Assembly: GCA_021810455.1 (NCBI GenBank)
Contig: JAJZIU010000005.1
Coordinates: forward strand, 1-41,285
Length of the DNA: 41,285 nt
Direction: 5' to 3'
DNA from: Microcaldota archaeon
Lineage (GTDB): Archaea; Micrarchaeota; Micrarchaeia; Micrarchaeales; CABMGC01
Positions 1 to 41,285 of the stretch are shown here, one piece after another; the first letter of the stretch is position 1; the number at the start of each line of letters is the position of its first letter. A program made the position numbers and the translations under genes. The notes below the pieces were generated by a model that saw nothing but the letters and a program-made list of their open reading frames with translations, was not told the origin of the DNA and ran no database searches.

Positions 1-2319
1 CTCTACAACAACATGCTCTTCACAACAAATACAACATCATCTTCTTCGTACCTCACTTCGCTTAATGCTTATAATGGCGAAACCGTGTGGAGTGTTCCTA
101 CAACCAGTTACGGCTCTCCTACAACTCCAGACATAGAATATAACGGCTACATCATCTACGGCACAAACAATGATTATGTAGTTGGATTTTATGCAACAAA
201 TGGCACATTCGCATGGGAAAGTCCTGGATTAGGGGCATCTCCTTCATATGTGTCTGTAGTTAATGGCTCCATAGCGACAGTTGTAAGCGGTACACTTGCT
301 CTAATATCCCTTAATGGAAACAGTGCGTCAGAGCCTTGGCATACTTCATCATCTCCTCCATCTACAAATCCTAGCTCATATTCAAATCTAATATTGTTTG
401 GAAGTAGTACTAGCGCATGCGGATGGAGTATAAATGGGAATCCTGATTTTTGTACAAATCTTGGAGCTACTGTATATGGTGTCGCAAACAACGGACAATT
501 CTCTGTATTCCAAACAAGCAACTCAATATCTGAAGTATCATTCTCAAACACGATTTTATGGTCCAAAACAGTTCCTTACACTGGCGCAATAGCCCAACCT
601 GTCATGTCACGTTCCAACATATACTCTATTTGGGATGGAAATTATTTGATATCACAAAACATAAGCACCGGAGACGTATCCTGGTACACACAAGTGCCTG
701 CAAATTATGGCGGAGTGAGCAGAATAACTCTTGGTTACGGGAGATTATATCTGGTTGCAGGAGGCAATGTGATTTCTTACGGCTCGTGCAGTGTTAATCC
801 AGAATACCCCGTGCTCACAGCCGCTTCGTCACTTTATGTTAACAATTTGGGTGGTTGTGCAACTGCTCTTATCGATTCTATAAAAAGCATGAGAAATTAC
901 AGTGTGTACATAAACAACACATTGGCACCTGCAATGCATGTTGCTACTTTCGATGGTTCCAACAGTTTTCTATCTCAAGGATCGGGATTCAAATGGATGA
1001 ACAGTCAATCCCAGAGTTTTACTATGAATGTTTGGGTTTATCCTACATCGCAAAATGGCGTAATACTCGATGAACTTGGGCAACAAACTCCAAATACAAC
1101 TTGGCACGATAGTTGGATCGATCTTGTAAATGGAAGCGTGAATGTAAGCGTATGGAACCTGAAGTGCGTAAACATCGGTAAGATTCCCCTCAACCAATGG
1201 AGTGATATCGCTTTGGTAGGTAGTTATTCGAACAATGTACTTAATTACAGTGGATACATAAACGGGAATTTTGGCGGAGGCAGTGACGGGGCAAGATCCA
1301 TACCTGGCGGAAACTCCTCAATGTATTACGATCTTGGGGTTGGAGATGTCACAAATTGCGGCTCTGGTTCATATTTCAAAGGACAGATGGCGAATTTCCA
1401 GATTTACAACACTAATCTTTCGCACTATCAGATCACCCAGCTTTACGATGGTGGGATACAAGGTGCGCCATTGCAAAACTCGGGTTCTGTAGCATGGTAT
1501 CCTCTAACTGGCGATTCAAACGATTATGCAGGAAACAGCACATACTATCCTGTCAATGTAAGTTACGCTCCGGCACTGTACTCTCCAACGGGTCTTTCTA
1601 ATTCATATGAAATATCCAAATCAAGTATCGTTCTTCCCTCAACTTCTTATGTGGCTTCTCTCAACAATAGAACTTCTGACAGTTTATTGGCTCAAAATCG
1701 CTACATATCAATACCTGCAAATCCAGTCCTAGAACCTAGCAAGTTCAGCATAGGTCTGTGGTTCTACGAATCTTCTTACTCCATGTGCTACACTGGAATA
1801 GGTGTTAATAACCAAGCATTCACCCAAGGTTACAATTTATTGCTCCCTTGTGTAAATGATCATAGCGGTGGTATAACTGTGGGAAATGGAGTCGAAGTAT
1901 ATGACACATTCTCATCTCCTTCATTAGGCAAATGGCATTATGCAGTTGCAACTTTTGATGGAAGCACCATAACCACATACATAGATGGCGTAAAAGAAAA
2001 CACTGCGTCACAATCTGGTGTAACATACTCTTCAATATCCTGGCTTCTTGTCGCACCTACCGTACCTTCTGGATCTAACGAAAGCATAGCAAATATACAA
2101 ATATACAATGAATCCCTGTCTTATCAGCAAATCAGTTCACTGTACAAGGAAGGCATAGAGGGCAATCCTATTCAAAATGGCCATCTTGTTGGATGGTGGC
2201 CGCTCAATGGCAATGCGAATGACTACTCCGGATACTTGGACAACGGATTCGATTATAGTTCAGTATCATACAAGCCCATCACAAGTCTGTACAACGTAGG
2301 TGTTTATTCATGGAAGTAA
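1..2319 (+). CDS. Secreted/surface protein: PQQ-like beta-propeller repeats followed by two LamG (concanavalin A-like) domains; 5' end outside the window
   Basis: Frame is open back to base 1 (LYNNMLF...). Propeller-type repeats LNAYNGETVWSV, FYATNGTFAWESP, NISTGDVSWYTQV. Two LamG-like segments ending in QIYN.(S/N)LS..QI..LY..GI.G.P....LVGWWPLNGNANDYSG. Many N-x-S/T sequons. Confidence 0.8.
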   Translation, partial: LYNNMLFTTNTTSSSSYLTSLNAYNGETVWSVPTTSYGSPTTPDIEYNGYIIYGTNNDYVVGFYATNGTFAWESPGLGASPSYVSVVNGSIATVVSGTLALISLNGNSASEPWHTSSSPPSTNPSSYSNLILFGSSTSACGWSINGNPDFCTNLGATVYGVANNGQFSVFQTSNSISEVSFSNTILWSKTVPYTGAIAQPVMSRSNIYSIWDGNYLISQNISTGDVSWYTQVPANYGGVSRITLGYGRLYLVAGGNVISYGSCSVNPEYPVLTAASSLYVNNLGGCATALIDSIKSMRNYSVYINNTLAPAMHVATFDGSNSFLSQGSGFKWMNSQSQSFTMNVWVYPTSQNGVILDELGQQTPNTTWHDSWIDLVNGSVNVSVWNLKCVNIGKIPLNQWSDIALVGSYSNNVLNYSGYINGNFGGGSDGARSIPGGNSSMYYDLGVGDVTNCGSGSYFKGQMANFQIYNTNLSHYQITQLYDGGIQGAPLQNSGSVAWYPLTGDSNDYAGNSTYYPVNVSYAPALYSPTGLSNSYEISKSSIVLPSTSYVASLNNRTSDSLLAQNRYISIPANPVLEPSKFSIGLWFYESSYSMCYTGIGVNNQAFTQGYNLLLPCVNDHSGGITVGNGVEVYDTFSSPSLGKWHYAVATFDGSTITTYIDGVKENTASQSGVTYSSISWLLVAPTVPSGSNESIANIQIYNESLSYQQISSLYKEGIEGNPIQNGHLVGWWPLNGNANDYSGYLDNGFDYSSVSYKPITSLYNVGVYSWK

Positions 2320-5300
2320 ATGGAAAAATGAAATTACAGATGATGAGCCTTGCAATGCTTCTGATATTCTCCTTAATGCTTTCCGAACTTTTTTTCTTCG
2401 TGATCCTGAATATAAATTCAAATTCTCTGGCTCAATCACGTGTAACATCAACCAGTTCGAGCGGATTGAAAACTAGTCTCCAATTATCCGCATCAACTTT
2501 TGGAAACCAGAGCGCATCAGCTGCACTTTCCACGCTGACACAATACGAATACACTCCAACATTAAGACATGGAAATTTCATAACCAACCTTAGTGCGTAC
2601 ATGTCAGATCTAATGATTAATGGGACGCTTCCTGATGTTTCTCCAGGATCAAAAGCAGCAAACATGCTATTATACGATATGGGTGCTCTCACTTTCAAAT
2701 CTTACAACGCTTCTATAACAAGCGAATTCAACAACACTATAAGTATCATATCAATAAATGAAACAAAACCCGTGGTTACACAAACAAATCCTTACACGCT
2801 CTCTATAATCTACAGCGAAAATGTCAAAATAAATACCGGAAAGAACATGTACCAATACGGATTTCCTGTAAACGCAACAATAGATCTTAACGGCACTGAA
2901 GATCTGTTATATGCTCAGCAAAGCATACTTCGCAAAATTCAATTCACAAATATAAACAATCTCTCACAGGTGGTTGGCAATGCTTATGCCAACTCTGGAA
3001 GTTTTGGATACTTTGTTTATGGAACAATTTGGAATCTGCCTAACGGATCAACATCCTGTTCCGGAGTTCCAAATACAAATTTCATAATAGCAATTCCTGA
3101 TTCCGCAACTTTGGGAAGTTGTTACAATAATTATGAAGGACTTATCACGTATCAGGTTAGTGGGACTCCAACAGTACCATATCTTGTTTACAATAGCACG
3201 TCTAACATAATTAACGATCTTCCTACTGGGACAAACGTAGCTCTTTACGGCCCTGGTCTTGTAACACTCAACATAGAAAATCTAAGAAAGGCTATAACAA
3301 ACCAATACTTCATTCCATCGCCTCTTGCACCTTCATACACTAACAGAGCAGAAGACAACTTGTTTTCAGGATCTCCTTATGGGTCATTGACTTTTACAGG
3401 TGCAAACAGACAGGTAGCATATTTCAACGGCGCAAGTAGCTATATTAATACAGGAAATTTTCTTCCATTAACAAGCAACAGCTTTTCAGTTAGCTTTTGG
3501 GTCAAAGAACCAACCTCTATATCTTCATGGACTAGCATAGTGGATAAAGGGAGAGCTACTACTGCAATAGATTGGTATTTTCTCACTCCTAATACAAACT
3601 GCGGTAATGGTCAGGGGGTAATATTCAACGCAGGTCCCGGTGAACTTTGTTATAACTGGGGTGATTCATCATGGCATTTTGTTGTCGGCACTTATAACTC
3701 CTCAGGCACTCTTGAATCTCTATATGTAGATGGCGTACTTAAGAAAACCAAATCAGGAGCAAGATTTACGCCTACTAGCGATCCTCTGATTTTTGGTGCA
3801 AGGAGCCCTACTCCTGCAAGCTACTTTTCAGGTTATCTATCAAATATACAAATATACAACACTTCACTGTCAAGACAACAAGTGGACAAAATTTATTCTG
3901 AAGGCATTACTGGTCTACCTACAAGTAATTCTGGTTTGGTTGGCTGGTGGCCGCTTGATGGAAATGCAAATGATTATTCGGGTTACAACAATAATGGCAC
4001 GGTTTCAAACATAGCATATACTGGCGTGCCGCAAGGCTCTTCATCTACTAGTGTTGGGAGTTTCAATGGTGGATATTCTTACATTTCCGGAACTGCTCCT
4101 TCATTCTCAGGAGATCCCATCACCGTTTCAGCATGGATAAATCCACAAGCCGAAGGAAGTACGCGTGGAATATTTTTCTTCGGAAATGGATGTTCAAATG
4201 GTGAAACATTGGCATTGTCCGGAAATCAACTACTGTATGATCAATGCGGAAATAACAAGGCTTCAGGTATGTACATACCTACCAACTCTTGGAGTTTTGT
4301 TGGCTATACGCTCAGTGGAAATACCATAACTTTCTATTACAACAATACCAATACCCAATTGACCCTCACATCAACTCCCACAATAACCTCTACTACGTAC
4401 GCGATAGGTAACGATCTCGAATCTGTTTACCCGTCTTTCAATGGATCTATTGCAAATGTCCAAGTTTATGACTCAGTACTCTCAACATCTCAGATGTCCA
4501 CTCTCTATCAGGCAGGCGTGTCTGGCGGCCCTATCAATACTCAAAACCTAGAAGGCTGGTGGCCGCTATCCGGTACCACTAATGATAACAGCAATAACGT
4601 AAATCCCGGAGTATCTCACAACGCTTCATTCTCCTATTATAACGGTTCTGCTGAAGATAGTTTATATCCTTCAGGCATAGCAAACAATGTGTATCCTATA
4701 CCTGGGATTTTATCATGTACTGGGGTCACAAACTGTTTCAATGGCGCATCGCCAAACCTATACATGGGTACCTATCCAATCACCATAAGCAACCAATTCC
4801 TACAAGCTGCAAAGTTTAACGGAGTGAATAGTAAAATTATGATATCAGAGATACCTCAATATGATATATCTGGTTCTCTAACCGAAACTGCTTGGATTTA
4901 CCTTCCATATGTGCCTAGCAGTAAGAATTATGCCATTGTTGCTCCCGGCAGCACAACCGATACGTTCCCTCTATTATTCTTACAGGGATCTACATCCGAT
5001 TTCTTTTCTTTTGCTATCGACAGTGGGGGTACGGAGTACTCAGCTGCTAGCCCTGTTCCAAAACCAGGCAGATGGTACTTCGTAGCAGGCACATACAATC
5101 AAGGAACAGGAACAGTTTCCGTTTATGTTAATGGAGTTCAGTACAATTGTGGAACGTGCCCAGCTTCTAGTAGTACACAATCACAATATGGAAATGGCTT
5201 TGCTTTAGGTGCATTTCCTTCTCAGGGCACCTATACAAACGCTTCAATTGCTGATGTTCAAATCTACAACGCCTCTCTTGATTACAACTCGATAAATGAA

Positions 5301-5525
5301 CTCTATTCCAAAGGCGTTGGAGGCATGCCTGTAAATCTCCAAAATCTTGTTGCGTGGTGGCCTCTTAACGGAAACTGTCATGATAACGCGTATTCAAATT
5401 CCTGCATCTACTCTCAAAACGTGGGCTATACTCCTATCTACGGCATGGGTTCCTCTACTACCGGATCCCTATTATCAGGTATAGAAAACGGATGGCAAGC
5501 ATTGGGCTTTGGAACTTATCCTTGA
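2310..5525 (+). CDS. Membrane-anchored/secreted multi-LamG surface protein (three LamG domains)
   Basis: 1071-aa ORF with N-terminal hydrophobic segment (MMSLAMLLIFSLMLSELFFFVILNI), a Ser/Thr/Asn-rich unknown N-terminal region, then three LamG units each ending in a W(W)PL.G..ND motif. Overlaps the preceding CDS by about 10 bp (translational coupling). Confidence 0.8.
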   Translation: MEVNGKMKLQMMSLAMLLIFSLMLSELFFFVILNINSNSLAQSRVTSTSSSGLKTSLQLSASTFGNQSASAALSTLTQYEYTPTLRHGNFITNLSAYMSDLMINGTLPDVSPGSKAANMLLYDMGALTFKSYNASITSEFNNTISIISINETKPVVTQTNPYTLSIIYSENVKINTGKNMYQYGFPVNATIDLNGTEDLLYAQQSILRKIQFTNINNLSQVVGNAYANSGSFGYFVYGTIWNLPNGSTSCSGVPNTNFIIAIPDSATLGSCYNNYEGLITYQVSGTPTVPYLVYNSTSNIINDLPTGTNVALYGPGLVTLNIENLRKAITNQYFIPSPLAPSYTNRAEDNLFSGSPYGSLTFTGANRQVAYFNGASSYINTGNFLPLTSNSFSVSFWVKEPTSISSWTSIVDKGRATTAIDWYFLTPNTNCGNGQGVIFNAGPGELCYNWGDSSWHFVVGTYNSSGTLESLYVDGVLKKTKSGARFTPTSDPLIFGARSPTPASYFSGYLSNIQIYNTSLSRQQVDKIYSEGITGLPTSNSGLVGWWPLDGNANDYSGYNNNGTVSNIAYTGVPQGSSSTSVGSFNGGYSYISGTAPSFSGDPITVSAWINPQAEGSTRGIFFFGNGCSNGETLALSGNQLLYDQCGNNKASGMYIPTNSWSFVGYTLSGNTITFYYNNTNTQLTLTSTPTITSTTYAIGNDLESVYPSFNGSIANVQVYDSVLSTSQMSTLYQAGVSGGPINTQNLEGWWPLSGTTNDNSNNVNPGVSHNASFSYYNGSAEDSLYPSGIANNVYPIPGILSCTGVTNCFNGASPNLYMGTYPITISNQFLQAAKFNGVNSKIMISEIPQYDISGSLTETAWIYLPYVPSSKNYAIVAPGSTTDTFPLLFLQGSTSDFFSFAIDSGGTEYSAASPVPKPGRWYFVAGTYNQGTGTVSVYVNGVQYNCGTCPASSSTQSQYGNGFALGAFPSQGTYTNASIADVQIYNASLDYNSINELYSKGVGGMPVNLQNLVAWWPLNGNCHDNAYSNSCIYSQNVGYTPIYGMGSSTTGSLLSGIENGWQALGFGTYP

Positions 5526-5582
5526 ATTCCGATTAAAAGAATGTTTCCAAAGTGATAAAAAACAATAGTCCAAAATTAAATC

Positions 5583-6461
5583 ATGGGACTTCCAGACTGG
5601 CTATCAATAAAACCGGCTTCTACCGCTAAATACAACTCAATAAAAGAACAGATAAATTCATCAGGCCTTCACACTGTTTGTTCAGAAGCCCACTGTCCTA
5701 ATGCGTCTGAGTGCTGGAGTGGAGGTACTGCAACATTTATGATACTTGGAGATCTATGCACCAGGGGCTGTAGGTTCTGTGCTGTTCACAAAAATGCCAG
5801 AGGTTCAATTGTGGATAAAGATGAACCTGAGAAACTTGCAAAAATAGTTAAAGAATGGGGACTCAGTTACGTAGTTATAACTTCTGTGTGCAGGGATGAT
5901 CTCGATGATGAAGGATCAAGCCACTTTGCCGAATGTGTAAAGGCAATAAAATCAATCAATAAGAACACCTTGGTTGAGGTATTGATACCTGATTTTAGTG
6001 GAAAATCAGAATATCTGCAAAAGATCCTAGACTCCAAACCTGACGTACTGGGACACAACGTTGAAACTGTTAAAAGACTATCTGCAATAATACGTGATAA
6101 ACGTGCGTCTTATTCTAAATCTCTCGAGGTACTGTCAAAATCCAAGATTCTTGATAAAAATATACGCACAAAATCTGCGATGATGCTCGGAATAGGCGAA
6201 ACAGAAGAAGAAGTTATGGAATCGATGAGAGATCTAAGAAATGCAAATGTGGATTTTCTTGCAATTGGGCAGTACCTACGCCCCAGCAAAAGCCACATAG
6301 AAGTACTCGAGTATGTAACCCCTGAAAAATTTTCAAGATTGCAAAAATATGGGCAAAGCATAGAATTTAAGTATGTGGCAGCCGGACCATTAGTAAGGAG
6401 TTCTTACAGGGCTGGAGAATTCTTTATAGGATCCATAATCAAAAACAAGGCTACCTTCTAA
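5583..6461 (+). CDS. lipA: Lipoyl synthase (radical SAM)
   Basis: CSEAHCPNASECW (auxiliary cluster cysteines) and CTRGCRFCAV (radical SAM CxxxCxxC); full-length lipoyl synthase pattern. Confidence 0.95.
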   Translation: MGLPDWLSIKPASTAKYNSIKEQINSSGLHTVCSEAHCPNASECWSGGTATFMILGDLCTRGCRFCAVHKNARGSIVDKDEPEKLAKIVKEWGLSYVVITSVCRDDLDDEGSSHFAECVKAIKSINKNTLVEVLIPDFSGKSEYLQKILDSKPDVLGHNVETVKRLSAIIRDKRASYSKSLEVLSKSKILDKNIRTKSAMMLGIGETEEEVMESMRDLRNANVDFLAIGQYLRPSKSHIEVLEYVTPEKFSRLQKYGQSIEFKYVAAGPLVRSSYRAGEFFIGSIIKNKATF

Positions 6462-7194
6462 AGTTCCACTCGGTTGATTTATATGTGTCACCGAGTTCAT
6501 TCACTTTATTCAATTCCTCTGCGTTAAGGTTCTCAAATTCATAATCTTTCCCATCTACGAATCCTCTCAGCATAGATTCGCACAAATCATTCATACTCAC
6601 ATCTGAAAAATTCGATACACAAGTTACCCTGTCTTCAACGTTTTTTATCACCTTATCTGATATCTTCTCCTTGCTTACCTTCAACACTTCGAACATCTTT
6701 TTTACATCTAATTTGTAAAGTATTGTTCCGTGTTGTAGTAGTACTCCTCCTCTCCTGGTTTGCGCATTGCCGGATATTTTTTTGCCATCAACAACTATGT
6801 CATTTATCGGTGCAAAAGACGCGTTTATTCCCACACCACTCAAACCTTTTATTACGTATCCACAAATTTCTCTATAGCTTTCATGAATACCCTTGGGAAA
6901 TAGCGACTCTGGAGCTATAATGCTGTATGTAAGTTCACCTTCGGTATCATGATACACGGCTCCTCCTCCAGTAAGTCTTCTCACATAATCAATTCCCAAT
7001 TCTTTACAGCGTTCAATGTTTACTTCCTCATCCATACTCTGAAAACAACCTATAGAAACAGCACTAGGACTCCATCCGTAGAATCTTATGGTGGGTTTTG
7101 AAGTGCCTTCCGCTACTCTATTGCTTATCGCTTCATCTATGCTCATGTTTTCATATGCGCTGTGTTTCTCTAACATTATCACACGCCATTTCAT
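6451..7194 (-). CDS. lplA: Lipoate-protein ligase A, catalytic (N-terminal) subunit
   Basis: RRLTGGGAVYHDTEGELTYSII and INDIVVDGKKISGNAQTRRGGVLLQHGTIL motifs; 247 aa without the C-terminal domain. Confidence 0.93.
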   Translation of the reverse strand: MKWRVIMLEKHSAYENMSIDEAISNRVAEGTSKPTIRFYGWSPSAVSIGCFQSMDEEVNIERCKELGIDYVRRLTGGGAVYHDTEGELTYSIIAPESLFPKGIHESYREICGYVIKGLSGVGINASFAPINDIVVDGKKISGNAQTRRGGVLLQHGTILYKLDVKKMFEVLKVSKEKISDKVIKNVEDRVTCVSNFSDVSMNDLCESMLRGFVDGKDYEFENLNAEELNKVNELGDTYKSTEWNFRR

Positions 7195-7550
7195 TGTGCC
7201 ACCGCAATCATTATTGTATCTACTATAGCTGAAGGCGAGATGCCTATCATTTCTATCTTTTCGGATAATACAACTTTTTCTACTCGTTCAAGCATATCTC
7301 CTCTGTTTTTTACCTCTGCTCCAACCAATGCGTTTTCTATTCTAAGCAATGCTTCCTCTGGATGCATGAAAAAATCTCCCAGTATCTCAACTGATTCTAT
7401 TGTGCTATCATATCTAATCCTTACATATACCAATTTACCTCCTTGTATCTTCTGCTTTGCAAAACCGTTCACACCTTTCCCAAACAGAACTGCGCATTTA
7501 GTAATAAATATGTTTAGATTCACTGTATACAATCGATTACATGATGCCAA
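7191..7550 (-). CDS. lplB: Lipoate-protein ligase accessory (C-terminal-domain) subunit
   Basis: KQKIQGGKLVYVRIRYDSTIESVEILGDFFMHPEEALLRIENALVG matches the lipoate-ligase C-terminal domain; overlaps the lplA start by 4 nt. Exact start uncertain. Confidence 0.85.
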   Translation of the reverse strand: MASCNRLYTVNLNIFITKCAVLFGKGVNGFAKQKIQGGKLVYVRIRYDSTIESVEILGDFFMHPEEALLRIENALVGAEVKNRGDMLERVEKVVLSEKIEMIGISPSAIVDTIMIAVAQ

Positions 7551-7888
7551 ATTTAGATCCGAGAGCGTTAAAGAGAATGATGGACAGCATGGGCATGAAA
7601 AGCACCGAGATAGATGCTGAAAGAGTGATTATAGAAGGAAAGGAAAGGAATCTCGTCATAGAAAATCCTAATGTAACCCTTGTCGAAGTTCAGGGAACAA
7701 AAACATTCCAGATATCCGGTAGTGTCACTGAGGTTGAAAAATCAAAAGTAGAGATAAGTGAAGATGATGTAGAAATGGTCAGATCCCAAACCGGCATAGC
7801 TGACGACGCAAAAATAAGAAGTGCCCTAGAAGAGTCTAATGGCGACATAGCAGAAGCAATAATAAAACTGAAGAAACAGAATGGCTAG
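7541..7888 (+). CDS. nac: Nascent polypeptide-associated complex protein (archaeal NAC-alpha)
   Basis: MMPNLDPRALKRMMDSMGM..., NAC core, and C-terminal UBA domain (VRSQTGIADDAKIRSALEESNGDIAEAIIKL). Confidence 0.93.
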   Translation: MMPNLDPRALKRMMDSMGMKSTEIDAERVIIEGKERNLVIENPNVTLVEVQGTKTFQISGSVTEVEKSKVEISEDDVEMVRSQTGIADDAKIRSALEESNGDIAEAIIKLKKQNG

Positions 7889-8199
7889 ACCATAGTATAG
7901 ATGTGTACGAAAGGAACCCCTCCAACTTCCTTGACATCATCTCTCGAAACTATACCTTTGCTTACCACAATACCTACAGACCTCTTACCCACTATATTGG
8001 CGGAGTACAATTCTCCTTCTATATACGTCTCTACTTCTTCCTCATTGATAAGTTCTCCAACATAAAATTCAGAATAGCTTTTCAAATCCAATTCGAGTTT
8101 TCCTTCACTGTAAACATTGCCTATTAATTCCTGATCACACATAGCGAGTACAGTGCCTGATTCCGTGTTATAATTTTTGATATATATCATTTCATTCAT
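7885..8199 (-). CDS. DUF424 family protein
   Basis: 104 aa; AMCDQELIGNVYSEGKLELDLK...FYVGELINEEEV resembles archaeal DUF424 proteins. Confidence 0.7.
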   Translation of the reverse strand: MNEMIYIKNYNTESGTVLAMCDQELIGNVYSEGKLELDLKSYSEFYVGELINEEEVETYIEGELYSANIVGKRSVGIVVSKGIVSRDDVKEVGGVPFVHIYTMV

Positions 8200-9749
8200 C
8201 CGTACTTATAGAAAAGGAAGAACGTTGATATGTAGAGTATCCCATACCACAGGAGCCACATCGCACCATACATATTGTCTATTCCCATTGCAATTGCACT
8301 GAATGCAAATAACACTATGGAAAAACTCACTTCCATCATCGAATTCTTTAACGAGTATGTGAACTGTCTGTCATTAATGTTCATCTTTCTACCACTCCAC
8401 ATAGTTTTTCCCTTCATGTTAAGCACAGCTGCAACAGCGGCTTTTGTCCTTATGAATGCTAATGAAAAATTCAGTAGGAATATCATCAATCCCTTTCTAA
8501 GAGATTTAAAGTACATCTTTGTCAATATTGCTGGCGCAACTATTGACAATGCAAATGCAGAGATACCTAATATCTCGAGATCAAATCCTATGTTGCTGCT
8601 GTTCAAAATGTTCTTTACGGAGAATACCTGGCCACTGAGTTGTCCAAACACTATCAAAATCGACAGCATAGTGAACAGTAGAAGAACGATCGAGATGTAA
8701 TTGAGTCCAAATCCGTGAGTCATATAATCTATTCTGGATAATGGGGAAAGATTCTTTCTGTTGTTTTTCGATCTTTTGAAGAAATATCCTACGAACTGTG
8801 TATCTCCATAGTTGTATCTCCACTGTTGTTTGACAAGTTCTGTAAATCTGTTTATTGGTTTACCGTGAGCATAAACTTTTGGGATGAACAAACTTTTGTA
8901 TCCATGTATATCCGATTCGAAACTGAAAAACGTATCTTCTATTATGTACTCTGGAAAACCCCCTATCTTTTGCAAATACGATTTCCTAAGTATGCCGCAT
9001 GATCCTGCAAATATCGCCGTATTGTTAAGTGCCCTTGCTGGTTGTATAAATTTGAAGAAGAACGCATCGAAAAGATCTATTGTATCTGAGAAGAAACTGT
9101 TCTTGAAATATCTTTTTTCCGTTTGTAGATATGATAGTTTTTTATCCCGGAAGTATGGGAGGAGATCCATAAGGAATTTCGTGTTTGTTATATACTCGTC
9201 ATAATCAAATATCGCAATGAACTCTTCTTTTGAATTTTTCAGCATGTTGTTGAGTGCTCCAGCCTTGAATCCTTTCCTGTTGTTCCTATGTATGTATCTT
9301 ATCCCGTTCAATGCACTGAATTTTTCCAACTCGCTTCTTATTGACTTGTCTGTAGAATCATCAAGAAGGTAATACACTATTTTGTCCTTAGGATACTCTA
9401 GATCCTTTAGCCTTAACATGTTTTTCTTTACAAACTTTGGATCTTCGTTGTACACAGGCACTGCGATCGCTACTGTTGGAAATTTCAAAAGAGGTTTTAA
9501 TCTTGAACTTATTTTGTTTATGTAATCCGTGTAAAAATAAGATCTGTAGTATGAGTAAGAAGTGAATATGTTGAAGAATCCTGAAACCAGCGTAAGCGCC
9601 ATAAAACACAAAGCAAGAAGGAACATGTACGTGCTACCTGCTGAGTATATGAACCACGATGAAAACACCAGCCCAATCGAGGTAAGCACTATGAAAATCG
9701 CTACTGAAAGTAGTCTTACACCTATCTCTTTGTTTATAAAAAACACCAT
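8196..9749 (-). CDS. Membrane glycosyltransferase family 2 (cellulose-synthase-like)
   Basis: VAIAVPVYNED, LLDDSTD, FDYDEY, IEDTFFSF and QQWRYN motifs, with flanking transmembrane segments. Confidence 0.9.
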   Translation of the reverse strand: MVFFINKEIGVRLLSVAIFIVLTSIGLVFSSWFIYSAGSTYMFLLALCFMALTLVSGFFNIFTSYSYYRSYFYTDYINKISSRLKPLLKFPTVAIAVPVYNEDPKFVKKNMLRLKDLEYPKDKIVYYLLDDSTDKSIRSELEKFSALNGIRYIHRNNRKGFKAGALNNMLKNSKEEFIAIFDYDEYITNTKFLMDLLPYFRDKKLSYLQTEKRYFKNSFFSDTIDLFDAFFFKFIQPARALNNTAIFAGSCGILRKSYLQKIGGFPEYIIEDTFFSFESDIHGYKSLFIPKVYAHGKPINRFTELVKQQWRYNYGDTQFVGYFFKRSKNNRKNLSPLSRIDYMTHGFGLNYISIVLLLFTMLSILIVFGQLSGQVFSVKNILNSSNIGFDLEILGISAFALSIVAPAILTKMYFKSLRKGLMIFLLNFSLAFIRTKAAVAAVLNMKGKTMWSGRKMNINDRQFTYSLKNSMMEVSFSIVLFAFSAIAMGIDNMYGAMWLLWYGILYISTFFLFYKYG

Positions 9750-9773
9750 TTAAAGACAATCAAAAAGGATTAT

Positions 9774-9790
9774 ATCTTTATATTTAATAA
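9774..9790 (+). promoter_or_regulatory. Putative archaeal TATA element upstream of tRNA-Ser(CGA)
   Basis: ATCTTTATATTTAATAA just upstream of the tRNA 5' end at 9801. Confidence 0.45.
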
Positions 9791-9800
9791 GTTTATGCAA

Positions 9801-9930
9801 GCCGGGATGGCAGAACCAGGCATCGCGCCAGAATTTATTGGCGAAACTCGAGATCTGGTGGCCTTTTGGCCATCTGGGTTCAAAATGAAATCATGATGCG
9901 TGTTTCATGAAATTCCCAGTCCCGGCGCCA
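9801..9930 (+). tRNA. tRNA-Ser(CGA), interrupted by two putative introns (about 9833-9846 and a 29-nt T-loop intron about 9885-9913); CCA encoded
   Basis: Acceptor GCCGGGA/TCCCGGC, discriminator G73 then CCA. Anticodon stem CCAGA/TCTGG with loop CTCGAGA. Long variable arm TGGCC-TTTT-GGCCA. T-stem CTGGG/CCCAG separated by a 36-nt loop starting TTCAAA. Confidence 0.88.
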
Positions 9931-9932
9931 AT

Positions 9933-10988
9933 TCAATAAAACAATCGTAGCAGCTCCTCCTTCTCGTTTATGAATTTGTCTCTTATTGGTTTTATCAACA
10001 CGTCTAGGTTTTCCGCAACTGCGCTTTTCAGATCTGCAGGATGAAGCTTGCCTTCCTTGTAATACGCCTCCAATTCTTTAAACGAATCGAATTCAATATC
10101 TCCGCCATATTTTTCATTTCTTCTAACTACTAACTTTCCCAATGAGGGTAAAATTACGTATCGACACAGTTCAAGAACCGGATTTTCATCAACAACTTTT
10201 ACTGGAGACCAGGCTCCGTCAAGTATTTTTTTAATCTCCTCTGTTGTCGAAAGTATTGATATTGCCGATCCTGGTTTTGACTTGCTCATCTTCATCGCAG
10301 CTACTATCTCCTCTTTTTCAGCAGTTAGTTCAACCTTCGGTGGCTCTGCAAGAGATGCAAGAAGATGGTGGTGCAAAGGAACAATCTCCCTCAATCTTAG
10401 ATCTTTGAACAGCTCCTTGGCCAACATGTGTACCCTGCGCTGATCAACACCAGCGTGTGGTATATCTACATCAAGGGCGTGTATATCTGCAGCTTGAAGT
10501 ATTGGATATATGTATTGCGAAACGTGCAATGTATCTTTCTCGCTCCTGCCTTCTATTATCAACGTTCTTGTAGCTCTTGCCATTGTGGTCTTCCTAGCCA
10601 TCTGTATGACTAGCTTCCAATAATCATCATTGCCACTATAAAGATCAGATCCTAACACTACTTTTGTATTAGGACAAACTGTATTGAACAGCCTTTTGTA
10701 GAATTCTGAAGCAGTTCTTATCCGCTCCCAATCTCCTCCCAGTTTGTTGTTGGCTACAGTATGCCAATCGGCAAGAAGAACCTGCGTTTCCACTCCTGCC
10801 TTCTCAAGGTCATTTATTTTCTTTCCGGCAACAAGTATGTGTCCTATATGGGGCATACCACTTATTTCAAAACCAATGTAGTGTCTCGGCCTGCTTTTTG
10901 TTTCGAGAAGTTTTCTAAGATCTTCCCTTGTTATAACTTCCTCTGTAGGTTCTGACATTATCAATTCAATTCTTTCATAGATGTCCAT
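9933..10988 (-). CDS. tyrS: Tyrosyl-tRNA synthetase (archaeal type)
   Basis: HYIGFEISGMPHIGHILVAGKKI (HIGH) and KMSKSKPGSAI (KMSKS); start taken at the internal ATG (MDIYERIELIMSEPTE). The ORF itself extends to 11051. Confidence 0.93.
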   Translation of the reverse strand: MDIYERIELIMSEPTEEVITREDLRKLLETKSRPRHYIGFEISGMPHIGHILVAGKKINDLEKAGVETQVLLADWHTVANNKLGGDWERIRTASEFYKRLFNTVCPNTKVVLGSDLYSGNDDYWKLVIQMARKTTMARATRTLIIEGRSEKDTLHVSQYIYPILQAADIHALDVDIPHAGVDQRRVHMLAKELFKDLRLREIVPLHHHLLASLAEPPKVELTAEKEEIVAAMKMSKSKPGSAISILSTTEEIKKILDGAWSPVKVVDENPVLELCRYVILPSLGKLVVRRNEKYGGDIEFDSFKELEAYYKEGKLHPADLKSAVAENLDVLIKPIRDKFINEKEELLRLFY

Positions 10989-11117
10989 GACATCATAATT
11001 GAATTGTTCAAAGCAATTATTATTCCTTTTCTTCAACATGATATTTGACATATAATGCGTGCCCTCCTCGCAAATCTTTTTATGTTTTTACATGTATAGA
11101 GAATCAGGGCGACAACC

Positions 11118-12185
11118 ATGGCTGAAAATATCTTCTCGAAGGATGATGAAGAATTGCTTAAATTTATAGAATCAGCCAAGCCAAAAATATATGTTGTTGG
11201 CGCAGGCGGAAGCGGCTCTAACACTATGTCCAGAGTATCCGAACTCAACATAGAGGGAACAACACTTATAGCTGCAAACACTGATGCCTCACATCTTGCA
11301 AGGACAAGATCACACAGAAAAGTGCTTATAGGAAAAAAGACGACACGCGGGCTCGGGGCAGGGAGCGATCCAAAAGTCGGCGAAGAATCTGCAATAGAAA
11401 ACAAGGATGACATAAAGCATCTCCTAACAGATGCTCAGTTGGTTTTCGTAACATGCGGACTTGGCGGCGGTACCGGAACAGGCTCTGCGCCTGTAATAGC
11501 TCACGAAGCCAAGGAACTAGGGGCACTAACCATTGCGATAGTAACACTTCCATTCTCAAGCGAGGGCAAAATACGAATGAGGAATGCTCTCGAAGGGCTT
11601 TCAAGATTAAAAAGATCAACAGATACTACGATAATAATTCCTAATGACAAGTTGCTTGCCGTTGCTCCTGATCTTCCATTGAACATGGCCTTCAGGATAA
11701 GCGATGAGGTGCTTGCTAATGCTACAAAGGGAATAATAGAGATGGTCACGAAACCAGGCATGGTAAACCTCGATTTTGCGGACCTCAGGAGTGTGCTGAA
11801 AGACTCAGGATACGCTGTAATAGGTATAGGTGAGGCAAACGCCACACAGAGTGAAGACAGGGCATCAATAGCTATAGAGAACACACTCAGAAGCCCGTTG
11901 CTAGATGTCAATCTCGCTACAGCTAAGAAAGCTCTTGTAAACATTATAGGCGGAGAGGATTTAACCCTTAGGGAAGCAGAGAAGATTTTTCAGGAAGTGG
12001 CAAGCAGGATAAGCAACGATGCGATGATGAAATGGGGTGCCAGAATAGAACCAAGTATGCAGAAGAGTGCAATAAAGGTTATGGTCGTTCTTGGCGGCGT
12101 GGAGTTTGCAGAGTACACCGAAGAAGGGATAAAAAAGAAAATAGATGAAAATACAAATGTGGATCTTGACAAAATATTCGACTAA
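11118..12185 (+). CDS. ftsZ: Cell division protein FtsZ
   Basis: VVGAGGSGSNTMSR, AANTDASHLA and the tubulin signature GLGGGTGTGSAPVIA; synergy loop region NLDFADLRSVLKDSG. Confidence 0.97.
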   Translation: MAENIFSKDDEELLKFIESAKPKIYVVGAGGSGSNTMSRVSELNIEGTTLIAANTDASHLARTRSHRKVLIGKKTTRGLGAGSDPKVGEESAIENKDDIKHLLTDAQLVFVTCGLGGGTGTGSAPVIAHEAKELGALTIAIVTLPFSSEGKIRMRNALEGLSRLKRSTDTTIIIPNDKLLAVAPDLPLNMAFRISDEVLANATKGIIEMVTKPGMVNLDFADLRSVLKDSGYAVIGIGEANATQSEDRASIAIENTLRSPLLDVNLATAKKALVNIIGGEDLTLREAEKIFQEVASRISNDAMMKWGARIEPSMQKSAIKVMVVLGGVEFAEYTEEGIKKKIDENTNVDLDKIFD

Positions 12186-14356
12186 TTCCCTTCTGTCAAT
12201 CTTTTAAGCAGTGAAAGTACCTGCTTGTAAGAAGTCACACTATATCTTGCCTTTGTAGGTTCTGGCCCTACGTGTATCGAATAGTTTTCTTTTCCTACAG
12301 AATCCAACATATCCTCGTCAGTTATATCATCTCCGAAAGCCGCTATGAAATCGTATCCATTACCCTCAAGTTTGCTTAGGTAAAATGCGTTCTTGCTGGC
12401 GTTGTTGTTTCTAACTTCTATGACTCTTTTTCCTTTAAGGACGCCTAGTTCGGAATTTGCAAGAAAATCCGTAAGTATTCCCGTAACTTCATTTGCTATA
12501 TCTGTGGCGTTTTTTTGATCAGCCTCGCCATAATTCCATGCAACCGTGTTTCCCTTTTGCTCTATAAAAGACCCCTTAAGTCTTAGTGTATAATGCTCTA
12601 GCATATCGGTCACTATGTCCCTCCATCTCTGTCTTGTTTTAACCATTTGTATCCATTTGCCACTTGTGCTTCTGTACACCGATCCATGCTCTGCAACTAA
12701 CATCATGTTCATGTTTCCGAACGTTTTTTCTAGAAACTGTGCGCTTCTTCCACTTATCAGCACAACACTATTTCTGTTATCCTCGACTAGATTTCTGAGT
12801 ATCTTAATCACTTTTGCAGATGGTTTTACGTCCTCATGTTCATAATCTATCTTGACCAGTGTACCGTCGAAATCCAATAATACGAGTCTCTTCTTTGCAT
12901 TGTTATATCTCTTGACCATTCTTCCTATCTCGTAACCTTTCATCTCTATGGTTCTGCTCTTTCTCTGTGTTTTTGTAAGATCTTTCATGAATGTTTCTGC
13001 CCAGTACCTTACATCATTTCTCTTCAGCCTGCTTTTTATCTCGAGATTCCCTTTTATCTGCTCCTCCTTTCTCATTCTAAGTGCGGAGTACAGTGCTTCC
13101 ACAATGCTCTTCAGATCATTTGAACTAACTATGAACGCTTCTGCAAACTCCTTCGCAGCGCCCGCTGTATCACTTATGACCACGGTTCCGGTATTATCTT
13201 TTCTAGAAGCCAAATATTCCTTAGCTATCAGGTTCATTCCATCTCTTATCGGAAGCGCCAACAGCACATGCGCACTTCTGTAAAAGGCGAGTAGTTTGCT
13301 GAATCTCAGTTTTCCGTACGTATACTCTATCGGTTTCCATTTTTCCGTACCATGCTTCTCATTTATTGCGCTTACAAGAGATTCTATCCTGCGTTTTAGG
13401 GTTTTGTAGAACTCTATGTCCTCTCTTGACGGTACGACTGTCAATACATAAACAATCTTTCCAGAGAGTTCCTTGTGTTTTTCTATCAGTTTATCTATGG
13501 ATTCCAATTGGTTTTGTATGCCTTTAGTATAATCCAATCGTGATATGGAGAAAACCATTTTCATTCCTTTGTATCTTCTTCTTATCTCATTCATCTGTTC
13601 CGTAACTCCATGCCTATCCTCTCCAAAATCCTTCGTCTCTATGCCTATTGGAAAAGCCCTGGTTCTTATTTCCCTTCCATCAAATCTTATTGAATCAATC
13701 TCGTTTATCACTCCTGTAGAAAACCTCACCGCCCTGAGAAATGCATTCACATAATCATAATTGTGAAAACCTATGAGATCTGCACCTAAAATGCCGTTTA
13801 TGAGTTCCTTGTGCCACGGCAAGAGTCTGAACACTTCATGATCTGGGAAAGGAGTGTGCAAAAAGAAACCTATTCTCACGTTGGGTTTTTTTTCTCTAAT
13901 ATATCTTGGAAGAAGCATTAGGTGATAATCGTGTATCCAAACTATGTCCTCATCATTAATTTCATGTATTATGTCATTGCAGAATTTCATGTTAACTTTT
14001 TTGTACGCATTGAAATCCTTAAGCGAGTAGCTAGTATACATGGGCAACGAATGCAGCAACGGCCATAAGGTCCTATTGGCAAATCCGTTGTAATAGCCTT
14101 CTGCAAGTTCATCCTCTATGAATATCGGCTTGCAGTTAAGCCCTCCAAACATTCCTGTAAGTGTTTTCTTGTCTTTTTTATCAACACTTCCCGGCCATCC
14201 GACCCAAAGAGAGTTATACTTTCTATAAAACGATCCAAGAGCAGTAGCTAGGCCTCCTACGTTTTGCTTGAATTCGTAGTTGTTTACCTTTGACTCAATG
14301 CTCACCGGAAGCCTGTTTGATATTATAAGCAATCTTTTCCAATTACGTCCACTCAT
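12182..14356 (-). CDS. otsAB: Fused trehalose-6-phosphate synthase / trehalose-6-phosphate phosphatase
   Basis: GT20 domain (NRLPVSIE, GGLATALGSFYRKYNSLWVGWPG, VWIHDYHLMLLP, HTPFPDHEVFR) followed by a HAD phosphatase domain (LLDFDGTLV, AAFGDDITDEDM). Confidence 0.95.
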   Translation of the reverse strand: MSGRNWKRLLIISNRLPVSIESKVNNYEFKQNVGGLATALGSFYRKYNSLWVGWPGSVDKKDKKTLTGMFGGLNCKPIFIEDELAEGYYNGFANRTLWPLLHSLPMYTSYSLKDFNAYKKVNMKFCNDIIHEINDEDIVWIHDYHLMLLPRYIREKKPNVRIGFFLHTPFPDHEVFRLLPWHKELINGILGADLIGFHNYDYVNAFLRAVRFSTGVINEIDSIRFDGREIRTRAFPIGIETKDFGEDRHGVTEQMNEIRRRYKGMKMVFSISRLDYTKGIQNQLESIDKLIEKHKELSGKIVYVLTVVPSREDIEFYKTLKRRIESLVSAINEKHGTEKWKPIEYTYGKLRFSKLLAFYRSAHVLLALPIRDGMNLIAKEYLASRKDNTGTVVISDTAGAAKEFAEAFIVSSNDLKSIVEALYSALRMRKEEQIKGNLEIKSRLKRNDVRYWAETFMKDLTKTQRKSRTIEMKGYEIGRMVKRYNNAKKRLVLLDFDGTLVKIDYEHEDVKPSAKVIKILRNLVEDNRNSVVLISGRSAQFLEKTFGNMNMMLVAEHGSVYRSTSGKWIQMVKTRQRWRDIVTDMLEHYTLRLKGSFIEQKGNTVAWNYGEADQKNATDIANEVTGILTDFLANSELGVLKGKRVIEVRNNNASKNAFYLSKLEGNGYDFIAAFGDDITDEDMLDSVGKENYSIHVGPEPTKARYSVTSYKQVLSLLKRLTEGN

Positions 14357-14364
14357 TACGCATC

Positions 14365-14616
14365 ATGCTGTCAAGTAATCGATTTATATATTGTTTCATG
14401 ATAATAAATGTATCTGAAAAACGGTTGATACTGGTGTTAAATGTCAAAAGGATTTTGAAATCATTCTATTCCGATTCAAAACACGTGCTTAGTGTAAGCT
14501 ACAAACCCGATCTCGCAACATTCAAGAGAACCCTTAAGATAGTGCTTCTAGGAACGGTTATACTGGGATTGCTCGGTTTCATCATAACCGAGATAATCCA
14601 ATTTGCAACAACCTGA
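14365..14616 (+). CDS. secE: Protein translocase subunit SecE/Sec61-gamma
   Basis: Single C-terminal TM helix with RILKSFYSDSKHVLSVSYKPDLATFKRTLKIVLLGTVILGLLGFIITEI; true start probably downstream (TTG/GTG near 14425-14434). Confidence 0.85.
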   Translation: MLSSNRFIYCFMIINVSEKRLILVLNVKRILKSFYSDSKHVLSVSYKPDLATFKRTLKIVLLGTVILGLLGFIITEIIQFATT

Positions 14617-15388
14617 GCCCATGAAGATCGTCATAGACTTCACGAAATCCGCACAGGACAATGCTAACGACTATTTCTCCAAGTCTAAGAAACTTAAACA
14701 CAAATCCGAAGGAGCAGCGGCAATGGTCGTCGAGCTTAAAAAACAGTTGGAAAACATAGAGTCCAAACCACTGCGATCCAAGAAGCTAAAACGCATGGAA
14801 AAAAGAGAATGGTACGAGCGTTTTAACTGGTTCTTCACAAGTGACGGTTTGCTTGTAATAGGCGGCCGCAGCGCTGTTCAGAACGATGAAATAAATTCCA
14901 AATATTTTGAAGATACGGATCTTTTTTTCCATGCTGATATATTCGGGGCTTCGGTAATGATTCTGAAGAATGGCGTTTCATCTCCAAAGGAAACCAGGGA
15001 GGAAGTTGCACAGTTCGCAGGCTCATTCTCCAGCGCTTGGGAGAATCTGCAACCTTCTGTTGATGTGTACTCTTTAACTAGAGAACAGGTAACCAAATCC
15101 AGAAACAGCGGATCATTGTCTACGGGGAGTTTCTTACTAAAAGGTGAAAGGGAATGGTATAAAGGAGTTCCACTTAAGCTTTGCGCATTTGTAGAAAACG
15201 AAAAGATAAGGATAACTCCAGAACTAACTTGCCAAAAACTCGTAGTAAAACACTACGTCTCCATAATGGTCGGAAAAAGCAAGAAGTCAGATGCTTCAAA
15301 GTTCATAAGCAACAAGCTTGGCTATGAAAACATAGATTACATAATGCAGCATCTTCCAAGTGGGACTTTTTCGGTCAAGGAAGTGTGA
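14603..15388 (+). CDS. Stand-alone NFACT-R (DUF814) RNA-binding domain protein, RqcH/Rqc2-related
   Basis: Coiled-coil then KREWYERFNWFFTSDGLLVIGGRSAVQNDEINSKYFEDTDLFFHADIFGASVMILKNG. No NFACT-N/HhH part in the 261 aa. Confidence 0.85.
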   Translation: MQQPEPMKIVIDFTKSAQDNANDYFSKSKKLKHKSEGAAAMVVELKKQLENIESKPLRSKKLKRMEKREWYERFNWFFTSDGLLVIGGRSAVQNDEINSKYFEDTDLFFHADIFGASVMILKNGVSSPKETREEVAQFAGSFSSAWENLQPSVDVYSLTREQVTKSRNSGSLSTGSFLLKGEREWYKGVPLKLCAFVENEKIRITPELTCQKLVVKHYVSIMVGKSKKSDASKFISNKLGYENIDYIMQHLPSGTFSVKEV

Positions 15389-15925
15389 TCACTTTTTCCT
15401 TTCGATGCCTTCTTTTACGTGTTCAAAAGCCTTCTGGGATCCTTCCCAGCCTCCTACCTCTGCCCACTTCCCAGGCTCAATACTTTTGTAGTAAGAGAAA
15501 AAGTGCGCTATCATGCTCTTTATGTGTTCGTTAAGATCCTTTATGTCATCTATCTTTCCGAAATCCGGATCTATTTTTGCGGTAGGTACAGCTATTGTCT
15601 TGGTGTCTATTCCTTCCTCATCCTTCATGAGAAGCACGCCTATGGGTTTCACCTTTAAAAAGGTTCCAGGAAGAAATACTCCTGAACTTACGACCATTAT
15701 GTCTATAGGATCGCCATCCTCGCCAAGTGTTCCCGGTACAAATCCATAATTATAAGGGTAAACCATCGATGTGTGCAATACCCTGTCAACTTTTATCATT
15801 TCAGAATCTTCATCATATTCATACTTTACGTTTGTACCTTTTGGTATTTCTATAAATGCATTGACTATCTTAGGCGCTTCCTTTCCTGCATCCAATTCCA
15901 TAAAATCAACAAATGTAAATCTCAA
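15389..15925 (-). CDS. ppa: Inorganic pyrophosphatase (family I)
   Basis: IEIPKGTNVKYEYDEDSEMIKVDRVLHTSMVYPYNYGFVPGTLGEDGDPIDIMV. Confidence 0.96.
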   Translation of the reverse strand: MRFTFVDFMELDAGKEAPKIVNAFIEIPKGTNVKYEYDEDSEMIKVDRVLHTSMVYPYNYGFVPGTLGEDGDPIDIMVVSSGVFLPGTFLKVKPIGVLLMKDEEGIDTKTIAVPTAKIDPDFGKIDDIKDLNEHIKSMIAHFFSYYKSIEPGKWAEVGGWEGSQKAFEHVKEGIERKK

Positions 15926-15934
15926 GAAAAATTA

Positions 15935-16402
15935 TTAATGCTTGCTAAAATCATGATAGATATTCATCGCTCGCAACAGAAGACTCCTAACATTTGAAAA
16001 CGTATCTATTTCATCTATCTCCTTTCTATCAAACCATCTAATTCCTTCCGATTCATCATTCGCTATTATTCTTTTTTCTCCAGCAGGCACCGATAAATAC
16101 ACCATGTCAAAGTGCATGTGGGTGCCTTCCTTGTACTCTACCGTTTCATAAGCTATGGCCATTGGAACTGGCATCTCCACTGCATTGCCGTCTTTTATGT
16201 ACTCCTCATTTCCATTAGGGCTAATTATTTTTACCTTTAATCCTGTCTCCTCTAGAGTTTCTCTTTCAGCACACTCTATAGGGAGTTCCTCTGGTTCCAT
16301 ATGTCCCCCTGGATACATCCACTTGCCAAGTTTTTTGTGTTTTAGCAACAAGACCTTTCCTTCATTTATGACTATACAGCTTCCGCATATACATCTCTTC
16401 AT
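15935..16402 (-). CDS. Nudix hydrolase
   Basis: Nudix box GGHMEPEELPIECAERETLEETGLKV; likely start MKRCICGSC (ORF extends to 16444). Confidence 0.9.
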   Translation of the reverse strand: MKRCICGSCIVINEGKVLLLKHKKLGKWMYPGGHMEPEELPIECAERETLEETGLKVKIISPNGNEEYIKDGNAVEMPVPMAIAYETVEYKEGTHMHFDMVYLSVPAGEKRIIANDESEGIRWFDRKEIDEIDTFSNVRSLLLRAMNIYHDFSKH

Positions 16403-16480
16403 AAGATCAAAATGACATCTAAAGATAAATATAAATAACAGCATAATAAATTACTGCTTACTGCAGTTAGGAGTGCTAAA

Positions 16481-17938
16481 ATGCCTGAAGAATCGAGGTT
16501 AGACAAACTAAAAAAACTAAAGGAATTAGGTATAGATCCTTATCCATACACTTTCCTAAGAACCAATGATGCAGCCAGTATAACGCATGATTATTCGAAA
16601 TTTGAGGGCAAGGAAGTCAGCGTTGCAGGGCGCGCAATAAGACTCAGAGTGATGGGAGGCATCTATTTTGCCGATCTTCTTGATGGAAGTGGAAAAATCC
16701 AGCTTTTAGCAAGAAAGGATCAGCTTGACGAACTTTCTATAAAGATACTCGAGCTTGCAGACATAGGTGACATACTTGGTGCAAAAGGCACCGTAACAAA
16801 AACAAAAAGAGGGGAGATCAGCATAGATGCCAAATCAATCGTAATGCTTTCAAAATCTCTCAGCACTCTTCCTGAAAAATTTCATGGTCTTAAGGACACG
16901 GAGTTGAGATACCGCAAAAGACATCTCGATTTGATAATGAATCCCAATGTACGGTCTTTCTTCACTGCAAGAGCATCTATACTGAAGTACATGAGGGATT
17001 TTCTCGATGAACGCGGTTACACAGAATTTGAAACGCCTGTGTTGCAACACGTTTATGGCGGCGCTTTTGCAAAACCGTTCGTAACGCATTATCATGCACT
17101 AGGAACAGACGCATTCCTAAGAATATCTGATGAATTATTCCTAAAAAGGCTGATAATAGGCGGTTTTGAGAAGGTCTATGAGGTTTCTAAGGATTTCAGG
17201 AATGAAGACATAGATTCAACTCACAATCCAGAATTTACTCAGATAGAACTTTACGAGGCTTACAAGGATTACGAAGACTACATGTCACTCATCGAAGAGA
17301 TGTTCAGTGGAATGGCACATCACGTTACCGGTTCAAAAGAAGTCGTGTATCAGGATAAGAAACTTGATTTTTCTTCAAAATTCAAAAAGATTTACTGGGT
17401 TGATGAACTTAAGAAGAAAACCGGCATAGATGTTTCCGAGTTCACTGAAGATCAAGCGAAAAAGATCGCCGATGAGGAAAAATTGGCAACTCCAATAAAA
17501 AACAGGCTTCACGTTGCAGATGCGCTGTTTGACAAGTACATAAAACCTGAACTGTTCCAACCGACATTCATAGTGGATTTCCCATCTTACATGTGCCCTC
17601 TTACAAAAGACAAACGTGGAAACAATAAGCTAAGTGAAAGATTCGAATTCTATGTTGCCGGCTTTGAGGAAGCAAACAGCTACTCGGAACTTACGGACCC
17701 CATAGAACAAAGAAACAAGTTTAGCGAACAAAATTCGGAACGGACAAAAGGTGATGCAGAAACTCCGCCTACCGATTACGATTTCATCGATGCTATAGAA
17801 TACGGCATGCCTCCAACTGCAGGGCTTGGCATATCTATAGATCGCATATCTATGATACTTACAAATAACACTTCAATAAAAGAGGTGATAGCTTTTCCTG
17901 CAGTAAGACCTGAAAAGAAAGAAACCCAAGGAATCTAA
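16481..17938 (+). CDS. lysS: Lysyl-tRNA synthetase, class II
   Basis: OB-fold then class II motifs (RYRKRHLDLIMNPNVRSFF, FRNEDIDSTHNPEFTQIELYEAY, GLGISIDRISMILTN). Confidence 0.95.
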   Translation: MPEESRLDKLKKLKELGIDPYPYTFLRTNDAASITHDYSKFEGKEVSVAGRAIRLRVMGGIYFADLLDGSGKIQLLARKDQLDELSIKILELADIGDILGAKGTVTKTKRGEISIDAKSIVMLSKSLSTLPEKFHGLKDTELRYRKRHLDLIMNPNVRSFFTARASILKYMRDFLDERGYTEFETPVLQHVYGGAFAKPFVTHYHALGTDAFLRISDELFLKRLIIGGFEKVYEVSKDFRNEDIDSTHNPEFTQIELYEAYKDYEDYMSLIEEMFSGMAHHVTGSKEVVYQDKKLDFSSKFKKIYWVDELKKKTGIDVSEFTEDQAKKIADEEKLATPIKNRLHVADALFDKYIKPELFQPTFIVDFPSYMCPLTKDKRGNNKLSERFEFYVAGFEEANSYSELTDPIEQRNKFSEQNSERTKGDAETPPTDYDFIDAIEYGMPPTAGLGISIDRISMILTNNTSIKEVIAFPAVRPEKKETQGI

Positions 17939-17967
17939 ATATTTACTGATTACATTACTATTCGAAT

Positions 17968-18097
17968 GCCAGGGTGGCAGAGTCCGGCTAATGCGTACGC
18001 CTGGAAATAAAACCTGCAAGCGTATGGTCCTCACGGGCCGTCTGGGTTCAAAATAAGCTTCGGGCAACCGATGATTATGCAAATCCCAGCCCTGGCG
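17968..18097 (+). tRNA. tRNA-Ser(GGA), interrupted by a 12-nt anticodon-loop intron (about 18007-18018) and a 31-nt T-loop intron (about 18053-18083)
   Basis: Acceptor GCCAGGG/CCCTGGC, G73. D-stem GCA/TGC, anticodon stem TACGC/GCGTA with 19-nt loop beginning CTGGAA. Variable arm GGTCC-TCAC-GGGCC. T-stem CTGGG/CCCAG with 38-nt loop beginning TTCAAA. CCA not encoded (TCA). Confidence 0.88.
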
Positions 18098-18109
18098 TCA
18101 CAACAAACA

Positions 18110-18883
18110 TCACTGGTAAATTTGTTGTAATTTTAATAACATGCTTTTTACTCTGTCTGTACTTGTACCTGCTTTACCTATAAGCAAACCGTCAATAAAA
18201 GGCAGCGACGCGTAATTGCCTATGTTTTCTTCATTGATGCTACCTCCATACACCATCGCAACATTTTCTGAATTTTCTCCTAATATTTCTTTTATCTGTG
18301 CAAAAATTTCCAGTATGTGATTTGCATCAGCAGATGTAGAAGATTTTGAAGAGCTTATCGCCCAAACTGGTTCATAACCTATGTAAAATTTGGATTTATC
18401 GTCTTTAATGTGTTTGATTATCGGTCTGAGTTGTTTTTCCATTATGTTTTTTGAGAGGCCCTTGTCTTTCTCTTCAAGCGTTTCTCCTATACAAACAATT
18501 GGCACCAGTCCTTTTGCAAGAGCAATTGCGAATTTCTCCCCTACTGCTTCATTTCCCCCCGCAAGCCCTTCCATCCTCCTTCTCACTTCAGAATGTCCAA
18601 GCAACACGTACTTACATCCAGCTTCAATTATCTGATCTGCACTTGTACATCCTGTATATGCACCTTTGCCTTCAACATCCAGATTTTGTGCAGCAATCAA
18701 GAGTTCTGAATCAGTTATCGATTCTTTTACTGCGTACAATGCGATATCTGATGGAGCCAACACCATCTTTATGCCATCGGGAATTGTCATCACAGCGATT
18801 TTCTTGGCAAGCTTACGCGATTCCTCGATTCCAAGATACGCTTTCCAATTCAAAATGACGATCTTATCTTTCATAACATACAC
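18110..18883 (-). CDS. tpiA: Triosephosphate isomerase
   Basis: VILNWKAYLG, YVLLGHSEVRR, YIGYEPVWAIS, VAMVYGGSINEENIG. Confidence 0.95.
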   Translation of the reverse strand: MYVMKDKIVILNWKAYLGIEESRKLAKKIAVMTIPDGIKMVLAPSDIALYAVKESITDSELLIAAQNLDVEGKGAYTGCTSADQIIEAGCKYVLLGHSEVRRRMEGLAGGNEAVGEKFAIALAKGLVPIVCIGETLEEKDKGLSKNIMEKQLRPIIKHIKDDKSKFYIGYEPVWAISSSKSSTSADANHILEIFAQIKEILGENSENVAMVYGGSINEENIGNYASLPFIDGLLIGKAGTSTDRVKSMLLKLQQIYQ

Positions 18884-18896
18884 GCCTAATGTATGG

Positions 18897-19289
18897 TCAT
18901 CTTAGCGAGACAGCATCTGCCTTTGATTGATCCTCCTCGATAACCACTCCCGTACCATAAGCTACTACCTCTGTCATTACCTGGCCTATATCGGCTGAAT
19001 CAAACCTCATGTCTAAGATTGCATTGGCACCTTCCTTTTTCGCATTTTCTATCATTCTTTGTATGGCATGTTCTCGTGCTTCAGTGAGCATCACGGTGTA
19101 TTCGTTTATCTCCCCTCCTACAAGACCTCTCAAACCTGCTACGATGTTTCCTCCTATGCCTCTGCTTCTGACTATTATCCCAAAAGTAGGCCCTATGACT
19201 TTGACTATCTTATTTCCAGGCACATAATTCGTTGTGACTACTATGAACCCTTTAATTCCAATCTCATCGTTTTCTAACAAGACCAACAC
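18897..19289 (-). CDS. YbjQ/UPF0145 family protein
   Basis: FIVVTTNYVPGNKIVKVIGPTFGIIVRSRGIGGNIVAGLRGLVGGEINEYTVMLTEAREHAIQRMIENAKKEGANAILDMRFDSADI. Confidence 0.88.
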   Translation of the reverse strand: MLVLLENDEIGIKGFIVVTTNYVPGNKIVKVIGPTFGIIVRSRGIGGNIVAGLRGLVGGEINEYTVMLTEAREHAIQRMIENAKKEGANAILDMRFDSADIGQVMTEVVAYGTGVVIEEDQSKADAVSLR

Positions 19290-19378
19290 CTACAAAATAA
19301 TCTGTTGTTCACATTAAGAATCTTTGCTGTTTCATAAAGATATTTCAATTTATCATACGACATATGAATGGTGGTGAC

Positions 19379-20461
19379 GTGAAGATAACTATAAGCGCTA
19401 TAAAAGCCGACATAGGTTCTATAGGAGGCCATACAAGACCAAGCAAGGAAGTATTTGATAAAGTGAGGGAATACGTAGAGGATAAAGGAAAAGAGAACGG
19501 AGTAATAGACACATACCTCGGTTACACTGGAGACGACATACACATATTAATGTCCCATACGAAGGGAGTAGGAAACAAAGACATACACGGACTTGCATGG
19601 AACGCATTCAAGGAAGGTGCCGATATAGCCAAGCAACAAGGCCTGTACGGAGCGGGACAGGATCTGCTTAAGGATTCGTTTTCCGGCAACGTAAAAGGAA
19701 TGGGTCCCGGGGTTGCTGAAATGGAGTTTGAAGAGAGACCAAATGAAGCATTCGCCCTATTCACAATGGACAAAACCGAACCAGGAGCTTTCAACTATCC
19801 TTTTTATAGACTCTTCTGCGAACCTTCTGCAAATACCGGGCTAATACTAAATCCTTCTTTGTCATCTGGGGTTGTTCTCACTGTGATGGATGTGATGATT
19901 GGAAAGAAGGCTGAGCTTCACATACCTCAAGATAATTTTGTAATAGCTGCAGCGCTCATGTATCCTGGACGCTATGTCATAGAGGGTGTGAAAAACACCG
20001 AAGGACCTATATTGTCTTCTACTACAGACAGACTCCACAACCTGGCTGGGACATACGTTGGCAAGGACGATCCTGCAGCAATAATGAGATTGCAAAAAGG
20101 ATTCCCTGCAACCGAGGAAGCATGTTCTGTATTCAAAACGGTGCATTATGTTGCCGGAGATACGCGTGGTAGTCATCATGCACCACTAATGCCTGTCAAG
20201 GTTATGACACCTGCAACAAGCAATTTCTGCATACCTATAGTCAGTGCCGTACTTTTCAGCATGAAGAACGGCAAGTTTACGGCTCACACTGACGCTTTTG
20301 ATACTCCCGACTGGGATTACTTCAGAACCAAAGCTGTGAAAAAGATGGAGTACATGCGGGAACAGGGATTCGTTCATCCAGCAACTCTTATACCTGAGGA
20401 GTTGGAGTATAACAAGGGCTACGAAGCAATGATGGCTGAAGTTAGCAAGAGATTTTCGTAA
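19379..20461 (+). CDS. fbp: Fructose-1,6-bisphosphate aldolase/phosphatase (class V, archaeal)
   Basis: VKITISAIKADIGSIGGHTRPS N-terminus and FCEPSANTGLILNPSLSSGV. ORF caller start is 19364, but GTG at 19379 is preceded by GGTGGTGA and fits the conserved N-terminus. Confidence 0.92.
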   Translation: MKITISAIKADIGSIGGHTRPSKEVFDKVREYVEDKGKENGVIDTYLGYTGDDIHILMSHTKGVGNKDIHGLAWNAFKEGADIAKQQGLYGAGQDLLKDSFSGNVKGMGPGVAEMEFEERPNEAFALFTMDKTEPGAFNYPFYRLFCEPSANTGLILNPSLSSGVVLTVMDVMIGKKAELHIPQDNFVIAAALMYPGRYVIEGVKNTEGPILSSTTDRLHNLAGTYVGKDDPAAIMRLQKGFPATEEACSVFKTVHYVAGDTRGSHHAPLMPVKVMTPATSNFCIPIVSAVLFSMKNGKFTAHTDAFDTPDWDYFRTKAVKKMEYMREQGFVHPATLIPEELEYNKGYEAMMAEVSKRFS

Positions 20462-20494
20462 ATCAAATGAAATGAGAAAGTCCTGATAAACTCT

Positions 20495-21178
20495 TCACAA
20501 ACCTAGATGCGGTAGGACCTTTGACAGGTCCTTTTCTTTTATTATCACATCTGCAGCGTTCACTACTCTTTCTTTGTAAGAGTTAAATGCTATTGCGAGT
20601 CCTACTTTTTCAAACACTGCAACGTCATTTACGTCATCTCCAACATAGACGCATTCCTTCAGAGTTGCCTGGTTTAACTGTGCAATGTACCTGACGAACT
20701 TTACCTTATCATTATAATCAGTTGCAAAAAGTTTCCAGTCATTCAGTTCCCCGTTGTTGTCAAATTTTAAATCGCACTGTGCAAGTGTATGATCTATTCC
20801 TAACTCTTCCTTTACCCTGTTCGCAAGAGCCGCAAAACTCCCACTAACAGCACCGGTAACCATTCCGTGTTTCTTTATTTTGCTTATAGTGTCTTTTGCA
20901 TTATGCATCAACGGCCTGCCAAACATTAATTTATCAAACGTTTCCTTGTTCAAACCTTTTGCCTTAAGCACACAGCATGCCGTGTCGGTCCATTCCATAT
21001 AAGACCTGAATCCCTTGTTCATGTAAATGTGCTTTAACCTTTCATGTATGTCATAAATATCTAACTCCTGAAACAAGCTGTCCCATGAACTTGCAGCTAC
21101 GCTATCCTCTTTGTGCGGGATGTCTGGTTTTTCAAAAAGAACCCCATCTATATCAAATATTACGATCTTGTAAACCAT
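20495..21178 (-). CDS. HAD-family phosphatase (SerB-like), paralog of 27923..28711
   Basis: MVYKIVIFDIDGVLF, GAVSGSFAALANRVKEELGID, YVGDDVNDVAVFEKVGLAIAFN; start moved from 21304 to the conserved N-terminus. Confidence 0.85.
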   Translation of the reverse strand: MVYKIVIFDIDGVLFEKPDIPHKEDSVAASSWDSLFQELDIYDIHERLKHIYMNKGFRSYMEWTDTACCVLKAKGLNKETFDKLMFGRPLMHNAKDTISKIKKHGMVTGAVSGSFAALANRVKEELGIDHTLAQCDLKFDNNGELNDWKLFATDYNDKVKFVRYIAQLNQATLKECVYVGDDVNDVAVFEKVGLAIAFNSYKERVVNAADVIIKEKDLSKVLPHLGL

Positions 21179-21318
21179 GTTAAATATTTCTAAGAAAGGA
21201 ATTAAAAAGGGTTGCGTGCATAATAACACTGAAGTCCATCTCATTTTTCGAAATGGGCAATCAAAAGATATATAGGCATTTCCGAACATAATATACCTAT
21301 TCATTTACTAGTGCTTTC

Positions 21319-21840
21319 ATGGCAAAAGAGAAAGAGTCAAAGGAGAGGAAGGAATCTAGCATCATAAGAATAGCTGGGCGAGACATCAATGGTAGGTATA
21401 ATATACTGAGAGCACTTACTCAGATAAAAGGAATAGGATACAACATGGCAAATGCTATTTCACTTGCATATGCAAAACAGCACGGGATAAAGCAGGATAC
21501 TGAAATAGGATCACTGAGCGATCAGGATCTTGCCAAATTGGAAAGTGTTCTTAAGGAACCGGGCAAGTTCAATGTTCCAAACTTTATGCTTAACAGAAGA
21601 AAAGACCGCGAAACCGGTTCTGATATACATCTTGTCGGAACTGATCTTACGGTTAAGATCAGACAGGACACCGACAACGAAATCCGAATACAAACGTGGA
21701 GAGGATTCAGAAAGCAGTACGGACAGAAAGTAAGAGGACAGAGGACAAGATCCACAGGAAGAACCGGAGCGACAATCGGAGTAGTCAAAAAATCCGTACA
21801 AGCTCCAGCAGCATCTTCTGAAAAGAAGCCAGCAGCGTGA
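21319..21840 (+). CDS. rps13: Small ribosomal subunit protein uS13
   Basis: IRIAGRDINGRYNILRALTQIKGIGYNMANAI...RGQRTRSTGRTGATIGVVKK. Confidence 0.96.
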   Translation: MAKEKESKERKESSIIRIAGRDINGRYNILRALTQIKGIGYNMANAISLAYAKQHGIKQDTEIGSLSDQDLAKLESVLKEPGKFNVPNFMLNRRKDRETGSDIHLVGTDLTVKIRQDTDNEIRIQTWRGFRKQYGQKVRGQRTRSTGRTGATIGVVKKSVQAPAASSEKKPAA

Positions 21841-21844
21841 TTAA

Positions 21845-22408
21845 ATGGGAGCACCAAAGAGGAACAGGAAAAAGTACGAAAGACCTTCGGCAATGTGGAA
21901 CAAGCAGAGAATAGAAGAAGAGCACAAGTTGAAGGAAGTTTATGGTCTTAAAAATCTGAGAGAGCTTTGGAAGGCAACAAGCGAACTGAGAAGAGTCAAA
22001 AGAAATGCAAGAGAGGTTCTTTCTGGAAGATCAACACAGAAAACAGGTACTGACATAATAAACAGATTGGCAAGATACAACATTGTAAAAGAAGACGCTA
22101 TCACTGACGACCTTCTGGTACTAAAACCCGAATCTATTTTAGAAAGGAGATTGCAGACCGTTGTCTTTAGACGAGGAATGGCAAAGAGTCTGAGACAATC
22201 AAGGCAATTGATAGCTCATGGTTTCATAGCAATAAACGGCTCTAGGGTAAAATCTCCAGGATACCTTGTAAGAAAAGATGAAGAATCCAATATAGGTTAT
22301 TACAAACCCATTAATCTTGAAATAAAACCTGTTGCAGAACAATCCACTGCCGAACAGACAGCCGTGAAGGCTGAGCCTGCTCAGGCACCCGGGGGAAAAG
22401 GCGAGTAA
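21845..22408 (+). CDS. rps4: Small ribosomal subunit protein uS4
   Basis: [26 protein letters not shown]... S4 domain [42 protein letters not shown]. Confidence 0.96.
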
Positions 22409-22410
22409 AT

Positions 22411-22926
22411 ATGGCGAAACAGAAAAAAGCACCAAAGTCAAGAACAGAGACCCAGAAGAAACAGGAAGCTGAAGAAGTAAAGAAGGGAGGACACTCTTAC
22501 GAAGAGGACGTACTCGCAGCCCAGGAAAAGAACAAACAAAAAGGTATTCGATGGGGCGTAGCTCATATATTCTCATCAAAGAACAACACTGTGATAACAC
22601 TTACTGATTTATCCGGAGCTGAAACCATTGCTATAGGGAGCGGAGGCATGGTTGTCGATGCTGATCATGAAGAAGGATCGCCATACGCTGCTACTCAAGC
22701 TGCTTACAAGGTTTCAACACTTGCCATAGAAAAGGGCATAACTCATATTAACATAAAGATACGTGCACCTGGCGGTCATTCCTCAAAGACTCCTGGACCT
22801 GGTGCTCAGGCAGTTGTAAGGGCCCTTGCCAGAAGCGGATTCAAGATTGGGAGCATAGAGGATGTAACTCCAATACCTACTGATACTACGAAGAGACCTG
22901 GCGGAAGAAGAGGAAGAAGAGTGTAA
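22411..22926 (+). CDS. rps11: Small ribosomal subunit protein uS11
   Basis: [27 protein letters not shown]...[55 protein letters not shown]. Confidence 0.97.
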
Positions 22927-22937
22927 TACTCTTCTCG

Positions 22938-23852
22938 TTACAGAGTTCTTGCTATTATTCCAAAAATGGTTATAGCTACAGCAACGCTAAAGTTGTCATC
23001 TATTCTTATAGGTAAGCTTTCCATCAGCGCGCCTATTATGGCCACTGGTATTGCAACAATTCCTATAAACGGAAATGATAGCAACGCTGCAGATGTGAAA
23101 TAAGTCATAGTTCCTGCAATGGTTTTGTTTTTGTTGTAAGGTAGTCTATGCTTTCTGTAATTCAATCCAACAACTGTTGACAACGAATCAGATATGAAAA
23201 GTGCTATCACGATCGATATCACCATATTTGTACTAAGGAAGGATCCTGCTGTAAGCACCCCCAGGGCGAGCCACACCCCTCCGTATCCCAAAGTGCCTTT
23301 TCCCCTTTCCATCATGTGCAATGCTTTCGGTATGGGGTTGTACTTATTCATCATTGAATAAGAGGCCATGAACATCCCAAGTATGATGAGTATCAACACA
23401 GCCATCAAGCCCTGCCTTCCAGCTATTACTAACAGGAACACTACGAGAACTCCGAGCAATGTCTGCGCAGTGTTTCTCCTATATTCTATCATCTTTCTGT
23501 TCCTATTTCCATTGTTATTCTTTATAGTGTAAACACTGGATGTAAATCCAAACAGCAACGCCTGTGCAATAAAGTACTCTGCTATTCCTGTGTAGTATCC
23601 ATAGAATATGTATCCTATCGATATCAAAGCGATTATGTAATTCAATTTTGATCCGTACGTGTAAACAAGCGCACCGAACACGGCCACAGAACTCAGCATA
23701 AGCAGCACGTTTGCTTTCTCATAAGTAAAAAGAACCAGCGCAAGAAGTAATGAAACCGCTAAAAGAACCCCATCCTTTCTATTTTTGACATTCCAGATTC
23801 TGTACAGAAACGCTACGATTCCTACAAGATATGCTATAACTAGGAAGATCAT
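22938..23852 (-). CDS. Polytopic membrane protein, dolichol/phytol-kinase-like (CTP-dependent polyprenol kinase family)
   Basis: Multiple TM segments plus GKGTLGYGGVWLALGVL...ISDSLSTVVGLNYRKHRLPYNKNKTIAGTMTYF...MESLPIRIDDNFSV, resembling the SEC59/VTE5 family pattern. Confidence 0.72.
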   Translation of the reverse strand: MIFLVIAYLVGIVAFLYRIWNVKNRKDGVLLAVSLLLALVLFTYEKANVLLMLSSVAVFGALVYTYGSKLNYIIALISIGYIFYGYYTGIAEYFIAQALLFGFTSSVYTIKNNNGNRNRKMIEYRRNTAQTLLGVLVVFLLVIAGRQGLMAVLILIILGMFMASYSMMNKYNPIPKALHMMERGKGTLGYGGVWLALGVLTAGSFLSTNMVISIVIALFISDSLSTVVGLNYRKHRLPYNKNKTIAGTMTYFTSAALLSFPFIGIVAIPVAIIGALMESLPIRIDDNFSVAVAITIFGIIARTL

Positions 23853-23855
23853 AAC

Positions 23856-25673
23856 CTACACCGCGTACATAACCCATGCAGCAACTATGAATCCAAGCAC
23901 TACTATTATGGGAACTGTTTTCTTCACCGATCTTATCGTATCTCTTGTCATTTCCACCAGTGCATCTCCGGCTCCTGTTCCCCAAGTCCTGAATCCCTTA
24001 ACAATTATTTTTTGATAAGAGTAATCCACATACTCCATTTCCGAAATTGCCTTGTCTATCATCCCCTTTATTATAGGCTTTATCTCATTAACATTCGTGT
24101 ATCTGCCTACTACGTTGCTTGCAGACAATGCAAGAGAATTTACAGAATGCGTATCTGTTGTATAAATCTCTGCATACATTCCACAGTTTTTTCTTATGTA
24201 ATCTATCAAATTGCTTCTGAAAGTTGGCAGCATGTTGTTTGCATCAAAGTACACCATGCAAAATCTTTTTCCTTTAAACTCAAAGACTCCTACCGAAGTG
24301 TAACCGTTGCCAAGATCCTTGCTCCATGCACCCTGCGATATTCTGGTAAACGCGGCTCCGAATCTTATCCTCGTATTTTGTTTTTTGCTTATTGACATTC
24401 TTATTGCATTCTCGTACATCCTAATGTACTTGCTGCCTTTGTAAATACCCATGAGTTCGCTTTTGCTTGCGGATTCGAATCTGGAATTGTGTGCATCTAT
24501 TAGTATGGTTTCTCCTCCCACGATTTTTTCAAGCGAACCTCCCACTTCTCTGTTTATGTCTTCAGTAACCGTTGGAGCTTTCGTCAGGGTCAAAATGTTT
24601 ATGTCACCTATCCTTATGTTTATTGCTTTGCACGGTTTCTCTTCTCCGTTTCCTATGTAACCTTTTGCCTGTTTGAAATCTGACATGTTGTCTATGGTCG
24701 AGATTACCGCTCTAGACATTTTGTATATCTGATCCCTGTTCACGGGATTGTCATCTATGTCTACTGCTCCATGAAGTATGAACGGCGTCGTCGAGTATCT
24801 TTTTACTATCTCCTTTCCTATGAGTTCAGTCGCTACGCTTCCACCAACTCCGGCAAATGGTCCGTAATGTATATCTGGTTTTATGAATACGGCTTTGTAT
24901 CCCGACCTGCCTTTCAGCACCATTATCTTTGTTTCGACGCCTTTTGCTTCAGATGAATTCATGAATATGTCGACTTCCTTTCCTGCATTGTATAACCATT
25001 GGCTAACCATACTGGATATGATATCTATCCCACTGAGCTTGAACGCTTTTTTTGAAGGCCTGTCTATAACAAAGAGTATCATGTATCCAACGATCATGAA
25101 TATCGACATTCCCGCAAGCAATTTTATCAGTACTGTACCGACTGGCACGTTGAGATCGAGCATGTACTTACTTACTGGGAAAAAGAAAAATACATTAAGC
25201 AAAGGCTGTGCAAGTGCAGTGAGGAAGGGTTTCCTCTTGCTGAACATCACAACTCTATTCACTATCATCCAGTACCCAAGAATACCTGCGTTCCCTAAAA
25301 GCAGTACGAAGTATGCAACTGCGTGTCTCTGTAGGAAAGAAAACATGATAAAGTTAATGGCCATGAAAACTGCATAAACGCTGGTTATCACAAGCACACT
25401 GAAGAACGCGTGTTTGAGTTGTATTCTTCTATCTGCGATCTTGTTAAGCATGACGGTTAGTATTGCCGGAAGCGTTATCATAATCGCTCCAGTGCTTACG
25501 CCCAATGCTATGAATGAACTTATGTTCCCCGTTGTTTCATGAATCGCAAAACTTGAGATTATGCCAGTTACCATTCCGAGAATCAGCAGAAGGATTGCTT
25601 GCATCAGACTCCCAGGAGCGGAAATTGAAAAGTATTTTACAAACCCAGTAACATCCCTGTTTTTATCAGGCAT
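23856..25673 (-). CDS. DUF2070 family archaeal membrane protein
   Basis: N-terminal TM bundle, large soluble region with LHGAVDIDDNPVNRDQIYKMSRAVIS and ETILIDAHNSRFES, and a C-terminal TM. Start at MPDKNRDVTG lies 4 nt after the uppS stop (ORF extends to 25718). Confidence 0.75.
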   Translation of the reverse strand: MPDKNRDVTGFVKYFSISAPGSLMQAILLLILGMVTGIISSFAIHETTGNISSFIALGVSTGAIMITLPAILTVMLNKIADRRIQLKHAFFSVLVITSVYAVFMAINFIMFSFLQRHAVAYFVLLLGNAGILGYWMIVNRVVMFSKRKPFLTALAQPLLNVFFFFPVSKYMLDLNVPVGTVLIKLLAGMSIFMIVGYMILFVIDRPSKKAFKLSGIDIISSMVSQWLYNAGKEVDIFMNSSEAKGVETKIMVLKGRSGYKAVFIKPDIHYGPFAGVGGSVATELIGKEIVKRYSTTPFILHGAVDIDDNPVNRDQIYKMSRAVISTIDNMSDFKQAKGYIGNGEEKPCKAINIRIGDINILTLTKAPTVTEDINREVGGSLEKIVGGETILIDAHNSRFESASKSELMGIYKGSKYIRMYENAIRMSISKKQNTRIRFGAAFTRISQGAWSKDLGNGYTSVGVFEFKGKRFCMVYFDANNMLPTFRSNLIDYIRKNCGMYAEIYTTDTHSVNSLALSASNVVGRYTNVNEIKPIIKGMIDKAISEMEYVDYSYQKIIVKGFRTWGTGAGDALVEMTRDTIRSVKKTVPIIVVLGFIVAAWVMYAV

Positions 25674-25677
25674 GCGT

Positions 25678-26373
25678 CTACCTCCCGAATCTTCTTTGCC
25701 TATTGCTATAATCGACAAGGGCCGTGTGCAGATCGTTCCTTGTGAAATCAGGCCACAATTTTTTTGAGAAGTAAAGTTCAGCGTATCCTGCTTGCCATGG
25801 CATGAATCCAGACAATCTCTTTTCTCCAGAAGTCCTTATGACAAAATCTATCTCAGGTATTGACCTTGATATTAAGAAGTTGCCAAACTCCTCCTCTGTA
25901 ACATTGCCTTTTGGAAATTTTTTTGCTATGCTTCTTGCCGCACTCATCAGATCGTCCCTACCTCCGTATCCTATCAGCATGTTAATTACCTTATCCGAAT
26001 ATTTTTTTGTCTCGAGTTCTACCCTGTGTAACGAGTCTCGCAAATCCTTTGGCAATAGTTTCTTGTTTCCTACTATGTTCAATCTTGTTTTATTGCTGTG
26101 CAATCTGTCTATGACGTTCCTATCAAGTGCCACTCTCTTGTAAATCCTGAACAGTGCATCTACTTCCTTGCTGTTTCTTTTGAAGTTTTCGGTAGATAAT
26201 GCCCATACAGATATTGAATTTATTCCGTATCCTGCACACCACTCGCTAAATTCTATGAATTTGCTGACTCCCTGGCTGTAACCGCTGAGTATCGAAAGTT
26301 TGTGGGATCTTGACCAGCGCCTGTTGCCATCAGGTATTATGGCCAAGGTCCTTGGAACGTTAGTTATCTTCAT
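25678..26373 (-). CDS. uppS: cis-prenyltransferase (undecaprenyl/polyprenyl diphosphate synthase)
   Basis: LAIIPDGNRRWSRSHKL, ISVWALSTENFKRN, PEIDFVIRTSGEKRLSGFMPWQAGYAELYFSKKLWPDF. Confidence 0.95.
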   Translation of the reverse strand: MKITNVPRTLAIIPDGNRRWSRSHKLSILSGYSQGVSKFIEFSEWCAGYGINSISVWALSTENFKRNSKEVDALFRIYKRVALDRNVIDRLHSNKTRLNIVGNKKLLPKDLRDSLHRVELETKKYSDKVINMLIGYGGRDDLMSAARSIAKKFPKGNVTEEEFGNFLISRSIPEIDFVIRTSGEKRLSGFMPWQAGYAELYFSKKLWPDFTRNDLHTALVDYSNRQRRFGR

Positions 26374-26391
26374 GTGAATACCGAAGAAATC

Positions 26392-26425
26392 TTTTTATAA
26401 ATATAAACAGAGATATTTATAAATT
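26392..26425. promoter_or_regulatory. Divergent promoter pair between uppS and apt (two TATA-like elements)
   Basis: TTTTTATAAATA (26392-26403) and GATATTTATAAATT (26412-26425) within the 68-bp divergent gap. Confidence 0.5.
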
Positions 26426-26441
26426 CATAAGGGTAAAAACG

Positions 26442-26969
26442 ATGGACGTCAAAAACGATCTCAGATCAAAGATAAGGGACATACCGGATTATCCTAAACC
26501 CGGTATACTGTTTAAAGATATAACTCCAATGCTTAGTGATGCAAAATCTTTTTCAGATTGCATATCGGAACTTTGCAAGGAAGTAGAATCTAAAGTAGGT
26601 ACGATTGATTATGTTCTTGGGATAGAAGCACGGGGTTTTATAATCGGTTCTGCACTTGCGTACAAAATGGGCGTTGGTTTCATACCTGCCAGAAAGAAAG
26701 GAAAGCTTCCTTACAAGAAAATAAGTGTAGATTACACTATAGAGTACGGCAAAGACACCATCGAGGTGCACGAAGATTCAGTACCTAAAGGAAGTAGGGT
26801 TCTTATCGCTGACGACCTTCTCGCAACCGGAGGCACTGCAAAGGCAGCCGCAACACTTGTTGAAAAATTGGGTGGCACGGTTTCCGGCTTTGCTTTCGTA
26901 ATATGGCTGAGCCAACTGGAAGGTGAGAAATTAATAGGTAGCGATCCAATATATCTTATAAAATACTGA
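26442..26969 (+). CDS. apt: Adenine phosphoribosyltransferase
   Basis: IRDIPDYPKPGILFKDITPML, GIEARGFIIGSALAYKMGVGFIPARKKGKLP, VLIADDLLATGGTAKAA. Confidence 0.96.
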   Translation: MDVKNDLRSKIRDIPDYPKPGILFKDITPMLSDAKSFSDCISELCKEVESKVGTIDYVLGIEARGFIIGSALAYKMGVGFIPARKKGKLPYKKISVDYTIEYGKDTIEVHEDSVPKGSRVLIADDLLATGGTAKAAATLVEKLGGTVSGFAFVIWLSQLEGEKLIGSDPIYLIKY

Positions 26970-26973
26970 TACC

Positions 26974-27912
26974 ATGACACAAAAAAAATCAAACCTTGTT
27001 AAGGATATAAAACTGTCAAAAGACATGAGCGTAAGGCAATTAGTAAACAGCATGGGGAACATAGGAGGTTTTTCCGGGCAGCATATGGTAACCGGAATAG
27101 ACATACTGAGGAGAATGCTCGATGATAAAGAGTCGTTCAACTTCATCTCATTTCCTGCTGACATAATCGCAACCGGAATGCGCGGCATGATTGCAGATGC
27201 ACTCCACAACTTCGATGCTGTGATGACCACAGGCGGCACTATAGATCATGATTTTGCCCGCGCATTCGGAGGTAAATACACTCTCGGCAGTTTCAATGCC
27301 GATGACAAAAAATTGCATAGCATGAACGTGTACAGGCTTGGAAACATATTCATAGAAAGCAAGGAGTACGGCAAAAAGGTAGAGGACCACTTCAATGAAA
27401 TAATGAATGAGATATACAATTCAAAAGACTACAAAAAGGAGTACAGCGCATCCGAAATACTATATGAGTTCGGCAAACGGATAAAGGACAGCCATTCTAT
27501 ACTAAGACAGGCTTACCTGCATAACATACCTATATTTTGCCCTGGCATACTTGACGGCGCTTTCGGTACAAATCTATCAATATTCGCACAAGATCACGAT
27601 TTCAAACTGAATCTCATAAGGGATGAACTCGCTCTGAGTAACATCTCATTCGATCACAAGATAACCGGAGCACTCATGGTTGGCGGAGGAATAAGCAAGC
27701 ATCATGTCATCTGGTGGAATCAGTTCAAGGGAGGACTGGATTACGCTGTTTACATAACAACTGCAACACAGTACGACGGAAGCCTTTCTGGAGCAAGACT
27801 CGAGGAAGCGGTGTCATGGGGAAAGATAAAAGAGGATGCGAGATACGTAACCGTAGATGGTGATGCAACAATAATAATGCCCATAATGTTTTCTTGTCTA
27901 AACCTCCTGTAA
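26974..27912 (+). CDS. dys: Deoxyhypusine synthase
   Basis: MSVRQLVNSMGNIGGFSGQHM, TTGGTIDHDFARAFGG, CPGILDGAFGTNLS, SWGKIKEDARYVTVDGDATIIMPIM. Confidence 0.95.
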   Translation: MTQKKSNLVKDIKLSKDMSVRQLVNSMGNIGGFSGQHMVTGIDILRRMLDDKESFNFISFPADIIATGMRGMIADALHNFDAVMTTGGTIDHDFARAFGGKYTLGSFNADDKKLHSMNVYRLGNIFIESKEYGKKVEDHFNEIMNEIYNSKDYKKEYSASEILYEFGKRIKDSHSILRQAYLHNIPIFCPGILDGAFGTNLSIFAQDHDFKLNLIRDELALSNISFDHKITGALMVGGGISKHHVIWWNQFKGGLDYAVYITTATQYDGSLSGARLEEAVSWGKIKEDARYVTVDGDATIIMPIMFSCLNLL

Positions 27913-27922
27913 AATAAGTTGG

Positions 27923-28711
27923 CTATCTGATGATTCTTCTTCGAGTCTGTATCTCGCTCTGAGTTATACTGCTGTTAGGGCGTCTGGCACTAGCAAGAAG
28001 TCCCATCAACTCCATAGAATTACCTGTAGGTCCGTTCCTGGGTTTTCTCGTTGTAATCTCATTTCCACTAAGGCCTATGTGCGGCAGTATCATCGAAAGA
28101 TCTTCAACGTTTATAGACACATCAGCCGCTTCTCTGACCACTCTATGTCTTGCATTAAAAGCAATCGATACTCCGACCCTACCAAATACTGACATGTCAT
28201 TCTTTCCGTCTCCAACATAAGCGCATTCGCTAAGATCCGCTCCGTTAAACCTTGCGATGAACTTCATAACACTGAGTTTTTCTTCAAAATCGGTTCTGAA
28301 TATCTTCCAGGATCTCAACATATTGTCTTCTCCGAACTCGAGCTTTACCTGTGCGAATCTGTCATCAATCCCGAGTTCCTGCTTCACACGATCTGCAAGT
28401 TCTACAAATCCTCCGCTTATTATCGCGGTTCTTATCCCCGCCTCTTTCAGTATCATAAATGTCTCTAAGGCTCTAGGTTTCAGTTTTTTTGAATTTATTA
28501 TACTCATGAATGTGTCCTTGTCCAACCTGCCTTTCCACATCTCCAGCAGTGTCTCAGACCATTCGACATGCGACTTGAATTTACCTTCCTTAAATCTCGC
28601 CTCTAGTTCATCATGTATGTTTTCAAGTCCTATTTTTTCGGATGCCTCTGTCCATATGCTCTCGCCTTTTGTCAGCGTTCCGTCTAAATCAAACGCGGCA
28701 ACCTTTATCAT
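27923..28711 (-). CDS. HAD-family phosphatase (phosphoserine-phosphatase-like)
   Basis: MIKVAAFDLDGTLTKGESIW, TAIISGGFVELADRVKQELGID, YVGDGKNDMSVFGRVGVSIAFNA; start moved from 28750. Confidence 0.87.
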   Translation of the reverse strand: MIKVAAFDLDGTLTKGESIWTEASEKIGLENIHDELEARFKEGKFKSHVEWSETLLEMWKGRLDKDTFMSIINSKKLKPRALETFMILKEAGIRTAIISGGFVELADRVKQELGIDDRFAQVKLEFGEDNMLRSWKIFRTDFEEKLSVMKFIARFNGADLSECAYVGDGKNDMSVFGRVGVSIAFNARHRVVREAADVSINVEDLSMILPHIGLSGNEITTRKPRNGPTGNSMELMGLLASARRPNSSITQSEIQTRRRIIR

Positions 28712-28885
28712 GTTGCTAGACCTTCCAGTGGCAAAGGCAATTTCTCTCATAAGATCGTAAGTGTATTTTTACTCTGAAAACAAATATATAGCTATCTCAA
28801 AAGATATATAAACACTCAAATTTTGCCAACATTTCTGTCAAGGTTTTCTCTTTCAAGAAAAGTATAAATCTGCAGATGTGCAAAA

Positions 28886-29524
28886 TCATACAAATCCATA
28901 CCACAAAGCGAGTATGCCTACAAACTCTGCAATGTATAAGAATGCTGGGTACTGAACAATGTAAAGTGTTCCAGCAATGCTGACTATTATCACTCCTGCT
29001 ATTATGCTTAGCAACTTGCTTGATCTTTTAACTAGGTAACTCTTCACTGCTACTGCAATCAGGATTATCGCTGCAGGAAAAGTTATTATCGATGAGGTTA
29101 TTACAACTGAAATAGGCAGCAATCCAAACACCACATAGTCTGTTATGATGTTGCCTATGTTGCTGATCATGAGGGAGTATGCCAGCAACAGGGTGGACAG
29201 TATTACAAACACATTGTAAACTTTTTTTGCGTTCCTGTTTTTAACCAATTGCATTGAGCCCAATGCAAGAAGCTCTACCAGCACTGCAACAAGAAAGAGA
29301 TAGGATCTTATCAAATCCTGTGAGTAAATTCCATAAGCAAAAACTATCTCTATAAATACCCCAAGTGCAAATATCCATATTGCAGTACTCCAGTACATCA
29401 GGCTTACTGATTTCCTTTTCATGTATCTTTTTGTCATCACTGCAGCAAGAAAAATAGTCAATAGAAGCGTAACTACTGTTGTCACTTCAACAGAAAGCTG
29501 CGATGTCAAAATATCAAATACCAT
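28886..29524 (-). CDS. Multi-pass (about seven TM) membrane protein of unknown function
   Basis: 212-aa ORF that is almost entirely alternating hydrophobic helices; no recognisable catalytic motif. Confidence 0.6.
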   Translation of the reverse strand: MVFDILTSQLSVEVTTVVTLLLTIFLAAVMTKRYMKRKSVSLMYWSTAIWIFALGVFIEIVFAYGIYSQDLIRSYLFLVAVLVELLALGSMQLVKNRNAKKVYNVFVILSTLLLAYSLMISNIGNIITDYVVFGLLPISVVITSSIITFPAAIILIAVAVKSYLVKRSSKLLSIIAGVIIVSIAGTLYIVQYPAFLYIAEFVGILALWYGFV

Positions 29525-29615
29525 GAAGACTAATAACGTGATTAGGATTAAATAACATTTGCCGATTGCATTTGCCTTTCCTATACGCTTGTGGTAATAA
29601 CATCAAAATAAAAGG

Positions 29616-29690
29616 CGGGCCCGGTGGGATTTGAACCCACGACTTACTGGTTAAAAGCCAGCCACTCTAGCCAAACTGAGTTACGGACCC
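29616..29690 (-). tRNA. tRNA-Lys(UUU), no intron
   Basis: Reverse complement GGGTCCGTAACTCAGTTTGGCTAGAGTGGCTGGCTTTTAACCAGTAAGTCGTGGGTTCAAATCCCACCGGGCCCG; anticodon TTT in loop CTTTTAA, G73. Confidence 0.95.
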
Positions 29691-29732
29691 TTCTGTACAA
29701 AGGCTCAGCCAAGATAAAAAAGATTTTCGGTA

Positions 29733-30728
29733 CTACTTCTTTGACAGTTGTTCTTTAATAATGTTTATGGATTCTGATACTGCTTCTCCTATTCTCAATT
29801 TGTTCGGACCGTACGCTCCGGCGGCACACGGATGCCCTCCTCCATCTCCTTCCAATATGGGCCCTATCTTTTTCATTATTTTTCCAAGGTGCATTGACAA
29901 TCGTTCATCCAATGGTGACCTTAGCCTTACTGATATTGAAGCCTCGTTTTTCTTAACAGACCAAAACAATGATGCATCGGCTCCGGCATCTATGGCAATC
30001 TCTGCTACAACGTTAGCGTGTGTTCTCGCTTCTCCGTAAACAAACAAGTACTTTCTTACAACCTCATTTTTTGCACTTGAAAAATCTCTGAGAAGAAGTT
30101 TTCTGTCTGCAGCAGAAACATTTTCATGAAAATATTCTGCAACATCCGAATAATTCATGCCAGCGATGTTCAACAACTCTGAGATCTGCATGAATGTCAT
30201 GGGTGTCGAATTCTGGAAATCTGCAGAATCGGCTATAATTCCATTAACCAAAAGCATGGCGCTTTGTTTGTCTACCGTCATTCCTGCTCTTTTCATGATT
30301 TCGTAAATTATGCTTGATGTAGAATTGAATTTTTCATCATTGAATAACAATCTCCCATCTTCTTTCTGAGTATAGTCTGGAGCAAGGTGATGGTCTATAA
30401 ACAAAATATCGTACTTTGATTTTGCCAACGTTTCTCCAAGATCTCCGAGTGCCGCAAGCCTATTCGCATCCATTATGATTACAAAATCTACATTGTCTTG
30501 GATTCCTGGTCTTATCTTTTTTGTGTATCCTGATTCATCTAACATTCTCTTTGCATTTCCCGTTACGAAGTCTGGTGTTACGACAATCGAGCTGGAAAAG
30601 AATTTAGATAGTGCAACAGCTGACGCGACTCCATCTCTGTCTCCTATCGCATGAAAGGTGATCAGTACCTTTCTGTTTCTTCTCTCCTTTATTATATTGC
30701 AAAGTTGTTCAAACGAAATACGTTTCAC
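29733..30728 (-). CDS. DHH/DHHA1 family phosphoesterase
   Basis: GDRDGVASAVAL, IIMDANRL, FIDHHLAPD, and DHHA1 GDGGGHPCAAGAYG. Confidence 0.9.
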   Translation of the reverse strand: MKRISFEQLCNIIKERRNRKVLITFHAIGDRDGVASAVALSKFFSSSIVVTPDFVTGNAKRMLDESGYTKKIRPGIQDNVDFVIIMDANRLAALGDLGETLAKSKYDILFIDHHLAPDYTQKEDGRLLFNDEKFNSTSSIIYEIMKRAGMTVDKQSAMLLVNGIIADSADFQNSTPMTFMQISELLNIAGMNYSDVAEYFHENVSAADRKLLLRDFSSAKNEVVRKYLFVYGEARTHANVVAEIAIDAGADASLFWSVKKNEASISVRLRSPLDERLSMHLGKIMKKIGPILEGDGGGHPCAAGAYGPNKLRIGEAVSESINIIKEQLSKK

Positions 30729-31105
30729 GCGGGTCCCTGTCCACGTTTGTAAATCTGCGTTATCTTTTCATTTAGTTGCTTCTCTTTGTTCTTGAGTTCA
30801 GTGTACTGCCTGTTCACTGTTTGTATTCTTGCATCTGCCAAGGAGTATCTGTCGTTCACATCATCAAGCGCCTTCTGCTTGTCGGTCTCTACTATGACGG
30901 AGCCTACGTTCATGTAAACCTTTCCACTCGCCTTGTCCAACTCTTCCTTTGCCCTTTCCATCTCTGCTTTCTGAGCCTGTAGCTGCTCAAGTTGCATAAC
31001 TGTAGTTCTCAGTTGTTCCTGCAGGATCTGATAATCCTTCAGAAGCTTTTCCAGTTCATCAGCGTTAGGCTGGTTTGTTTGTGCCTGCATCAGATCACTT
31101 ATCAT
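30725..31105 (-). CDS. pfdB: Prefoldin subunit beta
   Basis: Coiled coil - beta hairpin - coiled coil, with VYMNVGSVIVETDKQKALDDVNDR at the hairpin; overlaps the DHH gene start by 4 nt. Confidence 0.9.
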   Translation of the reverse strand: MISDLMQAQTNQPNADELEKLLKDYQILQEQLRTTVMQLEQLQAQKAEMERAKEELDKASGKVYMNVGSVIVETDKQKALDDVNDRYSLADARIQTVNRQYTELKNKEKQLNEKITQIYKRGQGPA

Positions 31106-31135
31106 TTAATTAAACATCAAGTATTTAATATGGAT

Positions 31136-31492
31136 TCAAAGCAGTTTGAGTGAGGATGTGAACTGGTTTATTTCTGCGCTGTTCCAGGGTCCCACCCCCA
31201 GTCCCGTCACGGTTCCTGGAGGAAGCTCGGTGAGCCCGGCATCGGTAACCAGTGCACTAGGGACCTTTTTGTACTGAAACGCGGTGTGCAGTTTCCTCAA
31301 TGCTTCCTCATTATCTACCTTAAGCACTATCTTTTTTTCTCCCTCTTTTATCCATTTCTTTGCAATGCTTTCATCAACTTTTACGGTTTCCAGATAGCTC
31401 ATCAACGAAGCGTGCGCTCCCTGTGCCACCATCTTTCCCTTACTCATATCAAGGTCATTTCTGAGTATTATTACCTGTTTTATCTCCTCCAT
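31136..31492 (-). CDS. pth2: Peptidyl-tRNA hydrolase, Pth2 family
   Basis: IILRNDLDMSKGKMVAQGAHASLMSYL...VTDAGLTELPPGTVTGLGVGPWNSAEINQFT. Confidence 0.96.
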   Translation of the reverse strand: MEEIKQVIILRNDLDMSKGKMVAQGAHASLMSYLETVKVDESIAKKWIKEGEKKIVLKVDNEEALRKLHTAFQYKKVPSALVTDAGLTELPPGTVTGLGVGPWNSAEINQFTSSLKLL

Positions 31493-31590
31493 GGAATTAC
31501 TCTATCAGTGCAACTCTAATGCTAAATATCTTGCTAATGTTTCAGCATGAACATTTTATACTTTATTTACAATATACTAAATGATTCATA

Positions 31591-32730
31591 ATGGATGCCA
31601 AAGCGTTTATCACAAATCTCATACGCGACTATTACAAAAATGTATCGGATTTTCCTGCACCAGAGGCAGTATCCAGCAGGGAATTCGGAGTTGGTACGTT
31701 CGAGCGCAAAATACTTTACAGGCACATTGAATTCAAGAGCAAAAACGATCTGCGAAAATATCTCATAGAAAACGCGCCTCCGTACATCTCCTGCTCAACG
31801 GCTCATTACAAGTTCCCCGCAGCAAGGCCTATGGAAAAAAAGGGATGGCTCGGTTCCGAATTGGTATTCGATCTTGACGTTACTGATATGCATCTTCCTT
31901 GCCAAAGCGCCCATGGCCGTTCATGGGTTTGCGCTGTTTGTTTTGAGGAGATTAAAAATGAGACAATAAAACTAATAGAAGAGTTTCTTATTCCTGATTT
32001 TGGTTTTTCATCAAATGAATTGGAAGTCAACTTCAGTGGTAACAGGGGTTACCATGTACACGTAAAGAACGATTCTGTTTTAACTCTTGATGCCAACCAG
32101 CGAAAGGAGATAAGCGATTACATATCCGGAAATGGTATAGAAGTTGAGGATATTTTCGAGAACATGGGGCAAAAAGGCCATGCGCTTCTCGGTCCAAAAC
32201 CAGACGACATAGGATGGAAGGGCAAACTTGCAAGAAGTTTTATAACTACGCTCAATTCCGGCACTGAACAAATGACAAAGTTGGGAATAGACAAAAGAAT
32301 AGCAAACAATCTATACAAGAAGCGCGCTCTAGTTGAGTTAGGGATAAAGAACGGAAACTGGGACATGGTATACATAAAGAACAAGGCAGATTTCTGGAAA
32401 ACCATACTGGCAAACCAGGCAATAGCGCAGAGCGACAGGATAGACCGCAATGTTACCAAAGATCCTTCCCATCTTATAAGACTGCCTGAAAGCATACACG
32501 GTGAAACCGGCCTCATCGCAAAGAAGGTTGGTATTGCGGCTCTTTCAAAATTTGATCCTATGAATGACGCGATAGCTTTCAGAAATGGAGAAATGGAAGT
32601 TATTGCTAACTCTCAGCAGAAACTGCTCATAAACAATGAGCAGTACGGTCCTTTCAATAAGGAAAAGGTAAAGTTGCCAGTATATGCCGGAACATACTTA
32701 TATTTAAAAGGCTTAGCTGATATAATATAG
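31591..32730 (+). CDS. priS: DNA primase small subunit (archaeo-eukaryotic primase)
   Basis: REFGVGTFERKILYRHIEF, ELVFDLDVTDM, SGNRGYHVHV, DRNVTKDPSHLIRLPESIHGETGLIAKKV. Confidence 0.94.
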   Translation: MDAKAFITNLIRDYYKNVSDFPAPEAVSSREFGVGTFERKILYRHIEFKSKNDLRKYLIENAPPYISCSTAHYKFPAARPMEKKGWLGSELVFDLDVTDMHLPCQSAHGRSWVCAVCFEEIKNETIKLIEEFLIPDFGFSSNELEVNFSGNRGYHVHVKNDSVLTLDANQRKEISDYISGNGIEVEDIFENMGQKGHALLGPKPDDIGWKGKLARSFITTLNSGTEQMTKLGIDKRIANNLYKKRALVELGIKNGNWDMVYIKNKADFWKTILANQAIAQSDRIDRNVTKDPSHLIRLPESIHGETGLIAKKVGIAALSKFDPMNDAIAFRNGEMEVIANSQQKLLINNEQYGPFNKEKVKLPVYAGTYLYLKGLADII

Positions 32731-32762
32731 CCTAAAATTATTGAAGGCAATACATCTTAGTA

Positions 32763-33311
32763 GTGATACAAATGGGCGCTTATAAATACATAAAAGAGAA
32801 TTTCCAGAACAGCTACAAACAGTCAAGTGCCTCACTGAAGGACAGACTGTACCGATGGCATGAAGAGCCGAGCCTCGTGAGACTCGAGCATCCTACAAAC
32901 GTCGCCAGAGCAAGAGTGCTAGGATACAAAGCCAAGCAGGGTGTTGTTGTGGTCAGGGCAAGGATAAGGAAGGGATTGAGAAAAAGGGAGAAGAACAAGG
33001 GCGGAAGAAAGCCTTCAAAAAGCGGAAGATTCTTCTCAATGAAAAAATCATTCCAATCTATCGCAGAAGAAAGAGTAGCTGCAAAGTACAGGAACTGCGA
33101 AGTTGTTAATTCATACTACATCGGAGAGGACGGAACAGACAAGTATTTTGAAGTTATACTGGCAGACAGATCAAACAAGAAAGTCATGCATGATCCTTTA
33201 TACAGCGGTGTCATAAGACAACGCAACAGGGCCAACCGTGGTCTTACCAGTAGTGGCAAGAAGCACAGGGGCATGGTTCCTAGTGTAAGGGCAAACCTTC
33301 GAAAAGATTGA
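32763..33311 (+). CDS. rpl15e: Large ribosomal subunit protein eL15
   Basis: MGAYKYIKENFQNSYK...LEHPTNVARARVLGYKAKQGVVVVRARIRKGLRKR...RSGR-type motifs and C-terminal RGLTSSGKKHRGM. Confidence 0.95.
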   Translation: MIQMGAYKYIKENFQNSYKQSSASLKDRLYRWHEEPSLVRLEHPTNVARARVLGYKAKQGVVVVRARIRKGLRKREKNKGGRKPSKSGRFFSMKKSFQSIAEERVAAKYRNCEVVNSYYIGEDGTDKYFEVILADRSNKKVMHDPLYSGVIRQRNRANRGLTSSGKKHRGMVPSVRANLRKD

Positions 33312-33335
33312 GGTGTTGATCTGCCCAGCGCAAAG

Positions 33336-33554
33336 ATGAGCCTTGAACTTGACAATGCAAAGGATTATATAGATGTGATGGAAAGTAAATTGAATTACAA
33401 GAGGAGCGATGTCAAAGTATCTATAAAAGGCAACGAACTTGACATAACGATAAACGCAAAGGACAACGTGGCGCTACTCGCCTCGATGCAGAGCGTCCTC
33501 AAGCGCATAAGAATAATAAGCAACATAGAAAGCATATTCACGCAAGGTAATTAG
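33336..33554 (+). CDS. pcc1: KEOPS complex subunit Pcc1-like protein
   Basis: 72-aa alpha/beta protein; ELDITINAKDNVALLASMQSVLKRIRIISNIESI fits the Pcc1/CTAG pattern. Confidence 0.6.
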   Translation: MSLELDNAKDYIDVMESKLNYKRSDVKVSIKGNELDITINAKDNVALLASMQSVLKRIRIISNIESIFTQGN

Positions 33555-33555
33555 G

Positions 33556-34515
33556 ATGAGAAAAGGATCATTAGAGTATTGGCCGCATAGGCGTGCTAAG
33601 AAGCAGATGCCAAGGCAGCGAAGCGTGCCTTCAGTAGCAAAGCCTATGTTCCTAAATTTTGTTGCATTCAAAGCGGGTATGACCCACGTCACCATGATTG
33701 ACAACACAGAGTCTCCTGCAAAGGGCACAGAGGTTGCCAGAGCCGCGACAGTTCTCGAAATTCCAAAGGTCTATGTTTACGGATTAAGATTTTACAAGAA
33801 AGGATACGCGTACAAGCAGGTATACGGTGAGGTGTTTGATACTGCTATGGCAGCAAAAGTTGGCATAAAGAAAACAAAACACACACTGCCATCTTTCAAG
33901 GAAAAGATTTCTGAATTCACCGATGTTTCTGCGCTTGCATATCTCGATGCAAGCAATCTGGGTTTTGGAAATAAACGTGTAATGCGCTTCGAACTACATA
34001 TCGGTGGAAGCACTTCTTCAGAAAAACTCGAGTTCGCTGAAAAATATCTTGGAAAAGAACTCAAGATTCTTGATTTTGCAAAACAGGGAGAGTACGTTGA
34101 CACAACGAGCATAAGCAAGGGAAAAGGCTGGGCTGGTGTCGTCAAAAGATATGGAGTTGCAACCCAGTATAGAAAGGCAACTGGAAAGGGGAGGCACGTA
34201 GGTACTCTTGGTCCTTGGCATCCTGCAAAGGTAATGTTCGGAGTGCCACAGGCAGGTCACATGGGATACAACTACAGAACGGAGATGAACAAGCATATAC
34301 TAAAACTTGGATCTCAAGGAGATGCCAACAGCATAAATCCAAACGGAGGATTTCTTAATTACGGAATTGTAAAGAATGATTACATGGTTCTCGATGGTTC
34401 TATACCTGGACCATCGAAGAGGCTTGTAAGGTTGAGAAAGGCGATAAGAATGGCCGAAAAGGTTAGGGAGCCTCAGTTGATTTACATCTCAACAACATCA
34501 AAGCAGGGTGCATAA
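33556..34515 (+). CDS. rpl3: Large ribosomal subunit protein uL3
   Basis: RKGSLEYWPHRRAKKQMPR..., VGTLGPWHPAKVMFGVPQAGHMGYNYRTEMNK. Confidence 0.96.
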   Translation: MRKGSLEYWPHRRAKKQMPRQRSVPSVAKPMFLNFVAFKAGMTHVTMIDNTESPAKGTEVARAATVLEIPKVYVYGLRFYKKGYAYKQVYGEVFDTAMAAKVGIKKTKHTLPSFKEKISEFTDVSALAYLDASNLGFGNKRVMRFELHIGGSTSSEKLEFAEKYLGKELKILDFAKQGEYVDTTSISKGKGWAGVVKRYGVATQYRKATGKGRHVGTLGPWHPAKVMFGVPQAGHMGYNYRTEMNKHILKLGSQGDANSINPNGGFLNYGIVKNDYMVLDGSIPGPSKRLVRLRKAIRMAEKVREPQLIYISTTSKQGA

Positions 34516-34516
34516 A

Positions 34517-35299
34517 ATGGAAGTTGACGTTTACAAACTTGATGGGAGCGTAGAAGGCAAGGTAACGCTGCCTTCCGTATTCGAAAGAGAGTTTCGCGAG
34601 GACCTCATAAGAAGGGCAATACTGAGCGACCAAAGCTTCGAGCATCAGCCGCAGGGTCATTACATACTCGCTGGTATGCAGACAACAGCTGTGTATGTCG
34701 GAAAGTACACTGGATACAGAAGAGGAAGGCACATGGGTATGGCTATAAGACCTAGGCAGAAACTCGGAGGAGGCGCGATGGGTGACGTAAGAAGAATACC
34801 CTCCAGCGTAAAGGGAAGAAGGGCTCATCCACACAGACCTGAAAAAAACATATTCGAACAGATTAACAAAAAGGAGTACGACGCTGCAATTGCATCAGCA
34901 ATAGCCGGTTCATCAAACAAGGAACTGGTTCATCAGAAACACGTTTCAAAAATGTCACTGCCGATAGTCATAGATGACAATCTGGAATCAGTTGCAAAGA
35001 CAAAGAATCTTCTAAACACATTCAAGTCACTTGGCCTTCTCGATGATGTTGAAAAGTCCCACAAACCAAGGCTGAGGATTGGAATGAGAAGAGTTTCTAA
35101 TAAAAGAAGATTCAGAAGCAGCGTACTGATAATAGCCAAAAATGCTGAGAATATAATTAAGGCGGGCAGGAACATTCCAGGCGTGGATGTTTGCAGTGTA
35201 GATGACATGAAGATAGAAAAACTCGCTCCTGGTGCAAAACCAAGACTCATAGTCTGGACAAAAAGTGCACTTGGAAGCGTTGGTGAAAAATTGAGGTAA
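34517..35299 (+). CDS. rpl4: Large ribosomal subunit protein uL4
   Basis: VDVYKLDGSVEGKVTLPSVFEREFREDLIRRA...; start at MEVDVYK (34517). Confidence 0.95.
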   Translation: MEVDVYKLDGSVEGKVTLPSVFEREFREDLIRRAILSDQSFEHQPQGHYILAGMQTTAVYVGKYTGYRRGRHMGMAIRPRQKLGGGAMGDVRRIPSSVKGRRAHPHRPEKNIFEQINKKEYDAAIASAIAGSSNKELVHQKHVSKMSLPIVIDDNLESVAKTKNLLNTFKSLGLLDDVEKSHKPRLRIGMRRVSNKRRFRSSVLIIAKNAENIIKAGRNIPGVDVCSVDDMKIEKLAPGAKPRLIVWTKSALGSVGEKLR

Positions 35300-35304
35300 T
35301 TTGT

Positions 35305-35556
35305 TTGGCAGTATTGAAATATCCTGTAGCAACTGAAAAAACCCTGAGCATGGTTGACAGGGATAACATCATAGTTTATGTTGTAGATATGGAAACCAAC
35401 AAGAAACAGGTTAAGGAGGAGTTTGAAAATACATTTAAGGTTAAGGTAGTAAACGTTAATACCGTTCGCGAACCTGATAACGTAAAGCGTGCATATGTTA
35501 GATTAGGAAAGGAATTTCCAGCTTCCGACATAGCAAAAAGATTGAAACTGGTGTAA
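35305..35556 (+). CDS. rpl23: Large ribosomal subunit protein uL23 (TTG start)
   Basis: MAVLKYPVATEKTLSMVDRDNIIVYVVDMETNKKQVKEEFENTFKVKVVNVNT. Confidence 0.95.
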   Translation: MAVLKYPVATEKTLSMVDRDNIIVYVVDMETNKKQVKEEFENTFKVKVVNVNTVREPDNVKRAYVRLGKEFPASDIAKRLKLV

Positions 35557-35559
35557 TAA

Positions 35560-36279
35560 ATGGGAAAACGACTCAAGATGCAAAGGAGAGGAAAAGGTAG
35601 CAATGCTTATCGCAAACCACCAAACACTTTCAAAGCAGACGTAATGTTCATAAACAAGCATGCAGAAAGCATCAAGAATGGTGAGGTCATAGAGTTCATA
35701 GACGATCCAGGACACAAGGCCCCTCTGATGCTTATAAGATACGATGATTATACTGAAAACACGCTTCTTGCTCCTGAAGGAATAAAAATAGGAGATAAGA
35801 TACAGGATGGTTCAAATGCAACTCCCACATTGGGAAGCATACTTAATCTGGGCAACATATCTGACGGAATGCCCATATACAACATAGAAGCACTTCCCGG
35901 AGACGGTGGAAAGTACGCAAGAGCTCCAGGTTCGTACGCGACTGTTATCGCGCACACTCAGAACCGTGTTACGGTTTTGCTTCCTTCAAAACAAACCGTA
36001 GATCTAAACCCTGAATGCAGGGCAGAGATAGGTGTAATAGCCGGCGGAGGAGCAACGACAAAACCCATAATGAAGGCAGGAAAAGCGTTTTATATGAATC
36101 ATGCTACAAACAAGATGTGGCCAAAGAACAGAGGTGTTAAATCAAACCCTGTTGATCATCCTTTCGGAGGAAAACAGCACCACAAGGGCGCTTCAAGTAT
36201 GACTGCAAGAGGAGCACCCCCAGGAGCGAAGGTCGGACACATCGCAGCAAGAAGAGTAGGAAGAAGAAAGAGAGGTTGA
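35560..36279 (+). CDS. rpl2: Large ribosomal subunit protein uL2
   Basis: MGKRLKMQRRGKGSNAYRKPP...RGVKSNPVDHPFGGKQHHKGASSMTARGAPPGAKVGHIAARRVGRRKRG. Confidence 0.97.
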   Translation: MGKRLKMQRRGKGSNAYRKPPNTFKADVMFINKHAESIKNGEVIEFIDDPGHKAPLMLIRYDDYTENTLLAPEGIKIGDKIQDGSNATPTLGSILNLGNISDGMPIYNIEALPGDGGKYARAPGSYATVIAHTQNRVTVLLPSKQTVDLNPECRAEIGVIAGGGATTKPIMKAGKAFYMNHATNKMWPKNRGVKSNPVDHPFGGKQHHKGASSMTARGAPPGAKVGHIAARRVGRRKRG

Positions 36280-36283
36280 TTGA

Positions 36284-36670
36284 ATACCAAGAATATTTTC
36301 ATTTAGAGGAAAATCTGTAGAAGAACTCCAGAAGCTTAGTGTGGATGAGTTTTCAAAGCTTTTGAAATCAAGACAAAGAAGAAGCATAAAGAGACTAGGT
36401 GAAAGCTACGCACAACTTGTAAAGAAGGCTGAAGAAGCCGCAAAGAAAGGTAAAACCGTCAGAACTCATGTGCGCGAAGCAGTAATACTTCCATCCTGGG
36501 TTGGCATGAAGTTTGCCGTTTACAATGGAAAGGAGTTTAAGGAAATGCAGATAACCGAGGAGATGCTGGGTCACAGACTCGGCGAGTTTTCATTCTCAAC
36601 TAAGCGTGTACTCCACTCTGCGCCTGGAATAAGGGCAACGAGAGGAAGCAAGTTCCTTGCGGTGAAGTGA
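36284..36670 (+). CDS. rps19: Small ribosomal subunit protein uS19; apparent AUA start
   Basis: ORF caller begins at GTG 36341, but the in-frame upstream codons encode PRIFSFRGKSVEELQKLSVDEF, which matches the archaeal uS19 N-terminus. The in-frame stop TGA is at 36281-36283. Confidence 0.8.
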   Translation: MPRIFSFRGKSVEELQKLSVDEFSKLLKSRQRRSIKRLGESYAQLVKKAEEAAKKGKTVRTHVREAVILPSWVGMKFAVYNGKEFKEMQITEEMLGHRLGEFSFSTKRVLHSAPGIRATRGSKFLAVK

Positions 36671-36671
36671 T

Positions 36672-37370
36672 ATGCGTTACTCATTCAGTGCTATAAAGGA
36701 CAAGAGCGAACTGGTGTTTGCACAGAAGTACAACATCAACGCTAGCTACAAGGATCTCTGCGCTGTTTGCGATGCGATAAGGTACATGAGAAGCAGCGAT
36801 GCTCTTGCACTTGTAGAGAAGGTTGCAAACAAGGAAACTCCTGTACTGTACAGAAGGCACTCTAAGCACCTCGGCGCGAGGCATGAACTCGGAGGAAGAA
36901 AAGGACGCTACCCTTCAAAGGCTGCAAAAGAGGTTCGTGATGTTTTGATCAACGCTATTTCAAACGCATCAAACAAGGCAATGGATGGTGATGAGATGGT
37001 TGTTGTCCATGCTAGTGCAAACAAAACAAGGATAGAGAGAAGATATCCGTCAAAGGGAACAATCGCATGGGGTCGTGGTACTTATGGACGTTCAGCTACA
37101 ATGCACAGCGATATAGAGTATGCAAAAATCGAGATAGGTCTTGCCGATGCTGCCAATCCGAAACTCACTGGCAACATGAAATATTTTATCAAAAAGAAAA
37201 TAGTTAAACATTCAAATGCTGTTGTTCCACAAAAGCCAAAAGCAAAGGAACCTAAGAAGTCCAAGAAAACAACCGAAGCTATTGAGCACAAGAAAGAGGA
37301 ACCAAAAACACGCGCTGTCGAGAGTTCCGTTCCTGAAACAACAGAAAACAAAGAAAGCAAAACGGTGTGA
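36672..37370 (+). CDS. rpl22: Large ribosomal subunit protein uL22 with a long charged C-terminal tail
   Basis: RHSKHLGARHELGGRKGRYPSKAAKEV...RGTYGRSATMHSDIEYAKIEIG, followed by a roughly 50-aa K/E/P/T-rich tail. Confidence 0.93.
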   Translation: MRYSFSAIKDKSELVFAQKYNINASYKDLCAVCDAIRYMRSSDALALVEKVANKETPVLYRRHSKHLGARHELGGRKGRYPSKAAKEVRDVLINAISNASNKAMDGDEMVVVHASANKTRIERRYPSKGTIAWGRGTYGRSATMHSDIEYAKIEIGLADAANPKLTGNMKYFIKKKIVKHSNAVVPQKPKAKEPKKSKKTTEAIEHKKEEPKTRAVESSVPETTENKESKTV

Positions 37371-38023
37371 TGATGAGAGCTGAAAGAAAATTCATAAACG
37401 ATTTGATAATAAAGCACGAGATATCCGAGTACATGAAGAATTCGCTGGCGAGGGCCGGTTTCTCCAGAGTGGAGATCCAGAAAACCCCCGTCATAACTAG
37501 GATAACTCCTTACGTCACAAGTCCTGGACGTGTCATCGGCCGCGGTGGAGAAACAATCGATGCTCTGACATCAGGAATGAAAAAAGCATTTGGTCTTGAG
37601 AATCCTCAGATAAGTGTTGCTGAAGTCGAAAATCCCAAACTCGAGCCTAGGCTTATGGCAAAAAACATTGCAAATTCACTCGAAAGAGGCATAAATCCAA
37701 GACGTGTAATACACTCTGCTATAAGGGAAATCATGGAGAATGGCGCCCTTGGTGCTGAGATAATAGTCAAAGGAAAACTTGCTGCTAAGGGAGCAAGAGC
37801 CAAGAAACTTAAGGTAAGACTCGGCTATCTTCCTAAATCCGGAGACGTAATAAAACTTGTTAACGAGGCCAAGATTGCAGCGTATCCAAAGTATGGTGCA
37901 ATAGGCGTTACTGTACGCATAGTCGGACCTAATGCAAAGTTCCCCGACCGCGAAGTAAAGAAAGTCGAGCTTCCAAAGAACATAGTCTTTGCAAGGAGAG
38001 AGTACAGGAGGGAACAACATTAA
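37370..38023 (+). CDS. rps3: Small ribosomal subunit protein uS3
   Basis: ERKFINDLIIKHEISEYMKNSLARAGFSRVEIQKTPVITRITPYVTSPGRVIGRGGETI (KH domain). Confidence 0.95.
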   Translation: MMRAERKFINDLIIKHEISEYMKNSLARAGFSRVEIQKTPVITRITPYVTSPGRVIGRGGETIDALTSGMKKAFGLENPQISVAEVENPKLEPRLMAKNIANSLERGINPRRVIHSAIREIMENGALGAEIIVKGKLAAKGARAKKLKVRLGYLPKSGDVIKLVNEAKIAAYPKYGAIGVTVRIVGPNAKFPDREVKKVELPKNIVFARREYRREQH

Positions 38024-38075
38024 TCCTTTAATCTTTTACAATGATAAGTAGTGGAACTGATTGTACAGTTTCAAA

Positions 38076-38092
38076 ATACTTATATATTTAAG
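38076..38092 (+). promoter_or_regulatory. Putative TATA element for the uL29-SUI1 unit
   Basis: ATACTTATATATTTAAG in the S3-L29 gap, upstream of the L29 start at 38108. Confidence 0.4.
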
Positions 38093-38107
38093 CTGAGGAG
38101 ATTCATC

Positions 38108-38305
38108 ATGAAAATTAAAGAACTTAGGTCATTATCAACGGAGGTGCTTAACAGCAGACTCTCCGAACTTAGACTGGAGTATGCAATAGAGAAACGTAAG
38201 GTGGTCTCTACTGGGGTTTCCAGTAAGAAGGTCAAAATGAAGGAGATGCGCATTACGATAGCCCAGATACTCACACTACTTAAAGAAAGAGGTGCAGGAA
38301 TCTAA
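38108..38305 (+). CDS. rpl29: Large ribosomal subunit protein uL29
   Basis: MKIKELRSLSTEVLNSRLSELRLEYAIEKRKV...; start moved from 38051. Confidence 0.92.
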   Translation: MKIKELRSLSTEVLNSRLSELRLEYAIEKRKVVSTGVSSKKVKMKEMRITIAQILTLLKERGAGI

Positions 38306-38610
38306 TGCCTGAGATTTGTCCAAAATGCGGTCTTCCAAAGGAAATATGCGTATGTGACGTATTAAACAGGGAGACAAACAGAAGGATAAAAGTTTATCTT
38401 GAAAAAAAGAAATTCAGGAAGTACATGACCGTAATCTCCGGTCTCAACGGAGAAGAGATGAAAAAAACAGAGAAGGAACTCAAGCGAATACTTGCATGCG
38501 GAGGCACTTCGAAGAATGGGATAATCGAACTTCAGGGAGATCACAAGGATGCAGTCAAAAAAGCATTGGCTACAATGGGTTACTCGGAAGACAGTATCGA
38601 CGCTGCATGA
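38305..38610 (+). CDS. Translation initiation factor 1 (SUI1/eIF1)
   Basis: Zn-finger-like CPKCGLPKEICVC then RRIKVYLEKKKFRKYMTVISGLNGEEMKKTEKELKRILACGGTSKNGIIELQGDH. Confidence 0.95.
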   Translation: MPEICPKCGLPKEICVCDVLNRETNRRIKVYLEKKKFRKYMTVISGLNGEEMKKTEKELKRILACGGTSKNGIIELQGDHKDAVKKALATMGYSEDSIDAA

Positions 38611-39221
38611 TTCTTTTTTACGGTGCTGCTTGGGCATATATCATTAAGCACGCACTTTTCACACTTTCTGTTTCTTGCCGTGCAGGCATCCCTTCCAAGT
38701 GCAATGAAAAGATTCGATGAAACTTTCCAGTATTTTTTAGGCAGCATTGTCAGCAAATCCTGTTCCACCTTGTTTGCGTCCTTTTTGTCCGACAATCCCA
38801 ACCTTCTTGACACTGTTGCACAGTGCGTGTCAACCGCTATCCCTTCGTCGATGCCGAATCCCTCATTCAGTATTACGTTTGCAACCTTTCTTCCAACTCC
38901 AGGCAGCTTCATCAGTTCATTCATTCTTCCAGGAACTTCTCCGTTGTAATCCTTCACTATCATTAACGCTGATCTCTTCAGATTCTTCGCCTTCGTCCTG
39001 TAGTAATTCAATCCATCGAGTTGTTTTCTCAAAGTCTTGATGTTGCAATCGGCATAATCATCGAACGTCTTGAATCTTGTAAACAACTGTTCAGTAACTT
39101 TGTTTACCTGTTTGTCCGTGCACTGTGGCGACAACAACACCGCTACAAACAGTTCTGTGAGATTCGCATGTTCCAATTCGGTGTGCAGTTTGTCCCCGTA
39201 CTTTCTCATGAGCCTTCTCAT
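38580..39221 (-). CDS. nth: Endonuclease III (DNA glycosylase/AP lyase)
   Basis: LFVAVLLSPQCTDKQVNKV, LPGVGRKVANVILNEGFG, VDTHCATVSRRLGL, Fe-S CTARNRKCEKCVLNDIC. ORF to 39566 is antisense read-through of the PRC-barrel gene; likely start MRRLMRKYG at 39221. Confidence 0.93.
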   Translation of the reverse strand: MRRLMRKYGDKLHTELEHANLTELFVAVLLSPQCTDKQVNKVTEQLFTRFKTFDDYADCNIKTLRKQLDGLNYYRTKAKNLKRSALMIVKDYNGEVPGRMNELMKLPGVGRKVANVILNEGFGIDEGIAVDTHCATVSRRLGLSDKKDANKVEQDLLTMLPKKYWKVSSNLFIALGRDACTARNRKCEKCVLNDICPSSTVKKNHAASILSSE

Positions 39222-39313
39222 TATGTTTTCTATGTATTTTTTATTCTCCACGTATTTAAAAAATGCATAAGATTTATAATATCTTTGTTGTACATATACC
39301 TTAGGGCGATAAG

Positions 39314-39595
39314 ATGAAGATTTCAGAAATATACAAGCTTGATATATACAGCGACTCAGGCCAGTACCTCGGCGAAGTTCATGATGTTGTGCTTGATCTT
39401 GAGAAAGGCGAGGTAAGCAGGCTTCTGATGGTTCCATGGGAGAGTGCAAAAGGAGATCCAAACAGCATACTGAAAAGAAAGAGCATAATGTACAAGAGCG
39501 TAAAGAATGTTGGTGACGTTGTTCTCGTATCCGGGCCTTCCGGCGTAAGGGAGGAGAATGCATCAAGGGAAGAACTCAACGACCTCTCCAGATAA
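39314..39595 (+). CDS. PRC-barrel domain protein
   Basis: LDIYSDSGQYLGEVHDVVLDLEKGEVSRLLM...KSIMYKSVKNVGDVVLVSG. Confidence 0.8.
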   Translation: MKISEIYKLDIYSDSGQYLGEVHDVVLDLEKGEVSRLLMVPWESAKGDPNSILKRKSIMYKSVKNVGDVVLVSGPSGVREENASREELNDLSR

Positions 39596-39663
39596 ACTCG
39601 TCAAATCGCATTTATACCTGATTATTTTGGCACATTAGTTTTTTTTGTGCAAATTTCTAGTTC

Positions 39664-40560
39664 TCAAGGTTGCGAATAACCGTTGTACCAATCACTTGTA
39701 AATGTTGCAGTTCCAACAATTCCGTCATTATTATTTCCTGAATAATCATTTGCATTGCCATTAAGTGGATACCATGCAATCAAATGTTGTAAATCTACGG
39801 GCACTCCGCCTATTCCTTCCTGATACAATGAAAGAATCGATGTATTTGACAAAGGTTCATCATAAACCTGTACATCAGCAATCATTCCCTTGAAATCTCC
39901 AAAAGAATCCCCATTTCTTATTCCTATGTTTATCTGATTTGCTCCGACCAGATTTTCCGAAATAGTTGATGTTCCGTTTTTCAATCCGTTTAGATATATT
40001 ATCTCTCCATTGGATGACATTGTTCCAGCCAAAAAGTACCATGTGTTTTGCCCCAATGCCTCATTTCCTACTGCTGCGCCATGGCTACAACACTCTCCGA
40101 ACGTTGGTGCTCCTGAAACTCCTACATTTGAATATCCCAAAGAGACGCCTTGAATGATATTGGCTGAAAATGTATTACCGTATGTTGTCAAAGCCACTAC
40201 TGTCCCTTCTGGAGTTCCAGTACCTACTGCCTTAACCCATGCCGTTATCGTTATTGAATTTGCAGATTGATAATCTGCAATCTGGGTTATTACATTACTT
40301 GGATCGTTTCCTGCGAACTGTGCGACATACTGCGGTATTTGATTATTGCAGCTACCTGCTAAGTTGCTAACATTAAGCTGTGTATTCTTAATCACTTGAC
40401 ATCCTCCGACTGTTGCCTTGGGAGTGAATGTCATGGGATTGAAAACACCAAGAAACGACAGCGCACCGAGCACTACTGCGATAATGAGTATGCTCCATCC
40501 GTAGGTCATCAGGTACTCCATTGCGGATTGATTTTTTATAAATTTTTTAAAAATTTTCAT
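39664..40560 (-). CDS. Type IV pilin-like leader fused to LamG domain (surface protein)
   Basis: MKIFKKFIKNQSAMEYLMTYGWSILIIAVVLGALSFLGVF class III signal, then LamG ending HLIAWYPLNGNANDYSGNNNDGIV...WYNGYSQP; start moved from 40611. Confidence 0.83.
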   Translation of the reverse strand: MKIFKKFIKNQSAMEYLMTYGWSILIIAVVLGALSFLGVFNPMTFTPKATVGGCQVIKNTQLNVSNLAGSCNNQIPQYVAQFAGNDPSNVITQIADYQSANSITITAWVKAVGTGTPEGTVVALTTYGNTFSANIIQGVSLGYSNVGVSGAPTFGECCSHGAAVGNEALGQNTWYFLAGTMSSNGEIIYLNGLKNGTSTISENLVGANQINIGIRNGDSFGDFKGMIADVQVYDEPLSNTSILSLYQEGIGGVPVDLQHLIAWYPLNGNANDYSGNNNDGIVGTATFTSDWYNGYSQP

Positions 40561-40564
40561 AATA

Positions 40565-41285
40565 TCACGGTTGTGAATATCCGTTGTACCAACTGCTTGT
40601 GAATACGACATTAGTTAGCACTCCGTTCTTCTGATTTCCAGAATAGTCATTCGCATCTCCGTTCAACGGCCACCATCCAACCAAATTCTGCGGGTCTATA
40701 GGTACTCCTCCTATTCCCTCCTGATATAAAATCTGCACTGAAGAATTTGTAAATGTCGTGTTGTAAATTTGTACATTGGCTACACTTCCGTTAAAGTATG
40801 CATTGCAGCATCCAAATCCTGTGAATCCAATGTAAAAATACGAAAAACTTCCAGAACTGCTAAACGTAAATGATTCTGGGCCTAGTTCCTTTCCGTTCAG
40901 GTAAGCATTAACTTCGTTAGTCTGGGTATCATATGTTAATATTGCGTTGTACCACGTGTGTGGGCTTCCAGATATCGAAGAAAGCCCAGAGAAACAGTTC
41001 TTATTCCCTATGCCTTTAAGTGCTGTTAGTCCGCCATTTATTCCAAATCCTGTACCATAGTTTCCATTATCAGAATCAACTATCGGATAACCAACACAGT
41101 TGGATCCACTTCCAGGACTGCTATTCGACGGTTCAAACCATGCTGATATCGTCCAACTATGCGGTGCATCTTCCAAAGCAGTTGTTATATAACTGCTTTT
41201 TCCATTGAACTGTGCCACATACTGTGGCACTTGGTTGTTGCAGCTTCCTTCAAGATTGCTTACTCCCAATTCCGTGTTTCTGATT
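40565..41285 (-). CDS. Tandem paralog of the pilin-LamG protein; N-terminus beyond the window
   Basis: Frame open to the window end (IRNTELGVSNLEGSCNNQVPQYVAQFNG), homologous to VIKNTQLNVSNLAGSCNNQIPQYVAQFAG of the neighbour; same C-terminus WYNGYSQP. Confidence 0.82.
   Translation of the reverse strand, partial: IRNTELGVSNLEGSCNNQVPQYVAQFNGKSSYITTALEDAPHSWTISAWFEPSNSSPGSGSNCVGYPIVDSDNGNYGTGFGINGGLTALKGIGNKNCFSGLSSISGSPHTWYNAILTYDTQTNEVNAYLNGKELGPESFTFSSSGSFSYFYIGFTGFGCCNAYFNGSVANVQIYNTTFTNSSVQILYQEGIGGVPIDPQNLVGWWPLNGDANDYSGNQKNGVLTNVVFTSSWYNGYSQP

Follow-up and report, generated by a model that had tools for sequence, protein, structure and literature searches.

The question raised by positions 9801 to 9930 of the window, the whole stretch of 41,285 nucleotides analysed here, is whether a tRNA-Ser(CGA) sequence carrying two inserts is a working gene from which both are spliced or the relic of a decayed one. 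The host is a tiny uncultured archaeon of the Micrarchaeota, the nearest relatives of its TyrRS being found in Micrarchaeota MAGs, and its genome (G000), which is 84.6% complete, comprises 52 contigs with a total of 788 kb. The gene, which decodes UCG, occupies positions 9801-9927 of the plus strand, is followed by an encoded CCA (9928..9930) after the discriminator, where most relatives have no conserved CCA, and has two minus-strand neighbours, a glycosyltransferase-like ORF on one side and TyrRS on the other. The initial annotation expected standard tools to miss this gene, and this held for the two that were applied, as ARAGORN and Rfam RF00005 (at its gathering threshold) both reported only a tRNA-Lys in the window.

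All parts of the gene lie on the plus strand. Exon 1 (9801..9831) provides nucleotides 1-30 with the acceptor 5' strand, the D arm and the start of the anticodon stem, as delimited by the sequence, the excision model and the relatives. It is separated by intron 1, AATTTATTGGCGAA (9832..9845), at position 30/31 from exon 2 (9846..9884), which provides nucleotides 31-59 with the remaining anticodon arm including the anticodon CGA (9849-9851), the variable arm, the T-stem 5' strand and the T-loop sequence TTCAAA. Intron 2 (9885..9913), with a length of 29 nt, is located at position 59/60, and exon 3 (9914..9927) contributes nucleotides 60-73, comprising the end of the T-loop, the 3' strands of T-stem and acceptor, and the discriminator G. 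The features described initially, i.e. the acceptor (GCCGGGA/TCCCGGC), anticodon (CCAGA/TCTGG), variable (GGCC/GGCC) and T (CTGGG/CCCAG) stems, the single A-C mismatch of the D-stem and the T-loop of 36 nt, were all found, and so was BHB-like pairing at both junctions, the lack of which would by the initial annotation have spoken against its reading. Excision of both introns yields a standard tRNA cloverleaf in which the A12-C23 mismatch stays, and the identity as Ser(CGA) with two introns was upheld by sequence, relatives and excision.

Of 60 related genomes searched at the DNA level, many have the tRNA-Ser(CGA) gene, and 39 full-length genes with 24 distinct sequences, the window's own gene among them, form the comparison set. 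After splicing 98.8% of the stem cells in these sequences are paired, ten pairs are altered on both sides, and none of 500 shuffles reaches the observed covariation score; covariation is seen in the acceptor, variable and T stems. Judged by this retention of the same body in 39 relatives and the covarying stems, the gene body is not a product of chance. At D-stem pair 12-23 an A12-C23 or A12-A23 mismatch is fixed in many species of the window's family and other species have G-C or A-U; the pair is open in 7 of the 24 distinct sequences.

Intron 2 shows a full hBHBh' layout, with an outer helix CTGGG/CCCAG (9874-9878/9915-9919), a central helix TTCA/TGAA (9879-9882/9908-9911), bulges AA|A and AT|T, and an inner hairpin. 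The initial annotation had described the insert as an ATGAAA/TTTCAT fold; this hairpin exists, but the key pairing is that of exon TTCA with intron TGAA together with the two 3-nt bulges. The carriers of the intron share this layout: TTCA next to the T-stem pairs with the four bases that precede the 3' bulge, the bulges are AA|N and NN|T, and an inner hairpin is frequent. Of 23 carriers, 20 have the complete central helix and three a partial one (with base composition assumed, binomial p is about 6e-34), and in every carrier the spliced T-loop reads TTCAAAT, matching intronless relatives. Inspection and conservation support this structure, although it is not the predicted minimum-energy fold: for the isolated T-arm at 37 C the BHB form was calculated at -12.5 versus -14.3 kcal/mol for the minimum-energy structure and makes up about 3% of the modelled ensemble, and folding by itself fails to single out the BHB for this fragment. 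Carriers of intron 2 were seen in the window's own family only. A search of G000 with a 59/60 pattern gave ten matches as compared to seven in the reversed control and thus mostly chance hits, the only real ones being tRNA-Ser(CGA) itself and tRNA-Arg(CCT). The latter (L165, G000:C39:20086-20133) has a 59/60 T-loop intron with an identical TTCA/TGAA helix.

In intron 1 the helix is formed by CGCC (9826-9829) with GGCG (9840-9843), and the bulges are AG|A and AA|A, i.e. the four-base-pair helix and both 3-nt bulges of a BHB motif are present in a relaxed form, with an outer helix that is nearly absent and not conserved. All 39 genes share GCGCCAG...GGCGARACTCGAGATCTGG, and since GGCG never varies the helix is supported by invariance and not by covariation. 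The length of the intron is 11-15 nt in 37 of the 39 genes and 44-45 nt in the other two. Among 295 genomes drawn from across the phylum, 76 contain the pattern GCGCCAGN{4,34}GGCGARACTCGAGATCTGG; they belong without exception to the two families of the window's order, and the reversed control gave 0 matches. With a covariance model of the spliced tRNA, intronless orthologues (L171-L173) were found in three genomes (G053, G031, G048), and their junction, CCAG^ACTCGAG, is exactly the predicted one. The intronless gene of G031 is identical in 84/84 nt to the spliced gene of G007, which has an intron 1 of 13 nt; both genomes belong to one genus, and the gene flanks differ. Both splice sites are fixed by the comparison. 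An intron of 11-45 nt is kept across the order, yet it is cleanly missing in a species of the same genus with an identical mature tRNA. A tree of the endonuclease described below would require at least four changes for the pattern of intron 2 and eleven for that of intron 1, as read from a weak single-gene tree which resolves the order poorly and has 16 of 55 branches starred. In two further genomes of one genus (G003, G029) the tRNA-Ser(CGA) genes L203 and L204 are intronless with the loop CCCGAAA, C33 replacing the near-universal U33.

The register of intron 1 has to be weighed against a cut at 31/32 or 32/33. The initial annotation had the length of 14 nt right and favoured 31/32, thus reading the insert as ATTTATTGGCGAAA; the cut is placed here one base upstream and the intron read as AATTTATTGGCGAA. 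Taking the window's own genome alone, 30/31 and 31/32 lead to an identical product, and excision at 31/32 or 32/33 restores the stem in 28 of the 39 relatives. Only excision at 30/31, however, leaves all 39 genes with a perfect anticodon stem and U33, the remaining registers doing so in six at most; cutting at 31/32 leaves the base at position 31 mispaired in eleven relatives (T-T, or C in L062). The bulge geometry AG|N, AA|A and the junction of the intronless relatives agree with 30/31 as well, which makes a downstream cut very improbable.

Even less probable, in our view, is that the locus represents a pseudogene decayed by random insertions, with its function taken over by another gene or by wobble decoding of tRNA-Ser(UGA). 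The two inserts plus a D-stem mismatch could be taken as signs of decay, tRNA-Ser(UGA) does exist in the genome (at G000:C42), and a completeness of 84.6% leaves room for an unseen copy. Against this stand the inserts, which dozens of species have at the same positions, and the nearly invariant exons with their covarying stems; in addition an intact tRNA-Ser(CGA) elsewhere, which the initial annotation had named as a finding that would speak against two introns in a working gene, was looked for in G000 and not found within its 84.6% completeness.

The reading we prefer, with a probability of roughly 95%, is that the locus is the only functional tRNA-Ser(CGA) gene of the cell and that its two introns are of the BHB type and are cut out by an epsilon-type endonuclease. 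The predicted epsilon2-type enzyme has its counterpart in the same genome, where one splicing endonuclease of 384 amino acids is encoded (G000:C49). It is closely similar to that of ARMAN-2 (PDB 4fz2), to which it matches over the whole length (522 bits, E 6.6e-156; residues 8-384 aligned to 11-387), and forms a three-unit chain with two PF01974 (endonuclease-domain) stretches. In the ARMAN-2 enzyme Y236, H251 and K282 are the catalytic residues and K161 is located in the ARMAN-specific loop (PMC6379350); the equivalents Y232, H248, K279 and K157 are invariant in 58/58 genomes. The ARMAN-2 enzyme is reported to cut BHB and BHL precursors alike (PMC12397907). An RtcB ligase is also encoded in the genome. 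Both inserts are almost certainly removed by the cell's own splicing enzyme. We infer transcription of the gene, followed by cleavage and ligation in this order: the ARMAN-2-like endonuclease would cut the transcript at both ends of each intron, at 30/31 via the relaxed motif with its four base pairs CGCC/GGCG, 3-nt bulges and a virtually absent outer helix, and at 59/60 via the canonical hBHBh' motif, and the three exons would be joined, probably by RtcB, to an 84-nt tRNA plus CCA decoding UCG. One precursor with a canonical and a relaxed motif would thereby offer natural substrates for an enzyme family of solved structure.

Further tRNA genes in the genome have introns as well. An unannotated tRNA-Ser(GGA) on the plus strand of the window (17968-18097), likewise missed by ARAGORN and Rfam, contains two introns, one of 12 nt near 37/38 (18007-18018) and one of 31 nt at 59/60 (18053-18083). 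The tRNA-Leu(TAA) genes L201 (G000:C1:2626-2733), L209 and L219 carry a D-loop intron near position 20, which is common to G000 and distant members of the order. ARAGORN also misnames several intron-bearing tRNAs in G000, for instance calling Ser(tga) what reads as Thr(TGT) (L015), Leu what reads as Phe(GAA) (L016), and Phe what reads as Gly(CCC) (L030). Its second 'tRNA-Ser(cga)' (L025) was rejected as a spare Ser(CGA), as by inspection it is an intron-bearing tRNA with a CAT anticodon and without a long variable arm. Since essential tRNAs of these genomes escape both ARAGORN and Rfam, claims of missing tRNAs in Micrarchaeota need care.

Positions 30/31 and 59/60 are both listed as archaeal non-canonical intron sites (PMC4090602) and ARMAN-1 and 2 have been named among organisms with multi-intron tRNAs (PMC4033280), so the gene is a well-supported addition to a known kind. 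No description of the 30/31 plus 59/60 pair in tRNA-Ser(CGA) was found in the literature examined, the scope of which stopped short of the 2011 primary ARMAN papers. One of the closest parallels is provided by the epsilon2-cut multi-intron tRNAs of ARMAN-1 and ARMAN-2 with their non-canonical introns (PMC4033280, PMC6379350, PMC12397907), which share the phylum, a close endonuclease whose catalytic and loop residues are the same, the occurrence of several short introns in one tRNA, and relaxed BHB motifs, but belong to a lineage other than that of the window. Multi-intron tRNAs of Thermoproteales such as Pyrobaculum (PMC4033280, PMC3218864) share the two published sites and differ in being crenarchaeal and in having an (alpha-beta)2 enzyme.

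Within the order tRNA-Ser(CGA) occurs with the 30/31 intron, with or without the 59/60 intron, precisely intronless, or with a Ser(UGA)-like body and a 37/38 intron. In 19 Ser(UGA) and 11 Ser(CGA) genes (L191/L202 at G000:C42:6863-6981; L174-L200, L206, L210, L213, L282-L287) the 37/38 intron contains GAGCTGA N(n) TGATG, a motif with two occurrences in the 41-kb window, both strands included. CTGA...TGATG is invariant in these introns and comes after a guide with complementarity to the anticodon loop. Five bases upstream of CTGA, all 19 UGA genes have A; among the 11 CGA genes, eight have G there and three A. This fifth guide base tracks nucleotide 34 (Fisher p 3e-5, a value which overstates independence due to the kinship of the genes). 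In Ser(UGA) and part of the Ser(CGA) genes the 37/38 intron looks to contain a D'/C' methylation guide with nucleotide 34 as its target; the guide in the tRNA-Trp intron of Haloferax is a known parallel (PMC11408192). Fibrillarin was found in G000; Nop was looked for there and not found. That tRNA-Ser(CGA) of this order switches between architectures and that the 37/38 D'/C' guide would direct 2'-O-methylation of nucleotide 34 is a combined proposal to which we give even odds. If true, the principle of the euryarchaeotal tRNA-Trp intron guide would extend to the serine tRNAs of Micrarchaeota.
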